Positions 1-64,000 of a stretch of 64,000 bases of DNA are shown here, one piece after another. The stretch comes from Nonomuraea jabiensis (GTDB lineage Bacteria > Actinomycetota > Actinomycetes > Streptosporangiales > Streptosporangiaceae), in contig NZ_JACHMB010000001.1 of NCBI RefSeq assembly GCF_014204795.1, forward strand, positions 13,048,501 through 13,112,500, read 5' to 3'. The notes beneath the pieces were generated by a model that saw nothing but the letters and a program-made list of their open reading frames with translations, searched no databases and was not told where the DNA came from. How positions within the stretch are numbered: position 1 is the first letter of the stretch; each line of letters begins with the position of its first letter. A program made the translations under genes and the position numbers.

Positions 1-59
1 ACGAGCGGAGCGTACGACATATCCGGCCATTGCGCCTTGGAAGCTACCGAAGTGCAATC

Positions 60-1028
60 ATGGGCAACGTGGAACAGGTTGAGCTGCGATTCGACCATGC
101 CTCGCGAGCAGCCCGAACGCACACGAACCTCTCAGCGATCCGGCAGGGCTCCGCCGGTCTCTGGGTGGCCGGCGACGAGACCGCGACCTTCGAGCACCTG
201 ACGTGGCTGGGCGACCATTTCGGCGCCCAGCGCACGTACCCGCTGGCCGACTACGTGGACCTGCCCGCGGGCCCCGAGGACGAGGCCGACATCGAGGGGA
301 TGGCCCGCGCGGACGGCTACCTCTGGCTGGTCGGCTCGCACAGTCTCAAGCGCAGGAAGGTCAAGTCGAAGGACCCGGACAAGGCCGCCGACCGGCTGGC
401 CACGGTGGTCAGGGAGGAGAACCGGTTCACCCTGACCCGGCTGCCGCTCCACGACGAGACGCCCGGCCCTGGAACGATCCTGTCCGGCAAGGACAACCTG
501 ACCACGCACCTACGCCACGACCGGCACCTGGCGCCGTTCCTGGAGCTGCCCGGCAAGGACAACGGGCTCGACGTCGAGGGCATCGCCGTCGTGTCCGAGC
601 GGATCTACCTCGGGCTGCGCGGCCCCGTGCTGCGGGGCTGGGCGGTGCTGCTGGAGCTGCGGCTGGAGGAGGCGGGCAGGTCACGGTTACGGCTGCGGGA
701 GCCGTACCGCAAGCACTTCCTGGATCTGGGCGGGCTGGGCGTGCGGGACCTCTGCCCGGACGGGGACTCGCTGCTGATCCTCGCCGGCCCGACCATGGAC
801 CTCGACGGTCCCGTACGGATCGTGCGCTGGCGGCCCCGCACCAGGCAGGGGGTCGTCCCCGAGGGCGAGCTCGAGACCGTGATCGAGCTGCCCCACGGCG
901 TGAAGTGCGACCACCCCGAGGGCCTGGCGCTGCTGGCCGACGGCAGGCTCATGGTCGTGTACGACAGCCCGTCGCCCGCGCGGATCACCCCGGCGGGCGG
1001 CGTGCTGGCCGACATCTTCACGATCTAG
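60..1028 (+). CDS. DUF3616 domain protein
   Basis: A 322-residue soluble protein that reads as the DUF3616 family: an all-beta, probably propeller-like fold with the motifs ADIEGMA, GLDVEGIAV and DHPEGLAL, where acidic residues recur at equivalent places in successive blades. No signal peptide or membrane segment is visible. The function of the family is not established. An ATG at 30 is in frame, but the ATG at 60 gives the usual N-terminus beginning MGNVEQVEL. The gene ends 11 bp inside the convergent Pth2-like gene, so the two 3' ends overlap. Confidence 0.8.
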   Translation: MGNVEQVELRFDHASRAARTHTNLSAIRQGSAGLWVAGDETATFEHLTWLGDHFGAQRTYPLADYVDLPAGPEDEADIEGMARADGYLWLVGSHSLKRRKVKSKDPDKAADRLATVVREENRFTLTRLPLHDETPGPGTILSGKDNLTTHLRHDRHLAPFLELPGKDNGLDVEGIAVVSERIYLGLRGPVLRGWAVLLELRLEEAGRSRLRLREPYRKHFLDLGGLGVRDLCPDGDSLLILAGPTMDLDGPVRIVRWRPRTRQGVVPEGELETVIELPHGVKCDHPEGLALLADGRLMVVYDSPSPARITPAGGVLADIFTI

Positions 1029-1677
1029 CGACGCGTCCCTGCAACCAGGGCGCCTCGGCCACGAACGTGCACGAGCCCGGCTCGATCTCCGTGAACCCGG
1101 CGTCGCGTACCACGGGCAGCCCCGCGGCGGCCATGGCGTCGAAGTCGCCCTGGGAGGGCGCGGTGCGCACGGACACCGCGAGGCCGCGGGCGCGCCAGGC
1201 CTCCCGCTCGGCCGCGTCGCTGGCCCACCAGGCGAGCTGGGCGGCGTGCCCGGCCTGCGCCATGGCCTTGCCCGCGGACATGGCCAGGCCCGGGTTGGCC
1301 CACAGGACCGGCGGCTCCGCGGGCGGCGGATCGGCGGTGTCGCTCAGCTCGGTGCCGCCCACCTGCAGCCGCGCGAGGTCGCGCGGCCAGCCGTCGAGCG
1401 GCACGGGCGGATGTACGCGCACCTCGGCCGTACGGTGCTCGACGGTGCGCCCCGGCAGCGCGACCGCCCTGCGCCACTCGGCGCCCCTGGCCCGGCGGAC
1501 CACCTTGCGGATCTTGCCGGTGGACTCCCAGGAGTGCAGCTCGGCGGCCCACTCGCCGGGGTCGTCCAGCAGGCTCAGCACGGCCATGGCGGCCGCTTCC
1601 AGCGCGTCGGTGCGTTCGGGAGGCGCGGCTCTCTCGATCCTGACGACCAGCGGCAGGACATAAAGCTCAGAATTCAT
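1018..1677 (-). CDS. Peptidyl-tRNA hydrolase Pth2-like protein
   Basis: A 219-residue protein whose C-terminal half carries the Pth2 signature GKAMAQAGHAAQ at about residues 135-146, the lysine-rich strand and helix that hold the active site in archaeal and eukaryotic Pth2. The N-terminal ~110 residues are an actinobacterial extension with no recognised domain. Pth2 enzymes release peptides from peptidyl-tRNA; whether this longer version does so is inference. Its start overlaps the stop of the upstream MFS gene by 4 bp (ATGA), so the two are probably co-translated. Confidence 0.75.
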   Translation of the reverse strand: MNSELYVLPLVVRIERAAPPERTDALEAAAMAVLSLLDDPGEWAAELHSWESTGKIRKVVRRARGAEWRRAVALPGRTVEHRTAEVRVHPPVPLDGWPRDLARLQVGGTELSDTADPPPAEPPVLWANPGLAMSAGKAMAQAGHAAQLAWWASDAAEREAWRARGLAVSVRTAPSQGDFDAMAAAGLPVVRDAGFTEIEPGSCTFVAEAPWLQGRVARS

Positions 1678-2942
1678 CGCTCTCTAGAATGCACGATGGC
1701 CATGGACATGCCCGCGGCCAGGAGGCACAGAGCGCCGGCGCCGTACCAGGCGAGGTCGTAAGCGCCCAGGTGGTCGCGGGTGAGCCCGGCGGCGACGGCG
1801 GCGAACGCGGCGCCCACCTGGTGCGAGCCGAAGACCCACCCGAACACCACGGCGCCGTCGGCCCCGTAGATCCGCCGGCACAGCGCCACCGTGGGCGGCA
1901 CGGTCGCCACCCAGTCCAGCCCGTAGAACACGATGAAGATCAGCATGCTGGGCTCGGTCGTGGCCGCGAACAGGCTCGGCAGCACCATCAGGGAGAGCCC
2001 GCGCAGCGCGTAGTAGACGCCGAGCAGCACCTTGGGGTTGATCCGGTCGCTGAGCCAGCCGGACGCGATCGTGCCCGCGATGTCGAAGATCCCGATGACC
2101 GCCAGCAGGCCGGCGGCCACGGGCTCGGCCATGCCGTGGTCGTGCGCGGCGGGGATGAAGTGGGTGCCGACCAGGCCGTTCGTGCTGGCCCCGCAGATCG
2201 CGAAACCGCCGGCGAGCAGCCAGAACGGCCGGGTCCTGGCCGCCGAGGCGAGCACGGTGACCGCCCTGACCGCCGCGTTCACCGTGCTCGGGGGCGCGGT
2301 GCGGACCGCGCCCGGCTCCGCGCCGAGTGCCGTCGTGCCCACGTCGGCGGGGTGGTCGCGCAGCAGCCACCACACGAACGGGACCACCGCCAGCGCCGCA
2401 CCGGCCACGGTCAGCGAGGCGAAGCGCCATCCCGGCCCCTCGGCGAGCTGGGCGAGCACGGGCAGGAAGATCAGCTGCCCGGTGGCGCCGGCCGCGGTGA
2501 GCACGCCCGTGACCAGCCCGCGGTGCCGGACGAACCAGCGGTCCACCACGGTCGCGGCGAACACCAGAGCCATCGAGCCCGTCCCGAGCCCGACGAACAC
2601 GCCCCAGAACAGCAGGAGCTGCCAGCTCGCCGTCATCAGCACGGTCAGGCCGCTGCCCACGGCGATCAGCAGCAGCGCGAGTGAGACCACGCGGCGCATG
2701 CCGAAGCGGTCCATCAGGGCGGCGGCGAAGGGGGCGGTCAGGCCGTAGAGCACCAGGTTGACGGAGACGGCCAGGGAGATCGTGCCGGCCGACCAGCCGA
2801 ACTCCTCCTGCAGGGGGGTGATCAGTACGCCGGGGGTGGCGCGGAACCCGGCCGCGCCCAGGATCGCCACGAAGGCGACGGCCGCCACGAACCAGGCCCG
2901 GTGCAGGCGGCGGCGCGTGGGGGCGGTGGTGCTCAACGTCAT
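1674..2942 (-). CDS. MFS transporter
   Basis: A 422-residue major facilitator with about 12 hydrophobic segments and the loop 2-3 motif MDRFGMRRV (about residues 82-90). The N-terminal pattern (LHRAWFVAAVAF, then TPGVLITPLQEEFGW) is that of the oxalate/formate-monocarboxylate branch of MFS permeases. The substrate cannot be read from sequence. It is the first gene of a two-gene unit with the Pth2-like gene and is divergent from the GlxA-type regulator at 3014 across a 71-bp promoter region, so that regulator may control it (inference). Confidence 0.85.
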   Translation of the reverse strand: MTLSTTAPTRRRLHRAWFVAAVAFVAILGAAGFRATPGVLITPLQEEFGWSAGTISLAVSVNLVLYGLTAPFAAALMDRFGMRRVVSLALLLIAVGSGLTVLMTASWQLLLFWGVFVGLGTGSMALVFAATVVDRWFVRHRGLVTGVLTAAGATGQLIFLPVLAQLAEGPGWRFASLTVAGAALAVVPFVWWLLRDHPADVGTTALGAEPGAVRTAPPSTVNAAVRAVTVLASAARTRPFWLLAGGFAICGASTNGLVGTHFIPAAHDHGMAEPVAAGLLAVIGIFDIAGTIASGWLSDRINPKVLLGVYYALRGLSLMVLPSLFAATTEPSMLIFIVFYGLDWVATVPPTVALCRRIYGADGAVVFGWVFGSHQVGAAFAAVAAGLTRDHLGAYDLAWYGAGALCLLAAGMSMAIVHSRER

Positions 2943-3013
2943 GCGCCAATCCTGCTTTATCCCCTTACAAGGTCACGAGTGGCCGGATGGTCAATATGTG
3001 AAAGAATTCGGCC

Positions 3014-3961
3014 ATGACACACCGTGTGGCAGTCGTCGTGCTCAACCACTTCGCCACGATCGACCTCGGCGTGCCCGGGCAGGTGTTCGGGACGGCCGAG
3101 ACGGCGGACGGCGAGAAGTTGTACGAGGTGGTGACCTGTTCGGAGGGCCGGACGCCGGTCCGCTGCTCGGCGGGCTACAGCGTGCTGCCCGACCACGACC
3201 TCGACGTGCTCGACACCGCCGACACGATCGTGGTGCCAGGCATCCACGCGGGCCGGGCGCTGCTCGACGGCACGATCTCGGACACGCTGGCCGCGGCGCT
3301 CCAGGGCCGGTCCAGGATCATGTCGATCTGCACGGGGGCGTTCGTGCTGGCGGCGGCGGGCCTGCTCGACGGGCGCCCGGCCACCACCCACTGGCGCAAT
3401 GCCGACAGGTTCGCCCAGCTCTTCCCGCGCGTGAAGCTCGACCCCGACGTGCTGTACGTGGACGACGGCGACGTGCTGACCTCGGCGGGCGTGGCGGCCG
3501 GGCTCGACCTGTGCTTCCACGTGATCAGGAACGACCACGGCAGCGAGGTGGCCAACCGCGCGGCCCGCCGCTGCGTCATGCCGCCGTGGCGGGACGGCGG
3601 CCAGGCCCAGTACATCGACCGGCACCTGCCGGAAGCGGGCGGCGGCACGGCGGCCACCCGCGAGTGGATGCTGGCCCACCTGGACCGCCCGCTCGACCTG
3701 GCCGCGCTGGCCGAGCACGCCAGGATGAGCGTGCGCACGTTCACCAGGCGCTTCCGCGACGAGACCGGCATGAGCCCGGCCAGGTGGCTGAACAGCCAGC
3801 GGATCCAGCACGCCAGGCACCTGCTGGAGACGACCGAGCTGGGCGTGGAGGAGGTGGCCAGGAAGGCGGGGTTCGGGACGGCGGTCTCGCTCCGTCAGCA
3901 TCTGCACGCGGCCGTCGGGGTTTCGCCTCTGGCGTACCGGCACACTTTCCGGCGACTCTGA
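3014..3961 (+). CDS. GlxA family transcriptional regulator (DJ-1/PfpI + AraC HTH)
   Basis: A 315-residue regulator with an N-terminal DJ-1/PfpI-like domain (about 1-180, containing the SICTGAFVLAAAGLLDGR nucleophile-elbow segment with Cys) and a C-terminal AraC HTH (about 215-310, with MSVRTFTRRFRDETGMSPARWL). This is the GlxA architecture. Members sense small metabolites through the amidase-like domain. It is divergent from the MFS gene and 70 bp ahead of the methyltransferase gene. A second protein of the same architecture lies at 15050. Confidence 0.88.
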   Translation: MTHRVAVVVLNHFATIDLGVPGQVFGTAETADGEKLYEVVTCSEGRTPVRCSAGYSVLPDHDLDVLDTADTIVVPGIHAGRALLDGTISDTLAAALQGRSRIMSICTGAFVLAAAGLLDGRPATTHWRNADRFAQLFPRVKLDPDVLYVDDGDVLTSAGVAAGLDLCFHVIRNDHGSEVANRAARRCVMPPWRDGGQAQYIDRHLPEAGGGTAATREWMLAHLDRPLDLAALAEHARMSVRTFTRRFRDETGMSPARWLNSQRIQHARHLLETTELGVEEVARKAGFGTAVSLRQHLHAAVGVSPLAYRHTFRRL

Positions 3962-4031
3962 TTTCCCCCGCAAATGCCACATTTCGGCCCTACAATCGGC
4001 CCCAGGAAGATCGACTAGGAAAGGTCGTCAC

Positions 4032-4862
4032 ATGGCCGAGGCGGACCGCGTACCCGCCGGGATCAACCCGAACGTGCCCAGCGTCGCCCGCATGTACGAC
4101 TACTACCTCGGCGGCCGCGACAACTTCGCCGCCGACCGCGAGGCGGCCGAGAAGATGATGGAGATCGGCCGGCGCATGGGCAACGACGCCCGCGAGATCG
4201 CCCTGGCCAACCGCGCCTTCATCGGTCATGCCGTACGCATGCTCGCCGAGGCCGGGGTGCGCCAGTTCGTCGACATCGGCGCGGGCCTGCCCACCCAGGA
4301 CAACGTGCACCAGGTGGCCCAGCGGCACGCCCCCGGCTCCCGCGTCGTCTACGTCGACAACGATCCCATCGTGCTGGTCCACGCCCGCGCGCTGCTGGCC
4401 AGGGACCCGGACGTCCTGGCGATCGAGGGCGACCTCAAGGATCCCGACGCCATCCTCGACGACCCGCGCGTCGCGGAGCACCTCGACCTCTCCCAGCCGT
4501 ACGCCGTCCTGCTGGTCGCGGTGCTGCACTTCATCCCCGACGACGCCGAGGCCGCCCGCATCGCCGCGCGCATCCGCGAGCGCCTGCTGCCCGGAGGCCA
4601 CCTGGTGCTGTCGCACCTCCTGTATGCGGGCCACGACATGGACGACGTCGCGACGGCCGGCCAGCAGGTCTACTCCGGCACGACCTCGGGCGGCCTGGCG
4701 CGGCGCGGCTACGACGACATCGCCTCCTACTTCGACGGCCTGGAGCTGCTCGGGCCGGGCGTCGTGCCGGTGGCCGACTGGACGCCCGAGGCCTCCCCCG
4801 GCGGCTCGTACGACCTGTCCAAGGGCGGCATCCTGGCCGGGGTGGGCCGCCGCCCGAACTAG
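4032..4862 (+). CDS. SAV2177-family SAM-dependent methyltransferase
   Basis: A 276-residue protein of the actinobacterial Methyltransf_19 (DUF574, SAV2177) family. The hallmarks are the N-terminal PSVARMYDYYLGGRDNFAADR segment, FVDIGAGLPT as the SAM-binding glycine loop, and VVYVDNDPIVL as the acidic strand end. Paralogues are abundant in Streptomyces and relatives; their substrates are unknown. A TACAAT -10-like hexamer (3991-3996) and an AGGAAAGG ribosome site precede the ATG. It is convergent with the monooxygenase gene; the 3' ends overlap by 4 bp. Confidence 0.88.
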   Translation: MAEADRVPAGINPNVPSVARMYDYYLGGRDNFAADREAAEKMMEIGRRMGNDAREIALANRAFIGHAVRMLAEAGVRQFVDIGAGLPTQDNVHQVAQRHAPGSRVVYVDNDPIVLVHARALLARDPDVLAIEGDLKDPDAILDDPRVAEHLDLSQPYAVLLVAVLHFIPDDAEAARIAARIRERLLPGGHLVLSHLLYAGHDMDDVATAGQQVYSGTTSGGLARRGYDDIASYFDGLELLGPGVVPVADWTPEASPGGSYDLSKGGILAGVGRRPN

Positions 4863-6310
4863 GCCGCCACCTCCAGCCCCTCGCCGAACCAGGTCCTCAG
4901 CGCCTCGTCGAGGGTCTCGTCGGGCTCTCCCGCCCAGGCCACGTAGCCGTCGGGGCGTACCAGGACGGCGCCGTCGCCCTCGAAGGGCACCACGTGCACG
5001 CGCCCGTGCCGCACGCGCAGGCCGCCCGTCCCGTCGAGCAGCACGGGCCACGCGCGGGCGGCCGGCTCGGCCGGCAGGTCGGCCAGGAACCGGCCCGCCA
5101 GGGGGTGCGCCGGCGCGGGCACCGGGTAGGCCAGGTCCGCCCCGGCCATCATGGCGGCGATGCGGCGGCGGGCGCCGTCGTCGCCCAGCAGCTCGCCGAA
5201 CACCTCGCGCAGGGCCGTGACCTCGGGCCCCGGCGCGGCCAGCGCGAGCTGCGCCTGGGTGTGCACGGCGACCCGCAGGGCGGCCGGGCGGCGCTCGGCG
5301 TCGTAGGTGTCGAGCAGGCCGGGCGGCGCCCAGCCCCGCACCTCGGCGGCCAGCTTCCAGGCCAGGTTGGCAGCGTCCTGCAGGCCGAGGTTGAGGCCGG
5401 GCGCGCCCATGGCCGAGTGGACGTGCGCGGCATCGCCCACCACGAAGACCCTGCCCTCCCGGTAGCGGTCGGCGACGCGGGTGTTGCGGCCCTTGAGCCG
5501 CCTGAGCAGGTGTGGGCCCTCGCCGGTGGGCTCGGCGAGCGGCAGGTCGGCGCCGAGCACGCGGGCCAGACTGGCGCGCAGCTCGCCGACGGTCATCGGC
5601 ACGTCGTCGCCGGGCGCGCAGGCGTCCCATTCCATGGCGCTGACCAGCAGCGTCCCGGGGTCCGCGGGGAGGATCGCGTACGCGCCGCGCTCGGTCCGGT
5701 GCCAGGCGTACATCACGTACGTGCCCAGCCCCGGCACCTCCAGCTCCACCGTCCCGGGCCGGATCACCGCGCCCGGCACGGTGACGTGGGCGCTGCGGCT
5801 CACGACGTCGGTCGAGGTGACGCCGGGGAAGCCGATGCCCGCGAGCTTCCTGACCGTGCTGTGCGCGCCGTCGCAGCCGACCAGGTAGCGGGTGCGCAGC
5901 TCGTACGCGCCCGCTGGCCCCCGCAGCTCCACCGAGACGCCATGGGGGTCCTGGGTGAAGCCGAGCAGCTCGTGCCCGCGCCTGATCTCCACGCCCAGCT
6001 CGACCGCCCGCCGCTCGATCAGCTCCTCCAGGGCGGGCTGCTTGATCCCCATCCCGTACAGCGGGTTGTCCTCCAGCCCGGCCAGGTTCAGCGGCAGCGC
6101 GCCGAACACGAAGCCCGGCATCGGCGCGTCTCCCACGGCGAGGCCGCGCTGGCGGAGCAGCCTGACGACCTGGCCGACGACCCCGTTGGCCTTGGGCTGA
6201 TCGCTGCGCCGGGGCAGGCGCTCGACGACGGTCGGGCGCACTCCGGCCAGAGCCAGCTCGCAGGCCAGCATCAGCCCGTTGGGGCCGCCGCCGATGATCA
6301 CGATGTCCAT
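4859..6310 (-). CDS. FAD-dependent aromatic monooxygenase
   Basis: A 483-residue flavoprotein of the PheA/TfdB class A hydroxylase family. The Rossmann GxGxxG is at residues 6-14 (IIGGGPNGL), the DG motif is VGCDGAHSTVR, and the GD motif is VGDAAHVHSAMGAPGLNLGLQDAANL. The C-terminal thioredoxin-like region is short, as in rifampicin-monooxygenase-like proteins. Known relatives hydroxylate phenols, polyketides or rifamycins; the substrate here is open. It lies 10 bp downstream of a TetR gene on the same strand, so it is probably the regulated target. The type III PKS at 14 kb is too far away to be coupled with confidence. Confidence 0.85.
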   Translation of the reverse strand: MDIVIIGGGPNGLMLACELALAGVRPTVVERLPRRSDQPKANGVVGQVVRLLRQRGLAVGDAPMPGFVFGALPLNLAGLEDNPLYGMGIKQPALEELIERRAVELGVEIRRGHELLGFTQDPHGVSVELRGPAGAYELRTRYLVGCDGAHSTVRKLAGIGFPGVTSTDVVSRSAHVTVPGAVIRPGTVELEVPGLGTYVMYAWHRTERGAYAILPADPGTLLVSAMEWDACAPGDDVPMTVGELRASLARVLGADLPLAEPTGEGPHLLRRLKGRNTRVADRYREGRVFVVGDAAHVHSAMGAPGLNLGLQDAANLAWKLAAEVRGWAPPGLLDTYDAERRPAALRVAVHTQAQLALAAPGPEVTALREVFGELLGDDGARRRIAAMMAGADLAYPVPAPAHPLAGRFLADLPAEPAARAWPVLLDGTGGLRVRHGRVHVVPFEGDGAVLVRPDGYVAWAGEPDETLDEALRTWFGEGLEVAA

Positions 6311-6319
6311 GCGGTCTCC

Positions 6320-6925
6320 TCAGAGGGAAGGGTCGGGCAGCCCCGCGGCCAGCGCGCGCAGGGCCTCGCGCAACAGGGGCACGAGCGGGACCGGCGGGTC
6401 GGAGCGCAGCCAGTGGGCGACGGCCGCCTGCACGGCGGAGCCCACGGCGACGGCCACGAGGTGGGGGTAGAGGTCGCGGGCGGCGTCGGTGCCGGTGCGC
6501 TCGGCCACGGCCGCGGCCAGCTCGTTGTTCCCGGCGAACACCACCTGCAGCGACTCGGCCCGCAGCGCGGGCTCGTCGGCCAGCATCCTGATGCTCGCCA
6601 GCGTTTCGGGATCGGGCGCCACGTCCGTGCGGGCCGGCGCCCAGGGCTCGACCATGGCCTCGGTCAGCGCCTCCCACAACGGCTCCTCCGGCGGCCGCGC
6701 CCGCAGCGCCGCCACGGAGCGCGTGACGCGGTCGATGTGGCGGGCGGCGATCGCCTCGTACTTGCTGGAGAAGTAGTTGTTGAACGTGCGGGGCGAGACG
6801 CCGACCTCGGCGGCGATGTCCTCGACGCGTACGCGTTCCAGCCCGCGCTCGTGAGCCAGCCGGAGGGCGGCCGTCATCAGCGCCTCGCGCGTGGCCTGCT
6901 TCTTCCGCTCTCTCAGTCCGCTCAT
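6320..6925 (-). CDS. TetR family repressor
   Basis: A 201-residue TetR protein. The HTH is MSGLRERKKQATREALMTAALRLA through VSPRTFNNYFSSKYEAI (about residues 1-55), followed by a divergent helical ligand domain. An in-frame TTG at 6961 would add 12 residues, but those codons run through the palindrome at 6948-6960, so the ATG at 6925 is preferred. It precedes the FAD monooxygenase by 10 bp. A drug- or phenol-responsive repressor of the monooxygenase is the simplest reading (inference). Confidence 0.88.
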   Translation of the reverse strand: MSGLRERKKQATREALMTAALRLAHERGLERVRVEDIAAEVGVSPRTFNNYFSSKYEAIAARHIDRVTRSVAALRARPPEEPLWEALTEAMVEPWAPARTDVAPDPETLASIRMLADEPALRAESLQVVFAGNNELAAAVAERTGTDAARDLYPHLVAVAVGSAVQAAVAHWLRSDPPVPLVPLLREALRALAAGLPDPSL

Positions 6926-6947
6926 GGACGGCACCGTACGATAAAAG

Positions 6948-6960
6948 TGCGGACTCCGCA
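6948..6960. promoter_or_regulatory. TetR operator candidate
   Basis: A perfect 13-bp palindrome, TGCGGACTCCGCA, lies 22 bp upstream of the tetR start codon in AT-richer DNA. Size, symmetry and position fit an autoregulatory TetR site for the repressor/monooxygenase operon. Confidence 0.55.
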
Positions 6961-6984
6961 ATTTTTCTGACTACGCATGTTTGC

Positions 6985-7016
6985 TCTAACGGGTGAGCTA
7001 GCACCGACGCGTTAGA
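6985..7016. promoter_or_regulatory. Bipartite site TCTAACG-N18-CGTTAGA (copy 1)
   Basis: Two inverted heptamers, TCTAACG (6985-6991) and CGTTAGA (7010-7016), are separated by 18 bp and end 8 bp before the CGNR gene start. The same heptamers with the same 18-bp gap occur again just before the VOC gene (7621-7652). A shared regulator, most simply the CGNR protein itself, is inferred. Confidence 0.6.
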
Positions 7017-7024
7017 TTGGGAGC

Positions 7025-7588
7025 ATGTCCCTGACCCTCGAATTCGTCAGCACGCTCAGGGCCGAACGTTCCGGACTGGTCGACAGGCTGGCCGACCCGG
7101 ACGGCATGACGGCCTGGGTGCGGACGCACGTGCCCGATCTCGCCGACCTCACCGTCACGGAGGAGCTGCGCCAGGAGACGGTACGCCTGCGCCAGGCCGT
7201 CCGCGCACTGTTCGCCAGGGCCGTGGCGCCGGGCCCGCCGAGCCGGGCGGACGCGGCGAGCCTGCCCGCCTTCGAGGAGTCGCTGGCCCTGGTCAACGCC
7301 ACCGCCCTGGCCGCCCCCACCGCACCCCAGCTGCGCTGGGACGGCGAGCCGTCCCTCGACACCGCGCCCGCGACGCAGGCCGGCCCCGGCGCGCAGCTGC
7401 TCGCCAGGCTCGCCACGGCGGCCGTCGAGTTCCTCGCGGGGCCGGACCGCGCCCTGGTCCGCACCTGCCAGGCCCCGCGCTGCGTGCTCTATTTCGTCAA
7501 GGAGCACCCCCGCCAGGAGTGGTGCTCGACGGGCTGCGGCAACCGCGCCCGGGCGGCCAGGCACTACAGGGAGCACAAGAAAATCTAA
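7025..7588 (+). CDS. CGNR zinc-finger / ABATE domain regulator
   Basis: A 187-residue protein with an N-terminal ABATE domain and a C-terminal CGNR zinc finger: CQAPRCVLYFVKEHPRQEWC followed by GCGNRARAARHYREHKK, with cysteines arranged C-x4-C-x13-C-x3-C. The family is regarded as stress-linked transcriptional regulators. The start follows TTGGGAGC. Directly upstream is the bipartite site at 6985-7016, and downstream is the VOC/FMN operon preceded by the same site, which suggests autoregulation plus control of that operon. Confidence 0.88.
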   Translation: MSLTLEFVSTLRAERSGLVDRLADPDGMTAWVRTHVPDLADLTVTEELRQETVRLRQAVRALFARAVAPGPPSRADAASLPAFEESLALVNATALAAPTAPQLRWDGEPSLDTAPATQAGPGAQLLARLATAAVEFLAGPDRALVRTCQAPRCVLYFVKEHPRQEWCSTGCGNRARAARHYREHKKI

Positions 7589-7599
7589 CGCCTGCAAGC

Positions 7600-7636
7600 C
7601 CGAGTTGCCGTTATAGTGTTTCTAACGGCAACTCGG
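7600..7636. promoter_or_regulatory. 14-bp inverted repeat between CGNR and VOC genes
   Basis: CCGAGTTGCCGTTA (7600-7613) and its exact inverse (7623-7636) flank a 9-nt loop. It can act as the CGNR transcript terminator or an mRNA leader hairpin. A TATAGT hexamer (7612-7617) lies in the loop side, and the right arm overlaps the bipartite site of copy 2, so it may also be part of the VOC promoter. Confidence 0.6.
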
Positions 7637-7652
7637 CCGTGCATGCGTTAGA
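7621..7652. promoter_or_regulatory. Bipartite site TCTAACG-N18-CGTTAGA (copy 2)
   Basis: TCTAACG (7621-7627) and CGTTAGA (7646-7652) have exactly the 18-bp spacing seen at 6985-7016, and end 10 bp before the VOC start codon. A further lone TCTAACG overlaps the CGNR stop codon (7584-7590). Confidence 0.6.
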
Positions 7653-7662
7653 GGAGTGGGGT

Positions 7663-8106
7663 ATGTCCTTCCAGACCGGGCACGTCGGGCTCAACGTCAC
7701 CGATCTCGACAAGTCCAAAGAGTTCTACACGCGGGTCTTCGGCTTCACGGTGGCGGGCGAGTCGCAGGAGGACGGCCGCCGGTACGCGTTCCTGGCCCAG
7801 GACGGCACGCTGGTGCTGACGCTCTGGCAGCAGAGCGCGGGCCGCTTCGAGGCCGCCCGTCCGGGGCTGCACCACCTTTCGTTCCAGGTGGCGGACCTCG
7901 ACGCGGTGCGCCGGGCGGAGACGGTGATCAGGGAGATCGGCGCGACCCTCTACCACGACGGCGTCGTGCCGCACCGCGAGGGCGCCTCGTCGGGCGGCGT
8001 GTTCTTCGCCGACCCCGACGGCATCCGGTTGGAGATCTTCGCCCCGGACGGGGCTGGCGACCGGCCCGCGCCCAACTCTGACACGCCGACCTGCGGGTTC
8101 TTCTAA
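7663..8106 (+). CDS. VOC (glyoxalase/bleomycin-resistance) family protein
   Basis: A 147-residue single-chain VOC protein with two beta-alpha-beta3 modules: TGHVGLNVTDLDKSKEFYTR and GLHHLSFQVADLDAV, ending near DPDGIRLEIFAP. Metal ligands typical of the fold are present (His in GHVGL and HHLSF, Glu in RLEIF), so a dioxygenase or glyoxalase-like activity is possible. The ATG at 7663 follows AGAGGAGTGGGG. Its stop codon overlaps the start of the FMN-binding gene (TAATG), so the pair is translationally coupled. Confidence 0.85.
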   Translation: MSFQTGHVGLNVTDLDKSKEFYTRVFGFTVAGESQEDGRRYAFLAQDGTLVLTLWQQSAGRFEAARPGLHHLSFQVADLDAVRRAETVIREIGATLYHDGVVPHREGASSGGVFFADPDGIRLEIFAPDGAGDRPAPNSDTPTCGFF

Positions 8107-8963
8107 TGAGACATCCGGGCGAGGTCGCCGTGCAGCGCCGGGCGGGAGTGCGGCTGGAGGACCACGGGAGCTCGCGGACGCGTCCGGAGATCCCGGAGCC
8201 GGCGGCCGAGTTCCTGCGGAACCAGCACATGATCATCCTGGGCGCGGCCGACGACGGCGGGCGCGTGTGGGCGGGCGTGCTCACGGGCCCGGCGGGGTTC
8301 GCCGCCGCGACGGACGACCGCACGATCGTGCTGCACGCCCTGCCGGGCGCCGACGACCCGCTGCACGGGCTGTTCGAGCGGGAACGGGACATCGGCCTGA
8401 TCGCCATCGAGCCGCACACGCGGCGCCGGATGCGCGTGAACGGCACCGCCGTGCGGGCCGGCGACGCCCTGGTGGTGTGGACGGAGCAGGTCTACTCCAA
8501 CTGCCCCAAGTACATCCAGACCCGCTCCCCCACCTCCGCCCCGGGCGAACCAGCGGGGCTGGGGCGCGGGATCGCGCTGCCGGACCGCCACCGCGGGTGG
8601 ATCGCGGAGGCGGACACGTTCTTCATCGCCACGCGGGCCGAAGGGCTCGGGGCGGACGTGTCACACCGCGGCGGCAATCCCGGATTCGTCCGGGTGACGG
8701 GGGCGCGCTCGCTGGAGTTCCCCGACTACCAGGGCAACTCGATGTACATGACGCTGGGCAACCTGGAGCTGGACCCGGCGGCCGGGCTGCTGTTCGTGGA
8801 CTGGGAGCGCGGGGAGACGCTGCAGCTCACGGGCCGGGCCCGGGTGGAATGGGAGGAGCAGCGGACCGTGCGCTTCGAGCTGGACGAGTACGCGCACCTG
8901 GGCGGGACCGTGTCGGCCGGCTGGACCGCCCCCGGCTATCACCGCTTCAACCCCCCGGTCTAG
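8106..8963 (+). CDS. Pyridoxamine 5'-phosphate oxidase-like FMN-binding protein
   Basis: A 285-residue split-barrel flavin reductase/PNPOx-like protein. Recognisable segments are EFLRNQHMIILGAADDGGRVWAG, IALPDRHRGWIAEADTFFIATR, ADVSHRGGNPGFVRV and YQGNSMYMTLGNL, the last two contributing the FMN site in this clade. Family members reduce or bind FMN/F420; the substrate is unknown. It is the second gene of the VOC operon. Confidence 0.82.
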   Translation: MRHPGEVAVQRRAGVRLEDHGSSRTRPEIPEPAAEFLRNQHMIILGAADDGGRVWAGVLTGPAGFAAATDDRTIVLHALPGADDPLHGLFERERDIGLIAIEPHTRRRMRVNGTAVRAGDALVVWTEQVYSNCPKYIQTRSPTSAPGEPAGLGRGIALPDRHRGWIAEADTFFIATRAEGLGADVSHRGGNPGFVRVTGARSLEFPDYQGNSMYMTLGNLELDPAAGLLFVDWERGETLQLTGRARVEWEEQRTVRFELDEYAHLGGTVSAGWTAPGYHRFNPPV

Positions 8964-8986
8964 GCACCCGATCGGGGCCCGCGAGA

Positions 8987-9220
8987 TCACATCCACGGGC
9001 CCGCGATCGGCACCGCGCTGTAGTCCTCCCCCGCGACCGGGCGGATCTCCTCCCAGTGCACCCATCTCGCGCCCTCGCTCGCCTGCGGCGGCCAGAGCAG
9101 GAATCCCCATCGCACCCCTTCGGCGTCGTCGCCCCAGGCGAGCAGGTAGCGGGCCGCCGTGGCGTGCTCCACGACGGGCGGGCGCCAGAGCTCGGGCAGG
9201 TCCTGCGTGTCGATATCCAT
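8987..9220 (-). CDS. Small hypothetical protein, probably leaderless
   Basis: A 77-residue acidic, tryptophan-rich protein (RYLLAWGDDAEGVRWGFLLWPP, WVHWEEIRPVAG) with no signal peptide and no recognised domain. An ATG at 9229 is in frame, but a good promoter (TGGAGA-N17-TATAAT) places transcription start close to the ATG at 9220, which suggests a leaderless message starting there. It is divergent from the tetR gene at 9305. Confidence 0.6.
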   Translation of the reverse strand: MDIDTQDLPELWRPPVVEHATAARYLLAWGDDAEGVRWGFLLWPPQASEGARWVHWEEIRPVAGEDYSAVPIAGPWM

Positions 9221-9227
9221 ACCGATC

Positions 9228-9256
9228 ATTATACGAACACATATTCGATATCTCCA
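9228..9256 (-). promoter_or_regulatory. Sigma-70 type promoter
   Basis: On the minus strand TGGAGA (9256-9251), a 17-bp spacer and a consensus TATAAT (9233-9228) precede the small gene at 9220. The expected +1 falls at the start codon. Confidence 0.55.
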
Positions 9257-9267
9257 GGAGTGCTAGG

Positions 9268-9296
9268 CTATGACTGAATATCCGATCCAGTCATAG
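9268..9296. promoter_or_regulatory. TetR operator candidate
   Basis: CTATGACTG (9268-9276) and its inverse CAGTCATAG (9288-9296) are separated by 11 bp, ending 8 bp before the tetR start codon. This is a typical extended TetR-type inverted repeat and probably autoregulates the tetR/membrane-protein operon. Confidence 0.6.
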
Positions 9297-9304
9297 GGAC
9301 ACAC

Positions 9305-9901
9305 ATGGCTGTGGCATTCACGGCCGAGGAGCGGGCGCGCATCACCGCGTCCCTCCTCGACACCGCCGAAGAACTCTTCGCCACCCAGGGCCTGAAGAAG
9401 ACCTCGCTCGACGAGCTGGTCGCGGCCTCGGGCATCGCCAAGGGCAGCTTCTACGCGTTCTTCGAATCCAAGGAGGAGCTGTACAAGGAGGTGATGATCC
9501 GCAGGGCGCCCGTGCTCGGCAAGCGGCTGGCCGCCGCCCTGGACCGGCCGCCCGGCGTCGAGGCGCTCGCCCACATCATGCGCGAGCTGATCGACGTGCT
9601 CACCACCGACCCGTTCTACCGGCGCCTGCTCACCCGGCCCGAGGAGCTGGAGGCGGTGGCGCGCAGGGTCGGGGCCGAGGAGGTCGCCCGCGTCACGCCC
9701 CACCTGCTGACTCCGCTGCTCGACTACCTCGCCCGGGGGCAGGCCGACGGCGTCATCGTCGCGGACGTCCCGCCCGAGGTGCTGGTCGGCGTGCTGCGCT
9801 CGGCCGGCCTGCTGGTGCTCAACCGCGACAGGTTCGGGCCCGACCACTCCCAGGTGGTCGAGGCCACCATCAACGCGCTGGCCAGGGGGCTCCTCGCATG
9901 A
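9305..9901 (+). CDS. TetR family repressor
   Basis: A 198-residue TetR protein with HTH residues LDELVAASGIAKGSFYAFFESKEELYKEV (about 38-66) and a helical C-domain. Its stop overlaps the ATG of the next gene (ATGA), so repressor and membrane protein are one operon. An inverted repeat sits immediately upstream at 9268-9296. Confidence 0.9.
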   Translation: MAVAFTAEERARITASLLDTAEELFATQGLKKTSLDELVAASGIAKGSFYAFFESKEELYKEVMIRRAPVLGKRLAAALDRPPGVEALAHIMRELIDVLTTDPFYRRLLTRPEELEAVARRVGAEEVARVTPHLLTPLLDYLARGQADGVIVADVPPEVLVGVLRSAGLLVLNRDRFGPDHSQVVEATINALARGLLA

Positions 9902-10383
9902 ATGTGCTGAAGAAGTACGCGCAGGCCGCGGGCATGACGGACGAGGCGTGGAAGCGGCACGCCAACCCGTGGAGCGTCTGGACCCGGTTCGCGGCCATCC
10001 CGCTGATGATCGCGGCCATCTGGAGCAGGCAGTGGCTCGGCTGGTGGGCCCTCGTCCCGGTGGGCCTGGTCGTCGTCTGGCTGGCGGTCAACCCGCACGT
10101 CTTCCCGGCGATCGAGCAGCCCGGCAGCTGGTCGGCCCGGGGCATCTACGGCGAGAAGCTGTGGCTGCGCAACCGGTCACTGGTCACCGGCGACCACCGT
10201 AACGTGCAGCGGCTGCTCGTCGGGGTGGGCTCGGCGGGGTTCGCGCTGCTTATCTGGGGGCTGATCGCGCTCGACGGCTGGCCGACGGTGTTCGGCGCCA
10301 CGCTGATCACGCTCGGCCAGCTCTGGCGCATCGACCGGCTCGGCCAGCTCTACCTGGCGCACGGGGACCCCGCCCGCGAGTGA
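9898..10383 (+). CDS. DUF6653-like membrane protein
   Basis: A 161-residue protein with about four hydrophobic segments (residues ~33-45, 47-64, 106-120, 124-138) and conserved polar stretches MTDEAWKRHANPWSVWTRF and GIYGEKLWLRNR. It resembles the DUF6653 family of small actinobacterial membrane proteins; the function is unknown. It is coupled to the tetR gene and is probably what that repressor controls. Confidence 0.7.
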   Translation: MNVLKKYAQAAGMTDEAWKRHANPWSVWTRFAAIPLMIAAIWSRQWLGWWALVPVGLVVVWLAVNPHVFPAIEQPGSWSARGIYGEKLWLRNRSLVTGDHRNVQRLLVGVGSAGFALLIWGLIALDGWPTVFGATLITLGQLWRIDRLGQLYLAHGDPARE

Positions 10384-10400
10384 TAACCGGCCGCAACGCG

Positions 10401-10434
10401 AAACCGCCCCTGCCCATCGAAGTGGGAGAGGCGG
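10401..10434 (-). terminator. Terminator of tRNA-Ala
   Basis: A GC-rich hairpin (CCGCC-CTCCCA arms with a TTCGA loop in minus-strand reading) followed by TTTCGCG lies just downstream of the tRNA and also stops the convergent membrane-protein gene. A related hairpin follows the second tRNA-Ala. Confidence 0.65.
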
Positions 10435-10446
10435 CCCGGGTCGGGG

Positions 10447-10519
10447 TGGAGCTATGGGGATTCGAACCCCAGACCTCCTCCATGCCATGGAGGCGCGCTA
10501 CCAACTGCGCCATAGCCCC
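10447..10519 (-). tRNA. tRNA-Ala(GGC)
   Basis: A 73-nt cloverleaf: acceptor GGGGCTA/TAGCTCC (one G-U), D-arm GCGC...GCGC, anticodon stem CCTCC/GGAGG around loop ATGGCAT with anticodon GGC, and T-arm GGGGTTCGAATCCCC. CCA is not encoded (discriminator A is followed by CCC). A TACACT -10 box lies at 10539-10534. The sequence is identical to the tRNA at 59243-59315. Confidence 0.95.
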
Positions 10520-10615
10520 TTGCTGCGTGTACGAGTGTATCCGACTTACGGACCCCGCAAGCACACGTTAAAAAGGAAGCATACGCAGAGTAAAAGCTTG
10601 CTACTGTCCGTTGCC

Positions 10616-11308
10616 GTGGCCAGCCTGCAACCGCTCCCCCTGACCCCGCGATGCGCCCAGTTCCTCGACCGCCGCGAGCATGCCCTGATCGGCGTCAGCG
10701 CACTCAACGGCTACTTCACCCCCCGCACCATCAGGCACCTCCTCGACTGGGCGACCCGGACGTTCTCCCGGGTCCACGTCCTCGTGCCCGGCGTCGAGCT
10801 GGCCGGGACGCTGGTCGCCAGGGGGTGTCCGGCGGCCAAGGCCGGGGCCAAGGCTCGGGCGGCGGCCAACAACACCCGCAACCGGGTGATCCGCGCTCTC
10901 GACTCCCTCGACCCGCCGGACGCCACCGTGGTCGACTGGAACGAACTGGCCTCCGTCCCGGCCTACGACGGCGTGCGCAGGAGGCTGGAGCGGCTGTTCG
11001 CCACCGATCCGGTCTTCAGGGAGCACTGCATGGACGCGGTGCGGCCGATCGTCGGCGTGCCCCAGCTCTCCCGCGAGCAGGCCGAGAACGCCCTGCCGTT
11101 CCTCCTGGCCGAGCTGCCCTTCCTGATCGACACCCCGTCGATCCTCGGCACGGGCTCGTCGGTGTTCTGCTACCCCCGGCCGATGCCGATGGTGGACCTG
11201 CTCTACGCCGGCCTGCTGCCGGTGCGCCCGGCGCCCGCGCAGGGATTCGTCTCCACCGCATTGACACAGGCGGCCCGGCCCGCCCACCATCTCAGTAACG
11301 CCGTGTAA
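10616..11308 (+). CDS. tRNA-dependent cyclodipeptide synthase (AlbC-like)
   Basis: A 230-residue protein that aligns along its length with AlbC (239 aa). EHALIGVSALNGYF (residues 21-34) matches the AlbC segment carrying catalytic Ser37, here Ser28. FLLAELPFLIDTP (162-174) carries the equivalent of Glu182, here Glu166. SSVFCYPRPMP (181-191) carries the equivalent of Tyr202, here Tyr186; the Glu-to-Tyr spacing of 20 is the same as in AlbC. Such enzymes take two aminoacyl-tRNAs and make a diketopiperazine. Tyr186 is followed by Pro as in the XYP subgroup, yet Asn is kept at the AlbC-40 position (Asn31), and Phe162 replaces Tyr178. The start is uncertain: no ribosome site precedes GTG 10616 (or TTG 10598), so it may be leaderless. 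No oxidase, P450 or methyltransferase for tailoring is adjacent; the EF-hand gene follows by 28 bp. Confidence 0.85.
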   Translation: MASLQPLPLTPRCAQFLDRREHALIGVSALNGYFTPRTIRHLLDWATRTFSRVHVLVPGVELAGTLVARGCPAAKAGAKARAAANNTRNRVIRALDSLDPPDATVVDWNELASVPAYDGVRRRLERLFATDPVFREHCMDAVRPIVGVPQLSREQAENALPFLLAELPFLIDTPSILGTGSSVFCYPRPMPMVDLLYAGLLPVRPAPAQGFVSTALTQAARPAHHLSNAV

Positions 11309-11336
11309 ACACACCGTCACCAGAGGTCGCCGGCTC

Positions 11337-11858
11337 ATGAATGCAGATGCCCGAAATGCTGGACATGCGTTTGACACGAGCGACATGGACCACAACGGCT
11401 ACCTCGACCACCGCGACATGATCGTGGTCGCGGACGCGCTGTGCGCCCGGCTCGGGCTCTCCGGGCGCGACGCGCAGCGGGTCGCGGACGCGTACGAGCG
11501 GGTCTGGCAGTACGCCGTCCGCCACATCGGCACCGACCCCGAGGGCCGCATCAGCAGGCAGTCCTACATCGACTACGCGCTGGCCCCGGGGCTCGACCGC
11601 GCCGCGTTCGTGGCCAACGTGGTCAGGCCGATCACCGACGCCCTCTGGGACGCGCTCGACGGCGACGGCGACGACCGGCTCGACCGGGCCGAGTTCCTGC
11701 GCCTGTGGTCGGCGTACGACGTGGCGGGGGCGGCGTCGCGGGCGTCGTTCGACCGCCTGCGCGGCAACAAGGTGGCGCACGTGTCGAAGGACGGGTTCGC
11801 CCAGGCAATGTACGACTTCTACTACAGCTCCGCCACCGCCGCCCCCATACTCGGCTGA
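11337..11858 (+). CDS. EF-hand calcium-binding protein
   Basis: A 173-residue calerythrin-like protein. One loop is DMDHNGYLDHRD (residues 16-27) and another is DGDGDDRLDRAE (about 108-119), both with Ca2+-ligand residues at positions 1, 3, 5 and 12; two further EF-hands (near DPEGRISRQS and LRGNKVAHVSKDG) look degenerate. It is probably a cytosolic calcium buffer or sensor. It lies 28 bp after the cyclodipeptide synthase gene and is probably co-transcribed, though a functional link is not evident. The 3' end is convergent with the vWA lipoprotein gene. Confidence 0.88.
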   Translation: MNADARNAGHAFDTSDMDHNGYLDHRDMIVVADALCARLGLSGRDAQRVADAYERVWQYAVRHIGTDPEGRISRQSYIDYALAPGLDRAAFVANVVRPITDALWDALDGDGDDRLDRAEFLRLWSAYDVAGAASRASFDRLRGNKVAHVSKDGFAQAMYDFYYSSATAAPILG

Positions 11859-11865
11859 AAGCCCG

Positions 11866-13341
11866 CTACCCCACCGATCGGGCCTGGTCGATGAGCTGGA
11901 CCAGCTCCGACACCATCGGGTCCTCGGTGGCCGGCGCCAGCCGGGCGGCCTGCTCCTTGAGCTCGGGCAGGTCCATGCCGAACGCCTTGCGGTCGCGCAG
12001 GTAGACCGCGAACGCGGCCACCACCACGTCCACCTGGAACCTGACCGGCGCCTTGTCCAGCGACGCGGCCAGCTCGTCGGCCTGCAGCGACTTGCTCGCC
12101 TCGGAGGCGGACCGGGTGTCGGGGTCCTGCCAGCGCACGGTGGCCTGGGCGAGCTGCCCCTTGGCGCCCGGCTTGAGACGCAGCGAGTAGAGCGCGGTGA
12201 CCGAGTGGCCGGGGCCGATCTCGCCGCCGTCGCGGGTGTCGTCGCGGAAGTCCTCCGTGTCCAGCGCGCGGTTCTCGTACCCGATGAGCTGGTAGCTCTC
12301 CACCACCGACGGGTTGAAGACCACCTGGGCCTTGGCGTCGCGCGCCCGCAGCTCGATGTTGGCGGGCAGCTGCGTGGTGAAGACCTTGTCGGCCTCCTCC
12401 TGGCTGCTGACGTACACGGCCATGCCGTCGCCGTTGTCGGCGAGCTGCTCCATCAGCTCGTCGCCGTAGTCCCGGCCGACGCCGACGGTGAGCAGCGTGA
12501 CCTGCTTGCCCGCGTACTCCTTGACCTGGTCGAGGATGGTACGCCACTCGGTGGGGCCCTGGTTGGCCAGGCCGTCGGAGAGCAGGATGACCCGGTTCGT
12601 GGCGGCGGGGCGGAACGCCTTGGACGCCTCCTGGTAGCCGGTGACGAGCCCGGCCGAGAGGTTCGTGCCGCCCGAGACGGTCAGCTCGTTCACCGCGTCG
12701 CGCAGCTCCTGTCTCGCGGTCAGCGGGGTCATCGACGCCAGCACCTCGGCGTCGTCGCTGAAGGACACGATCGACACCTGGTCGCCGGGGGCGAGCTGGT
12801 CGAGCAGTTTGAGCAGGGCCGACTTGACCAGGTCCAGCCGCCCGGTCTCGGCCATCGAGCCGGACACGTCGACGACGAACGTGAGGTTGGCGGGCCGCCG
12901 CGCCGCCGCGTCCGAACCGCGCGTCTGCAGGCCCACGCGCAGGATCGCCTGGTCGCGCTCCGGCAGCTTGGCGCCGTCCACGTGTACCGCGAAGCCGTCG
13001 TCCGAGGGCGGCGCGTAGTCCTGCCGGAAGGCGTTGACCCACTCCTCCGGGCGGATCTCGCCGGGCGCGGGCCAGCGGCCTCCCTGGAGGGTCTGCCGGG
13101 CGTAACCGTACGAGGCCGTGTCCACGTCGAGGGCGAACGTGGAGATCTGGGCCGTGGTCGTGTCCTCCTCACCGTTCGTCCTGGCGGGTGACGCGGACGG
13201 CCGGACCGGGGCCGGTTCCGCGTTCGCCGGAGCCTTCGCCGCGCGTTCACCGCTGGTCGGGCTTCCGGAGCCGCCTCCGCACGCGGAGAGGGCGAGTAGC
13301 GCAACAATGCCGATTCCCGCCGCTAAAGGGCGAAATTTCAT
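11866..13341 (-). CDS. vWA-domain lipoprotein (YfbK-like)
   Basis: A 491-residue lipoprotein. The start MKFRPLAAGIGIVALLALSAC gives a lipobox LSAC at residues 18-21. A low-complexity linker is followed by the YfbK N-terminal region (TFALDVDTASYGYARQTL, RPEEWVNAF), a vWA domain with MIDAS motif DVSGSMAETG and its later Thr and Asp, and a C-terminal DUF3520-type region. It is exported and membrane-anchored, and probably binds a protein partner through a metal. An upstream GTG adds five residues, but the ATG at 13341 gives the canonical signal peptide. The gene is convergent with the EF-hand gene. Confidence 0.9.
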   Translation of the reverse strand: MKFRPLAAGIGIVALLALSACGGGSGSPTSGERAAKAPANAEPAPVRPSASPARTNGEEDTTTAQISTFALDVDTASYGYARQTLQGGRWPAPGEIRPEEWVNAFRQDYAPPSDDGFAVHVDGAKLPERDQAILRVGLQTRGSDAAARRPANLTFVVDVSGSMAETGRLDLVKSALLKLLDQLAPGDQVSIVSFSDDAEVLASMTPLTARQELRDAVNELTVSGGTNLSAGLVTGYQEASKAFRPAATNRVILLSDGLANQGPTEWRTILDQVKEYAGKQVTLLTVGVGRDYGDELMEQLADNGDGMAVYVSSQEEADKVFTTQLPANIELRARDAKAQVVFNPSVVESYQLIGYENRALDTEDFRDDTRDGGEIGPGHSVTALYSLRLKPGAKGQLAQATVRWQDPDTRSASEASKSLQADELAASLDKAPVRFQVDVVVAAFAVYLRDRKAFGMDLPELKEQAARLAPATEDPMVSELVQLIDQARSVG

Positions 13342-13495
13342 TGCAACCACCTCCATGCCCTACGACGGAACTTGATCTCCCCTGGCCGAGCCGGTGACGT
13401 AAGCGAGCACAAACCGCGATCGGCGCGTGATCAGTTGTGACAGCAGCGACAGTTGGGGTGACCACGCGGTGCGTCCCGACCATCGAGACGTGGCC

Positions 13496-13999
13496 CTAGC
13501 GTGACAATGCCGCGTCCTCGACCCGCACCCGTACGGTGAGCAGCACCGCGTTGGCGGCGGCGAAGGCCAGCGCGGTGAGCCAGGCCGAGTGCACCAGCGG
13601 CAGCGCGAGGCCCTCCGCGACCACGGCCACGTAGTTGGGATGCCGCAGCCACCGGTACGGCCCCCGGTGCACCAGCGGCATTCCCGGCACCACGACCACG
13701 CGGGTGTTCCACTGCCTGCCCAGCGTGCCGACGCACCACCAGCGCAGACCCTGCGCCAGGACGACGACCGCCAGCATCGGCCAGCCCAGCCACGGGAGGA
13801 AGGGGCGCCCGAGCAGCCACACCTCGGCGGGCGCCGCCACGAGCAGCGCCACGTGGGCCACGACGATCCAGGGGTAGTGCCGCCGGCCGTACTCGACGCC
13901 GCCCCTGGACCTGGCCCAGGCCAGGTTGCGGCGGGCCACCGCCAGCTCGGCCAGCCGCTCCAGAACGACCAGCCCGATCAGGACGAGGTACGCGCTCAC
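13496..13999 (-). CDS. ICMT-like membrane methyltransferase of the type III PKS operon
   Basis: A 167-residue integral membrane protein with four to five hydrophobic segments and the ICMT/PEMT signature GPYRWLRHPNYVAVVAEG (about residues 112-129), which binds SAM. Homologues next to bacterial type III PKS genes (SrsB in Streptomyces griseus) O-methylate alkylresorcinol-type lipids. The start overlaps the PKS stop by 4 bp (ATGA), so it is the second gene of that operon. Confidence 0.85.
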   Translation of the reverse strand: MSAYLVLIGLVVLERLAELAVARRNLAWARSRGGVEYGRRHYPWIVVAHVALLVAAPAEVWLLGRPFLPWLGWPMLAVVVLAQGLRWWCVGTLGRQWNTRVVVVPGMPLVHRGPYRWLRHPNYVAVVAEGLALPLVHSAWLTALAFAAANAVLLTVRVRVEDAALSR

Positions 14000-15015
14000 C
14001 AGTGCAGCAGCAACAGCTCGGCGGAGAACCCCGGCCCCAGCGCGAGCAGCACGGCGGGCGCGTCCGGCCGGCCCCGCGTCTCCTGGAGCACGTGGAGCAC
14101 CGAGACCGAGGACAGGTTGCCGTGCTCGCGCAGCGACCGCCAGGTCACGTCGAGCGCCTTGGGAGGCAGGTCGAGGGTCCGCCCGAGCGTCTCGATGATC
14201 TTGGGGCCGCCGGGATGGCAGACCCAGGTGGCGACCTGCCCGGGGGTCAGGCCGTAGTCCGCCAGGAACGCCTTGATGTCACCGGCCAGCACCTGCTCCA
14301 CGAACGTGGTCAGGTCCGGGTCCAGCACGATCCGGAACCCGTGCGGCCCGACCTCCCAGCCCATGAGGTGCTCGGTGTCCGGATAGAGGCGGCTGCGGGT
14401 GGCGACGACCTCGTGTCCCTGGCCGCGTCCGGTCGCCACGACGGCCGCCGCGCCGTCCCCGAACAGGGCGCTGGCCACCAGGTTCGCGATCGAGGTGTCG
14501 TCGCGCTGGATCGTCAGCGAGCACAGCTCCACGCACACCAGCATCGCGACGTGGTCGGGCCAGCCGCGCAGGTAGTCGTGCAGGCGCGACAGCCCCGACG
14601 CGCCCGCCGCGCATCCGAGGCCGAACACGGGCACCCGCTTGACGTCCGGCCGCAGCCCCACGCGCTGGGCCAGCCTGGCGTCCAGCGAGGGCGTGGCGAT
14701 GCCGGTGGTCGAGCAGAGCACCAGGTGATCGACCCGCTCCGGGCGCACGCCAGCCTTGTTCAGGGCGCCTTTGACCGCCTGTTCTGTCAGGTCGAGGGCC
14801 GTTTCGAGGTAGATGTCGTTCGCGCGGGCGAAGGAGTCGAGCTTGGTGTAGTCGGCCAGCGGGAGAGCGAGATTGCGTCCCTCCACGCCGGCCGCCGCAT
14901 GGAATCGGCGCAGCAGCTCCTCGTCGCAGTCGGTCAGCCGGGAGAACGCCTCGGTGATCTCCACCTGTGCGTAGCGATGATCCGGCAAAACGGTCTGCAC
15001 GGCCGATATATGCAT
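13996..15015 (-). CDS. Type III polyketide synthase (chalcone/stilbene synthase family)
   Basis: A 339-residue ketosynthase-fold enzyme with the complete triad: Cys135 in GLGCAAGASG, His267 in CHPGGPKI and Asn300 in EHGNLSS. It condenses malonyl-CoA units on an acyl-CoA starter and cyclises the product. The context with an ICMT-like methyltransferase resembles srsA-srsB, which makes methylated phenolic lipids, but no SrsC-type hydroxylase is adjacent, so the final product is open. The start is ATG 15015 after GGCAGGAGAGG. A GlxA-type regulator is divergent only 34 bp away. Confidence 0.92.
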   Translation of the reverse strand: MHISAVQTVLPDHRYAQVEITEAFSRLTDCDEELLRRFHAAAGVEGRNLALPLADYTKLDSFARANDIYLETALDLTEQAVKGALNKAGVRPERVDHLVLCSTTGIATPSLDARLAQRVGLRPDVKRVPVFGLGCAAGASGLSRLHDYLRGWPDHVAMLVCVELCSLTIQRDDTSIANLVASALFGDGAAAVVATGRGQGHEVVATRSRLYPDTEHLMGWEVGPHGFRIVLDPDLTTFVEQVLAGDIKAFLADYGLTPGQVATWVCHPGGPKIIETLGRTLDLPPKALDVTWRSLREHGNLSSVSVLHVLQETRGRPDAPAVLLALGPGFSAELLLLHW

Positions 15016-15049
15016 ATACCTCTCCTGCCGCTGAGAGGCCGGCGCTAAC

Positions 15050-16030
15050 ATGCGAGGCATGCTCCTGCCGCTTCCCTCCAGGCCGCACCGGGTGGCCGTG
15101 CTGGCGTTCGACGGCATGGCGCCGTTCGAGCTCGGCTGCGTCGTGGAGTTCTTCGGGCTGCCCCGGCCCGAGCTGGACGTCCCGTGGTACTCGCTCGCGG
15201 TGTGCGCGGAGACGCCGGAGCCGCTGCGGGTGGTGGGCGGGTTCACCATGCAGGCGGCGCACGGGCTCGACGTGCTGGCCGAGGCCGACACGGTGATCGT
15301 GCCCGGGGTGGCGGACGTGCCCGGAGAGGTCTCCGGCGCGCTCGTGTCCGCGCTGCGGCACGCGCACTCGCGCGGCGCGCGCCTGGTGTCGATCTGCTCG
15401 GGCGCGTTCGCGCTGGCGGCGGCCGGGCTGCTGGACGGGCGCGAGGCCACCACCCACTGGAGGTACGCCGAGCTGCTCCAGGAGCGTTACCCGCTCGTCC
15501 GGGTCAACCCCTCGGTCCTGTACGTGGACGGCGGCGACGTGCTGACCAGCGCGGGCAGCGCGGCGGGCCTCGACCTGCTGGTCCACCTCGTACGCGGCGA
15601 CCACGGGCCGAACGTGGCCAACTCCGTGGCCCGCCGCCTGGTCATACCGCCGCACCGGGAGGGCGGTCAGGCCCAGTTCATCCAGGCCGCCGTGACGCCG
15701 GTGGCGGACGACGACGGGGTGGCCAGGGCGATGTCGTGGGCCCTGGAGCACCTGGCGGGGCCGATCGCCGTGGCGGACCTGGCCAGGGTGGCGCACATGT
15801 CGGAGCGCTCGTTCATCAGGCACTTCAAGCGGCAGACCGGCACCAGCCCGCTGCGGTGGGTGATCTCGCAGCGGGTGGCGGCCAGCCTGCCGATGCTGGA
15901 GTCCACCGGGGCGCCGGTGGAGGAGATCGGGGCGGCGGTCGGGTTCGAGAGCGCGGTGACGTTCCGGCACCACTTCACGCGGGCCATGCGGACGTCGCCG
16001 TCGGCGTACCGGCGGGCTTTCAGCACGTGA
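15050..16030 (+). CDS. GlxA family transcriptional regulator (DJ-1/PfpI + AraC HTH)
   Basis: A 326-residue protein with a DJ-1/PfpI-like domain (about 10-195, nucleophile segment SICSGAFALAAAGLLDGR) and an AraC HTH (about 225-322, MSERSFIRHFKRQTGTSPLRWV). It has the same architecture as the protein at 3014. It is divergent from the type III PKS, and the 34-bp gap means their promoters overlap, so it is a likely pathway-specific regulator. ATG 15059 is an alternative start; GAGAGG is better spaced for 15050. Confidence 0.88.
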   Translation: MRGMLLPLPSRPHRVAVLAFDGMAPFELGCVVEFFGLPRPELDVPWYSLAVCAETPEPLRVVGGFTMQAAHGLDVLAEADTVIVPGVADVPGEVSGALVSALRHAHSRGARLVSICSGAFALAAAGLLDGREATTHWRYAELLQERYPLVRVNPSVLYVDGGDVLTSAGSAAGLDLLVHLVRGDHGPNVANSVARRLVIPPHREGGQAQFIQAAVTPVADDDGVARAMSWALEHLAGPIAVADLARVAHMSERSFIRHFKRQTGTSPLRWVISQRVAASLPMLESTGAPVEEIGAAVGFESAVTFRHHFTRAMRTSPSAYRRAFST

Positions 16031-16039
16031 CCCCGGGCC

Positions 16040-17128
16040 TCAGGTCGTGAGCCGCCACAAAGAAGTGATCTCGGCGGCGCGGGCCTCGTGCAGCGGGTCC
16101 TGCTCGTCCTTCGGCCGGTGGTGGCGGGGCGGGACGTCCAGGCGCCCGGCCACGCGCAGCCCCGCCCGCTCGAACGCGGCCAGCAGGTCGGCCCGGGTGC
16201 GCAGGCCGAGGTGCTCGGCCAGGTCGGACAGGACGAGCCAGCCTTCGCCGCCGGGCTCCAGATGCCCGGCCAGACCGTCGAGGAACCCGTTGAGCATCCG
16301 CCCGCCGGGATCGTAGACGGCCTGGTCGAGGGGCGAGACCGGCTTGGCGGGCAACCACGGCGGGTTGCACACGACCAGCGGCGCCCGGCCGGGCGGGAAG
16401 AGGTCGGCCTGCACGACCTCCACCCGGTCGTCCAGCCCGAGGCGGGCGAGGTTCTCCTCGGCGCACTCGACGGAGCGCTGGTCGAGGTCGGTGGCCACGA
16501 CCCGGCGCACGCCCCGTCTGGCCAGCACGGCGGCCAGCACGCCCGTGCCGGTGCCGAGGTCGAAGGCCAGCCGCCGGTCCTCCGGCAGCGGCGCCCGCGC
16601 GACCAGGTCGACGTACTCGCCCCTGATCGGCGAGAACACGCCGTGGTGCGGGTGGACGCGGGCCTCGAGCGCGGGGACGTAGACGCCCTTGTGCCGCCAC
16701 TCGTGGGCCCCGATCAGGCCGAGCAGCTCGCGCAGCTGCCCCACCGCCGGCGGAGCCTCGGCGCCGTACACCTCGGCGCACGCCTCGCGCACGTCCGGCG
16801 CCCTGCGCAGCGGCACCACGTGGCCTTCCGCGAACGGGATGAGCAGCATGCCCAGCGTGCGGGCGCGCTGGGACCGGGCCTGGCGGTAGCGGTGGAACCC
16901 GGCGCCGGGCGCGGCGGGCTTGCACCGGCGCCCCATGGCGGTCAGCAGCTGGCGGGCGTTCTGGAAGTCGCCCTGCCAGAGCAGCGCGGTGCCCTCGCAG
17001 GCCAGCCGGTAAGCGGTGTCGGCCGTCATCCGGTCGTCGGCCGTGACCACCCGCCTGGGTGGCGGGGCGCCCAGCGCCGAACGCCAGATCGCCGACCGTT
17101 CCTGCCCTGCCTCGCTCCAGTGGATCAT
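16040..17128 (-). CDS. Class I SAM-dependent methyltransferase with NPPW motif
   Basis: A 362-residue protein. The C-terminal ~190 residues form a Rossmann methyltransferase with FDLGTGTGVLAAVL (motif I) and VVCNPPWLP (motif IV), the NPPY/W signature of enzymes that methylate a planar NH2 of adenine, guanine or glutamine. The N-terminal ~170 residues (MTADTAYRLACEGTALLWQGDFQNARQLL and onward) are a helical extension seen in actinobacterial homologues. The target is unknown. The convergent regulator gene ends 10 bp away. Confidence 0.82.
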   Translation of the reverse strand: MIHWSEAGQERSAIWRSALGAPPPRRVVTADDRMTADTAYRLACEGTALLWQGDFQNARQLLTAMGRRCKPAAPGAGFHRYRQARSQRARTLGMLLIPFAEGHVVPLRRAPDVREACAEVYGAEAPPAVGQLRELLGLIGAHEWRHKGVYVPALEARVHPHHGVFSPIRGEYVDLVARAPLPEDRRLAFDLGTGTGVLAAVLARRGVRRVVATDLDQRSVECAEENLARLGLDDRVEVVQADLFPPGRAPLVVCNPPWLPAKPVSPLDQAVYDPGGRMLNGFLDGLAGHLEPGGEGWLVLSDLAEHLGLRTRADLLAAFERAGLRVAGRLDVPPRHHRPKDEQDPLHEARAAEITSLWRLTT

Positions 17129-17172
17129 CAGAACCCGACCGTTTCACATGCCGCGCCCGCGCGGCCACCCAT

Positions 17173-17307
17173 TTACGGCAACAGGCCGTCCACCAGGGCG
17201 CGCAGTCCCCGGGCGCAGGTGTCCCGCGCGGTCAACTCCTCCCACCGTACGCCCACCGCGCTGATCAGCGGAAACCCTTCAGGGTCCAGCGAGGAGGTCT
17301 GACCGGG
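17173..17307 (-). pseudogene. Remnant of a TetR-type C-terminus
   Basis: About 45 codons, closed by a TAA at 17173-17175, encode LDPEGFPLISAVGVRWEEL and then CARGLRALVDGLLP, the usual ending of a TetR/AcrR ligand domain. There is no start codon or HTH. It follows the tetR stop (17308-17310) directly and in the same frame, so it is either the tail of a deleted neighbouring repressor or an ancestral extension cut off by a TAG. Confidence 0.6.
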
Positions 17308-17829
17308 CTATCTTGCGCGCAGGGCGTCGAGGCTCAGCGTGAAGTGGCGGCGCCACCGCTCGGGATCGGCCTCCGCCACCCGGGAGTTGGCCATCATGAA
17401 GAACGCCAGGTCGATCGACCCGACGTCCGCCCGCAGCGCCCCCGCTCGCTGGGCCCGCTCGACCAGCCGGGCGATCAACCTGTTGACCTCGGACTCGTCG
17501 CTCCTGTGCGCCAGGCACACCAACTCGGTGAAGGCCCGGTCCCTGGCCTGGAGCTCGCACGTGCGCTCCAGGAACCGCACCAGCCCCTCCCAGGCGTCGG
17601 GCGCCTCCAGCGCCTGCCGGGCCAGCTCGGCCCAGCCGCTCACCTTCTCGTCGAGAAGCGCGTCGATGAGGTCGCCACGCTCGGGGAAGTGCCGGTAGAG
17701 CGTGCCGATCGCGACCCCGGCCCGCCTGGCCACGGCCTCCAAAGGCGCCTCGACACCCCGCTCGGCCAGCACCTCCCTGGCCGCCTCCACGAGGGCGTCC
17801 CGGTTGCGCTGCGCGTCACGGCGAATCAT
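17308..17829 (-). CDS. TetR family repressor
   Basis: A 173-residue TetR protein of the TetR_C_33 type. HTH: LEAVARRAGVAIGTLYRHFPERGDLIDALL (about 32-61); the C-domain ends WRRHFTLSLDALRAR, a normal terminus for this subfamily. It is divergent from the SDR gene across an 80-bp region holding two 15-bp operator-like palindromes, so it probably represses both genes. Confidence 0.9.
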   Translation of the reverse strand: MIRRDAQRNRDALVEAAREVLAERGVEAPLEAVARRAGVAIGTLYRHFPERGDLIDALLDEKVSGWAELARQALEAPDAWEGLVRFLERTCELQARDRAFTELVCLAHRSDESEVNRLIARLVERAQRAGALRADVGSIDLAFFMMANSRVAEADPERWRRHFTLSLDALRAR

Positions 17830-17848
17830 GTCTCCATCCTAATGAAGT

Positions 17849-17863
17849 CGAGGGTTATCCTCA
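17849..17863. promoter_or_regulatory. TetR operator candidate O1
   Basis: CGAGGGTTATCCTCA is an imperfect palindrome matching the perfect site O2 at most positions. Its centre is 30 bp from that of O2, about three helical turns, so two dimers could bind the same DNA face. Confidence 0.6.
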
Positions 17864-17878
17864 GGTTACGTGTTAACG

Positions 17879-17893
17879 TGAGGGTCACCCTCA
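17879..17893. promoter_or_regulatory. TetR operator candidate O2
   Basis: TGAGGGTCACCCTCA is a perfect 15-bp palindrome (7-1-7) located 16 bp before the SDR start codon, in the tetR/SDR divergent promoter region. Confidence 0.7.
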
Positions 17894-17909
17894 ACTTAAG
17901 GAGAGCCAC

Positions 17910-18575
17910 ATGAAGATCGCGATCATCGGCGCCGGCCCCGGCATCGGTCTGGCGGTCGCCCGCCGCTTCGGCCAGGAGGGCTTCGAGGTCTGCCTGGTCT
18001 CCCGCGACCAGGACCGCCTCGCCGCACTGGCCGCCCAGCTCGCAGGCGTCCGGGTCACCACCCACGCCGCCGACCTGACGGACGAGCGCTCGCTGGAGGC
18101 GGCCCTGGCGGACATCGGCCCGGTGGACGTCCTGGTCTACAACGGCGCGGGAGCGGTGCGGGCCCTCACCCCCGTGCTGGAGGTGACCAGGGAGAGCGCC
18201 CAGGACGCCTTCGACAGCGCGGTGCTCGGGGCGGTGACGGCGGTCCGCGCGGTCCTGCCGCCCATGCTGGCACGCGGCTCCGGCACCCTGCTCTTCACGT
18301 CGGGCATCTCGGCCGTCCACCCGCTGCCCTTCCTCGGCAACGTCGGCATCGCGGTGTCGGGCCTGCGCAACTACGCCCTGTCCCTGGCCGAGGCGCTCGC
18401 CGGCCGGGGCGTCCACGTGGGCCACGTGCCGATCTCCGCCGCCGTCGCCCCGGGCTCCCCCGCTTCCCCCGAAGCGGTGGCCGAGACCCACTGGCGCCTC
18501 CACACGGCCCGCGACCTCCACGAGGTCGTCCTCGGCGACCTGGCCACCGTCGAAGCAGCGATCAGCGCGCTTTGA
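17910..18575 (+). CDS. SDR family oxidoreductase
   Basis: A 221-residue short-chain dehydrogenase-like protein with the NAD(P) loop GAGPGIGLAVARRF (residues 7-20), an LVYNGAG strand and a SG-x-S-type region FTSGISAVHPLP. The usual YxxxK is not obvious: the expected position reads SGLRNYALSLAEAL, with Tyr but no Lys four residues on. It may therefore be an atypical or non-catalytic member. It is controlled by the divergent TetR through two operators; ribosome site AAGGAGAG. Confidence 0.8.
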   Translation: MKIAIIGAGPGIGLAVARRFGQEGFEVCLVSRDQDRLAALAAQLAGVRVTTHAADLTDERSLEAALADIGPVDVLVYNGAGAVRALTPVLEVTRESAQDAFDSAVLGAVTAVRAVLPPMLARGSGTLLFTSGISAVHPLPFLGNVGIAVSGLRNYALSLAEALAGRGVHVGHVPISAAVAPGSPASPEAVAETHWRLHTARDLHEVVLGDLATVEAAISAL

Positions 18576-18650
18576 TCAAGATTGTCGTAGGGCTTCGCTA
18601 GCGTCCGGGTTCGTTCATCCAAGTCGATCACGTCGTGAGAGAGGAATCCC

Positions 18651-20045
18651 GTGGGTTTATCCACAAAGATCGGGCGCCGGATTGCGGTGCTGGTGGCCGC
18701 TGTCGCCCTGGCCTCCGGCACCCTGGCCTCGGGAGCGCAGGCCGCCCCCACCCCGGTCGCTTTCGGCACGGTCTCCGCCTCCCCCAAGGCCCAATCCGGC
18801 GATTGCCCGACGGCCGTGACGCTGTCCACCACGGTCAAGGTCAAGGCGCCGGTGACGCTGAAGTACGCATGGACCTTCAGCGACGGAGACCGGAGCAGGG
18901 CCAGGACGTACAAGGTCGGCGGCAAGGGGCTCAAGACCGTCCGGCTGTCCACGTCGCTCAAGGTCACCGGCGACGCCCGCGGCTGGGGCGCGGTTCGCCT
19001 GGCCGGCCCGGTGAGGAAGACCTCCGGGAAGGCGGCGTTCTCCGTCACCTGCACCGGTGACGGGACGGGCACGGGCGACACCTGGGACAGCGTGACCACC
19101 TCCGCCGTGGGGGTCGGGGACACGCCGGCCGGCTCGCCCACGCCGGCTCCCACCGGGCAGGACGGCGAGACGCCCGCGCAGAACCTGGTCGGCAAGGCCA
19201 CCATCGCCTTCGAGCGGACCACCGCCTCGAAGTGCCCGGTGACCTTCAAGATCCACGGCTCCTTCGAGGGGCTTCCGGCCGGGGCGCAGACGGTCCAGTA
19301 CCGCGTCGTCGGCACCCAGGAGTGGAAGACCGTCAACGTGCCGGCCGACCACGGCACCGTCTTCACCACCGTGCTGGAGACGTTCGAGTGGGGCTGGGAG
19401 ACCGAGGAGAGCTCGATCCGGATCGAGGTCAACCAGCCGGACGGGCTCAGGTCCAACGTCATCCACTACTTCAAGTGCCACCCGCCGGTCGGCGGCGCGC
19501 AGGTCGGCGTCGCCGCCGAGGACATCGCGCTGACCGGCAACGGCGGCCCGCTGGCCGAGCTGGTCGCCGACGCCATGCTCGAGGCGGTCCAGTCGCTCTC
19601 CGGGGCGCAGGCCGCGCTCGTCAGCAAGTACGGCATGCGCAAGGGCCTGCAGGCCGGGCCGATCAAGTACGAGGACCTGTACGGCATCCAGCCCGCGGGC
19701 TTCGCCGTCGACGTGCGGACGGTGACCGGCGCGCAGCTCAAGAAGTTCCTCGTGCCGACGAGCCCGAACGCCGGAGTGGCGACCCCCTCGGCCGCGCTCC
19801 GCTACACGCTGAAGGACGGCGTGGTCACCGGGCTCACGCTCAACGGCACCCCGGTGTCCGACACCCAGGTGCTCAAGATCGCAATCAACTATCAGATGAG
19901 CGGCGGCTGGCAGGGCTTCCCGCAGTGGCAGGGGACCAGCGGCGTCTACTACGGCGGGCCGGACGACACGGGGGCGCTGGCGTCCTACATCGCCAACCAC
20001 TCGCCGGTCCAGGCGCCCGCGGGCGACCGCGTCACCGTGCAGTAA
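18651..20045 (+). CDS. Secreted protein with isolated 5'-nucleotidase C-terminal domain
   Basis: A 464-residue exported protein: signal peptide (residues ~1-32, ending SGAQAAP), two Ig-like modules each with paired cysteines (about 40-130 and 165-280), then a region matching the 5_nucleotid_C domain (about 285-455): GGPLAELVADAMLEAVQ, GPIKYEDLYGIQPAGFAVDVRTVTG, LRYTLKDGVVTGLTLNG. The N-terminal metallophosphatase domain of true 5'-nucleotidases is absent, so catalysis is unlikely; a substrate- or nucleotide-binding role is possible. The start is GTG 18651 after GAGAGAGGAATCCC. Confidence 0.75.
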   Translation: MGLSTKIGRRIAVLVAAVALASGTLASGAQAAPTPVAFGTVSASPKAQSGDCPTAVTLSTTVKVKAPVTLKYAWTFSDGDRSRARTYKVGGKGLKTVRLSTSLKVTGDARGWGAVRLAGPVRKTSGKAAFSVTCTGDGTGTGDTWDSVTTSAVGVGDTPAGSPTPAPTGQDGETPAQNLVGKATIAFERTTASKCPVTFKIHGSFEGLPAGAQTVQYRVVGTQEWKTVNVPADHGTVFTTVLETFEWGWETEESSIRIEVNQPDGLRSNVIHYFKCHPPVGGAQVGVAAEDIALTGNGGPLAELVADAMLEAVQSLSGAQAALVSKYGMRKGLQAGPIKYEDLYGIQPAGFAVDVRTVTGAQLKKFLVPTSPNAGVATPSAALRYTLKDGVVTGLTLNGTPVSDTQVLKIAINYQMSGGWQGFPQWQGTSGVYYGGPDDTGALASYIANHSPVQAPAGDRVTVQ

Positions 20046-20063
20046 GGCGTCATGAGTAGCGAT

Positions 20064-20091
20064 CGCCGGGCGGAGCGGGTTCCGCCCGGCG
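20064..20091. terminator. Bidirectional terminator hairpin
   Basis: CGCCGGGCGGA and its exact inverse flank a 6-nt loop between the convergent secreted-protein and LLM genes. Confidence 0.7.
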
Positions 20092-20092
20092 G

Positions 20093-20992
20093 TCAGTTGC
20101 CGCGTTCGGCGGTGACGAGCTCGCGGGTGGCCGGGGCGACCTCGGCCGCGAACAGCTCCATCACCGAGGGATCGTCCGCCATCAGGATGAACGTGCTGAC
20201 GCCGTGGTCCAGGGCGAGGCCGGCGAGCTCTTCCGCCCACTGGTCCGGCGGCCCGTCCAGCAGGCCGCGGCTGGAGCTTGCGAAGCGGCCCGAGAGGTTC
20301 AGCAGCCGGCGTACGTCGGCGGGCGAGCGGCCGGCGGACAGCGCGGCCTCGTCGATGTGCTTGTTGCCCTCCGTGAGGTCGCCGGGGCCGCCCTGCAGGT
20401 AGGACAGCGACGGCAGCCAGCCGTCGGCGGCGCGGCCGGTCAGCTTGAGCATCTTCGGCTTGTAGGCGCCGAGCCAGATCCCGATGTCATGGGCCGGCGC
20501 GGGGCCCCGCTTGGCGCCTTTGACCTGGTAGTACTCGCCGTCCACCCGGACGCCGCCCGGCTCGCCGGCCGCCCAGATCTCGCGGAAGATCCCGATCGCC
20601 TCCTCCAGCGCGTCCACGGCCTGGCCGGGGGACAGCCGCCGGCCGCCCATGGCCTCGATGGCGTCCCAGAACCCGCCCGCGCCGATGCCCAGCTCGAAGC
20701 GGCCGCCGCTGAGCAGGTCCAGGCTCGCCGCGCTGCGGGCCAGCACTGCGGGGTGCCGCAGCGGCAGGTTGAGCACGTTGCCGCTGAGCCGGACGCGCTC
20801 GGTGCGGGCCGCGACGTAGGACAGCAGGGTCCAGGTGTCGAGGAACTTCGGCTGGTACGGGTGGTCCTGGAAGGTCACCAGGTCCAGGCCGGCGCGGTCG
20901 GCCGCCACGGCCAGCTCCACCGCGTGCGTGGCGGGCTGCGCCGTGGGGGTGACGAACGCGCCGAACAGCAGGTCGTGCCCGTAGTCGGTCAT
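20093..20992 (-). CDS. LLM class flavin-dependent oxidoreductase
   Basis: A 299-residue luciferase-like TIM-barrel monooxygenase with VTFQDHPYQPKFLDTWTLLSYVAART and GGRFELGIGAGGFWDAIEAMGG, typical of F420- or FMN-dependent members. It is the second gene of an operon whose first gene is an LLM-BBE fusion; its ATG follows the fusion stop codon with no gap. The two LLM domains are clearly related (MxxYGHxLxFGxFxTP at both N-termini), so they probably arose by duplication and may form mixed oligomers (inference). Confidence 0.88.
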   Translation of the reverse strand: MTDYGHDLLFGAFVTPTAQPATHAVELAVAADRAGLDLVTFQDHPYQPKFLDTWTLLSYVAARTERVRLSGNVLNLPLRHPAVLARSAASLDLLSGGRFELGIGAGGFWDAIEAMGGRRLSPGQAVDALEEAIGIFREIWAAGEPGGVRVDGEYYQVKGAKRGPAPAHDIGIWLGAYKPKMLKLTGRAADGWLPSLSYLQGGPGDLTEGNKHIDEAALSAGRSPADVRRLLNLSGRFASSSRGLLDGPPDQWAEELAGLALDHGVSTFILMADDPSVMELFAAEVAPATRELVTAERGN

Positions 20993-23107
20993 CTATGACT
21001 CCTCAGGTCGGATGTTGAAGTTGTCGCGGAAGACGTTGTCCGGGTCGTACCGTGCCTTGAGCTCGCGCAACCGCCGCAGCGTGCCCGGCGGGAACGCGTC
21101 ACCCAGCCGCTCGGGGCGTCCGTCGGTCTCGAAGCTGAGGTAGAGGCCGTCGACGTACGGCTCCAGCCGGGCCCACTCCTTGTCCACCCGCTGCCGGTTC
21201 GCCCCGAACGCGATGACCGAGAAATTGGCCGAGCGGTGGGCGTAGGCGGTGGCGTCCGCGGGGACGTCGGCCACCGCGCCGCCGACCGAGCGGATCTGGA
21301 AGAAGTACACCGCGCCGCTGTGGATCAGCCGCGCCGCGGCGGCGGCGAACTCCGGGGTGATGTGCTCGACCAGCCCGGAGCGGGTGACCGGCTCCCCCTG
21401 GCCGTTGTGGCCGTCGCCGGCGGCATTGGCCATGACGGCGGCGTACGAGGTGATCACGACCTGCTGGTCGAGCAGCGGGGCGATGTCCGCCAGCGGCTGG
21501 AGCCGGTCGATGACGGTCTCCGGCACGCCCGCGTTGACCATGGCCATCACGTGCCCGGTCGCCGGACGTCCGGCGCGCGGCGGGCTCACGATGAGGAAGC
21601 TCGTCAGGTCGCGCGGGGCCGACTCCTGGACCGCGCCGAACCTTTCGAGGAACGTCGCCGTGTCCCGGGCGTCCATGACGAGCTGCGCCCACCCGACGTC
21701 GCCGATCTCGTCCACCTGGAACTCGAACGCCGTGACGACGCCGAAGTTCGCGCCCGCGCCGCGTACCGCCCAGAACAGGTCAGCGTTCTCCGTCTCGCTC
21801 GCCCGCACCACCGAGCCGTCGGCGAGCACCATCTCGACGGCGCGCAGGTGGTCGATGGTCAGGCCGTGGTCGCGGGCCAGGAACCCGAGGCCGCCCGCCG
21901 TGGCCAGGCCGCCGACGCCGACCCCGCCGTAGTCGCCGGAGCTGAGCGCCCACCCGTACGGCTCCAGGGCCGCGGCGACGTCCGTCCAGCGCGCGCCGGG
22001 GCCGACCCTGACCAGGCGGCTCTCCCGGTCGAGCACCTCGATGGAGTCGAGCCCGGACACGTCGACGACGATGCCGCCGTCGTTGGTGGAGCGGCCGCTG
22101 ATCCCGTGCCCGCCGCTGCGCACCCCCAACGGCAGGTGCGGGTGTGCCCGCGCGAACGCCAGCGCCTCGGCCACCTGGCCGGCGTCGCCCGGCCGGATGA
22201 CCAGCCCGGGCGCGCCGCCCCGCAGGTACGTCGACCTGACCCGCGCATATCCCGGGTCGCCCGGCTCGATCACCGGGAGGGACGCGGGCACCCGGTCGTA
22301 GTCGATCCCGGCCCGCCGCAGGGCGCGCACGGAGGCGCGGCGCAGCTGGCGGCCGGTCGGTCCCACGGCCTCGCGCAGCGCGGGCGCCACCTCCAGCGCG
22401 AACCGTTCGATGGCCGCCGGGTCGTCCGACATGAGGATGAAGGTCCCGATCCCGTCCTCGACGGCCAGCGGAAGGAGGTCCGCCACGCCGGACCCCGCCG
22501 GGACGTTGACCAGCCGGCGGATCTCGCGGGGATCGCGCCCGGCCGCCAGCGCGGCCTCGTCGATGAGCTTGTTCCCGGCCCGGATCCGGTCCGGCCCGCC
22601 CTCGTCGAGGGACACCAGCCAGCCGTCCGCCCGCTCCCCCACCAGCCGCAGCGCCCGCGCGCCGTCCCCACCCAGCCAGATCGGCACGTCGTGCGCGGCC
22701 GGCGGCCCCGGCTGCGCGCCCCCGAGCCGGTAGTGCTCGCCGACGAAGCGCAGCGGCCCGCCGTCGGCGTCCCACATGCCGCGGATCACGTCGATCGCCT
22801 CACCGGCCCCCGCGTCGGCCCCCAGCGCGAGCGACAGCCGGCTCCCGGACAGCAGGTCCAGGCTGGCCGCCGCGCGGGCGAGCACGGCGGGCGGGCGCAG
22901 CGCGAGGTCCAGGACGTTGGCCGACAGGCCCACCCGCGAGGTCCGTCCGGCCACCCACGACAGAAGCGTCCACGTGTCGAACGTGTCCGGATGATCCGGA
23001 AAGGTGACCAGGTCGTACCCCAGTTCCTCACTCCGGACCGCCAGCGACACGGCGTCGGCTCCGGGGGTGATGAACGTGCCGAACGTCAGTGGATGGCCGT
23101 AGTTCAT
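20993..23107 (-). CDS. LLM oxidoreductase fused to FAD-binding BBE oxidase
   Basis: A 704-residue fusion. Residues ~1-245 are an LLM-class flavin-dependent oxidoreductase. Residues ~260-700 are a VAO/berberine-bridge-type oxidase with APGLVIRPGDAGQVAEAL, GVRSGGHGISGRSTNDGG (His that usually bonds FAD covalently), GVGVGGLATAGGLGFLARDHGL and the C-terminal BBE motif ARYDPDNVFRDNFNI. The Cys of bicovalent BBE enzymes is absent. The start is ATG 23107 (MNYGHPL); upstream in-frame codons run into the operator. One chain thus carries two flavin sites that could act in sequence. It is divergent from marR. Confidence 0.88.
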   Translation of the reverse strand: MNYGHPLTFGTFITPGADAVSLAVRSEELGYDLVTFPDHPDTFDTWTLLSWVAGRTSRVGLSANVLDLALRPPAVLARAAASLDLLSGSRLSLALGADAGAGEAIDVIRGMWDADGGPLRFVGEHYRLGGAQPGPPAAHDVPIWLGGDGARALRLVGERADGWLVSLDEGGPDRIRAGNKLIDEAALAAGRDPREIRRLVNVPAGSGVADLLPLAVEDGIGTFILMSDDPAAIERFALEVAPALREAVGPTGRQLRRASVRALRRAGIDYDRVPASLPVIEPGDPGYARVRSTYLRGGAPGLVIRPGDAGQVAEALAFARAHPHLPLGVRSGGHGISGRSTNDGGIVVDVSGLDSIEVLDRESRLVRVGPGARWTDVAAALEPYGWALSSGDYGGVGVGGLATAGGLGFLARDHGLTIDHLRAVEMVLADGSVVRASETENADLFWAVRGAGANFGVVTAFEFQVDEIGDVGWAQLVMDARDTATFLERFGAVQESAPRDLTSFLIVSPPRAGRPATGHVMAMVNAGVPETVIDRLQPLADIAPLLDQQVVITSYAAVMANAAGDGHNGQGEPVTRSGLVEHITPEFAAAAARLIHSGAVYFFQIRSVGGAVADVPADATAYAHRSANFSVIAFGANRQRVDKEWARLEPYVDGLYLSFETDGRPERLGDAFPPGTLRRLRELKARYDPDNVFRDNFNIRPEES

Positions 23108-23125
23108 CCGAGCCCTCTCCAAAAA

Positions 23126-23141
23126 GGTTGATGCATCAACC
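23126..23141. promoter_or_regulatory. MarR operator
   Basis: GGTTGATGCATCAACC is a perfect 16-bp palindrome in the 50-bp gap between the LLM-BBE gene and marR. TTGATGCATCAA cores are common MarR-family sites. A TACTAG -10-like hexamer for marR follows at 23143-23148. Confidence 0.75.
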
Positions 23142-23157
23142 ATACTAGACTGTCGTC

Positions 23158-23619
23158 ATGTCCACGCTCTCCACCCGTCAGGCGGCCCAGTGGGCCAGCT
23201 ACCAGCGCATGCGCGTGCAGCTCACCGGGCGGATCAACCGGGAGCTGGCCGAGGCCACCGGCCTGTCGGAGGCCGACTACGAGATCCTCACCCACCTCAC
23301 CGAGTCGCCCGACGAGTCGATGCGGGCGCTGGCGCTGCGGTGCGGGCTGGCATGGGAGAAGAGCCGCCTGTCCCACCAGCTGCGCCGCATGGAGCAGCGC
23401 GGGCTGGTCACGCGCGCCGAGTGCGAGGAGGACAACCGGGGGTCGGTCATCCGGGTCACCGAGGAGGGCCGCCGGCTCGCCGCCGAGGCCAGGCTCCACC
23501 ACGAGAGGGCCGTCCGGCGCTACGTCGTCGACGTGCTGACCCCGGCCCAGCTGGAGGCGCTGGGCGCCATCGCCGAGACCGTGCTGGGCCGGCTCACGGA
23601 TGAGGAGCACCAGGCATAG
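23158..23619 (+). CDS. MarR family transcriptional regulator
   Basis: A 153-residue winged-helix regulator with DYEILTHLTESPDESMRALALRCGLAWEKSRLSHQLRRMEQRGLVTR (about 40-86) and the wing DNRGSVIRVTEEGRRL. It is divergent from the LLM-BBE operon over a perfect MarR palindrome, so it is very probably its repressor and autoregulator. The -10-like TACTAG is so close that the message may be leaderless. Confidence 0.9.
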   Translation: MSTLSTRQAAQWASYQRMRVQLTGRINRELAEATGLSEADYEILTHLTESPDESMRALALRCGLAWEKSRLSHQLRRMEQRGLVTRAECEEDNRGSVIRVTEEGRRLAAEARLHHERAVRRYVVDVLTPAQLEALGAIAETVLGRLTDEEHQA

Positions 23620-23903
23620 GACCCTGCTCGGCGACTTCCCCCTGACGTACCTGTACTTCCTGCTCCTGCTCGCCCCCACCTACGGCGGCGCCGCGGTGGC
23701 GATCCGCGAGGTGGCCAGGAGGAAGGGGCTCGGGGCGGCGCTGGTCGCCGGGCTGGTGTTCGAGCTGCAGACGGTGGTCGACGGGCTGCCGGTCTGGTCG
23801 ACCGTTGTCCCCCTCGCTCGACCTCGCCGGCCACCTGGTGTTCGGGCTGGGCGCCGTGGCGCTGCTGGGCGTGGCGCTTCAGAGGGTGAAGTCGAAGGTG
23901 TAG
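23600..23903 (+). pseudogene. Decayed membrane-protein gene
   Basis: The frame starting at ATG 23600 encodes a hydrophobic stretch (LTYLYFLLLLAPTYGGAAVAIREVARRKG) and then loses sense near 23800. The end of a membrane protein continues in another frame as SLDLAGHLVFGLGAVALLGVALQRVK, closed by TAG at 23901. At least one frameshift and a large internal loss are needed to explain this. It overlaps the marR 3' end and the 3' end of the DUF3224 gene. Confidence 0.5.
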
Positions 23904-24271
23904 GAGTGGGAGCCGTCAGGGGCGATGATGATGTCCATCTCGCCCCTGAGCCCCCGCAGCTCCCCCGTCGCCGAGTCGGGGACGACCGAGATTCTCAGCG
24001 ACTGCTCCCCGCGGTCGCTGACCGCGTTGTGCTGCACGACGAAGGCCCCCGCGCGGCCGTCGAGGGTGCCCTCGATGCGCTCCATCGCCACGTACGACCT
24101 CGAGTCCTCGACCTGCGTCGAGGCCGTCAGCAGGTGGACGACGCTGGTGGCCGTCAGGTCCCCGCGGAAGGTCTTGGACATGGTCACGAGCCCGATCGAG
24201 ACGCCGTCACGCTCCACGAAAGGCGGCTTGGCGTCCCAGCCTGCGGTGTCGAAGGTTCCCTTGGCGGTCAT
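23879..24271 (-). CDS. DUF3224 domain protein
   Basis: A 130-residue protein matching the DUF3224 family of small beta-barrel proteins: FRGDLTATSVVHLLTA, YVAMERIEGTLDGRAGAFVVQHNA and LRGLRGEMDIIIAPDGSHSYTFDF. Cytosolic, function unknown. The start is ATG 24271. It lies 35 bp after the LLM gene on the same strand, possibly in one transcript. Confidence 0.85.
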   Translation of the reverse strand: MTAKGTFDTAGWDAKPPFVERDGVSIGLVTMSKTFRGDLTATSVVHLLTASTQVEDSRSYVAMERIEGTLDGRAGAFVVQHNAVSDRGEQSLRISVVPDSATGELRGLRGEMDIIIAPDGSHSYTFDFTL

Positions 24272-24306
24272 GGCTCCATCATGCCGGTCATACCTGTCAG
24301 CTTCCG

Positions 24307-25083
24307 TCAGGTACCGGCGAGGCGCTCCACCACCGGCGCGAACTCGTCCAGGTACTGGGCGTTCACCGACACGTAGGAGACGCCGAGCCGGTCGCGGCGC
24401 CTGCGGAGGGTGTCGGCCATCTCGTCCGCGGTGCCCAGCAGGACGCCGGTGCCGCCGGCCGGGACGCTCAGCCAGGAGGGCGGCTCGGCCCCGGCGGCCG
24501 CGAGGTTCATGCTGAGCTCCAGGTCGTGGAAGCGGTCGCCGGCCAGCTCGTACAGCTCGTCCAGCTTCGCCGCCACCTGGTCCTCCGTGTAGTGCGGCGG
24601 CAGGCCGAGCGCCACGGTGTCGGCCTTCTCGGCGGCGAGCTTGAGGAGCCTGGTCCCGGACGCGGCGACCAGGACGCGTACGTCCTTGACCGCCTCGATC
24701 GTCCGGGCGACGCGCTCGATGCGCCGGCCGGGCGTGCCGTAGCCGACGCCGAGCGCCGCGGCGTCCCGCTCCGCGTCCGGGCGTCCGGCGCCCAGGCCCA
24801 GCTCGAAGCGCCCGTCGGTGAGCGCGTGCAGGGTGGCGGTCTCCCACGCCACGGCCTCGGGCGTCCGGTTGGCGGCGCTCAGCACGAACGTGCCGACGCG
24901 CAGGGTCGTCGTGGCCGTCGCGGCCACGGCGGCGGCGACGAAGGGCGACAGCGTGCCGAGCGTGTCGGGGACCAGCAGCGTCGAGTAGCCGAGGCTCTCC
25001 GCCCTGCGGGCCAGGCCGGTCCACGCGCCGGCGTCGGGGGCATGTCCGGCGACCGCGCCGAACCTGAACAGGTGATCGGTCAT
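24307..25083 (-). CDS. F420-type LLM oxidoreductase
   Basis: A 258-residue luciferase-like enzyme with LFRFGAVAGHAPDAGAW, STLLVPDTLG, TLRVGTFVLSAANR and GRFELGLGAGRPDAERDA. It is shorter than the LLM proteins at 20-23 kb and belongs to another branch, common among actinobacterial F420-dependent enzymes (MSMEG_2516-like). The substrate is unknown. ATG 25083 is chosen because upstream in-frame sequence lacks a ribosome site. The upstream alditol oxidase gene ends 91 bp away. Confidence 0.83.
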   Translation of the reverse strand: MTDHLFRFGAVAGHAPDAGAWTGLARRAESLGYSTLLVPDTLGTLSPFVAAAVAATATTTLRVGTFVLSAANRTPEAVAWETATLHALTDGRFELGLGAGRPDAERDAAALGVGYGTPGRRIERVARTIEAVKDVRVLVAASGTRLLKLAAEKADTVALGLPPHYTEDQVAAKLDELYELAGDRFHDLELSMNLAAAGAEPPSWLSVPAGGTGVLLGTADEMADTLRRRRDRLGVSYVSVNAQYLDEFAPVVERLAGT

Positions 25084-25174
25084 GCCACCAACGATCGCGG
25101 ACCCGCGCCCCGGCGGCATCGTCCCCCGGACCGGTGGTCTCCTACATCCGGGGGCGCACGACCGCGCGAGAGTG

Positions 25175-26383
25175 CTACTCCTGCAGCAGTATCCGCGTGA
25201 AGTCGTTGGCGAACTTGCCCTCGGGGTCGAGCCGCCGTACGAGCGAGCGGAACTCGCCGGGGCACTCGGGCCGGCGGGTGAACAGCTTGCCCCAGTGCGG
25301 CCTGGGCGCGAACGGCGCCAGCGTCTCCTCCACCAGCTCCAGCACCGGCAGCACCGCGGCCACGTCCCTGATCCAGGTGAAGTGGATGCCGACGCTGTCG
25401 CGTCCGCGGAACGGGCTCAGCCACAGGTCGTCGGGCGCGATCGAGCGGACCTCCGAGATCTGCAGGACGGGCCGGATCCGGTCGCCGATCGCGTACAGCT
25501 CGCGCAGCGCCTTGACCGCGTGCTCCCTGGGCAGGATGAGCTCCGACTGCAGCTCGTCGCCCGCGCCGCTCGGCTCGGCGTCCGGCCGGAAGTGCGGCAG
25601 CCGCTCGTACCACGGGCCGGGCACGCCGAGCTGGATCGTGCAGTTCTCCGCCGACATCGCCGGCAGGGGGTGGCGGGGGCCGTCGGCCGGGGTGGTGCCG
25701 TACCAGTCGGCGTCGGTCAGCTCCTCGGTGCTCTTCAGCCAAACGCGGGTGTCGCGCCAGTCGGTGAAGAGGCTGACGCTGTAGGCGCCGGCCATGATCT
25801 GGTCGAAGTCGGCGAGCGCGGCCACGGTCAGGCCCTCGCGTACGTACTGGCGCACCTCGAAGGCCGGCACCAGGTCGAGGGTCAGCGAGGTGACGATGCC
25901 CAGCGCGCCGAGGGCCACCACCGCGCCGGGGAAGTCGGCGTCGCCGCGGGAGAGGGTGAGCACGGAGCCGTCGGCGGTGACGAGGTCGAGCGAGGACACG
26001 GCCGAGGCCAGGCCGGGCGTGGCGTCGCCGGAGCCGTGCGTGCCGGTCGCGACCGAGCCGGCCACGGAGATGTGCGGCAGCGAGGCCAGGTTCGCCAGCG
26101 CGAACCCGGCCCGGTGCACCTGCGGCGCGAGCCGCGCGTACGTCATGCGCGCGGGCACCCGCACCGTGGCGGCCGCGCTGTCGATCTCCACCGCGTCCGG
26201 CATCCGGTCGAGCACGACGAGGTCGCCGTCGGTGTCCGCGACGTCGTTGAACGAGTGGCCGCTCCCCAGCGCCCGCACGCGGGAGCCGGCCGAGACGAGC
26301 CGCTGGAGCTCGTCGAGCGAGGCCGGGTGATGGACAGATTGCGCCCGAAATGCGGTGTTTCCCGCCCAATTGGTCAGCGTCAC
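25175..26383 (-). CDS. aldO: FAD-linked alditol oxidase
   Basis: A 402-residue VAO-family oxidase closely resembling AldO of Streptomyces coelicolor throughout: NWAGN at the N-terminus, RALGSGHSFND with His43 at the position of the covalent FAD histidine, SLPHISVAGSVATGTHGSG, and the substrate-side C-terminal RPHWGKLF. AldO oxidises xylitol, sorbitol and related alditols to aldoses with release of H2O2. The start is GTG 26383 after GGGAAGG. It neighbours the L-arabinose region and could feed or drain pentose pools (inference). Confidence 0.85.
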   Translation of the reverse strand: MTLTNWAGNTAFRAQSVHHPASLDELQRLVSAGSRVRALGSGHSFNDVADTDGDLVVLDRMPDAVEIDSAAATVRVPARMTYARLAPQVHRAGFALANLASLPHISVAGSVATGTHGSGDATPGLASAVSSLDLVTADGSVLTLSRGDADFPGAVVALGALGIVTSLTLDLVPAFEVRQYVREGLTVAALADFDQIMAGAYSVSLFTDWRDTRVWLKSTEELTDADWYGTTPADGPRHPLPAMSAENCTIQLGVPGPWYERLPHFRPDAEPSGAGDELQSELILPREHAVKALRELYAIGDRIRPVLQISEVRSIAPDDLWLSPFRGRDSVGIHFTWIRDVAAVLPVLELVEETLAPFAPRPHWGKLFTRRPECPGEFRSLVRRLDPEGKFANDFTRILLQE

Positions 26384-26462
26384 GGCATTACCTTCCCACA
26401 AGCCACCTTGTCAGCCCCGCCCGGGTGCCGCTAGCTTCGGGAGCCGCTCCCGGAGGTGTGCC

Positions 26463-26807
26463 GTGCTCTACCTGTCCGAGGCCGTCGGCCTTGTCACGCT
26501 CGTGCTCTGGCTCTACTGCCTCTTCGACGCGATCACCACGCCCGACGTGCTCTGCAGGAACCTGCCGAAGATCGTCTGGGTGGTCATCGTGCTGCTGTTC
26601 CCGCTGATCGGCTCCGTCGCCTGGCTGGTGGCCGGCCGCCCGGACCGGTCGCGGGCGGTCACGCGCCCGAACGCGTTCCCCGAGTACGACCGCCCGGGCC
26701 GCTCCGCCGCCGTCAACCCGGACGACGACGAGGAGTTCCTGCGCCGCCTCCGCGAACGCGCGGAGGAGCAGCGCAGGAACGCCCCCAAGAAGCCGCCCGA
26801 GGACTAG
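26463..26807 (+). CDS. PLDc_N domain membrane protein
   Basis: A 114-residue protein with two membrane segments (about 3-20 and 37-56) of the phospholipase D-nuclease N-terminal (PLDc_N) family: [11 protein letters not shown] and [25 protein letters not shown] charged C-terminal tail faces the cytosol. The role is unknown; homologues occur throughout actinomycetes. Start GTG after CCGGAGGTGTGCC. The stop codon interlocks with the stop of convergent araA. Confidence 0.85.
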
Positions 26808-28258
26808 AGGCCCTGGGCCAGACGGTAGTACGCCTGGTTCCAGCGGATCTCCTTGGCGAACCGCTCGGTCGTCGTGTCGGCGTCGATGATCAGCAGCTCC
26901 ACCCCGAGCATGTCGGCCAGGTCGGTCAGCTCCGCGCGGCCGATCGCCGTGGAGAGCACCGTGTGGTGCGGCGCGCCCGCCGTGAGCCACGACTCCGTGG
27001 ACGTACGCAGGTTGGGGCGGGGGCTCCAGACCGCGCGGGCGACCGGCAGCTTGGGCAGCGGCTGGGGCGGGGCCACGAGGTCGATCTCGTTGGCGACCAG
27101 CCGGAACCGGTCACCCATGTCGGCCAGGCCCACCACGATGCCGGGGCCGGGCTCGGCATCGAACACGAGCCGGACCGGGTCCTCCCTGTTGCCGATGCCC
27201 AGCGGGTGGATCTCGCACGACGGCGTGCCGGAGGCGATCGAGGGGCAGACCTCCAGCATGTGCGCGCCCAGGATGAGCTCCTGGCCGGGCGACAGGTCGT
27301 AGGTGTAGTCCTCCATGAACGACGTGCCGCCGGGCGACATCGACTTGAGGGTGCGCAGGAGGACGGAGGTCTTCCAGTCGCCCTCGCCGCCGAAGCCGTA
27401 CCCGTCGGCCATGAGCCGCTGCACGGCCAGGCCGGGGAGCTGGCGCAGGCCGCCGAGGTCCTCGAAGTTCGTGGTGAACGCCTTGAAGCCGCCCGACTCC
27501 AGGAAGCCGCGCAGGCCCAGCTCGATCCTGGCCGCGTACCGCAGCGACTCGTTGCGCTCGCCGAGCAGCTCGGGAGCGACGGTGTACTGCTCGGCGTACT
27601 CCTTGACCAGCGCCGTCACGTCCGCGTCCGAGGCCGCGTCCACGGCCTCCACCAGGTCGTTCACGCCGTACGTGTTGACCGAGACGCCGAAGCGGAGCTG
27701 CGCCTCGACCTTGTCGCCCTCGGTCACCGCCACGTCGCGCATGTTGTCGCCGAAGCGGGCCAGCTTCAGCGTGCGCACCTCGGCCAGGCCCTTGGCGGCC
27801 CGCACCCAGGTCAGGATGCGCTCGCCCACGGACGGGTCGCTGACGTGCCCGGCCACGGTCTTGCGCGGCACGCCCAGCCGCGTCTGCACGAACCCGAACT
27901 CGCGGTCGCCGTGCGCGGCCTGGTTGAGGTTCATGAAGTCCATGTCGATGGTGCTCCACGGGAGCTCCACGTTGGCCTGCGTGTGCAGGTGCAGCAGCGG
28001 CTTGCGCAGCGCGTCGAGCCCCGCGATCCACATCTTGGCCGGGGAGAAGGTGTGCATCCACGCGATCACGCCGGCGCACGAGTCGTCGGCGTTGGCCTCC
28101 AGCATCACGCGCCTGATCGCCGCCGCGTCGGTGAGCACGGGCTTCCACTCGACGGGCATGGGCAGCTGTTCGGCGATCCGCTGAGACTGCTCGGCCACCT
28201 GGCGCAGCGTGTCCTCGCCGTACAGCCCCTGGCTGCCGGTCAGAAACCAGATCTTCAA
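26804..28258 (-). CDS. araA: L-arabinose isomerase
   Basis: A 484-residue enzyme of the AraA family, converting L-arabinose to L-ribulose. Characteristic segments: [23 protein letters not shown] at the N-terminus, [15 protein letters not shown], and the metal/active-site region [21 protein letters not shown] plus MEDYTYDL. The length is normal. The start is TTG 28258 after GAGGAGCCCGCG and overlaps the araD stop by 4 bp. It is last in lacI-araB-araD-araA. Confidence 0.96.
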
Positions 28259-28920
28259 CGCGGGCTCCTCTGTCCGTAGACGTTCTGATAGCGGTCGTAC
28301 AGGCGGTCGATGTCGTCCTGCGGGATCGGCAGCGGCTCGCCGAGCTGCCTGGCCACGTGGACGGTGCGGGCCACGTCCTCGCACATGACGGCGGCCTTCA
28401 CGGCCGCCTTCGGGTCCTTGCCGATGCTGAACACGCCGTGGTTCTGCATGAGGACGGCCTTGGAACGGTGGCCCTTGAGCGTCTCGACGATGCCCTGGCC
28501 GATCGAGTCGTCGCCGATCAGCGCGAACGGGCCGAGGGGGATCTCGCCGCCGAACTCGTCGGCCATCGCGGTCAGCACGCAGGGGATGGCCTCGCCGCGC
28601 GCCGCCCAGGCGGAGGCGTAGGTGGAGTGGGTGTGCACGACGCCGCCGACGTCGGGCATGTTGCGGTAGACGTACGCGTGCGCGGCGGTGTCGCTGGACG
28701 GCGAGTGCTCGCCCTCCACGAGGTTGCCGTCGAGGTCGCACACGACCATGTTCTCCGGCGTCAGCTCGTCGTAGGAGACCCCGGACGGCTTGATGACGAA
28801 CAGGTCCTCGCCCGGTACCCGGCCCGAGACGTTACCCGCCGTCCAGACGACCAGGTTGTAGCGGACCAGCTCGGCGTGCAGGTCGGCGACGATCTTCCTC
28901 ATGCTCATGCTCATGTTCAT
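28255..28920 (-). CDS. araD: L-ribulose-5-phosphate 4-epimerase
   Basis: A 221-residue class II aldolase-fold epimerase with [18 protein letters not shown], the zinc ligands in [12 protein letters not shown] and the later [10 protein letters not shown]. It converts L-ribulose-5-phosphate to D-xylulose-5-phosphate. The ATG at 28920 forms an ATGA overlap with the araB stop; ATG 28914 has a better-spaced GGAGG, so the first two residues are uncertain. Confidence 0.95.
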
Positions 28921-30659
28921 TGCCTCCACTCCGCGGAGGCGGGCTCGGTCGCTCCGGAGCCGCCGCCTTCCCTCGTCGCTATGGTCGCTTCGCTCCCGCC
29001 GCTCCTCAGTCCAGGCGGCGGCGCTCCCTCGCGGGCCTCGTTCCTGATCGCGCGGAGGGTGTGCAGCATCTTTCCGTCTCCGAAGAAGTCGTGGAGCCTG
29101 CGGTACTCGGCGTAGAGCCGGTCGTAGGCGTCGGCGCTGGCCTCGTCGGGCACGTACGCGGCCTCGGTGCGCTTGCCCATGGCCGCGGCGGCCTCCTGGA
29201 TGCCCGGGTAGGCGCCGGCGGCGACGGCCGCGTGGATGGCCGAGCCGAGCGCGGGGCCCTGGTCGGAGCCGATGACCGACAGCGGGCGGCGCAGCACGTC
29301 GGCGTAGACCTGCATGAGGAAGCGGTTCTTCAGCAGCCCGCCGGCGACCACGAACTCCTCGACCGGCACGCCCGACTTCTCGAACGTCTCCACGATCATC
29401 CGGGCGCCGAACGCGGTGGACTCGATGAGCGCCCGGTAGACGTCCTCGGGCTTGGTGGCCAGCGTCTGGCCGATGATCACGCCGGAGAGGTTGTGGTCCA
29501 CGAGCACCGAGCGGTTGCCGCCGAACCAGTCGAGCGCGACCAGGCCGTGCTCGCCGACCGCCTGCTTCTCGGCCAGCGCGGTCAGGCTCTCGTGGTCGCC
29601 GCCGAAGTTGTCCACGAACCAGGCGAAGATGTCCCCGACCGCGGACTGGCCCGCCTCGTAGCCCCAGAGTCCGGGCACGATGCCGTCGCGTACGACGCCG
29701 CACATGCCGGGCACCTCGGCGAGCTGGTCGCTGGGCATGATGTGGCAGGTGGAGGTGCCCATGATGGCCACCATCTGGCCGGGCCTGACGGCGTCGGCGG
29801 CGGCCGCGGTGACGTGCGCGTCCACGTTGCCGACGGCCACGGCCACGCCCTCGGGCAGGCCGGTCCACTCCGCGGCCTGCGCGGTCAGGCGGCCGGCGAG
29901 GCCGCCGAGGGGGGCCAGCGTGGTGCCGTTGACCTGGTCGCCGACCTGGCCGGTGGCGAGCTTGCCCGCGAATCCGGCGAAGCCGGGGTTGAGCTCGGCG
30001 AGGAACTCCTCCGACGGGTAGGAGCCGTCCTGGAAGATCCCCTTGTAACCCACAGTGCAGATGTTGCGGCTCTCGACGCCGGTGAGCTGCCAGATGATCC
30101 AGTCGGCGGCCTCGATCCAGCGCTCGGCCCTGGCGTACACCTCGGGGGCCTCCTCCAGGACCTGCAGGCCCTTGGCGAACTCCCACTCCGAGGAGATCTT
30201 GCCCCCGTAGCGCGGCAGCCAGCTCTCCCCCCGGCGCGCGGCCAGCTCGTTGATGCGGTCGGCGTGCGGCTGCGCGGCATGGTGCTTCCACAGTTTCGGC
30301 CACGCGTGCGGCTCGGACGGGGTCTCGAAGCACAGGGGCGTGCCGTCCGCCGTCGTGGGCAGCACGGTGCAGGCGGTGAAGTCGGTGCCGATGCCGATGA
30401 CCTGCTCGGGCGCGACGCCCGAGGCGGCGATGGCCTGGGGTACGGCGATCTTCAGCACGTCGATCCAGTCCTGCGGCGACTGCAGCGCCCAGTCGGGGCC
30501 CAGCCTCTCGTCGGATCCCGGCAGGCTGTGCTCGATGACGCGGTGGGCGTACTCGTGGACGGCGCTGCCCAGCTCCGCGCCGTCGCTCACGCGGACGACG
30601 ACGGCACGCCCGGAGAGCGTGCCGAAGTCGACTCCGACCACGTAACTGTTAGCGTTCAC
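28917..30659 (-). CDS. araB: Ribulokinase with a low-complexity C-terminal extension
   Basis: A 580-residue FGGY kinase phosphorylating L-ribulose. VGVDFGTLSGRAVVV (residues 8-22) is the ATP-site phosphate 1 motif, GTDFTACTVLP and YGGKISSEWEFAK line the sugar site, and FVVAGGLLKNRFLMQ is the FGGY signature 2 region. The last ~36 residues (rich in Gly, Ala and Ser after RNEAREG) look like read-through of a GC-rich intergenic repeat and are absent from standard AraB. The GTG start codon lies inside an operator-like sequence (30647-30660). First enzyme gene of araBDA, 40 bp after lacI. Confidence 0.95.
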   Translation of the reverse strand: MNANSYVVGVDFGTLSGRAVVVRVSDGAELGSAVHEYAHRVIEHSLPGSDERLGPDWALQSPQDWIDVLKIAVPQAIAASGVAPEQVIGIGTDFTACTVLPTTADGTPLCFETPSEPHAWPKLWKHHAAQPHADRINELAARRGESWLPRYGGKISSEWEFAKGLQVLEEAPEVYARAERWIEAADWIIWQLTGVESRNICTVGYKGIFQDGSYPSEEFLAELNPGFAGFAGKLATGQVGDQVNGTTLAPLGGLAGRLTAQAAEWTGLPEGVAVAVGNVDAHVTAAAADAVRPGQMVAIMGTSTCHIMPSDQLAEVPGMCGVVRDGIVPGLWGYEAGQSAVGDIFAWFVDNFGGDHESLTALAEKQAVGEHGLVALDWFGGNRSVLVDHNLSGVIIGQTLATKPEDVYRALIESTAFGARMIVETFEKSGVPVEEFVVAGGLLKNRFLMQVYADVLRRPLSVIGSDQGPALGSAIHAAVAAGAYPGIQEAAAAMGKRTEAAYVPDEASADAYDRLYAEYRRLHDFFGDGKMLHTLRAIRNEAREGAPPPGLRSGGSEATIATREGGGSGATEPASAEWRQ

Positions 30660-30660
30660 A
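30647..30660. promoter_or_regulatory. Arabinose-regulon operator at araB
   Basis: TGTTAGCGTTCACA matches the half-sites of the near-palindromes at 35920, 40685 and 40925. It covers the araB start codon, so a bound repressor would block araB expression directly. Confidence 0.6.
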
Positions 30661-30699
30661 TTGCACTCCAGGGGATTTTCTCTGTGGCCTGCACATCAT

Positions 30700-31716
30700 C
30701 TACCGCCGCCGAGCCGAGGTGCTCGACCTCACGACGAAGCTGGGAGGGACGACCAGGCGCTCGTACGCGGTGGGCCCGGCGTCGATCTGGCGCAGCAGCA
30801 CCTCGATGCAGTGCCTGCCCACCACGTCGAAGTCCTGCCTGACCGTGGTGAGCGGCGGCGAGAAGAACTCCGACTCGGGGATGTCGTCGAAGCCCACCAC
30901 GCTGATCTGGTCGGGCACCCGCACGCCCGCCTCGCTGAGCGCGCGCAGCACGCCGAGCGCCATCTGGTCGTTGCCGGCGAACACGGCCGTGACGCCCTCC
31001 ATCGCCGCCAGGCTCTTGCCGGCCTCGTAGCCGGCGCGCGGGCTCCAGTCGCCGGCCAGCGGCTCCGGCACCGGCCGGCCCGCCTCCTGCAGGGCCGCGC
31101 GCCAGCCCTCGATCCGCCCCTCGGTCTCCAGCCAGTCGGGGGCGCCGCTGACGTGCCAGACGGTCTCGTGACCCAGCTCCAGGAGGTGGCGGGTGGCGAG
31201 CCTGGCGCCCTGCACCTGGTCGATGCAGACCACCGACACGTCGGCGCTGTGGGTGCCCTCGACCGCGACCGCCGGCATGCCGGTCGGCAGGTTCTCCAGG
31301 GCCCGCCCGGCCGAGCGCTGCGGCGCGACCACCACGACCCCGTCCACGCCCTGCTCGGCGAGGTAGTCGATGGCGTCGCGCACGCTGGCCGCGTCGATCG
31401 ACTTCAGGCTGACGATGCTCACGAAGTAGCCCGCGGTCCTGGCCGCCTGCTCGATGCCGTAGATCGTGCTGGCCGGGCCGTACAGCGTGGTGTCGAAGCT
31501 CACCACGCCGAGCGTCCTCGACCGCTTGGTGACCAGGGCGCGGGCGACCAGGTTGCGCCGGTAGCCCAGCCGGGTGATCGCCTCCTCCACCCGGGCGCGG
31601 GTGTCCGCCCGGACGTTCGGGTGGTCGTTGAGCACCCGGGAGACCGTCTGGTGCGACACGCCCGCTTCCTTGGCCACATCGGCCATGACCGGCAGGCGGC
31701 GCTTGGGGGTCGTCAC
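30700..31716 (-). CDS. LacI family transcriptional regulator of arabinose genes
   Basis: A 338-residue LacI-type repressor: HTH MADVAKEAGVSHQTVSRVLNDHPNV (about 11-35), hinge helix NLVARALVTKRSRTLGVV, and a periplasmic-binding-protein-like core with DQVQGARLATRHLLELGH and FAGNDQMALGVLRAL. It is first in the lacI-araBDA unit. CG-centred palindromes typical of LacI-family proteins lie at araB, both sugar-binding-protein genes and the arabinofuranosidase remnant, so it is the obvious candidate regulator of all of them (inference). Confidence 0.92.
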   Translation of the reverse strand: MTTPKRRLPVMADVAKEAGVSHQTVSRVLNDHPNVRADTRARVEEAITRLGYRRNLVARALVTKRSRTLGVVSFDTTLYGPASTIYGIEQAARTAGYFVSIVSLKSIDAASVRDAIDYLAEQGVDGVVVVAPQRSAGRALENLPTGMPAVAVEGTHSADVSVVCIDQVQGARLATRHLLELGHETVWHVSGAPDWLETEGRIEGWRAALQEAGRPVPEPLAGDWSPRAGYEAGKSLAAMEGVTAVFAGNDQMALGVLRALSEAGVRVPDQISVVGFDDIPESEFFSPPLTTVRQDFDVVGRHCIEVLLRQIDAGPTAYERLVVPPSFVVRSSTSARRR

Positions 31717-31749
31717 GGTCTCTCCTTTCGCTGGGCTCAGGGGATCTTA

Positions 31750-31838
31750 CTAATAGGAAACCTGCTCTCTAGGTCGCCGCCCTACTGTCCGCACCTGACG
31801 ACGTCCGTAGCGGCGATGGGGTGCAGATTTCCTATTAG
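31750..31838. promoter_or_regulatory. Distant inverted repeat upstream of lacI
   Basis: CTAATAGGAAA (31750-31760) and its exact inverse TTTCCTATTAG (31828-31838) are separated by 67 bp in the 124-bp lacI upstream region. They are unlike the TTGTTA-type arabinose operator and may be two half-sites for another regulator or a looped site. Confidence 0.4.
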
Positions 31839-31840
31839 AG

Positions 31841-33097
31841 CTAACGCGAGGCACCCGCCCTGCGCTTGGTCCACACGTCGAACGCCACGGCGGCCAGAAG
31901 GACCGCTCCCTTGACGAGCATGACGCGCTCGCTCGGGGAGCCGATCAGGGACATGCCGTTGTTGATGACCGCCATGATCAGACCGCCGGTGATGGCGCCG
32001 ACCACCTTGCCGACACCGCCCTGGACGGCCGCGCCGCCGATGAAGGCCGCGGCGATGGCGTCCAGCTCGAAGCTGTTACCGGCGGTGGGACCGGCCTGGT
32101 TGAGCCGGCCGGCGAAGATGATGCCGGCGATGGCCGACAGCACGCCCATGTTGACGAAGATCCAGAAGACCACCGACTTGACCTTCACGCCGGACATGAC
32201 GGCCGCCTGGAGGTTGCCGCCGATGGCGTAGATCTGCCGGCCGAAGACCGTGCGGTTGGCCATCAGCGAGTAGCCGAGCACGAGCACCGCCAGCAGCACC
32301 AGCACCCACGGGAGGTTCTTGAAGCGGGCGAGCTGCACGACCAGGAAGAGGATCAGCGCGGCCCCGGCCGCCAGCTTCAGCACGAACAGCGCCATCGGCT
32401 CCACGGCCTGCCCGTAGCCGCGGCGCGCGTTGCGGGTGCGCCACTGCGAGGCCGCCATGCCGGCGATGGCCACGATGCCGATCAGCAGGCTGAACAGGTC
32501 GGCGCCGCCGAGCGGGCCGAGGCCGATGTTGCCGAGGTAGCCGTTGGTGAAGCCGTTGGCCAGCGTGCGGACCTGGTCGGGGAACGGGCCGATGCCCTGG
32601 TTGCCCAGCACGGTCAGGGTCAGCGCCCGGAACAGCAGCATGCCGGCCAGCGTCACGATGAACGCCGGGATGCCGAAGTACGCGATCCAGTAGCCCTGCC
32701 AGGCCCCGATGAGCGCCCCGGCCACCAGCGTGACGAGCAGGGCCAGCGGCCAGGGCCAGCCCATGTTCACCATGAGCACGGCCGCCAGCGCTCCCGTGAC
32801 CGCCACCACCGAGCCGACCGACAGGTCGATGTGCCCGGCGATGATGATCAGGATCATGCCGATCGCGAGGATCAGGACGTAGGAGTTCTGGACGATGATG
32901 TTGGAGATGTTCTGCGGCTGGAGCATCGCGCCGTCGGTCAGCACCGTGAACAGCGCGACGATCAGCGCGAAGGCGATGTAGATGCCGCTGGATCGCAGGT
33001 TGAGCGACACTCCGCCGAGCGACACCCTGCCCGGCTGCCGTGGCGCTCCCCCGTCGCCCTTGACGACCTCCACGTCGGTGGGCGTGATGCTACTCAT
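31841..33097 (-). CDS. mmsB: Multiple-monosaccharide ABC transporter permease
   Basis: A 418-residue BPD_transp_2 permease with about 10-12 membrane segments and [23 protein letters not shown], the conserved loop of sugar CUT2 permeases. Length and C-terminal half ([57 protein letters not shown]) match GguB/MmsB/XylH. ATG 33097 overlaps the ATPase stop by 4 bp. Third gene of the chvE-mmsA-mmsB operon. Confidence 0.92.
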
Positions 33098-34626
33098 TTT
33101 TCCTGTCCCTTGGTCATCAAGTACATGAGGTGTTCCTGAGTGGCCTCCTGGCGCGGCACCTCGCCGGTGATGCGGCCCTCGGAGAGGGTGTAGACGCGGT
33201 CGCACAGACCGAGCAGCTCGGGCAGCTCAGAGGAGATCACGAGCACGGCCTTGCCCTGGTCGGCCAGCCGGTTGATGATCGTGTAGATCTCGTACTTGGC
33301 GCCGACGTCGATGCCTCGGGTCGGCTCGTCGAGGATGAGCACGTCCGGCTCGGTCAGGATCCACTTGGAGAGCACGACCTTCTGCTGGTTGCCGCCGCTC
33401 AGCTTGCCGACGATGCTGTTGACGGAGGGCGCCTTGATGTTCATGCTCTTGTGGAACTGCTCGGCGACCTTGTACTCCTCGTTCTCGTTGACCCAGCCGC
33501 GCTTGGACAGCCCGGTGAGCCCGGCCGCCGAGATGTTGCGCTTGATGTCCTCGATGAGGTTGAGGCCGTACCTCTTGCGGTCCTCGGTGGCGTAGGCGAT
33601 GCCGTGCCTGATCGCGTCCTGCACGTTGCGGATCTCGATCGGCTTGCCGTCCTTGAAGATCTTGCCCGAGATGTGCACCCCGTACGTGCGCCCGAACACG
33701 CTCATCGCCAGCTCGGTGCGCCCGGCGCCCATCAGCCCCGCGAGGCCGACGATCTCGCCCCGGCGCAGCGTCAGGGCGGCGCCGTCGACCACCTTCCGGC
33801 CCGGCTGGCTGGGGCTGTAGACCGTCCAGTCCTCAATGCGCAGCACCTCGTCGCCGATGGTCGGCTCGTGCGGCGGGAAGCGGTTGTCGAGGGCACGGCC
33901 GACCATGCCGGAGATGATGCGGTCCTCGGTGACGTTGTCGGTGGCCATGTCGAGGGTCTCGATCGTCTGCCCGTCGCGGATGATCGTGACGGAGTCGGCG
34001 ATGGCGGTGACCTCGTTCAGCTTGTGGGAGATGATCACGCAGGTGATGCCCTCGTCCCGCAGGCCGCGCAGCAGGTCGAGCAGGTGGGCCGAGTCGTCGT
34101 CGTTGAGGGCGGCGGTCGGCTCGTCGAGGATGAGCAGCTTCACCTCCTTCGAGAGCGCCTTGGCGATCTCGACGAGCTGCTGCTTGCCCACGCCGATGTC
34201 GGAGATCGGCGTCGTCGGGTTCTCGCGCAGGCCGACCCGCTTCATCAGCTCGGCGGCCTCGTAGTTGGTGCGGTTCCAGTCGATGAAGCCGCGCTTGGCG
34301 CGCTCGTTGCCGAGGAAGATGTTCTCGGCGATGGACAGCTGCGGGCTGAGCGCCAGCTCCTGGTGGATGATGACGATGCCGGCGTGCTCGCTGTCGCGGA
34401 TGCCGCCGAACTCGACCGTCCTGCCCTCGAAGGTGATCTCGCCGTCGTACTCGCCGTGCGGGTAGACCCCGGAAAGCACCTTCATCAGCGTCGACTTGCC
34501 GGCGCCGTTCTCGCCGCAGATCGCGTGGATCTCGCCCCGCCGTACGGACAGGTTGACGTTCTGCAGCGCCTTGACGCCGGGGAACGTCTTGGTGATCCCG
34601 CTCATCCGCAAGATGTGCTCGGTCAT
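33094..34626 (-). CDS. mmsA: Multiple-monosaccharide ABC transporter ATPase
   Basis: A 510-residue CUT2 ATPase with two nucleotide-binding domains. The first has [24 protein letters not shown] and [11 protein letters not shown]. The second has degenerate Walker [10 protein letters not shown], an intact signature [14 protein letters not shown] and [16 protein letters not shown], the usual asymmetry of sugar importers. [10 protein letters not shown] in the first domain is typical of the XylG/GguA group. It pairs with mmsB and the ChvE-like binding protein. Confidence 0.94.
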
Positions 34627-34647
34627 ATATCCCTCGCTCAGAGAGGA

Positions 34648-34677
34648 AGCCCCGGGGACTCTGCGGTCCCCGGGGCT
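34648..34677 (-). promoter_or_regulatory. Hairpin between chvE and mmsA
   Basis: A 12-bp perfect stem (AGCCCCGGGGAC and its inverse) with a 6-nt loop sits just after the binding-protein gene. Such hairpins commonly stabilise or partly terminate the message so that binding protein exceeds ATPase and permease. Confidence 0.6.
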
Positions 34678-34683
34678 CGGCCC

Positions 34684-35802
34684 TTACTTGAGCTGGTCCT
34701 CGGTGTAGTAGTTGCTGCCGATGATGACTTCCTTGTAGTTGCTCTTGTCCACGATCACCGGGTCGAGCAGGTACGACGGGACGACCTTGTTGCCGTTGTC
34801 GTAGTCCTTCTCGTTGTTGACCTCGGGCTTCTGGCCCTTGAGCACGGAGTCGGCCATCTTCACCGTCTGCTCGGCGAGCTTGCGGGTGTCCTTGAAGATG
34901 GTGGAGTACTGCTCACCGGCGATGATCGACTTCACCGACGCGAGCTCGGCGTCCTGGCCGGTCACGATCGGGTAGGGCTGGCCGCTGGTGCCGTAGCCGG
35001 AGCTCTTGAGCGCCGACAGGATGCCGATCGACAGACCGTCGTACGGCGACAGCACGCCGTCCACCTTCTTGCCGCTGGTGTAGGTCTTGGTGAGGATGTC
35101 CTCCATGCGCTTCTGCGCCGTGGCGGGGTCCCACCGCAGGATGGCGGCCTGCTTGAAGTCGGTCTGACCGCTCGCGACCTTCAGGGTGCCGTCGTCGATC
35201 TTGGGCTTGAGCACCGACATGGCGCCGTTCCAGAAGAACGTGGCGTTGTTGTCGTCGGGCGATCCGCCGAACAGCTCGACGTTGAACGGGCCCTTCTTGC
35301 CGTCCTCGACGCCGAGGCCCTTGAGCAGCGAGGTCGCCTGCTGCACGCCGACCTTGAAGTTGTCGAACGTGGCGTAGTAGTCGACGTTCGGGCTGTTGCG
35401 GATCAGGCGGTCATACGCGATGACCGGGATCTTGTTGTCGGCGGCCTGCTGGAGCTGGGAGGTGATCGCGGTGCCGTCGATCGAGGCGATGATCAGGAGC
35501 TTGGCGCCCTTGGTGATCTGGTTCTCGATCTGGTTGGCCTGCGTCGGGATGTCGTTCTCCGCGTACTGGAGGTCGACCTTGTAGCCCAGCTTCTCCAGCT
35601 GCTGCTTGACGTTGTCGCCGTCGTGGATCCAGCGCTCCGACGACTTCGTGGGCATCGTGACGCCGATCAGGGCGCCCCCGTTACCGGCGGCGGCCGAGGC
35701 GGAGGCCTGGGCGTCGACGGTCTTCGTGCTCGATCCGCAGGCCGTCATCGTCGCGGCGAGCGCGATGACGGACACCACGCCCCCGATTCGTCCCAACCTC
35801 AT
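34684..35802 (-). CDS. chvE: ChvE-like sugar-binding lipoprotein
   Basis: A 372-residue periplasmic-type binding protein anchored as a lipoprotein (signal peptide with MTACGSS lipobox around Cys22). [54 protein letters not shown] and [12 protein letters not shown] are hallmarks of ChvE/multiple-sugar-binding proteins that bind L-arabinose, D-galactose, D-glucose or D-xylose. It is first in its operon and preceded by an arabinose-type operator at 35920-35935 and a promoter (TTGTTC-N17-TAATCG on the minus strand). Confidence 0.93.
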
Positions 35803-35919
35803 GTCATCTCCTTGCGATGGGGGTCGCGGCAGCGCTGGACGCGGCGGCTGCCGGTAGAGCGAGGGATTCGATTACACAAAGTAACGAATCAGAACAAAAT
35901 TCTCGTTCGCTTCCGCCGA

Positions 35920-35935
35920 TTGTTATCGCTAACAA
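35920..35935. promoter_or_regulatory. Arabinose-regulon operator at chvE
   Basis: TTGTTATCGCTAACAA, a 16-bp near-perfect palindrome of the form TTGTTA-N4-TAACAA, lies 118 bp upstream of the chvE start in AT-rich DNA. Confidence 0.7.
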
Positions 35936-35996
35936 CGCTCGTGTCAACGGGCCCGCATAACCTACCGGAAACTTTCGAGTAACTTTCACCCGCAGG

Positions 35997-36980
35997 TCAG
36001 CGCCTCGATCGGGCCGAGAACAGGCGCTGCAGCAAGATGAAGACGAAGAGCAACATTCCGATGAAGATCTTGGTCCACCATGAGGACAGTGTCCCCTCGA
36101 AACTGATGATCGTCTGGATCAGGCCCAGCACGAGCACCCCGAGGACGGTGCCCAGCAGGAAGCCGCTGCCGCCGGTCAGCAGCGTGCCGCCGATGACGAC
36201 CGCCGCGATCGCGTCCAGCTCCATGCCTACAGCGTGCAGTCCGTAACCGGAGAGCATGTAGAACGACAGCAGCACGCCGCCCAGCGCCGAGCAGAACCCG
36301 CTGATCGTGTAGACCGCGATCTTCGTCCGGCCCACGGGCAGCCCCATCAGCAGCGCGGACTGCTCGCTGCCGCCGGTCGCGTACACCGCGCGGCCGAGCC
36401 GGGTGTAATGCAGCACGTACGCCGCCACCAGCACGACCACCACGGCGACGATCACGCTGGGCGATATCCACATGTCGGCGAACAGGTCGATCCTGGCCTG
36501 CGCGAACGCCGTGAAGGTGGGATCGTTGATAGGGATCGAGTCCGTGCCGATCGTGTAACACAGCCCCCGCGCCAGGAACATGCCCGCCAGCGTCACGATG
36601 AACGGCTGGATGTCGAAGGCGTGCACGATGTACCCCATCACCAGCCCCAGCCCCGACCCGATGACCAGCACCAGCGGGATCACCAGGTACGGCGGCCACC
36701 CGGGCCCCGCCATGAGGCTGGCCGAGATCATCGTCGACAGCGCCACCACCGACCCCACCGACAGGTCGATGCCCCCGGTCAGGATCACGAACGTCATCCC
36801 GACGGCCACCACCAGCAGGAAGGCGTTGTCGATGAAGACGTTGAGTACCACCTGCCCGCTGGCGAACCCCTCGTAGCGGATCCCGCCGACCACGAACATG
36901 GCCAGGAACAGGCACCCGGTCACCAGGACCGGCAGGTACTTGGCGGGCACGCTCGCCCGCCCGATCGTCAGCGTGCTCAT
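35997..36980 (-). CDS. yjfF: Sugar ABC transporter permease (YjfF-like)
   Basis: A 327-residue CUT2 permease with [25 protein letters not shown] and GMELDAIAAVVIGGTLLTGGSGFLLGT, close in pattern to YjfF of the Escherichia coli galactofuranose importer. ATG 36980 overlaps the ytfT-like stop by 4 bp. Last gene of ytfQ-ytfR-ytfT-yjfF. In an arabinose island its natural substrate may be arabinofuranose or L-arabinose rather than galactofuranose (inference). Confidence 0.9.
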   Translation of the reverse strand: MSTLTIGRASVPAKYLPVLVTGCLFLAMFVVGGIRYEGFASGQVVLNVFIDNAFLLVVAVGMTFVILTGGIDLSVGSVVALSTMISASLMAGPGWPPYLVIPLVLVIGSGLGLVMGYIVHAFDIQPFIVTLAGMFLARGLCYTIGTDSIPINDPTFTAFAQARIDLFADMWISPSVIVAVVVVLVAAYVLHYTRLGRAVYATGGSEQSALLMGLPVGRTKIAVYTISGFCSALGGVLLSFYMLSGYGLHAVGMELDAIAAVVIGGTLLTGGSGFLLGTVLGVLVLGLIQTIISFEGTLSSWWTKIFIGMLLFVFILLQRLFSARSRR

Positions 36981-37990
36981 GTGGTGACTCGCACCTTCTC
37001 CTCGGCCACCGGGCTGGCGGGTGCGGCCCGGCCACGTCTGCGGAACGCCTTCTCGCGGAAGGACGGGGACTGGATGAGGCAGACCGCCGTCACGACCAGC
37101 GCCTTGAACAGCAGCGTGGTCTCCGGCGGCACGCCGATCGAGTAGATCGTCGTGGTCAGGGTCTGGATGATCAGCGCGCCCAGCACGGTGCCGCCGAGCG
37201 AGAACCGGCCGCCGGACAGCGACGTGCCGCCGATCACGACGGCCAGGATGGCGTCCAGCTCGATCCACAGGCCGGCGTTGTTGCCGTCGGCGCTGGAGAC
37301 GTTCGAGCTGATCATCAGTCCGGCGACGCCCGCGCACAGGGCGGCGAACGCGTACACCATGATGATGATCCCGCGCGCCCTGATGCCCGCCAGCCGGCTG
37401 GCCTCGGCGTTGCCGCCGACCGACTCGATCAGCATGCCCAGCGCCAGCCGCCGGGTCAGGAACGCCGTGATCGCCAGCACGCCGATCACGATGATGATGC
37501 CGAACGGCACGGTCAGCCAGTAGCCGCCGCCGATCACCTTGTACGCCGGGCTGTTGACGGTGATGATCTGCCCGTCGGTGATGAGCTGGGCCAGTCCGCG
37601 CCCGGCCACCATGAGGATGAGCGTGGCGATGATCGGCTGGATGCCGACGGCCGCCACCAGGAACCCGTTCCAGGCGCCCAGCACCAGGCAGAGCCCGAGC
37701 GCCGCCGCCACGGCGGTGAACACGCTCGCGTCCTCGCTGATCTGCAGGCAGGCCAGCGCGCCCGAGATCGCCACCACCGAGCCCACCGACAGGTCGATGC
37801 CGCCGGTGGCGATGACCAGCGTCATCCCGAGCGAGACCAGGATCAGCGGGGCGCCGAAGCGCAGGATGTCGATCAGGCTCCCGTACAGGTGGCCTTCCCT
37901 GACCTGGATCGAGAAGAAGCTGGGCGTGAAGAACACGTTCAGCGCCAGCAGCAGTACGAGGACCACCACCGGCCAGAGCAGCCGTCTCAT
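36977..37990 (-). CDS. ytfT: Sugar ABC transporter permease (YtfT-like)
   Basis: A 337-residue CUT2 permease: [51 protein letters not shown] near the N-terminus and WIELDAILAVVIGGTSLSGGRFSLGGTVLGALIIQTL near the C-terminus, as in YtfT. It is embedded between the ATPase and the second permease with 4-bp overlaps on both sides. Confidence 0.9.
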   Translation of the reverse strand: MRRLLWPVVVLVLLLALNVFFTPSFFSIQVREGHLYGSLIDILRFGAPLILVSLGMTLVIATGGIDLSVGSVVAISGALACLQISEDASVFTAVAAALGLCLVLGAWNGFLVAAVGIQPIIATLILMVAGRGLAQLITDGQIITVNSPAYKVIGGGYWLTVPFGIIIVIGVLAITAFLTRRLALGMLIESVGGNAEASRLAGIRARGIIIMVYAFAALCAGVAGLMISSNVSSADGNNAGLWIELDAILAVVIGGTSLSGGRFSLGGTVLGALIIQTLTTTIYSIGVPPETTLLFKALVVTAVCLIQSPSFREKAFRRRGRAAPASPVAEEKVRVTT

Positions 37991-39498
37991 GAGGTCCGGC
38001 CTCCGCTCGCGATCGTTTCCATGAGCACGTCCGTCGTCAGCGCGTCGTCGTTGGGCAGTTCGGCCACCAGCCGCCGGTCGCGCAGCACCTCGACCTTGTG
38101 GCTGAGCCGCAGCACCTCCTCCAGCTCGGCCGAGATGAACAGCACCGCCATGCCGCCGTCGGACAGCTCGGCCACCAGGCGCTGGATCTCGGTCTTCGCC
38201 CCGACGTCGATGCCCCGGGTGGGCTCGTCCAGGATGAGCAGGCGCGGCTCGAGGATGAGCCACCTGGCCAGCACGACCTTCTGCTGGTTGCCGCCGCTGA
38301 GGTTGCGTACGAGGTGCTCGGGGTTGGGCGGGCTGATCTTCAGGGCCTTGACGTACCTGCCGACCAGCTCGTCCTGCTGCTCGCGCGGCACCGGCCTGGT
38401 CCAGCCCCTGGTGGCCTGGAGGGCGAGGATGATGTTCTCGCGCACGGTGAGGTCGGGGATGAGGCCGTCGGCCTTGCGGTTCTCGGAGCAGAACGCGATC
38501 TTGTGGTTCATGGCCGCGCGGGGCGTGCGCAACGACACCGGGGTCCCGCCGACCGCGATCTCGCCCGTGCCCGCGTGGTCGGCGCCGAACAGCAGCCGCG
38601 CGATCTCCGTACGGCCGGAGCCGAGCAGCCCGGCCAGGCCCACCACCTCGCCCTCGTGGATCGTGAGCGTGAACGGCTCGATGGCCCCCGGCCGGCCCAG
38701 GTCGCGGGCCTCGACCAGCGGCCGGTCGAAGACCTTGGCCTCGCCGTGCAGCCGCTCCAGCGCGGCCAGCTCCTGGCCGATCATCTTGGCGACCAGCTCG
38801 ACCTGCGGGAGCTGCGCGGTGAGGTACTCGCCGACGAGCCGGCCGTTGCGCAGGATCGTCATGCGGTCCGAGATCTCGTAGATCTGGTCGAGGAAGTGGG
38901 AGACGAAGAGGATGGCGATGCCCTCCTCCTTGAGCCTCCTCATCACCCGGAAGAGCTGCTGGACCTCGTCGGCGTCCAGGCTGGAGGTGGGCTCGTCCAG
39001 GATGAGCACCCTCGCCTCGATGTCGATCGCCCGCGCGATGGCCACCATCTGCTGGACGGCCAGCGAGTACGTCGACAGCGGCGCCGACACGTCCACGCTC
39101 AGCTCCAGCCGGGACAGCAGCTCGGCGGCCCGGGCGCGCATCCGCTTCCAGTCGATGCGGCCCCTCTTCCGGGGCTCGCGGCCGATGAAGATGTTCTCGG
39201 CCACCGAGAGGTTCGTGCAGAGGTTGACCTCCTGGTAGACCGTGCTGATGCCGGCCTGCTGCGCCTCCAGCGGGCTGCCGAACGCGACGGGCGCGCCACC
39301 CAGCTCGATGGTGCCCGCGTCGGCGGGGTGGACGCCGGTGAGCACCTTGATCAGGGTGGACTTGCCCGCGCCGTTCTCTCCCATGAGCGCGTGCACCTCG
39401 CCCGGGAGCAGCCGCAGGTCGACGCCGTCCAGGGCCTTCACGCCAGGGAACTGCTTGCCGATCCCGCTCATCGTCAGGACCGGCGCGGGTGTGACCAT
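37987..39498 (-). CDS. ytfR: Sugar ABC transporter ATPase (YtfR-like)
   Basis: A 503-residue double-NBD CUT2 ATPase. Domain 1: [37 protein letters not shown]. Domain 2: degenerate Walker [53 protein letters not shown] and YQEVNLCTNLSVAENIFIGREP are typical of the YtfR/AraV group. Overlaps ytfT by 4 bp. Confidence 0.92.
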   Translation of the reverse strand: MVTPAPVLTMSGIGKQFPGVKALDGVDLRLLPGEVHALMGENGAGKSTLIKVLTGVHPADAGTIELGGAPVAFGSPLEAQQAGISTVYQEVNLCTNLSVAENIFIGREPRKRGRIDWKRMRARAAELLSRLELSVDVSAPLSTYSLAVQQMVAIARAIDIEARVLILDEPTSSLDADEVQQLFRVMRRLKEEGIAILFVSHFLDQIYEISDRMTILRNGRLVGEYLTAQLPQVELVAKMIGQELAALERLHGEAKVFDRPLVEARDLGRPGAIEPFTLTIHEGEVVGLAGLLGSGRTEIARLLFGADHAGTGEIAVGGTPVSLRTPRAAMNHKIAFCSENRKADGLIPDLTVRENIILALQATRGWTRPVPREQQDELVGRYVKALKISPPNPEHLVRNLSGGNQQKVVLARWLILEPRLLILDEPTRGIDVGAKTEIQRLVAELSDGGMAVLFISAELEEVLRLSHKVEVLRDRRLVAELPNDDALTTDVLMETIASGGRTS

Positions 39499-39550
39499 GT
39501 CTCTCCTCGTATGGCTGGAAACCGCCGCCTTGCCTCGTCACTACGCCTCC

Positions 39551-39666
39551 CCGCCGCCCCGGTCCAGGGCCCGGGGCGGCGGGATCACGGAGACCCCGGC
39601 CGGAGTGCGGAGGCGTCTTCGCCTCCTTCCCCCACCCCAAGGGACCCCGGCCGGAGTGCGGAGGCG
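39551..39666 (-). repeat. Hairpins and 24-bp direct repeat between ytfQ and ytfR
   Basis: The 185-bp gap holds a 12-bp perfect stem (39551-39562/39571-39582), a 7-bp TCTT-looped hairpin (39609-39626), and two direct copies of a 24-mer beginning GACCCCGGCCGGAG (39592-39615 and 39643-39666). The position after the binding-protein gene suggests transcript stabilisation or attenuation, as at 34648-34677. Confidence 0.6.
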
Positions 39667-39683
39667 CGTGGCCGGACGGCGGG

Positions 39684-40667
39684 TCAGTACTGGCGGGACG
39701 ACAGGACCTGCTTGGCCTGCTCCTGCGTGAACGTCGTCTCCTCGGTCACCACGCGGGTCGGCACCTGCTCACCCTTGACGACCTTCTTGGCCAGGTCCAT
39801 GAGCTGCGGGCCGAGCAGCGGCGAGCACTCCACGATGAAGTTGATCTTCCCGTCGGCCAGCGCCTGCATGCCGTCCTTGACGGCGTCCACAGTGATGATC
39901 TTGATGTCCTTGCCGGGCACCTTGCCCGCACCCTCGATCGCCTCGATCGCCCCCAGGCCCATGTCGTCGTTGTGGGCATACAGGACGTCGATGTCCGGGT
40001 TCGACTTCAGGAACGCTTCCATGACCTCCTTGCCCTTGGCCCTGGTGAAGTCACCGGTCTGCGAAGCGATGATCTTGAACTTGGGATCGGCCCCGATGAC
40101 CTCCTGGAAGCCGGACTTGCGATCGTTGGCCGGCGCCGAACCCGTCGTGCCCTGCAACTCGACGATGTTCACCGGGTCCTTGGCGTCCTTGTACTCGTTC
40201 ACCAGCCACTGGCCGGCCTTCTTGCCCTCCTCGACGAAGTCCGAGCCGAGGAAGGTCTTGTAGAGGGAGGTGTCCTTGGAGTCCACGGCGCGGTCGGTCA
40301 GGATGACCGGGATCTTCGCGTCCTTGGCCTCCTTGAGCACCGTGTCCCAGCCGGACTCCACCACCGGCGAGAAGGCGATGACGTCCACCTTCTGCTGGAT
40401 GTAAGAGCGGATGGCCTTGATCTGGTTCTCCTGCTTCTGCTGGGCGTCGGAGAACTTGAGCGTGATGCCCGCGCTCTTGGCCGAGTCCTGCACGGACTTG
40501 GTGTTCGCGGTGCGCCACCCGCTCTCCGCGCCCACCTGGGAGAAGCCCATGGTGATCGAGCCGCCGCCGCCGCCACCGCCGCCGCTGCTGCTGCCGCCGC
40601 TGCCGCACGCGGTCATCGACATCGCGGTCAGACCGGCAAGGACTAGCGCCGAAATTCTCTTTAACAC
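39684..40667 (-). CDS. ytfQ: Sugar-binding lipoprotein (YtfQ-like)
   Basis: A 327-residue binding protein with a lipoprotein signal (MSMTACGSG, Cys around 21) and a poly-Gly/Ser linker. ITMGFSQVGAESGWRTANTKSVQDSAK, IAFSPVVESGWDTVLKEAKDAKIPVILTDR and YAHNDDMGLGAIEAI match YtfQ/AraU-type proteins that bind furanose sugars. First gene of the second importer operon; the GTG start follows AAGGGAACCCCCCAC. An arabinose-type operator lies 18 bp upstream of the start codon. Confidence 0.92.
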   Translation of the reverse strand: MLKRISALVLAGLTAMSMTACGSGGSSSGGGGGGGGSITMGFSQVGAESGWRTANTKSVQDSAKSAGITLKFSDAQQKQENQIKAIRSYIQQKVDVIAFSPVVESGWDTVLKEAKDAKIPVILTDRAVDSKDTSLYKTFLGSDFVEEGKKAGQWLVNEYKDAKDPVNIVELQGTTGSAPANDRKSGFQEVIGADPKFKIIASQTGDFTRAKGKEVMEAFLKSNPDIDVLYAHNDDMGLGAIEAIEGAGKVPGKDIKIITVDAVKDGMQALADGKINFIVECSPLLGPQLMDLAKKVVKGEQVPTRVVTEETTFTQEQAKQVLSSRQY

Positions 40668-40684
40668 GTGGGGGGTTCCCTTCT

Positions 40685-40702
40685 GATGTTCGCGCTAACA
40701 TC
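40685..40702. promoter_or_regulatory. Arabinose-regulon operator at ytfQ
   Basis: GATGTTCGCGCTAACATC is an 18-bp palindrome with one mismatched pair, sharing TGTT-CGC-TAACA with the other sites, placed between the probable promoter and the ytfQ start. Confidence 0.65.
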
Positions 40703-40961
40703 CCAGAGCGGGACGCCCGCGCCTTCCTGCCTGGTACGACCTACGCCCCAGCAGCGCTGGTCCCCGAGTGCGCGCTTGGTGAGCTCGCCCCGACTGTGAA
40801 CGCTAACAACCGGTCTCGTCAAGGGTCCGCCTGATTACGGTCGGGTTACGCGGACCGACCCTTGACGAGGGTGGGGGGCAGTCCTTAACTTGTCGCGAAT
40901 CGCCGTTGTTAACGCTCACTTAACTTGTTAACGCTAACAACCTTGAGGAGCCCCCCAGCTC
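40703..40961. promoter_or_regulatory. Divergent control region of ytfQ and the arabinofuranosidase remnant
   Basis: This 259-bp non-coding stretch contains three more operator-like sequences: TGTGAACGCTAACA (40795-40808), TTGTTAACGCTCAC (40906-40919) and the palindrome TTGTTAACGCTAACAA (40925-40940). The last two flank TTAACTTG, and a ribosome site TTGAGGAG precedes ATG 40962. No other gene is visible here. Confidence 0.65.
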
Positions 40962-41190
40962 ATGAAGCGAATCGCCTTATCCGCCCTGCTCATAGCGGCC
41001 TCACTGGTGGCGCCGCCGCCATCGGCGACCGCGGCGGCCGAGCCCATCCCGGACGGCGCCGTGGTCGACCAGTTCGACGGCACCACGCTCGGCGAGGACT
41101 GGACGGTGTTGTCGCCGGACAGCTCCCGCTGGTCGCTGTCGGGCGGCGCGTTGCGCGTGGAGAGCCTGACGGGCGACACGGCGCGGAGAA
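40962..41190 (+). pseudogene. 5' remnant of a secreted alpha-L-arabinofuranosidase
   Basis: ATG 40962 opens a signal peptide (MKRIALSALLIAASLVAPPP to ATAAAEP) followed by VVDQFDGTTLGEDWTV and SRWSLSGGALRVESLTGD, the N-terminal concanavalin-like module of large actinobacterial arabinofuranosidases. Coherent sequence stops near 41190 and the rest is replaced by a TnpB element. The matching 3' end is at 42738-42894. Roughly 2 kb expected for such an enzyme is missing. The two upstream operators are intact. Confidence 0.65.
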
Positions 41191-41351
41191 CTGGTCGTTC
41201 AGGACCGGGCAAAGCAGGCCCGCCTTACTTTCGAATACACTATGGAAACTTCGGTGACGCTAGGTAATATTTGCGGTGAGTGATGGGTGCGTGACAGGAA
41301 GTGCATTAATGGCGATCCACCGCTCCACTAACCAGCAGGACCTCCCGCCGA

Positions 41352-42693
41352 TTGGCGCAGCGGCAACTCGTTGCCACCCCGGCCCAGGACCCCGGCCCGG
41401 GGAAATGGCGGTTCGGGCACCGTGCTCGGCTGGCGCTAACCCCCGCCCAGGTTCGCGTCATCGACGACCAGGCGCACGCGGCCCGTTCACTATGGAACCT
41501 TCTGCATGAGTGGTGGACGATGCTGCCGACGTGCCGAAGGTCCCTGGCCACGGCGGATGCGGCGATCCGGCAGGCCCGCCAGGACATCGATTGGCTCGCC
41601 GTGCTGCCCGCCCAGGCCGCGCAGGCCGTCCTCAAGACGTACGTCCAGGCGTGGAAGAACTGCTGGCAGGGCCGGGCCGGGTCGCCGACGTTCAAGGGTC
41701 GCTTGCGGTCGGTGATGGCAGTGGACATCCCGCAGGGCCGGGACCTGCACGTCACGCGGGTGCACCGCCGCTGGGGCATGGTCACCATTCCCAAGGTCGG
41801 ACGGGTCCGGTTCCGCTGGACCAAGGACGTGCCCGTCGGCAAGAAGGCCGATGTCAGTAACCGGATCACCGGTGCCCGGCTGGTCAAGGACGCGCTCGGC
41901 TGGCACATCGCCTTCCGCATCCAGACCGTCGCCCCCGAGCCCCGAGCCCCACCAGGGGCCGGACGTCGGCATCGACGCCGGAGTGGCCGTGCCGCTGGCC
42001 CTGTCGGATGGCAACCATCACACCCACGAGAGATGGAAGGCCACCAAGGACAAGCCCAACGCCTGGCTGACCGACAAGGAACAGGCCGCGCTGCTGGCTC
42101 TGGAGCGGCGGGCGGCCCACCGCAAGAGCTTCCGGAAGCCGGGCGAGCGCACCTCGCGCCGGTTGCGGGCCACCTACGGCCAGATCGCGCGCCTGCGTGC
42201 AAGAGCCAAGCGCCGGGCGATCGACTGGCAGCATCAGACCACCACCGAGATCGCCCGCACCTACGGCGTCATCGTGGTGGAAGACCTGCCCATCACGAAC
42301 ATGACCAAGAGCGCCAAGGGCACCGTCGAGAACCCGGGGACGAACGTCGCGCAAAAGACCGGCCTGAACCACTCCATCAGCCAGGAGGCCCGGGGCCGCA
42401 CCGTGACGATGCTGACGTACAAGGTCGCACGCTATGGCGGCGCGCTGTACAAGGTTGCCGCTGCGGGCACTTCCCTGCGCTGCTCGGCCTGCGGGTTCAC
42501 CACCCCGAGCGGCCGGGAGAGTCAGGCCGTGTTCGTGTGCAAGAACCCGGGCTGCGGCTGGTCCGGCAATGCCGACCACAACGCCGCCCGGAACACCTTG
42601 CATCTGTATCGGATGGGCCTTGCGCTCGTCCCGGCTGCCGGGAGGGCAGTCGTCAGGCGCGCTCGCCGCGTCAAGCCCGCCACCGCAAGGTAG
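41352..42693 (+). pseudogene. tnpB: Frameshifted TnpB RNA-guided nuclease
   Basis: Frame 1 (41352 to about 41946) encodes the N-terminal WED/REC part (RARLALTPAQVRVIDDQAHAARSLWN, DIDWLAVLPAQAAQAVLKT, PTFKGR). A tandem duplication of CCCCGAG (41933-41946) then shifts the frame by +1. The second frame continues with the RuvC parts: VGIDAGVAVPLAL (Asp), GVIVVEDLPI (Glu), the zinc finger CSACGF and CKNPGCGW, and GNADHNAARN (Asp). Removing one heptamer restores a full-length protein of about 445 residues, so inactivation looks recent. Start TTG 41352 is tentative. Confidence 0.85.
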
Positions 42694-42737
42694 GAGGGAA
42701 TCTCCTCCGTGCACCTCACGGAGGAGAGCACTTCAAC
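42694..42737 (+). ncRNA. 3' end of a putative omega (reRNA) scaffold
   Basis: Immediately after tnpB an 11-bp perfect hairpin with a 5-nt loop is followed by GCACTTCAAC at the element end. In IS605-type elements the tnpB 3' region and right end form the guide RNA scaffold, and the flanking host DNA is the guide; here the guide would begin at 42738. The 5' limit of the RNA cannot be set from sequence. Confidence 0.5.
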
Positions 42738-42894
42738 AGGTGGTGTCCAGGGACGGACGCCGTCCGACACGAACTCCCTGTCCGAGCCGGAACGGGTGGC
42801 GCCAGTGGAGCGGCAGGTGCGCGGCTTCTCCTCGGCCTTCACCTACGACTTCCCCGCGCAATCGGTGACGTTCGTGCGGCTGACCGAGCGATGA
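42738..42894 (+). pseudogene. 3' remnant of the arabinofuranosidase
   Basis: Directly after the TnpB element the frame GRTPSDTNSLSEPERVAPV then FTYDFPAQSVTFVRLTER ends at a TGA (42892-42894). This is the usual C-terminus of GH51-type alpha-L-arabinofuranosidases (beta-sandwich strand with FxAxSVTxxxL). Catalytic parts are absent. Confidence 0.65.
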
Positions 42895-42900
42895 CGGCGC

Positions 42901-42929
42901 GGGCGGGCCTCCCTTCCGGAGGCCCGCCC
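42901..42929. terminator. Bidirectional terminator hairpin
   Basis: A 12-bp perfect GC stem (GGGCGGGCCTCC and its inverse) with a 5-nt loop lies between the arabinofuranosidase remnant and the convergent phosphoesterase gene. Confidence 0.75.
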
Positions 42930-42935
42930 CCGCCG

Positions 42936-43697
42936 CTACGCGACGACCCGGTAGTGCGTGGTCATCCGGCCCGTGTCGTCGAGCACGTGGAACGCGATCG
43001 ACGGCGGCAGGTCGTGGTCCACGCAGTTCGCGAACGTCGTGCCGCCCTCCCACGGCAGCTTCAGCGTGGACACGACGCCGGGGGCGGCCAGCAGCGGGCG
43101 GCCGGCGAAGGTGGTGGCGGCGCCCGTGTGGGCGTGGCCGACCAGCACGGCAGGCACCTGCGGATGCCGCCCGAGCAGCTCTTCCAGCGGCTCGGGCCGG
43201 TGCAGCCGGATGCCGTCGACCACCGGGCTGTGCAGCGGGGTGGGCGGGTGGTGGAAGGCCACGAACACCGGCCGGTCCGCGCCCGCAAGCACGTCGTCCA
43301 GCCAGGCCAGCGTCTCGTCGTCCAGGTGGCCCGAGTCGTCGCCGGGGATGGAGGAGTCGCACATGGCGTAGACGGCCCGGTCCGTGCGCAGGACCTGGTT
43401 GATCGGGCCCGCGCCGCCGTTCCGGTCGCCCAGCAGGACGCGGCGGAACTGCTCCCTTACGTCGTGGTTGCCCGGGCCGACCAGGACGGGGTGGCGGGAG
43501 GAGAGCAGCTTGCGCGCCTCCTCGTACTCCTCGGGGAGGCCGTGGTCGGCGATGTCACCGGTGACGAGCACGGCGTCGAGGCCGGCGTCGAGGTCGGCGG
43601 GGAGCGTGTCCAGATAGCGCATGACGGAGGCGGCGCGGTCGACGCTCTGGGGCGTCGCGCCGATGTGGATGTCGCTCAGGTGAGCGATCACGATCAT
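42936..43697 (-). CDS. Calcineurin-like metallophosphoesterase (CpdA-like)
   Basis: A 253-residue class III cyclic-nucleotide phosphodiesterase-like protein with all metal motifs: HLSDIHIG (D-x-H), VTGDIADHG (GD), VGPGNHD (GNHD), VAFHHPP (H) and VGHAHTG (GHxH). No signal peptide, so cytosolic. CpdA relatives hydrolyse 3',5'-cAMP or phospholipid headgroups; the substrate is uncertain. It is divergent from the MocR-like gene across 78 bp. Confidence 0.88.
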   Translation of the reverse strand: MIVIAHLSDIHIGATPQSVDRAASVMRYLDTLPADLDAGLDAVLVTGDIADHGLPEEYEEARKLLSSRHPVLVGPGNHDVREQFRRVLLGDRNGGAGPINQVLRTDRAVYAMCDSSIPGDDSGHLDDETLAWLDDVLAGADRPVFVAFHHPPTPLHSPVVDGIRLHRPEPLEELLGRHPQVPAVLVGHAHTGAATTFAGRPLLAAPGVVSTLKLPWEGGTTFANCVDHDLPPSIAFHVLDDTGRMTTHYRVVA

Positions 43698-43775
43698 GTT
43701 GACGTCGTCCTTCCGGGTTCTGCCTGCTCACCTACCGTAGGCCCGGGTACCGGACCATGCGTAAGATCCGGTTTC

Positions 43776-45251
43776 GTGCGGAAAGATTGGGCCGGTTTCG
43801 GGGTGGACCTGCATCTGGAGGTCTCCACCGGCGGTGGGCGGCGGCGCGGGCTGGAGGAGGCGCTGCGGCAGGCGGTCAGGGACGGGCGGCTGCCGCGCGG
43901 CACGCGGCTGCCTTCGACGCGGTCGCTGGCGGCGGAGCTGGGGCTGTCGCGCGGCACGGTGAGCGCGGCCTACGACCAGCTCGTCGCCGAGGGCTACCTG
44001 GCCACCCGCCCGGGCTCGGCCACCGAGGTCGCCGACGTCGCCGACGTGTCCCCCACCCCGCGGTCCCGTCCGGGGCCGCCGTCCGAGTCCTCCCCGGGGC
44101 CGGGCCACGACCTGCGGCTGCCGTCCGACCCCTCCGCGGCACCGCTCCATGACCTGCGGCTGCCGGCCGGACCCCCTGGGGCGCCGCTGCATGATCTGCG
44201 GCCCGGGCAGCCTGACGTGTCGGCGTTTCCGGCGCGGGCGTGGTTGCGGGCAACCCGGCACGTGCTCTCCACCGCGCCCGCCGAGGTCCTCGGCCCGTGC
44301 GACCCTCGCGGCCGGATCGAGCTGCGGGCGGCGCTGGCCGGTTACCTCGCCAGGACGCGCGGGGTGCTCACCACGCCGGACCTGATCGTGGTCACGACGG
44401 GGTTCGTCCAGGCGCTGAACCTGATCGCCCAGGTGATCGACGGCCCGATCGCCACGGAGGAGCCGGGGCACGACTTCTACCGCGAGGTGCTGCGCCGTGC
44501 CGGGCGCGAGACCGTACCGCTGCCCGTGGACGGGCTGGGCGCCCAGGTGGACACGCTCACCGGCGCCACCGCGGCGGCCGTCGTCACGCCCGCGCACCAG
44601 TACCCCACGGGCGTGCCCCTGCATCCCGCCCGCCGCCGCGCGCTGCGCGAGTGGGGCGGGCTCGTCGTGGAGGACGACTACGACGGGGAGTTCCGCTACG
44701 ACCGGCAGCCGGTCGGCGCGTTCCAGGGGACCGCGCCCGATCGGGTCGTGTACGTCGGCACCACCTCCGAGTCCCTGGCCCCGGCCCTGCGCCTGGGCTG
44801 GATGGCGGTGCCGCCCTCCCTGATCGGCCCCGTGGCCGAGGCCAAGTTGCACGCCGACGCCCACACCGAGGTGCTCGGCCAGCTCGTGCTGGCCAGGCTG
44901 ATCGAGACCCACGACTACGACCGCCACATCCGCGCCGCCCGCCTGCGCTACCGCCGCCGCCGCGAGTTGCTGCTCGCCCGGCTCGGCCCCGGGCCCGGCC
45001 AGCCGCTGCCCGGCGTCGCCCTGCCCGGGGTGGCCGCGGGCCTGCGCGCCCTCCTCCTGCTCCCGGAGGCGGGCCCCACGGAGGCGGAGCTGCTGGCCGA
45101 GTGCGAGCGCAGGGGCATCGCGCTGCGCCCCGCCTCCCCGCTCTGGCGCCGCGACGGCCCCGGCGGCCTGCTCGTCGGGTACGCCGCCCCGTCCGAACGC
45201 GCCTACCCGCACGCCCTCGAAGCCCTGGCCCGGACACTCGCCGGAACCTGA
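43776..45251 (+). CDS. MocR/PdxR-like regulator lacking the PLP lysine
   Basis: A 491-residue protein: GntR HTH (about 15-78, GTRLPSTRSLAAELGLSRGTVSAAYDQLVAEGYL), a linker with three copies of an HDLR(L/P) motif caused by a ~45-nt tandem repeat (about 44108-44205), and a fold-type I aminotransferase domain (about 150-490) with TTGFVQALNLIAQVI and VEDDYDGEFRYDR. At the Schiff-base position the family has a serine-lysine pair before LAPALRLGW; here it is Ser-Glu (Glu332, codon GAG at 44769-44771). PLP could not be held covalently. Start GTG 43776. Possible target: the decarboxylase two genes downstream (inference). Confidence 0.87.
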   Translation: MRKDWAGFGVDLHLEVSTGGGRRRGLEEALRQAVRDGRLPRGTRLPSTRSLAAELGLSRGTVSAAYDQLVAEGYLATRPGSATEVADVADVSPTPRSRPGPPSESSPGPGHDLRLPSDPSAAPLHDLRLPAGPPGAPLHDLRPGQPDVSAFPARAWLRATRHVLSTAPAEVLGPCDPRGRIELRAALAGYLARTRGVLTTPDLIVVTTGFVQALNLIAQVIDGPIATEEPGHDFYREVLRRAGRETVPLPVDGLGAQVDTLTGATAAAVVTPAHQYPTGVPLHPARRRALREWGGLVVEDDYDGEFRYDRQPVGAFQGTAPDRVVYVGTTSESLAPALRLGWMAVPPSLIGPVAEAKLHADAHTEVLGQLVLARLIETHDYDRHIRAARLRYRRRRELLLARLGPGPGQPLPGVALPGVAAGLRALLLLPEAGPTEAELLAECERRGIALRPASPLWRRDGPGGLLVGYAAPSERAYPHALEALARTLAGT

Positions 45252-45302
45252 CGGCGGTCCCGTCCGTTGTCAGGTTGAGCGCAGGAACGGCGAAGGAGGG
45301 AC

Positions 45303-45506
45303 ATGGGCTGGCACTACCGCAAGACCATCAAGGTGGGCCCGTTCCGGATCAACCTGTCACGTCGCGGCGTCGGCCACAGCTTCGGCAACCGCCGCTTCCA
45401 CGTCACGACCACTCCCGACGGCCGCCGCCACGTGTCCGTGCACCTGCCCGGCGGCTTCCACGTCGGCAAGTCGTTCGGCGGCCGGCGCCACCACAGGCAT
45501 TACTGA
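45303..45506 (+). CDS. DUF4236-like small protein
   Basis: A 67-residue basic protein beginning MGWHYRKTIKVGPFRINLSRRGVGHSFG, which matches the N-terminal pattern of DUF4236 (MGxxxRKxIKxGPxRxNxSxxGxxxSxG). It is His/Arg-rich at the C-terminus. The function is unknown. Ribosome site GAAGGAGGG. The gene stands alone between the MocR-like gene and a double hairpin. Confidence 0.8.
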   Translation: MGWHYRKTIKVGPFRINLSRRGVGHSFGNRRFHVTTTPDGRRHVSVHLPGGFHVGKSFGGRRHHRHY

Positions 45507-45512
45507 CCCAAG

Positions 45513-45570
45513 GCGGTCGATCGACCGCTTGACATAGACGGGCCGGAGGCGGGAAAGCCTCCGGCCCGTC
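45513..45570. terminator. Palindrome plus terminator hairpin
   Basis: GCGGTCGATCGACCGC (45513-45528) is a perfect 16-bp palindrome. A 14-bp perfect stem (45537-45550/45557-45570) with a GGGAAA loop follows, then CCCTTTCCC. The second is a strong terminator for the DUF4236 gene. The first could be a regulator site for the decarboxylase gene 80 bp downstream. Confidence 0.7.
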
Positions 45571-45608
45571 CCCTTTCCCGGCGCCCGCCGAGCGTTCAGA
45601 GTGGGCGG

Positions 45609-47072
45609 ATGAGCGGTCACATGAACCCCGAGGAGTTCCGCCGCCACGGCAGGCAGGTCGTCGACTGGATCGCGGACTATCTCGCCGGCATCGAGTCCCA
45701 TCCCGTGATGTCCCAGGTGAAGCCCGGTGACATCCGCCGCGCGCTGCCGCCCGCGGCGCCCGAGCGCGGCGAGCCGTTCGAGGCCGTGCTGTCGGACCTG
45801 GGGCGCATCCTGCTGCCCGGCATCACGCACTGGCAGCATCCCGGTTTCTTCGCCTACTTCCCCTCCAACGCCAGCGGCCCGGCCATCCTGGGCGACCTGC
45901 TGTCCGGCGGGCTCGGCGTGCAGGGCATGCTCTGGGTGACCAGCCCGGCGTGCACGGAGCTGGAGACGGTGGTGGTCGACTGGCTGGCCGGGCTGCTCGG
46001 CCTGCCGGAGCATTTCCGTACGGACCGGGCGGGCGGCGGCGTCATCCAGGACTCGGCGTCGAGCGCCTGCCTGGTCGCCCTGCTGGCCGCGCTGCACCGG
46101 GCGAGCGGCGGCCGGATCGCCGCCGACGGCGTCACCCGGAGGTACACGATCTACGTGTCGTCCCAGACGCACTCGTCGCTGGAGCGGTCGGCGCGGATCA
46201 CGGGGCTGGGGGCGGCGGGCGTACGGGTGGTGGACGTCGATCCCCGTACGCTGGCCATGGACCCCGGCCACCTGCGTGCCCTGCTGGACCGGGACGAAAC
46301 GGACGGCGCCGTGCCGGCCATGGTGTGCGCCACCGTCGGCACCACCTCCACCACCGCCGTCGACCCGGTGCCCGCGGTCGGCGAGCTGTGCCGCGAACGC
46401 GGGATCTGGCTGCACGTGGACGCGGCCTACGCGGGCGTCGCGGCGGTCTGCCCCGAGCTCAGGTGGCTGAACGAGGGCGTGGCCGAGTACGCCGACTCCT
46501 ACTCCACGAACCCGCACAAATGGCTGCTGACCAACTTCGACTGCACCGTGCTCTGGATGGCCGATCGCGCCCCGCTGCTCGACGCGCTGTCGGTCATGCC
46601 CGAGTTCCTCAGGAACCCCGCCACCGCGACCGGCTCCGTCGTCGACTACCGGGACTGGCAGGTGCCGCTGGGCAGGCGCTTCAGGGCGTTGAAGCTGTGG
46701 GCGGTGATCCGCTGGTACGGAGCCGAGGGACTGCGCGCGCACATTCGCAAGGGCGTGGCGCTGGCGCAGGAGCTGGCGTCGTGGGTCTCCGCGGACCCCG
46801 GCTTCGAGGTGCACGAGCCGCATCCGCTCGGGCTCGTGTGCCTGCGCCCGGTGTGGCCGGGCCTGGCGGCGGACGCGGCGGACCGGGCCACGATGCGGCT
46901 GCTGGAGCTGCTCAACGCCAGCGGCTCGGTGTACATGACGCACACCAGGATCGGCGACCGGGTGGTGCTGCGGGTGGCCATCGGCGGCGTGGCGACGGAA
47001 CGGCGGCACGTGGAGCAGGCGTGGGAGCAGATCCGGTGGGAACACGCGGCCCTGTCGGCCACGCTTCCCTGA
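45609..47072 (+). CDS. PLP-dependent aromatic-L-amino-acid decarboxylase
   Basis: A 487-residue group II decarboxylase of the aromatic amino acid branch. HPGFFAYFPSNASGPAILGDLL binds substrate, LHVDAAYAGVAAVCPE holds the Asp that contacts the PLP ring nitrogen, and STNPHKWLL carries the PLP lysine (Lys304). Expected products are arylamines such as tryptamine or phenylethylamine; the specificity cannot be read. Its stop codon lies in the first unit of the 16-bp tandem array. Confidence 0.9.
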   Translation: MSGHMNPEEFRRHGRQVVDWIADYLAGIESHPVMSQVKPGDIRRALPPAAPERGEPFEAVLSDLGRILLPGITHWQHPGFFAYFPSNASGPAILGDLLSGGLGVQGMLWVTSPACTELETVVVDWLAGLLGLPEHFRTDRAGGGVIQDSASSACLVALLAALHRASGGRIAADGVTRRYTIYVSSQTHSSLERSARITGLGAAGVRVVDVDPRTLAMDPGHLRALLDRDETDGAVPAMVCATVGTTSTTAVDPVPAVGELCRERGIWLHVDAAYAGVAAVCPELRWLNEGVAEYADSYSTNPHKWLLTNFDCTVLWMADRAPLLDALSVMPEFLRNPATATGSVVDYRDWQVPLGRRFRALKLWAVIRWYGAEGLRAHIRKGVALAQELASWVSADPGFEVHEPHPLGLVCLRPVWPGLAADAADRATMRLLELLNASGSVYMTHTRIGDRVVLRVAIGGVATERRHVEQAWEQIRWEHAALSATLP

Positions 47073-47212
47073 CGGCTCGGGCCCCTGACGGCTCAGGCCC
47101 CGCACGGCCCAGGCCCTTTACGGTTCAGGCCCTTTACGGTTCAGGCCCTTTACGGTTCAGGCCCTTTACGGTTCAGGCCCTTTACGGTTCAGGCCCTTTA
47201 CGGTTCAGGCGC
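47069..47212. repeat. Tandem array of nine 16-bp units
   Basis: Unit consensus TTTACGGTTCAGGCCC. Copies begin at 47069, 47085, 47101 (degenerate) and at 47117, 47133, 47149, 47165, 47181, 47197 (essentially identical, the last with one change). The first copy contains the TGA stop of the decarboxylase gene and the last contains the stop of the convergent WYL gene, so the array fills the whole intergenic space exactly. Confidence 0.95.
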
Positions 47213-48149
47213 GGTAGCGCTCCACGAGCTCGGACCCGATCCTGGCCAGCTGGGCCCTGACCTCCTCCGGCTCCACGACCTCCACCGTCGCGCCCCACCC
47301 GGCCAGCTGCTCGGCGATCGACAACGCCATCGGCGCCGCCACGCGCGCCCTGACCCGCCCGTCCTCCTCGACGCGCTCGACCTCGCAGTGGCGCCCGAAC
47401 TGGTGGCGCAGCACCGGCAGGAACCGCTCGGCGATGAGCACGGTCGCGGACAGCAGCGAGCGCCGCCGCTCCATCTCGGCCACGACCTTCCCCCACGCCT
47501 CCGACAGCACGAACCCCTCCGGCCGCTCGAAGGTCAGCTCCGTCACCTCGGCCTCGGCGATCCGGTCCACCCGGAACGTGCGCTGCCCGGCCTCGGTGCC
47601 GGCGATCAGGTACCAGACGTCGTCCTTGTCCACCAGGCCCCAGGGATCGACGAGGCGGTGCGTACGCTCGCCGGAGCGGCCCTCGTACCCGAGCCTGACC
47701 CTGCGGCGCCGTACGGTGGCGCTCTGCAGGACCCGCACCAGCTCGGGCCGGTCGGGGTCGCGCTCGCCCCAGCCGGTGGGGTCGATCACCATGGCGTCGG
47801 CGGCGGCCTCGGCGTCGTCCCTGAACGTCCGGGGCAGGGCCCGCACCAGCTTGCGCAGCGCGGACTTGACCTCGGGCGTGGCGGCCGCGGCCGGACCGGC
47901 CAGCAGGAACAGCGCCTCGGCCTCGCCGGCGGTCAGGCCGCTGAGGTCGGTCCTGGCGCCGCCCAGCAGGGACCAGCCGCCCCCGCGCCCGGCCTGCGGA
48001 TATACCGGCACGCCCGCCGCGGACAGCGCTTCGAGGTCCCGGCGCGCGGTGGCCACGGACACTTCCAGCTCCGCGGCCAGCTCGGCCGCGGTCACCCGGC
48101 CGCGCGACTGCATGAGCAGCAGGACGGCCACAAGTCGATCGGCTCGCAT
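47205..48149 (-). CDS. WYL-domain transcriptional regulator (YafY type)
   Basis: A 314-residue protein with an N-terminal HTH (RADRLVAVLLLMQSRGRVTAAELAAELEVSVATARRDLEALSAAGVPVY), a WYL domain (RLVDPWGLVDKDDVWYLIAGTEAGQRTFRVDRI, about 165-200) and a WCX C-terminal region. WYL regulators often bind nucleic-acid or nucleotide ligands. It is divergent from the VOC gene, with a 14-bp-arm inverted repeat in between. Confidence 0.9.
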   Translation of the reverse strand: MRADRLVAVLLLMQSRGRVTAAELAAELEVSVATARRDLEALSAAGVPVYPQAGRGGGWSLLGGARTDLSGLTAGEAEALFLLAGPAAAATPEVKSALRKLVRALPRTFRDDAEAAADAMVIDPTGWGERDPDRPELVRVLQSATVRRRRVRLGYEGRSGERTHRLVDPWGLVDKDDVWYLIAGTEAGQRTFRVDRIAEAEVTELTFERPEGFVLSEAWGKVVAEMERRRSLLSATVLIAERFLPVLRHQFGRHCEVERVEEDGRVRARVAAPMALSIAEQLAGWGATVEVVEPEEVRAQLARIGSELVERYRA

Positions 48150-48166
48150 GGCAGGAAATCCTCCTC

Positions 48167-48197
48167 GTCAAAGTGCTCATTGGATGAGCACTTTGAC
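48167..48197. promoter_or_regulatory. Operator candidate between WYL regulator and VOC gene
   Basis: GTCAAAGTGCTCAT (48167-48180) and its exact inverse (48184-48197) are separated by TGG. This long perfect inverted repeat is centred in the divergent promoter region and is the likely WYL-protein site. Confidence 0.7.
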
Positions 48198-48239
48198 CGG
48201 AAGAATCCTAGACATCACCCGGAAGGAAGGACCACACAG

Positions 48240-48629
48240 ATGCTCCGCGGATTCGCCACGATCAGCTTCTACGCAGCCGACCTCGAGGCGGCCAAGACCT
48301 GGTACACCGAGCTGCTCGGGATCGAGCCGTACTACCAGGTGCCGGGCTACATCGAGTTCCGCGTCGGCGACTACCAGCACGAGCTGGGCATCATCGACGC
48401 CCGCTACGCCCCGGCGGGCGCGACCGACGGGCCCGGCGGGTCGATCACGTACTGGCACGTGGACGACCCCGAGTCCGCCCTCGACCGGCTCCTCGCCCTG
48501 GGCGCCAAGGAATACCAGCCGATCACGGAGCGCGGCGAGGGGTTCGTCACCGCGTCCGTGATCGACCCGTTCGGCAACGTCCTCGGCGTCATGTACAACC
48601 AGCACTACCTGGACGTGCTCGCCAAGTGA
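48240..48629 (+). CDS. VOC family protein
   Basis: A 129-residue glyoxalase-fold protein: FATISFYAADLEAAKTWYTELLGIEPYY, YWHVDDPESALDRLLALGAKEYQP and VIDPFGNVLGVMYN. Its relatives include bleomycin-resistance-like and dioxygenase-like proteins. ATG 48240 follows GGAAGGAAGG. It is probably under control of the divergent WYL regulator through the 48167-48197 repeat. Confidence 0.88.
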   Translation: MLRGFATISFYAADLEAAKTWYTELLGIEPYYQVPGYIEFRVGDYQHELGIIDARYAPAGATDGPGGSITYWHVDDPESALDRLLALGAKEYQPITERGEGFVTASVIDPFGNVLGVMYNQHYLDVLAK

Positions 48630-48647
48630 CGGGTCCGCGGGCCTCGC

Positions 48648-49082
48648 TCAGGAGTTGTCGACCCTCAGCCCGAAGGCCGACAACCCCTGCTCGTGGTGCT
48701 CGATCAGGCCCATCCGCCGGTAGAAGGCGTGGTTGGCGACCCCTTCGGGGGTCGACTCGTGGTCGGTGGTCAGCATGAAGTAGCGGCAGTGGGCGTAGCG
48801 CTCCTTCAGCCGCTCCAGCAGCCGCCGCCCGATCCCCTGGCCGTGGAACCTCTTGTCGACGAGAAGCTCCTGCACGTAGCAGACCATCTCGTCGTCGGAC
48901 ACCGTCCGCGCCAGGCCGAGCAGTCGCCCGTCCTCGTCCCTGGCGACGAGGACGAGATGCGAGTTCACCAGGCTCCGGCACACCTTGGCGATGTCGCGGG
49001 TCCAGGGCTGCCATCCGACCGAGTCGTACAGCGCGAAGATCTCGGCCTCGTCGAACGACGTCTCCTGAGCGATGCTCACCAC
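48648..49082 (-). CDS. GNAT family N-acetyltransferase
   Basis: A 144-residue acetyltransferase with the acetyl-CoA motif ELLVDKRFHGQGIGRRLLERL (about 92-112, Q/RxxGxG/A), preceded by LVLVARDEDGRLLGLARTV and followed by AFYRRMGLIEHH. The substrate is unknown. Start GTG 49082, with a second GTG immediately after. It stands alone on the minus strand. Confidence 0.88.
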   Translation of the reverse strand: MVSIAQETSFDEAEIFALYDSVGWQPWTRDIAKVCRSLVNSHLVLVARDEDGRLLGLARTVSDDEMVCYVQELLVDKRFHGQGIGRRLLERLKERYAHCRYFMLTTDHESTPEGVANHAFYRRMGLIEHHEQGLSAFGLRVDNS

Positions 49083-49208
49083 TTATGGGACTCCCCTGCA
49101 TAAAGTCAACGCTCTCCAGCCTATTCAGGACAGGCGGTTAGTTTCAGGCTGTTTTCACTAGGACAGCGGCAAAGGCCCAGGTCGGCGCGCAGGGGGTGGA
49201 ATCAGATC

Positions 49209-49239
49209 TTGCGGCGTCCGGGCAGGCGCTCGTTACAAT
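49209..49239 (+). promoter_or_regulatory. Promoter of the CE2 esterase gene
   Basis: TTGCGG (49209-49214), a 19-bp spacer and TACAAT (49234-49239) precede the esterase ribosome site AAAGGAGAAG. The spacer is long, so this is tentative. Confidence 0.4.
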
Positions 49240-49262
49240 CGCCCAGCCGCAAAGGAGAAGCT

Positions 49263-50363
49263 GTGCGAACTGTGCGTGTGACCGTGGTCCTGGCCGCGTT
49301 GACGGGCGCCCTGGTGCTGCCCGGCGTCGCGAGCGCGACCCCCTCGTCCGGCGCCCTCGCCAAGGTGCACACCGCCGGACGCGTCGAGGTCGGCGGGGAC
49401 TCTCTCAAATACAGCTGGCCGGGCGTCTACTTCGAGGGCCGCTTCCGCGGCACCGGCGTCGGGATCGTCCTCGACGACTCCGACAACGACTACGAGGTCG
49501 AGGTCGACGGCTCGACCGTCGCCACCCTGGTGACCCCGGGCCGGACCACGTACTGGGTCAACGGCCTGACCCGGGGCGTGCACCGGGTACGGCTGGTCAA
49601 ACGTACCGAGAGCCCGTGGGCCACCAGCGCCTTCGGCGGCTTCGTCGCCGCCCCGGGCGGCGCGATCCTCGGCAGGCCCGCCGCGCGCCACCGGCAGATC
49701 GAGTTCATCGGCGACTCCTACACCGTCGGCTACGGCAACCGCTCCGACAGCCGCGACTGCACCGCCGACAAGGTCGCCCGCACCACCGACGCCAACCTCA
49801 GCTTCGGCGCCCTCACCGCGCGCCGCCTGAACGCCGACTACCAGCTCAACGCCTTCTCCGGTCGCGGCATGGTGCGCAACTACAACGGCAGCGACCCCGG
49901 CACCGACTACCGCACCTACTACGACCGGGCCCTGCTGAACGTCGACGGCGACGTCTGGCAGAACCCGGGCACCTGGCATCCCCAGCTGGTCGTGATCGGC
50001 CTGGGCATCAACGACTTCTCCACCGCCATCAACCCGGGCGAACCGTGGACGCCGGACACGCTGATGGCCGCGTATCGCACCGCGTACCAGGGCTTCCTCG
50101 ACAAGCTCCGGGCACGGTACGGCCCCCGCACGACCATCGTGGTCAGTGCCACCTACATGTCCAACACCACCGTGTTCGCCCAGATCGCGCAGCAGATCGT
50201 CCAGGAGCGCAACAGCAGGGGCGACGACCGGATCCGTTACTGGTACTACAGCGAATCCGGCCTCGACTACGCCGGCTGCCACTGGCACCCGTCCGTCCAC
50301 GACCACCGGATCATCGCCGACCGGCTCGGCGAGTTCATCGCCACCCTCCCGCTGCGCTGGTAG
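49263..50363 (+). CDS. Secreted CE2-type SGNH esterase
   Basis: A 366-residue exported esterase. Signal peptide residues 1-25 (ends GVASA). An N-terminal beta-sandwich (about 35-130, SWPGVYFEGRFRGTGVGIVLDDSDNDYEVEVDG) matches the CE2 N-domain. The SGNH hydrolase domain carries IEFIGDSYTVGYGN (Ser), AFSGRGM (Gly), IGLGINDFS (Asn) and HWHPSVHDH (catalytic His). CE2 enzymes deacetylate xylan and other glycans. The GTG start follows AAAGGAGAAGCT. Confidence 0.9.
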   Translation: MRTVRVTVVLAALTGALVLPGVASATPSSGALAKVHTAGRVEVGGDSLKYSWPGVYFEGRFRGTGVGIVLDDSDNDYEVEVDGSTVATLVTPGRTTYWVNGLTRGVHRVRLVKRTESPWATSAFGGFVAAPGGAILGRPAARHRQIEFIGDSYTVGYGNRSDSRDCTADKVARTTDANLSFGALTARRLNADYQLNAFSGRGMVRNYNGSDPGTDYRTYYDRALLNVDGDVWQNPGTWHPQLVVIGLGINDFSTAINPGEPWTPDTLMAAYRTAYQGFLDKLRARYGPRTTIVVSATYMSNTTVFAQIAQQIVQERNSRGDDRIRYWYYSESGLDYAGCHWHPSVHDHRIIADRLGEFIATLPLRW

Positions 50364-50372
50364 TTCCAGCCC

Positions 50373-51119
50373 TCAGTCGTCGGCCGTGAGCCCTTCGGCG
50401 ATCTTGATCAGCTCGCGGTCGACGGCCTTGGCATCGGGGAACCTCTTCACGTACACGGGACTGAACATGATCTCGGCCCTCCGCTGCTCGCCCATGTTCA
50501 GGAAGAGCGTGGGGGTGCCCTTCATGCCGTCCTCGCCGACCCCTTCGACGACCGCGTACCCGGTGCGGTCGCCGACGGTCACCTCCTTGCCCTCCCCCTC
50601 GTCGCGGTGCGCCTGCACGCGGTCGTCGACCTCCTGGACGGCCTGGCCCTCGTACACGTAGATCTGGACGCAGTAGAAGCCGTTCTTGTCGCCGTCGTAG
50701 TTCCACGAGGTCGTGTACCTGTCGCCGAAGTCGTAAGACCACTGGGACCACCGCAGGCCGTCGGGCAGGTAACCCACCCTGACGTGCTTGAGCGCCTTCC
50801 CGTCGCCCAGGTCCCCGAGGCTCGGGGGCTCGGAGGGCGGGGCCGGGGTGTCGTCGATGGCGGGCGGCCCCAGCGTCTGGGAGGCGGATGGATCCGGCGT
50901 CTCGGTGACGACGGACGTCTGCACGGCGCCCGGGGCCGCCGTCAGGTAGAGGGGGACCGCCGCGGCCACGGCCAGCGACGTGGCCACCGTCGCGATCCGG
51001 CCACGGGTCTTCTTCCGCCGCGAGGACCGGACGACCCGGTCCACGAGGTCGGGCGCGGCGTGCAGCCGCGCGGTCTCCTCCGCCATGATCTGGCGGAGCT
51101 GGTCCTCAAGCATGGGCAT
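50373..51119 (-). CDS. Membrane-anchored partner (anti-sigma-like) of the SigE-family factor
   Basis: A 248-residue single-pass protein: cytosolic N-terminus (1-45), one membrane segment (about 43-62, ATVATSLAVAAAVPLYLTAA), a Pro/Ser-rich linker and an extracytoplasmic domain. There is no zinc-binding ZAS motif. It overlaps the end of the sigma gene by 14 bp, an arrangement typical of ECF sigma/anti-sigma pairs, so an anti-sigma role is inferred rather than shown. Confidence 0.75.
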   Translation of the reverse strand: MPMLEDQLRQIMAEETARLHAAPDLVDRVVRSSRRKKTRGRIATVATSLAVAAAVPLYLTAAPGAVQTSVVTETPDPSASQTLGPPAIDDTPAPPSEPPSLGDLGDGKALKHVRVGYLPDGLRWSQWSYDFGDRYTTSWNYDGDKNGFYCVQIYVYEGQAVQEVDDRVQAHRDEGEGKEVTVGDRTGYAVVEGVGEDGMKGTPTLFLNMGEQRRAEIMFSPVYVKRFPDAKAVDRELIKIAEGLTADD

Positions 51120-51618
51120 TCCCGATCACTCCTTCCACGGTTTCCTCGCCGAGTGCCGTACGCAGCTTGGCCATCGCCTTCGACGCCTGACTCTTCACCG
51201 TGCCGAGCGTGCAGCCGAGCACCTCCGCGGTCTGCGTCTCGCTGAGGTCCTCCCAGTACCGCAGGACGACCACCGCGCGCTGCCGGGGAGGCAGGCCGCG
51301 CAGCGCGTCCATGAGCACGTGACGCAGGTCGACGTCGGTCGAGCGGGCCGCTCTCTCCGGCGGCACGCGCATCGGGATGATGTTCAGGATCGCCCGGCGC
51401 CGGGCCCTGCTGATGGCGGTGTTGATGATGACGCGGCGCACATAGGGCTCGACGGTGTCGCGCCGCACCCGGTCCCAGTTCCGGTACGTACGCTCCAGCG
51501 CCGTCTGCAGCAGGTCCTCCGCCTCCGCCTCGTCTCCGCAGGCGAGGTAGGCGACCCGCAACAGGGTCGTGGCCCTTGCGGCCACGAACGCGCCGAAGTC
51601 ATGGTCCGCGCCGCTCAC
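51106..51618 (-). CDS. SigE-family ECF RNA polymerase sigma factor
   Basis: A 170-residue ECF sigma factor with sigma2 (FVAARATTLLRVAYLACGDEAEAEDLLQTALERTYRNW) and sigma4 (LPPRQRAVVVLRYWEDLSETQTAEVLGCTLGTVKSQASKAMAKLR), characteristic of the actinobacterial SigE-like group. GTG 51618 is chosen; upstream codons to 51690 run through its promoter. It probably drives its own gene and the divergent CU044_5270 gene from the paired promoters at 51646-51715. Confidence 0.9.
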   Translation of the reverse strand: MSGADHDFGAFVAARATTLLRVAYLACGDEAEAEDLLQTALERTYRNWDRVRRDTVEPYVRRVIINTAISRARRRAILNIIPMRVPPERAARSTDVDLRHVLMDALRGLPPRQRAVVVLRYWEDLSETQTAEVLGCTLGTVKSQASKAMAKLRTALGEETVEGVIGNAHA

Positions 51619-51645
51619 GGCTGTCTGTCCAATTTCACGCCCCCT

Positions 51646-51675
51646 AATACGCCTCGGCCGCTCCGAACAGTTGCC
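51646..51675 (-). promoter_or_regulatory. ECF-type promoter of the sigma operon
   Basis: On the minus strand GGCAAC (51675-51670), an 18-bp spacer and CGTATT (51651-51646) followed by AGGGGG. The same -35, spacer length and -10 occur on the plus strand at 51686-51715. Confidence 0.65.
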
Positions 51676-51685
51676 AGGCATCGCA

Positions 51686-51715
51686 GGCAACCTTTTCGCG
51701 GCGCCCAGGCGTATT
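51686..51715 (+). promoter_or_regulatory. ECF-type promoter of the CU044_5270 gene
   Basis: GGCAAC (51686-51691), an 18-bp spacer and CGTATT (51710-51715) followed by GGGGG, a mirror image of the sigma-operon promoter. Both are probably read by the adjacent SigE-family factor. Confidence 0.65.
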
Positions 51716-51749
51716 GGGGGACATCAAATCGGATTTCTGGAGGAAGCAC

Positions 51750-52679
51750 ATGAAGCGCGCGACCGCACCGGCCCGGCCGCTGATCGCCCTGGGGGCCGGC
51801 CTGGCCGCCGTCGGCACCGCCGCACTGCTGGGTCTGCCGAACCTGGCGAAGGCACCGGAGGCACGGCTCACGGCCGCCGCGTCGGCTCCGCCGGAGGGCG
51901 CGTACTGGCATACGAGAGTGCTGACGAAGCACCCGGAGCACCGTCAGCTCGGCAGCGGCGCGAACCTCTACACGGTGGTCCAGCAGTCGCTCGTCGAGGA
52001 ATGGACCGCGCCCGACGGCCGGCGCTGGGTCGGATCGCGGGAGCTCGGGGCGTACCCGCAGAGCGCGGCGGACCGCGCGGCATGGCGCCGCGACGGCTCT
52101 CCCACCAAGTGGACCCGCACCGCCAACGGCCAGACCGTGTCGCTGTCCACCAAGCCCGCCAAGGGCCACGTCACCCCCGTACGGGGTGACAACACGTTCT
52201 TCCTGCTCGGGCAGCGGCTGACGTACGACGAGGTCCAGCGGCTGCCCGCGAACCCGGAGGCGTTGAAGGCCTGGCTCACGCAGGCCGCGCGGGTCTCACA
52301 GATGTCGGAGGCCTCCGTGGACCGGAACATCACCTCGGCGCTGCCCTCGCTGCTCCACGAGCTCCCGGCACCGAAGGAGGTCCGCGCCGCGGCCTACCAG
52401 GCCCTGCTGACGATGCCCGGCGTGACCTCGCGCGGGAAGTCCGTGGACGGCGCCGGCAGGACCGGCGCGGCCCTCTCGATCGAGTATCAGCTTCCCGGCC
52501 AGAAGGAGACGATCAAGGTCACGACCGACCTGGTCGTCGACACCGGCACGATGCTCCTGCTGTCCGACAGCCAGACGACCTTGAGGAACGGCAAGGTGTT
52601 CCTGAACAAGACCATGAGCCAGACCGTGCTCCAGGCCGGCTGGACCAACACCGAGCCGGTCGTGCCCGCCCTGCCGTAG
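51750..52679 (+). CDS. CU044_5270 family protein
   Basis: A 309-residue protein with one N-terminal membrane segment (about 8-28, PLIALGAGLAAVGTAALLGL) and an extracytoplasmic domain: GAYWHTRVLTKHPEH, EEWTAPDGRRWVGSRELGAYP, YQALLTMPGVTSRGKSVDGAGR. This is the CU044_5270 pattern, widespread beside actinobacterial SigE-like factors and perhaps part of an envelope-stress sensing unit. ATG 51750 follows TGGAGGAAGC. It shares a mirror-image promoter with the sigma operon. Confidence 0.85.
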   Translation: MKRATAPARPLIALGAGLAAVGTAALLGLPNLAKAPEARLTAAASAPPEGAYWHTRVLTKHPEHRQLGSGANLYTVVQQSLVEEWTAPDGRRWVGSRELGAYPQSAADRAAWRRDGSPTKWTRTANGQTVSLSTKPAKGHVTPVRGDNTFFLLGQRLTYDEVQRLPANPEALKAWLTQAARVSQMSEASVDRNITSALPSLLHELPAPKEVRAAAYQALLTMPGVTSRGKSVDGAGRTGAALSIEYQLPGQKETIKVTTDLVVDTGTMLLLSDSQTTLRNGKVFLNKTMSQTVLQAGWTNTEPVVPALP

Positions 52680-52686
52680 ACGCAAC

Positions 52687-52722
52687 AGGCGCGAAGGCCC
52701 GTCCGGACGGGCCTTCGCGCCT
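52687..52722. terminator. Perfect 36-bp terminator palindrome
   Basis: AGGCGCGAAGGCCCGTCC is followed immediately by its exact inverse, with no unpaired loop in the duplex. It serves both the CU044_5270 gene (plus) and cysteine-rich peptide 1 (minus). Confidence 0.85.
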
Positions 52723-52728
52723 ACGCGG

Positions 52729-52911
52729 TCATCGGCAGCGCGGGTCCAGGCACTGGGCGCACGCGATCACGCCGCTCCCGCTCCGGAACTTGCAGATCTG
52801 GAAGTCGCAGCACCCGATCCACTCCGGGGGCGGAGCGTACGCCGCCGCCTCGGCCCTCGGCACCACCAGGCCGAGCATGAAGTCGCTGACCTTACCGAAC
52901 AATCTGTTCAT
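52729..52911 (-). CDS. Cysteine-rich peptide 1 (precursor candidate)
   Basis: A 60-residue peptide. Residues 1-26 form a leader (MNRLFGKVSD, then a short hydrophobic FMLGLVVP and an Ala-rich PRAEAAAYA). Residues 27-60 are a core with six cysteines (34, 35, 40, 51, 54, 59) around WIGCCDF. The leader and exact Cys spacing CC-x4-C-x10-C-x2-C-x4-C recur in peptide 2 (57783-57959). GGAGG lies 5 nt before the ATG. It has its own conserved upstream box (52949-52995) and terminator, and is divergent from the thioredoxin/ABC/S26 operon. An Ala-x-Ala cut by the linked S26 peptidase is plausible. I do not recognise the family. Confidence 0.8.
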   Translation of the reverse strand: MNRLFGKVSDFMLGLVVPRAEAAAYAPPPEWIGCCDFQICKFRSGSGVIACAQCLDPRCR

Positions 52912-52948
52912 TCCCGCCTCCAAGCGGAACGCCGACGGTTCTCAGGGC

Positions 52949-52995
52949 CGACCGTAGAGAGGCTGCCGATCGGGCCGATACACGAGTACGTATGC
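52949..52995 (-). promoter_or_regulatory. Conserved 47-bp box upstream of peptide 1
   Basis: Read on the minus strand, it is identical to 57699-57745 at 39 of 47 positions with no gaps. It includes GCATAC, TCGTGTATC, ATCGGC and CTCTACGGTCG, the last with a TACGGT -10-like core, and ends exactly 37 nt before the start codon in both cases. It is a likely promoter/operator for the linked SARP. Confidence 0.75.
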
Positions 52996-53057
52996 GGGTC
53001 CTATCGCCGCGGTTCCTAGGGTTTGCGATGCCCGGCCACGGCGAAAGGAGAGGACCC

Positions 53058-53609
53058 ATGTCAGGTCTCGTCGCGATCGTTGCGCTCGTCAGCGTGCTGA
53101 CGGTGCTCAATCTGCTGCTCACGTTCGGTGTGATCCGGCGGCTGCGCGAGCACACGGAGCTGCTCGCCGGCCGGGCGACCCCGATCGTGGGCGAGCCGCC
53201 CTCCCTGCCGGTGGGCCGCCAGGTCGGGGACTTCGCCGCCACCACGACCGACGGGGAGCCGGTCGCGCGGGCGCTGCTCGCGGGCGACACCCTCGTCGCC
53301 TTCCTGACCCCCGGCTGCGAACCATGCGAGGAAAGCCTGCCCCACCTCGTCGAAGCCGCGAAGAAGTGGCCGGGTGGCCGGCGGAACACCCTGGTGGTCG
53401 TCATCGGCAGACGCGACCGCGCCGCCGATCACGTCGAGCGGCTGGCTCCCGTGGCGAGGGTCGTGGTCGAGGCGCCCGACGGGCCGATCGCCACGGGGTT
53501 CGGCGTGACGGCGTACCCGCTCTTCGGGGTGGTGGACTCCTCGGGGCAGGTGCTCCGATCCGAGACGGCCCCCGCCGCGCTGCTGCCGCACGGCGTCGCG
53601 CCGGCGTGA
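53058..53609 (+). CDS. Membrane-anchored thioredoxin-like protein
   Basis: A 183-residue protein: an N-terminal membrane anchor (residues 3-26), a charged linker, then a TlpA/MauD-like thioredoxin fold (about 50-175) with active site PGCEPCEE (Cys87, Cys90) and the cis-Pro region TAYPLFGVVD. It faces the outside and could form or reduce disulfides. Next to two cysteine-rich peptides and an exporter, a role in their oxidative folding is the natural inference. ATG 53058 follows GAAAGGAGAGG. Its stop overlaps the ABC gene start (GTGA). Confidence 0.87.
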   Translation: MSGLVAIVALVSVLTVLNLLLTFGVIRRLREHTELLAGRATPIVGEPPSLPVGRQVGDFAATTTDGEPVARALLAGDTLVAFLTPGCEPCEESLPHLVEAAKKWPGGRRNTLVVVIGRRDRAADHVERLAPVARVVVEAPDGPIATGFGVTAYPLFGVVDSSGQVLRSETAPAALLPHGVAPA

Positions 53610-55477
53610 CGGTGCGGCTGCCTCGCCTGCGGGGCGTCGGCGTGACGGTGCGGCTGCCTCACCTGGGCGGCGTCGGCCATGCCCTCGGCCTGGCCTGGCG
53701 GGCCGGGCCGGCGACACTGCTGCTGTACGTGGGCCTCACCGTCGTGAGCGGCGCCGTACCCGTCGCCGTCTCGTGGCTGACCAAGCTGATCCTGGATCAG
53801 ATCGCCACCGGCCACGCCGACGCCACGACGCTCACCGGCCTCGGCGCCGGACTGGCGGCCGCGGGAGCCGTCGTCACCGTCCTGCCGCGCGCCGCCCAAT
53901 ATGTCACCGAGGAGCTGGGCCGCGCCGTGGCGCTGCTGGCCGATGATCGCCTGTACGCCGCGGTCAACTCCTTCGCCGGGCTCGGGCGCTTCGAGAATCC
54001 TGCCTTTCTGGATCGGCTGCGCATGGCCAAGCAATCGGGCGGGGTCGCCCCGGGGCGGGTGGTCGCCGCGGTGCTCTCCCTCGTCCAGGCGGCGATCAGC
54101 GTGGCCGGCTTCCTGGGCTCGCTCATCGTCATCAGCCCCATGATGGTCGTGGCGGTGCTCATGGGAGCGATACCGATGACGGTCGCCGAATTCCTGCTGT
54201 CCCGGCGGCGGGCCCGGATGTTCTGGCGCATCGGGCCGCTGCAGAGGCGGGAGATCTTCTTCGGGGAGCTGCTGGGAAGCGTGGACGCCGCCAAGGAGGT
54301 GCGGCTGTTCGGCATCGGCGCTCACCTGCGGGGCCTGATGCGCGCCGACAGGCTCGCCGCGAACGCCGCTGAGCGGCGCACCGGCAGACGCGAAATGCTC
54401 ACGCAGGGCGGCCTCGGCCTGGTCAGCGCGACGGTGTCCGGCGCGGGCCTCGTCTGGGCCGTCCGGGCGGCCGGCTCCGGACAGCTTTCCGTGGGCGACG
54501 TCACGATGTTCGCGGCCGCGGTGGCGGGCGTGGGGCTCGCGCTCGGACGCCTGGTCACCGAGGTCGCGGGGGCTCATTTCCAGCTCCTGATGTTCGACCA
54601 TTATCGGGCCGTCGTGAACGCCGGTCCCGACCTCCCCGGGCCGTCGCGCCCGCGCCCGCTGGCGGGGCTGCGGCAGGGGATCGAGCTGCGCGACGTCTGG
54701 TTCCGGTACTCGCCGGAGCATCCGTGGGCGCTGCGGGGCGTCAACCTGTTCATCCCGTACGGATCCGTGCTCGGGCTGGTCGGCGTGAACGGCGCGGGCA
54801 AGAGCACGATCGTCAAACTGCTGTGCCGGTTCTACGACCCCGACCGGGGCGTGATCCTCTGGGACGGCGTGGACCTCCGCGAGGTGCCGCCGGAGACGTT
54901 GCGGAGCAGGATCAGCGCGGTGTTCCAGGACTTCATGGCCTATGACCTGACGGCCGCGGAGAATGTCGGCCTGGGCGACGTCCGCTCGCTCCACGACCGG
55001 CCCCGCATCGAGGCCGCGGCACGCGAGGCGGGCGCCCATTCCCTCCTCGCCGGCCTGCCCGGCGGCTACGACACCTTGCTCTCACGGTTGTTCTTCAGCG
55101 AGGCCGACAAGACCGACGCGAGCACGGGAGTCTATCTGTCCGGCGGTCAATGGCAGCGCGTGGCGCTCGCCCGTGCGATGCTGCGCGACCACTGCGACCT
55201 GATGATTCTCGACGAACCCAGCTCGGGGCTGGACGCCGACGCCGAACACGAGATCCACCAGCGACTGCGGCGATATCGCGCGGGCCGTACGAGCGTGCTC
55301 GTGTCCCACCGGCTCGGCGCCATGACGGACGCGAGCGCCATAGCCGTGCTGGAGGACGGGCGGGTGACCGAGTACGGGACCCATGAGGAGCTCCTCACGC
55401 TGGGGGGCACCTACGCGCGGCTGTTCACCAGGCAGGCGCGGGGCTACCGTGCCGACGAGCAAGGCGTGCCGTCATGA
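53606..55477 (+). CDS. ABC exporter (fused membrane and ATPase domains)
   Basis: A 623-residue type IV ABC exporter half-transporter. Membrane domain about 30-330 with six segments; ATPase 355-600 with GVNGAGKST (Walker A, about 393), LSGGQWQRVALARAM (signature) and LMILDEPSSGLD (Walker B), and H-loop VSHRLG. No peptidase C39 domain. The N-terminus contains a 36-bp tandem duplication (VTVRLPRLRGVG then VTVRLPHLGGVG), so GTG 53642 is an alternative start. It is coupled to the thioredoxin gene upstream and the S26 gene downstream (ATGA), and probably exports the cysteine-rich peptides. Confidence 0.9.
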   Translation: MTVRLPRLRGVGVTVRLPHLGGVGHALGLAWRAGPATLLLYVGLTVVSGAVPVAVSWLTKLILDQIATGHADATTLTGLGAGLAAAGAVVTVLPRAAQYVTEELGRAVALLADDRLYAAVNSFAGLGRFENPAFLDRLRMAKQSGGVAPGRVVAAVLSLVQAAISVAGFLGSLIVISPMMVVAVLMGAIPMTVAEFLLSRRRARMFWRIGPLQRREIFFGELLGSVDAAKEVRLFGIGAHLRGLMRADRLAANAAERRTGRREMLTQGGLGLVSATVSGAGLVWAVRAAGSGQLSVGDVTMFAAAVAGVGLALGRLVTEVAGAHFQLLMFDHYRAVVNAGPDLPGPSRPRPLAGLRQGIELRDVWFRYSPEHPWALRGVNLFIPYGSVLGLVGVNGAGKSTIVKLLCRFYDPDRGVILWDGVDLREVPPETLRSRISAVFQDFMAYDLTAAENVGLGDVRSLHDRPRIEAAAREAGAHSLLAGLPGGYDTLLSRLFFSEADKTDASTGVYLSGGQWQRVALARAMLRDHCDLMILDEPSSGLDADAEHEIHQRLRRYRAGRTSVLVSHRLGAMTDASAIAVLEDGRVTEYGTHEELLTLGGTYARLFTRQARGYRADEQGVPS

Positions 55478-55896
55478 GCGGCTGGGCTCTCGCCGTTCTC
55501 GGGGGCGCCGTGGCGCTCTGCTTCGCGTACGTCAGGCGCCGGTTCGTCGCGGTGACCATCACCGGCACGAGCATGGCGCCCACCTACAGCGAAGGTGAAC
55601 GCGTGCTGGTGGTACGCGGCGGAGTCGACCGCCTGCGCCGGGGCGACATCGTCGTGGTGCGGTGGGCGCCGGCGGATTCGATCCCGCTGCTGCTGATCAA
55701 ACGGGTGGCGGGGGTCGCCGGTGATCCCGTCCCCGCCGATGTGGCGACCGCCGTCAACCGGCCCGCGGGCACGCCCATACCCGCCGGGAAGTTCATCGTG
55801 CGCGGCGACAACCCCGACTGGAGCCTGGACTCCCGGACGGTGGGCTTCTTCGACGGCGAGAGCCTGCTCGGGACGACGGTCAAACGCCGGGCATGA
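55474..55896 (+). CDS. S26 family signal peptidase
   Basis: A 140-residue type I signal peptidase-like protein with one N-terminal membrane segment (3-20), catalytic Ser33 in TGTSMAPTYSEGERVLV, catalytic Lys76 in LLIKRVAGVAGD and the box E segment RGDNPDWSLDSRTVGFF. It is much shorter than housekeeping LepB, as in dedicated peptidases that process particular cargo. Coupled to the ABC gene by ATGA; its 3' end overlaps the SARP gene by 17 bp. Likely cargo: the two cysteine-rich peptides, whose leaders end in Ala-rich stretches. Confidence 0.88.
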   Translation: MSGWALAVLGGAVALCFAYVRRRFVAVTITGTSMAPTYSEGERVLVVRGGVDRLRRGDIVVVRWAPADSIPLLLIKRVAGVAGDPVPADVATAVNRPAGTPIPAGKFIVRGDNPDWSLDSRTVGFFDGESLLGTTVKRRA

Positions 55897-57622
55897 GCCG
55901 CAGGGCGCCCCGGGACACCGTGGCGAGGTCCCGGGCCAGGAGCCGGGACAGCTCCGTCATCCGGTAGCGGTCCCGCGCGCGGAAGTCGAGCAGCTCCATC
56001 TCGACCAGCCGGTCCAGTGCCCGGCTGATTCTCCTGACGGGCGCGTGCAGCCTCCTGGCGGCCTCCGCCGCGCCGATCTCCGCGGCGGGAAGGGAGCCGA
56101 GCTGCCGGAACACCTCGATGGCGAGCCGATCCATCGGGTGCTCACTTGCCATGAGGTGCTCGACCTGCGCGTACATGCTGGCCCGCATCGACAGGTCACC
56201 GGCCTGCAGCTCGTCGAGCCGGTGCCTGTCGTCGGCCATCCGCTCCAGCAGCTCGCGGACGGACCAGCCGGGGTGCGCGACCAGCCGGGCGGCGGCGATG
56301 CGCAGGGCGAGCGGCAGCCGGCCGCACAGACGCACCACCTCGGCGGCGGCGCCGGGATCTTCCCGCAACCTGCCCGGATCGACATGGTGGGCCAGGAACG
56401 CCATCGCCTCCCTCTGTCCCAGCCTGTCCAGCCGGAGGTGCAGCGCGCCGTCCAGCGTCGTGAGCATGGGACAGCTCGTGACGAGGAACGTGCAGAGCCG
56501 GGCGGCCGCGAGGAACGGGCGGACGGATGCGACCTCGGGCGCGTTGTCCAGCACCACGAGCATGCGGCGTTCGGCCAAGAGCGACTGGTATCGCGCGAGG
56601 GCGGCATCGGGGTCGCTCACGGGCCGGCGGCGCGGTCGCAGGTCCACGTACAGCTGGCCGTCCGGATAGCGATCCGCGACCAGATGGGCGGCGTGCAGGG
56701 CCAACGAGGACTTGCCGGCTCCCGCCGGGCCGTGCACCACCACCACACCGCCGGCGGCGCCGAGCCGCTGGGTGAGGAAGGAGAGTTCCGGCTCGCGCCC
56801 GACGATGACCGGCTTCCGCGGCAGCCGGCACGGCGGGAAGGCCGAGGCGACCGCTCGGGGCGGGCGCAGGTCGCGGCGCAGGATCGCCTGGTGGAGGCGG
56901 CGCAGATCCTCGCCCGGCTCGATGCCGAGGGATCCGGTGATCGCGACGCGGGCCTGCTCGTACGCGTCGAGTGCCCCGGCGACGTCGTGGTCGGCGTACA
57001 GGGCGCGCATCAGGAGCGCCCACGCCCGCTCCCGCAGCGGCAGCTCCGTGACGAGCGAGCGGAGCGGCCAGATGGCGGGTGACGGGCGGCCGAGCAGCAA
57101 CAGTGCCTCGCAGCGGTCCTCCTGGACCGCGCGGCGCTGCTCGTCGATCGCGACCTCGCGGGCGGCGAGGACCGGCCCGTGGGGGACGTCCTCCAGCAGC
57201 CGCCCGCGCCACAGCGCGAGCGCCGTTTCGAAATGCCGCAACGCCTCCTCGACGCGACCTTTTTCGAGAGCGGCGCGGCCGGACGCCGCTCTGTCCTCGA
57301 ACGCCTTCAGGTCGAGTTCGGCCGCCTCGACCCGCAGTTGATAGCCCAGCGGGCGGACGATCAGGCGATCCCGCTCCGCGGCCGGAAACGCGGCTCGAAG
57401 CCGTGCCGCATAAGTGCGGAGATTGGCGGTGGCGGATTTGGGCGGGGCCGAGCCCCACAATTCCTCGGTGATCTCGTGAAGCGGGGCCAGCGTGTTGGCC
57501 CGCACCAGCAGAAGGGACGTGAGCGTGCGTTGTTTCGGGGCGCCCGGCCTGAGCAACCGGCCATTCGCCCGCATCGCCAGCCCGCCCAGCACAGTGAATT
57601 CCATCGAACCAGGAGTCATCAC
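55880..57622 (-). CDS. AfsR/SARP-type regulator with BTAD and NB-ARC domains
   Basis: A 580-residue regulator: OmpR-type winged helix (about 7-95, LGGLAMRANGRLLRPGAPKQRTLTSLLLVRAN, LRTYAARLR), bacterial transcriptional activator domain (about 100-245) and an NB-ARC ATPase (about 265-510) with VHGPAGAGKSS (Walker A) and MLVVLDN (Walker B). The C-terminal TPR region of full AfsR is absent. Such proteins activate secondary-metabolite operons. It is divergent from peptide 2 and convergent with the export operon, so it is the probable activator binding the 47-bp boxes. Start GTG 57622 or ATG 57619. Confidence 0.9.
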   Translation of the reverse strand: MMTPGSMEFTVLGGLAMRANGRLLRPGAPKQRTLTSLLLVRANTLAPLHEITEELWGSAPPKSATANLRTYAARLRAAFPAAERDRLIVRPLGYQLRVEAAELDLKAFEDRAASGRAALEKGRVEEALRHFETALALWRGRLLEDVPHGPVLAAREVAIDEQRRAVQEDRCEALLLLGRPSPAIWPLRSLVTELPLRERAWALLMRALYADHDVAGALDAYEQARVAITGSLGIEPGEDLRRLHQAILRRDLRPPRAVASAFPPCRLPRKPVIVGREPELSFLTQRLGAAGGVVVVHGPAGAGKSSLALHAAHLVADRYPDGQLYVDLRPRRRPVSDPDAALARYQSLLAERRMLVVLDNAPEVASVRPFLAAARLCTFLVTSCPMLTTLDGALHLRLDRLGQREAMAFLAHHVDPGRLREDPGAAAEVVRLCGRLPLALRIAAARLVAHPGWSVRELLERMADDRHRLDELQAGDLSMRASMYAQVEHLMASEHPMDRLAIEVFRQLGSLPAAEIGAAEAARRLHAPVRRISRALDRLVEMELLDFRARDRYRMTELSRLLARDLATVSRGALRLMPGV

Positions 57623-57698
57623 CCCAGATCCTCGGAAACGAAAAGTCCCGCAACAAGGTCAGCCACCGGACATTGAGCGGACATTTCTCGCGGGGCAC

Positions 57699-57745
57699 GC
57701 ATACACATTCGTGTATCAGCCCTATCGGCGGCGCCTCTACGGTCG
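57699..57745 (+). promoter_or_regulatory. Conserved 47-bp box upstream of peptide 2
   Basis: The partner of 52949-52995 (39 of 47 identical, same 37-nt distance to the start). Here the left part contains a perfect ATACAC-ATTC-GTGTAT inverted repeat (57701-57716), and the right part CTCTACGGTCG resembles a -10 region. Confidence 0.75.
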
Positions 57746-57782
57746 AATCCGAACACATCCGCGTCGTACCTGGAGGTACACG

Positions 57783-57959
57783 ATGAACAGATTGTTCGGC
57801 AAGGTCAGTGACGCGATGCTGGGGCTGCTGGTCCCCAGGAAGGAGGCACACGCCCTGCCCGCGACCTGGATCGGGTGCTGCGACTTCTGCGTATGCCTCT
57901 ACCGGTACGACGACGGCCACACGAGTTGCCTTCGCTGCTCCTGCCAGATGTGCGGCTAG
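57783..57959 (+). CDS. Cysteine-rich peptide 2 (precursor candidate)
   Basis: A 58-residue paralogue of peptide 1. The leader MNRLFGKVSD-AMLGLLVPRKEA is nearly identical even at the nucleotide level; the core starts near TWIGCCDF. Eight cysteines (32, 33, 36, 38, 49, 52, 54, 57): six keep exactly the spacing of peptide 1, and Cys36 and Cys54 are extra. An AxA-type site lies in EAHALPA. Ribosome site TGGAGG 6 nt upstream. Bounded by the 57699-57745 box and a 14-bp-stem terminator, so it is monocistronic and could be expressed abundantly. Confidence 0.8.
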   Translation: MNRLFGKVSDAMLGLLVPRKEAHALPATWIGCCDFCVCLYRYDDGHTSCLRCSCQMCG

Positions 57960-57989
57960 CCTTGTCCACGGATCACGGATAGGTCGCGT

Positions 57990-58028
57990 GGCCGGACGCC
58001 CGCGGATCCGCGAGGCGGGCGTCCGGCC
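57990..58028 (+). terminator. Terminator of peptide 2
   Basis: A 14-bp perfect stem (57990-58003/58015-58028) with an 11-nt loop, 30 bp after the peptide stop codon. Confidence 0.75.
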
Positions 58029-58090
58029 GGATGCGCGCCCGCATGCGGCGGACCATCCCCACGCAGGCCCTTGTCGGCTTTACTTGCTCT

Positions 58091-59167
58091 ATGCAGCGCA
58101 TGCGCACGTTCGCGGGCTGGTTGATCGAAGGTCTTGAGCGGGCCTTCCACGACGGCCGGAACCCGTTGATCAAGGGGGTGTCCCGCGCGGAGTTCGAGGC
58201 GCTGCCCGTGAAGGAGCGCATCGAGATCAGGGCGCTCGCCACGCAGCACAGAATGCAGTTGCTCTCCACGTCGGGGGTGCTGTTCGGGCTGCTGTTCACG
58301 GCGGCGGGGCTGTTCTACACCGCGCGCTCGCTCGACGCCACGCAGGAAGGCCAGATCACCGAGCGTTACACGCGGGCCATCGCGCAGATCGGCTCGGACA
58401 CGCTGGAGGGGAGGGTCGGCGCGATCTACGCCCTGGAAAGGATCTCTCGGGACTCGCCGCGCGATCAGCAGACCGTCGTGGACGTGCTCGCCACGTACCT
58501 ACGCGAGCGCTCCCCGAAGAAGGGCAAGGACCCGCACAGCCCGGCGGACATCCAGGCGGCGCTGGCGGTGATCGCCAGGAACAAGCCCGCCGGCACGCCG
58601 CCGCCGACAGGGCCGCCGTGGTCCGCGCAGCACTGGGTGAACCTGTCGGGCATCCGCGCCACGGGCCTGACGCTGGTCAACGCCGACCTGTCCGGCGCGG
58701 ACCTCACCGGCACCGACTTCGGCAACCGCGAAACCATAAAGAAGGCGGACGGCTCCATCTGGTGGGTTCGCAGCTTCCTCGACCACGCGAACCTCTCCTA
58801 CGCGGACGTGGGCTTCTCGACCTGGATCCGGGTGTCGCTGTCCGGGGCGAACCTCACCGGGGCGAACTTCGGCGGGTCCGACCTGACGAACATCGACTTC
58901 AGCGGGGCGCGGCTGCTCGGCGCGAATCTCTCCGGCGCGAAGGTCCGGTACGCGAACCTGGACGGTGCCGACCTCACGGGCGTCGACCTGGGCGGCGTCG
59001 ACTTCACGGGCACCCGCTTCCGTGGGGCCGACCTCACCGGTGCGAAATGGCCCAGCGACCAAGGGAGGATCGACCTGCGCGACGCCGACCTCAGCGGCGC
59101 CAAGGGCGTCCCGTCGGAGGACGTCCTGAAGAAGATCGCGCTGATGAACGACAAGACCCGGCTCTGA
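58091..59167 (+). CDS. Pentapeptide-repeat membrane protein
   Basis: A 358-residue protein: a conserved N-terminal region (RIEIRALATQHRMQLL), one or two membrane segments (about 65-82, LFGLLFTAAGLFYTAR), an ITERYTRAIAQIGSDTLEGRVGAIYALERISRDS linker typical of this family, and a C-terminal right-handed beta-helix of A(D/N)LxG repeats (about 205-345). The role is unknown; possibly a scaffold. In-frame ATGs at 58031 and 58043 exist, but they abut the peptide 2 terminator, so ATG 58091 (or 58100) is preferred. Confidence 0.82.
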   Translation: MQRMRTFAGWLIEGLERAFHDGRNPLIKGVSRAEFEALPVKERIEIRALATQHRMQLLSTSGVLFGLLFTAAGLFYTARSLDATQEGQITERYTRAIAQIGSDTLEGRVGAIYALERISRDSPRDQQTVVDVLATYLRERSPKKGKDPHSPADIQAALAVIARNKPAGTPPPTGPPWSAQHWVNLSGIRATGLTLVNADLSGADLTGTDFGNRETIKKADGSIWWVRSFLDHANLSYADVGFSTWIRVSLSGANLTGANFGGSDLTNIDFSGARLLGANLSGAKVRYANLDGADLTGVDLGGVDFTGTRFRGADLTGAKWPSDQGRIDLRDADLSGAKGVPSEDVLKKIALMNDKTRL

Positions 59168-59193
59168 CCCGACCATCGGGGCAGACGCGGAAC

Positions 59194-59232
59194 CGCCCCT
59201 GACCTTGAGCCGTTTCGGCAGGTCAGAGGCGG
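59194..59232. terminator. Terminator between pentapeptide gene and tRNA-Ala
   Basis: CCGCC-CTGACCT arms pair around a loop with an internal GCCG/CGGC stem. It resembles the hairpin after the first tRNA-Ala (shared GCGG/AAACCGCCCCTG flank) and serves the convergent genes. Confidence 0.65.
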
Positions 59233-59242
59233 TCTGATCCGG

Positions 59243-59315
59243 TGGAGCTATGGGGATTCGAACCCCAGACCTCCTCCATGCCATGGAGGCGCGCTACCAA
59301 CTGCGCCATAGCCCC
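59243..59315 (-). tRNA. tRNA-Ala(GGC), second copy
   Basis: All 73 nt are identical to the tRNA at 10447-10519, on the same strand, with a similar -10 box (TACACT at 59333-59328). Anticodon GGC; CCA not encoded. Confidence 0.95.
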
Positions 59316-59353
59316 TTGCGATCACCAAGTGTATCGGAGATCGGGAGCCCCTG

Positions 59354-59381
59354 TGTCACACCGAGGGCCCTGTGGTACGTC
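59354..59381 (+). promoter_or_regulatory. ECF41-type autoregulatory promoter
   Basis: TGTCACA (59354-59360), a 17-bp spacer and CGTC (59378-59381) match the promoter recognised by ECF41 sigma factors, 9 bp before the sigma gene. Confidence 0.75.
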
Positions 59382-59390
59382 TATGGTTTC

Positions 59391-60281
59391 ATGTCGACCT
59401 TTGAAGACCACCGAAGCCTGCTGACCGGGGTCGCGTACCGGATCCTGGGCAGTGTCGCCGACGCCGAGGACGTCGTGCAGGAGGCGTGGTTGCGCTGGTC
59501 GGGGGTGGACGAGGCGGCCGTCGGCGACCCGAAGGCGTACCTGGTCAGGGTGACCTCGCGGCTGGCCATCGATCGGCTGCGGTGGGCGAAGTCGCGGCGG
59601 GAGTCGTACGTGGGGCCGTGGCTGCCCGAGCCGATCAGCACGGCGCCCGACGTCGCCGAGCACGCCGAGCTGGCCGAGTCGGTGGAGCTGGCGCTGCTCC
59701 TGGTGCTGGAGACGCTGTCGCCGCTCGAACGGGCCGTGTTCGTGCTGCGGGAGGCGTTCGACCTGCCGTTCACGGAGATCGCGGAGATCATCGGGCGGGC
59801 CGAGCCGGCGACCAGGCAGCTCGCGCGGCGGGCGCGGGACCACGTGCGGGAGAGGCGGCCCCGGTTCGACGTGGACAGTCAGGAGCGGCGGCGGATCACC
59901 GAGCGGTTCATCAGCGCCTCCGCCGAGGGCGATCTCGACGGGCTGATCGAGCTGTTCGCGAGTGACGTCACGATGGTCAGCGACGGCGGCGGCAAGGCCA
60001 GGGCCGCGCTGCGGGCCATCACCGGCGCCGGCAACGTCAGCCGCTGGCTGCTGTCGATCAACACCCCCGCCAACATCGCGGCCTTCATGGCCTCGATCGG
60101 CATGTCGGGGATCTCCGACCTGTCCGTCGGGCTGGCGACCATGAACAACGCCCCCGCGATGGTCATGTCCGCGGGTGGACGGGTGATCACGGTCGCCTCG
60201 CTGCTGATCTCGGACGGCAAGATCGCGACGATCTACCTCATCGCGAATCCCGAGAAGATCGCGCACCTGGAGCCCGTCTGA
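59391..60281 (+). CDS. sigJ: ECF41 (SigJ-type) sigma factor
   Basis: A 296-residue ECF sigma factor with sigma2 (SLLTGVAYRILGSVADAEDVVQEAWLRW), sigma4 (LETLSPLERAVFVLREAFDLPFTEIAEIIGRAEPATRQLARRARDHV) and the long C-terminal SnoaL-like domain (about 165-296) that acts as an attached regulator in ECF41. Members usually sit beside a carboxymuconolactone decarboxylase or oxidoreductase target; none is adjacent here. ATG 59391 lies just after its probable own promoter. Confidence 0.92.
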   Translation: MSTFEDHRSLLTGVAYRILGSVADAEDVVQEAWLRWSGVDEAAVGDPKAYLVRVTSRLAIDRLRWAKSRRESYVGPWLPEPISTAPDVAEHAELAESVELALLLVLETLSPLERAVFVLREAFDLPFTEIAEIIGRAEPATRQLARRARDHVRERRPRFDVDSQERRRITERFISASAEGDLDGLIELFASDVTMVSDGGGKARAALRAITGAGNVSRWLLSINTPANIAAFMASIGMSGISDLSVGLATMNNAPAMVMSAGGRVITVASLLISDGKIATIYLIANPEKIAHLEPV

Positions 60282-60293
60282 CGCCGCCCGCGA

Positions 60294-60387
60294 TCAGGCC
60301 GTGCGCCGGGTGGGGACGCGGGCCTCGCGGATCAGCGCAGTCAGGCCGCGCGCCGGGCGGACAGGCGGGCCTCGCGGATCAGCGCGG
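60294..60387. repeat. 47-bp imperfect tandem duplication at the Clp-N gene 3' end
   Basis: Two copies (from 60294 and from 60341) both begin TCAGGCCG and encode the same ending on the minus strand (ALIREAR-x-x-x-RR-x-A-stop). The inner stop at 60341 now ends the gene and the outer copy is untranslated. Confidence 0.75.
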
Positions 60388-60874
60388 CCAGGTCCACCCC
60401 GGCGTCCCGAAGGATCGCGGCGGCGCCGTTCGCGTGGTCGGCGAGCAGGCCCCACAGCAGGTCCTCGCCCTCGACCGGCCCGGAACGCCGCCACATGGCC
60501 ACCTCGATCGCCTTCCTGGAGTGCATGGCCAGCGGGATCTCGCCCAGCGGCCCGTACAGGGTGACCCGCAGCGGCCGCACACGGGAGCGCCGCAGGCTCC
60601 ACAGCCCGGGCGCGTCCAGGCCCACCCTGGTGCGGCGGTGCACGGCGTCGAGGTCGATCCCCAACGTGGCCAGCAGCGCCCGCGCGTCGCCCATGTCTAC
60701 CCGCGCCCGCACGTCGGCCGCGGAGGCGGTGAACGCCGCCAGCGAGAACGGCCGGACCTCGGCCACCCCCAGCAGCAGCACATCGGCGTCGAGCGCGGGC
60801 CGGCCCGCGTCGAGCGCGAGCATCCCGGCCTTGACCACGGCCCTGCGGGCCCCCTCGGTGAACCTGGCGAACAC
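60341..60874 (-). CDS. Clp N-domain protein
   Basis: A 177-residue protein with two ClpA/C N-terminal repeats: FARFTEGARRAVVKAGMLALDAGRPALDADVLLLGVAE and SRKAIEVAMWRRSGPVEGEDLLWGLLADHANGAAAILRDAGVDLAALI. No ATPase domain, so it is a stand-alone adaptor-like protein. The GTG 60874 follows GGGGAGGTAACCGC; the TAA of the HTH gene is inside that ribosome site, so the pair is coupled. Such HTH/Clp-N pairs are common in actinomycetes. Confidence 0.85.
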   Translation of the reverse strand: MFARFTEGARRAVVKAGMLALDAGRPALDADVLLLGVAEVRPFSLAAFTASAADVRARVDMGDARALLATLGIDLDAVHRRTRVGLDAPGLWSLRRSRVRPLRVTLYGPLGEIPLAMHSRKAIEVAMWRRSGPVEGEDLLWGLLADHANGAAAILRDAGVDLAALIREARLSARRAA

Positions 60875-60878
60875 GCGG

Positions 60879-61094
60879 TTACCTCCCCGTCCTGCGAGCA
60901 TGCTTGCGATGAGCCGACTGCCGCCGAACCCCCAGCGCGTCGGCGATCTGCTCCCACGACCAGCCCTGGGCGCGGGCGTTCGACACGTGCGTCGCCTCCA
61001 GCTCCTCCAGCAGGGCCCTGAGCGCGGCCACGGCCGCCAGCCCCACTCCGGGATCGCGATCGGCGGCCGCCTCGGCCAGCTCGGTGACTTCCAT
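60879..61094 (-). CDS. Small helix-turn-helix protein
   Basis: A 71-residue DNA-binding protein: an acidic helical N-terminus (MEVTELAEAAADRDPGVGL), then ARAQGWSWEQIADALGVRRQSAHRKHARR, a sigma4-like HTH. It is the first gene of the HTH/Clp-N pair and probably its regulator. ATG 61094; a CAGCATGTGCTGACAA / TTGTCAACACGTGCTGACA palindromic region upstream (about 61096-61142) holds repeated TGTGCTGACA motifs that may be its operator. Confidence 0.8.
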   Translation of the reverse strand: MEVTELAEAAADRDPGVGLAAVAALRALLEELEATHVSNARAQGWSWEQIADALGVRRQSAHRKHARRTGR

Positions 61095-61185
61095 GGTGTC
61101 AGCATGTGCTGACAAGCACCCGCTTGTCAACACGTGCTGACACTCTCTGGGCAGAGGTGTGCGGCTTCGGTAGCTTCACGGCACT

Positions 61186-61362
61186 CTGTGTTACGACGAC
61201 GACGCCGCACGCCGCGCGGGGGTGATCGGGTTCTACGGGGCGCCGGGGATCGCGGGGCCGTGCGGTCCCGGCCCGACGCAGCACGCGGCGGAGCTCGGCG
61301 CGCCGATCCTCGGGCTGTTCGGCGGGGCGGACGAGGGGATCGCCTTCCTGGCGAGCCGCTGA
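61186..61362 (+). pseudogene. Remnant of a dienelactone hydrolase-like gene
   Basis: An open frame without a start codon encodes AGVIGFYGAPG, then GPTQHAAELGAPILGLFGGADEGIAFL, which matches the strand-turn-Asp part of dienelactone hydrolases (GFYG and LFGGADxGI). N-terminal nucleophile and C-terminal His regions are missing. TGA at 61360-61362. Confidence 0.6.
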
Positions 61363-61366
61363 CCGG

Positions 61367-62197
61367 CTAGCTTGCGGCGCCGCAGGTGGTGCGCATGGTC
61401 AGGGCGGCCTCCTCCAGCGAGAACGCGACCTCGACCCGTCCCAGCTCGGCCGTGCTCCCCACGTGGGTGCCGCCGCACGGGATGGACGCCTCGCCCTCCG
61501 GCAGCGAGCAGTGCCACGTACGGCGGGCGGTCAGCCCCGGCCCCGGGACGTCCAGCCGGACCGGCGCGTCGGCGGCCACCCACCCGGCGAGCTGCTCGTT
61601 CGCCTGCCGGGCGACCTTCCTGAAGTCCAGGCCCTCGGCGGAGAACCCCTTCTTGCGCAACGACTTGCCCAGGCGGTAGACGTCCACGCTGCCGTACGGC
61701 TCGATCCGCGACGAGACGATCGCCGCCTGGTCGAAGTCGGGGTGCCCGAGCGGGTCGGACGCGGCCTCCTTGCGCCAGTGGCCGGCCAGGGCCGCGTTCA
61801 CGGCGAGCGCGGCCAGGTGGCAGGCGGTGTGACCCGCCGAGAGCGCCGCCCGGAAACCGGCGTCCACCTCGAGCTCGACCTCCGCCCCGACGGGCAGCGG
61901 CGTCTCGGTGACGTGGACGACCAGCCACTCCCAGCCCTCCGTGCCGCGCCGCACCGGGATGGCGTCGCCGACGAAGACCTCGCCGGTGCTCGACTGGGCC
62001 CCTGTCACGCAGTCGACGACCGGCAGGCCTCCGATCGTGCCCCGGTCTGCGGGCTGGTCGGGCCAGGTGTGGTCAAGGGGGTGGAACGGCGTCTCGGCGA
62101 CGACGAGACCGTGCCGGTCCCCCACCGGCACGGCCCCGACGATCTCGGAACGGCCGGCGGTCCGGCCGTCAGGGAAGGTGACGACGGAGGATCTCAT
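61367..62197 (-). CDS. AlaX-like alanyl-tRNA editing protein
   Basis: A 276-residue protein of the ThrRS/AlaRS second additional domain family with zinc motif residues in SAGHTACHLAAL (HxxxH) and CGGTHVGS (CxxxH). AlaX proteins deacylate Ser- or Gly-tRNA-Ala. The N-terminal half (FPDGRTAGRSEIVGAVPVGDRHGLVVAETPFHPLDHTWPDQPADRG) is the usual beta-barrel of the longer AlaX type. The start overlaps the stop of the upstream MFS gene by 4 bp. Confidence 0.82.
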   Translation of the reverse strand: MRSSVVTFPDGRTAGRSEIVGAVPVGDRHGLVVAETPFHPLDHTWPDQPADRGTIGGLPVVDCVTGAQSSTGEVFVGDAIPVRRGTEGWEWLVVHVTETPLPVGAEVELEVDAGFRAALSAGHTACHLAALAVNAALAGHWRKEAASDPLGHPDFDQAAIVSSRIEPYGSVDVYRLGKSLRKKGFSAEGLDFRKVARQANEQLAGWVAADAPVRLDVPGPGLTARRTWHCSLPEGEASIPCGGTHVGSTAELGRVEVAFSLEEAALTMRTTCGAAS

Positions 62198-63423
62198 CCG
62201 GTCATTCTCGCAGGCACCGCCTGCTCGTCCTCCAGGTAGCGGTTGCGGCCCGCGTACAGGCCGGTGACCAGCTGAACGACGAGCACCACGAAGATCAGCG
62301 TGTACGGCAGCGTCCACCCGCCGGTCACCTCGCGCAGCACGCCGACCAGCAGCGGACCGGCGCCGGCGATGAGGTATCCCGCGCTCTGCCCGAACGCCGA
62401 CAGCGCGGCCGTGGCCTCCGGCGTACGGGTGCGCAGCGCCAGCATCATCAGCGCCAGCGGGAACGACCCCATGCCCACCGCCACCAGCGTCACCCAGAGC
62501 AGCGCCAGGTCGGTCGGCCCGATCCACAGTCCCAGGAACCCGGCCGCGTAGAAGGCCACGAGCCCGACCACGGCGGGACGCTGGTCACGGAAGCGGGAGG
62601 CGACCATGGGGATGACGATCGAGACCGGGATGTTCAGCGCGGTGAACACGCCGAGGATCACCCCGGCCTCCGACGTGCTGAAACCGCTGTCGGTGAGGAT
62701 GGTGGCGAGCCAGCCGAACATCATGTACGCGATCATCGACTGGGTGCCGAAGTAGATCGCGATCATCCACGCCAGCTTGCTGCCGAGGAGGCGGCGGAGG
62801 CCCGCGTCCCGGCTGCCCGCGTCCCGCTCCGGCTCACTGCGCAGGAGCGCAAGCCACGGAATGGCGGCGACGGCGGCCAGGGCCGCCCACACGCCGAGCG
62901 CGATGTGCCAGTCACCCGACGCGCGCTCGATCGGCACGGTCGCGGCGGCCGCCAGCATGGTGCCGACCGCCAGGGCCGTGGTGTAGACGGTGGTCATGAT
63001 CCCGGTGCGGGCCGGGAAGTGGCGCTTGATCAGCGTGGGGATGAGCACGTTGCCGACCGCGCCGCCGGACAGCGCCACTGCGCTGCTCAGCAGGAACACG
63101 GGGGCGGAGCCGACGAGCGACCTGACCAGCATGCCGACGCCCAGCGTGACGAGGGCGAGCAGGAGCAGGCGGTGCTCGCCGACGCGGCGGGCGAGGGTGG
63201 GCGTGATCGCGCCCACGCTGGCGAAGGCGAGGACGGGGAGGGTGGTGAGCAGGCCGGTGCCGACGCTCGACATGCCGAGCGCGCCGGTCAGCTGGTCGAG
63301 GAGGGGACCGACGCTGGTGACGGCGGTGCGGAGGTTGAGGGCGGCGAGGACGATACCCAGCACGAGGAGCCAGGCGAGGGGTCCGGTGGTGCGGCCTCGT
63401 GCTTCTTGGGTCAGCACGCTCAT
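62194..63423 (-). CDS. MFS transporter, CynX/NimT family
   Basis: A 409-residue 12-segment permease beginning LLVLGIVLAALNLRTAVTSVGPLLDQL, the N-terminal pattern of the CynX/NimT (cyanate/2-nitroimidazole) family. The substrate is undetermined. Co-translated with the AlaX-like gene through a 4-bp overlap. Confidence 0.88.
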   Translation of the reverse strand: MSVLTQEARGRTTGPLAWLLVLGIVLAALNLRTAVTSVGPLLDQLTGALGMSSVGTGLLTTLPVLAFASVGAITPTLARRVGEHRLLLLALVTLGVGMLVRSLVGSAPVFLLSSAVALSGGAVGNVLIPTLIKRHFPARTGIMTTVYTTALAVGTMLAAAATVPIERASGDWHIALGVWAALAAVAAIPWLALLRSEPERDAGSRDAGLRRLLGSKLAWMIAIYFGTQSMIAYMMFGWLATILTDSGFSTSEAGVILGVFTALNIPVSIVIPMVASRFRDQRPAVVGLVAFYAAGFLGLWIGPTDLALLWVTLVAVGMGSFPLALMMLALRTRTPEATAALSAFGQSAGYLIAGAGPLLVGVLREVTGGWTLPYTLIFVVLVVQLVTGLYAGRNRYLEDEQAVPARMTG

Positions 63424-63546
63424 GGCGGGGGCTGTCCTCCACTCATCAAGTCATAGGACGAATCGCCATGTTAACAGGACCGAAATATGCATTTATTCCT
63501 GGCTGTCTCGCTTGTCAGGACGCCCGCGCCCGGGCAGAAGGGCGGG

Positions 63547-63927
63547 TCAGCGTTTGGGGCGCAGGACCCAGTAGAGGCCCACCACCGGGAGCACGAGCGG
63601 GATGAACCCGTACCCCTTCCCGTACGCCGACCACACCGTCTCGTCGGGAAAGGCGGCCGGGTCGAGGAGGCTGAGCGTGCCGATGATCAGCACCCCGGCC
63701 AGCTCGATCCCCAGCCCCACCAGCGCGAGGCGCCGCGCCCCACGCCAGAGCGCGACGGTGAGGGCGATGTAGACGACGGCCGCGAGGGCCGACAGCGAGT
63801 ACGCCAGCGGCGCCTGGCCGAACTTGGACCCGATCTGCACCGCCGCCCGAGCCCCGGCGGCCAGCGAGAACAGCCCATAGACCGCGATCAGGGCACGCCC
63901 GGGCCCGCTGCTGATGGAGGTGGTCAC
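63547..63927 (-). CDS. Small four-helix membrane protein
   Basis: A 126-residue hydrophobic protein with about four membrane segments (10-26, 42-60, 68-85, 105-121) and conserved WSAYGKGYGFIPLVLPVVGLYWV at the C-terminus. No domain name can be assigned confidently. It overlaps the upstream gene at the window edge by 4 bp (ATGA). Confidence 0.8.
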   Translation of the reverse strand: MTTSISSGPGRALIAVYGLFSLAAGARAAVQIGSKFGQAPLAYSLSALAAVVYIALTVALWRGARRLALVGLGIELAGVLIIGTLSLLDPAAFPDETVWSAYGKGYGFIPLVLPVVGLYWVLRPKR

Positions 63928-64000
63928 GCGCCGCCCGCCCAGATCTGCAGCATCCGCCCCGTCATCACCGCGATCGCGAACCCGGCCACGACCAGGATCG
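63924..64000 (-). CDS. Membrane protein, C-terminus only (cut by window end)
   Basis: The last 25 or so codons read ILVVAGFAIAVMTGRMLQIWAGGA and a TGA at 63924-63926. The hydrophobic run and the 4-bp overlap with the next gene indicate a membrane protein in the same operon. The rest lies beyond the window. Confidence 0.6.
   Translation of the reverse strand, partial: ILVVAGFAIAVMTGRMLQIWAGGA

Follow-up and report, generated by a model that had tools for sequence, protein, structure and literature searches.

The window, a 64,000-nucleotide stretch of the 13.17-Mb single-contig genome of Nonomuraea jabiensis, contains a block of six genes within positions 52729–57959: two genes for small cysteine-rich peptides (pep1 and pep2) and, between them, genes for a TlpA/ResA-like thiol-disulfide protein, an ABC exporter, a small S26 signal peptidase and a SARP/AfsR-like regulator (Table 1). 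Both peptide genes point outward from the block and have a leader and a promoter in common. The TlpA-like gene begins with an ATG at 53058 that is preceded by AAGGAG, the GTG start of the ABC gene at 53606 overlaps the TlpA stop codon (GTGA) and the ATG start of the S26 gene at 55474 overlaps the ABC stop codon (ATGA). Pfam matches in the block comprise AhpC-TSA (E 2e-5) and Redoxin, both just under cut-off, as well as ABC_tran, Peptidase_S26 and BTAD. Besides the peptides, only the TlpA-like protein, the exporter, the peptidase and the SARP are encoded within 52729–57959, and none of the enzymes that define the lanthipeptide, YcaO or radical-SAM classes was found there.

Table 1 Genes and other features of the peptide block (positions in the window)
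Feature	Position	Strand	Description
Inverted repeat, terminator-like	52688..52721	.	Between pep1 and the convergent upstream gene; read by eye
pep1 precursor	52911..52729	-	60 aa, 6 Cys; ORF with GGAG before ATG; leader-family member
pep1 predicted leader	52911-52840	-	24 aa; core from 52839
pep1 promoter element	52949..52984	-	In the ungapped alignment of 7/7 intact GCCD-type promoters
TlpA/ResA-like thiol-disulfide protein, membrane-anchored	53058..53609	+	183 aa; CEPC motif
ABC exporter, single chain with membrane and ATPase parts	53606..55477	+	ABC_tran E 4.3e-27
Small S26 signal peptidase	55474..55896	+	140 aa; TIGR02227
SARP/AfsR-like regulator	55880..57622	-	580 aa; BTAD and NTPase region; BTAD E 1.6e-38
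pep2 promoter element	57710..57745	+	In the ungapped alignment of 7/7 intact GCCD-type promoters
pep2 precursor	57783..57959	+	58 aa, 8 Cys; ORF with GGAG before ATG; has relatives
pep2 predicted leader	57783-57854	+	24 aa; core from 57855

A preliminary description of this DNA had proposed two paralogous cysteine-rich precursors flanking a translationally coupled trio and a SARP, with no lanthipeptide, radical SAM, YcaO or C39 enzymes at the locus. The ORF and Pfam analyses confirm this gene content, the start and stop codons of the trio do overlap, and the proposed pattern CC-x4-C-x10-C-x2-C-x4-C fits both peptides, with pep2 carrying one additional cysteine inside each x4. Because the same genes recur together across many genomes, the block is not a chance arrangement.

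The two precursors are 59–60% identical, and their DNA similarity extends through the promoter regions (73% across some 190 bp). Neither matched a family in Pfam or NCBIfam; across the precursors scanned, no PDB sequence or PHROG was matched and the Pfam and NCBIfam matches were stray ones. The leader HMM, for which both window peptides served as seeds, matches them at E 4.8e-16 and 1.9e-15. The conserved leader is 22–24 residues long, ends in A-x-A and lacks cysteine, and both window peptides have such a leader, with the endings A-E-A-A-A and E-A-H-A. Among 22 diverse precursors, four positions do not vary (D10, P18, A22 and A24, numbered as in pep1), and M1 and L13 are almost invariant.

Cysteines are confined to the cores in all 84 sequences with an A-x-A cut (leader cysteines, 0 in 84/84). 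Their number is even (4, 6, 8 or 10) in 81 of 82 distinct cores outside the window, the exception having five, and in 45 of 46 cores at 60% non-redundancy, compared with 56 of 89 small ORFs with at least four cysteines in control DNA; the sequences in this count, as in the association counts below, are related and hence not independent. No cysteine filter was applied, and two of the 86 leader hits, one a six-cysteine precursor and the other not precursor-like, were left out because they have no A-x-A at positions 17–30. The window cores, which are not among the 82, are both even as well (six in pep1 and eight in pep2). These even counts support disulfide pairing. Outside the cysteines, the cores diverge strongly: in nine chosen loci, a subset of the multi-precursor loci in which three of the four precursors of G255 were used, the leader was more conserved than the non-cysteine core in 40/40 same-locus pairs, with mean identities within a locus of 0.17–0.64 for the core and 0.59–1.00 for the leader. 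The net charge of the cores ranges from −2 to +6, so they are not uniformly cationic, and one locus (L059) carries an array of seven precursors.

The model of the TlpA-like protein (AlphaFold2, pLDDT 85, from a four-row alignment) has its best PDB matches among thiol:disulfide interchange proteins, ResA and SdbA (a ResA/DsbE-type fold), and the solved structures closest in fold include many domains that lie outside the cytoplasm, for example those of ResA and CcmG. A CxxC motif is present in 77/80 TlpA-like ORFs of relatives. The S26 protein scores 73.5 bits against TIGR02227 (cut-off 47), and its serine and lysine columns are intact in all 86 of the 88 family rows that have a letter there. 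MsbA/HlyB-type models match the ABC protein below cut-off, and no C39 peptidase family is among its Pfam matches at E ≤ 1.

The window peptides belong to a GCCD subfamily, the other members of which come from N. cavernae, two Planobispora species and a remnant in Nonomuraea sp. NEAU-A123. An element of 36 bp can be aligned without a gap across all seven intact GCCD-type promoters. Allowing up to three mismatches, this element has two sites in the whole genome, one before pep1 and one before pep2, and its reversed control has no site in the genome. We infer that the SARP, the gene for which lies between these two promoters, controls both peptides.

Related precursors and gene sets occur well beyond the window. 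The same genome encodes five precursors, three of them outside the window. It has three more TlpA/ABC/S26 sets as well, of which two are neighbours at about 3.69 Mb and the third lies at about 5.87 Mb. A profile built from six precursors hit 124/298 host-family genomes (E ≤ 0.01), and a 22-sequence profile (E ≤ 0.001) matched 36/297 genomes of a second family, 23/394 genomes of a class sample (one taken as false) and 1/396 genomes of a phylum sample, this one being the host genome itself. The second family is probably Streptomycetaceae, as relatives of the TlpA-like protein in a plasmid collection are mostly from Streptomyces (26 of 29 records, with two from Embleya and one from Nonomuraea).

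A full trio (TlpA-like protein, ABC exporter and S26 peptidase) stands beside the precursor in 38/44 higher-ranked and 15/20 lower-ranked stretches, versus 0/20 arbitrary control stretches from genomes of the same family (Fisher p 8e-12, which treats related loci as independent). The 44 consist of 40 chosen from the higher-ranked listed matches, L021 and L022, which were found with pep1, and L024 and L025, which first came up through DNA similarity in their ABC/TlpA region and are therefore favoured for the trio; leaving out these last two gives 36/42. Of the 11 stretches among the 64 that have no full trio, two (L022 and L064) come from contigs shorter than 10 kb. The class search supplied another 15 stretches, 14 of which contain the trio and 13 a precursor by leader profile. 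The reverse search, starting from the TlpA-like protein, led to a precursor and the trio in all seven plasmid loci opened (of 29 records), with leader matches as weak as E 0.46; the annotation of three plasmid loci (S. atratus, Streptomyces sp. NBC_00376 and S. clavuligerus) gives the small genes only as ‘hypothetical protein’.

The partner HMMs were trained on the 44 stretches and the window; the 20 lower-ranked and 15 class-search stretches, like the named plasmid loci and the control stretches, lie outside this training. These 20 and 15 stretches, the 20 control positions and the seven plasmid records (of 29) were picked by hand rather than at random. ABC hits below 600 bits were ignored, as were SARP hits below 300 in the 44 and 20 stretches and below 200 in the 15 class-search stretches and the plasmid loci; leader hits had E < 0.1 (0.5 for plasmid loci), at least three cysteines and fewer than 110 residues to the stop. 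Under profile scoring of the stretches, a SARP was found in 32/44, 6/20 and 6/15 and was not found near the precursors of the other 12, 14 and 9. The preliminary description had suggested a leader search of other actinomycete genomes for co-occurrence with the trio, with scattered peptides lacking trio or SARP as the result that would speak against it. The peptides proved not to be scattered with respect to the trio; the SARP, however, is a common but not an obligatory companion.

A further gene recurs at these loci that went unmentioned in that description. MauE occurs in 26/44, 15/20 and 14/15 precursor stretches and in six of the seven opened plasmid loci, with a CxC motif in 59/59 MauE proteins. 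It follows a precursor in N. cavernae and in both Planobispora species (L137, L138 and L139); in the window, the corresponding place after pep1 is taken by only the inverted repeat and the next gene. The window locus contains no MauE, and all seven PF07291 matches of the genome, five of them over cut-off and one, at 3,702,123, beside paralogous loci, lie outside the window. Because these three relatives have MauE at this place and the MauE matches of the genome lie elsewhere, the window locus has probably lost it. MauE beside the peptide is usual rather than universal, and we therefore did not require it for membership of the system.

Several known systems have parts of this set. Pediocin-type class II bacteriocins combine a small disulfide peptide with a dedicated ABC exporter and a thioredoxin-like accessory protein; their double-glycine leader is cut by the C39 domain of the exporter and they have an immunity gene. 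The window locus resembles them in its predicted disulfide peptides, dedicated exporter and dedicated thiol-disulfide protein, but has A-x-A leaders with no GG at their ends, a separate S26 peptidase, no listed C39 domain and no immunity gene evident in the gene content of the block. Glycocin/sublancin operons also pair a disulfide peptide with its own thiol-disulfide oxidoreductase and ABC exporter, as is predicted here, whereas their glycosyltransferase is absent among the six genes and the leader and peptidase differ. MauE is common to methylamine dehydrogenase maturation and most relatives of the window locus, and MauD is weakly related: the TlpA-like proteins of six relatives reach at most 23.4 bits against a MauD cut-off of 188.6 (three at 16.9–23.4 and three unlisted), the MauD equivalog does not appear among the matches of the window protein at E ≤ 1 and the block has no dehydrogenase gene. 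As recounted in PMC7794033, MauE has been speculated to make disulfides in the β-subunit of methylamine dehydrogenase, and MauD is a further maturation protein of this enzyme.

The same paper (2020, decRiPPter) lists three candidate RiPP families of Streptomyces with mauE, one of which also has mauD, and these have cysteine-rich precursors with at least eight cysteines; its strict filter requires a transporter, a peptidase and a regulator. These families share with our loci the cysteine-rich precursors and the transporter, peptidase and regulator, and differ from the window locus in having mauE; their minimum of eight cysteines is a further difference. Likened by description rather than by precursor sequence, they may be the same system. 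The main text of PMC7794033 does not contain the terms ‘S26’, ‘signal peptidase’ or ‘SARP’, and its account of the mauE/mauD candidates names no product. Thus, the earlier suggestion of an undescribed system does not hold for the idea of such clusters, which that paper anticipates, but a common leader, the link with S26, the cysteine parity and the breadth of occurrence seem to be additions to that account.

We consider it likely that these genes form a dedicated pathway for the secretion, oxidation and trimming of disulfide-rich peptides, the products of which are probably antagonistic. The proposal of secreted disulfide-rich peptides is supported by the association with the trio and by the even cysteine counts, and the locus would make two such peptides of about 34–36 residues each, fully disulfide-bonded. 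The SARP would turn on both peptide promoters; each peptide would be made with a leader ending in an A-x-A site; the ABC exporter would recognize this leader and export the precursor; the TlpA/MauD-like protein, anchored in the membrane, would form or correct the disulfides; and the S26 peptidase would cleave after A-x-A. MauE would normally re-oxidize the TlpA/MauD-like protein, and the window locus may borrow it from another locus of the host. Antagonism, of a bacteriocin- or defensin-like kind, is the likeliest purpose given the variable cores, the array of seven precursors, the carriage on plasmids and the patchy presence. Against the favoured reading as a whole stand the missing MauE of the window locus, the precursors with no SARP nearby, the stretches lacking a full trio and the cores that are not uniformly cationic. 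Whether the peptides amount to a separate, uncharacterized class of actinomycete natural products, defensin-like and multi-disulfide, with highly variable cores and a dedicated leader/ABC/S26/MauD–MauE-like pathway, in Streptosporangiaceae and Streptomycetaceae including Streptomyces clavuligerus, seems to us evenly balanced.

The main rival to antagonism is that the same machinery exports a self-signal, a density or developmental cue that feeds back on the SARP, rather than an antimicrobial. The regulator adjoins the only two sites of the promoter element in the genome, two paralogues stand under the same promoter and no immunity gene is evident in the block, which also counts against antagonism. 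However, the strong divergence of cores within a locus and the seven-precursor array look more like diversifying weapons, and many precursors have no SARP nearby, which makes a signal rather unlikely.

A second alternative concerns the side of the membrane on which oxidation occurs. In the 75 of 80 TlpA-like proteins whose helix is clear, the 12 residues that follow it carry a mean net charge of +2.2, and the four MauE sequences inspected have a positively charged, RR-containing stretch just before CxC; under the positive-inside rule, these charges would put the two redox motifs on the cytosolic side, which is at odds with simple oxidation outside and counts against the pathway that we favour. 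The TlpA-like and MauE-like proteins could thus face inward, with the ABC protein exporting peptides that are already folded and still carry their leader, to be trimmed outside by S26. This we regard as improbable to a similar degree, as many of the nearest folds are extracytoplasmic, the cytosol is normally reducing and the window S26 protein also has RRR after its helix (read by eye), yet would act outside if it resembles signal peptidase I. It is very unlikely that the peptides are instead small proteins that bind metal or transfer electrons and that, like methylamine dehydrogenase, mature through a MauD/MauE-like pathway, because, despite the MauE and weak MauD relatives and the cysteine-rich cores, the six genes include no partner enzyme, database matches are limited to the stray ones above, the cores are variable with copies in tandem, and disulfides better explain why the number of cysteines is even while their spacing shifts.

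If the dedicated pathway for disulfide-rich peptides is correct, MauD/MauE-like proteins gain a likely role outside methylamine metabolism, and the peptides may be new antibiotics or signals. The product class seems invisible to family-based annotation, as the precursors scanned match no usable Pfam or NCBIfam model and the small genes are recorded as hypothetical proteins in the three annotated plasmid loci; the gene set, of which the Nonomuraea window is one example, is widespread in actinomycetes yet unstudied. By tying together the leader, exporter, peptidase and oxidation pair, it makes many cores predictable and testable.

The GCCD-type locus itself is rare: among 54 genomes of the genus, it was found in the host genome, in N. 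cavernae (with one peptide) and as the NEAU-A123 remnant. In the remnant, the peptide is without its first codons, more than half of the TlpA-like protein is missing and no ABC or S26 gene is nearby, a state that fits gain and loss. Within this subfamily, positions 36 and 54 (pep2 numbering) are both cysteine in pep2 and four Planobispora peptides and both non-cysteine in pep1, N. cavernae and the remnant. As the two cysteines come and go together, we predict that Cys36–Cys54 is the extra bond of pep2.

A different twin-precursor arrangement occurs in two Planobispora stretches, L138 (P. longispora) and L139 (P. rosea), each of which carries two GCCD-type precursors with a MauE gene between them and adjoining trio and SARP genes. 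A larger array occurs at L059 (G114:C28:341000-360000), a single locus in which seven precursors, divergent from each other, share TlpA-like, ABC, S26, SARP and MauE partners. This locus is a natural library of cores next to one exporter.

Related loci are also found on plasmids. Streptomyces clavuligerus is a much-studied species, and its plasmid pF1D18A (L170) encodes two precursors, MauE, TlpA-like, ABC and S26 proteins, of which the precursors and the TlpA-like protein are annotated as ‘hypothetical’. On a plasmid of Embleya sp. NBC_00888 (L172), the trio has two precursors alongside; both leaders lack the usual Pro and the A-x-A end, so that, judged from sequence, their predicted cut site must differ from the usual one.

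In the TlpA-like proteins of the family, positive charges come after the membrane helix, and in its MauE proteins they lie ahead of the CxC; this placement would argue against the expected outward orientation.

Features surrounding the locus in the window
Feature	Window position	Location
Pentapeptide-repeat protein	58031-59167	next to pep2
tRNA-Ala (ggc) gene	59241-59315	short distance past the locus
Sigma-70-family (ECF-like) factor	51106-51690 (-)	

The pentapeptide-repeat protein has, by eye, a hydrophobic stretch at its N-terminal end; no relative was found in the comparison stretches L020-L025. The tRNA-Ala gene is a possible integration site. The sigma factor gene is overlapped by its downstream neighbour, and we do not regard this pair (50373-51690), although close to the locus, as part of the system.
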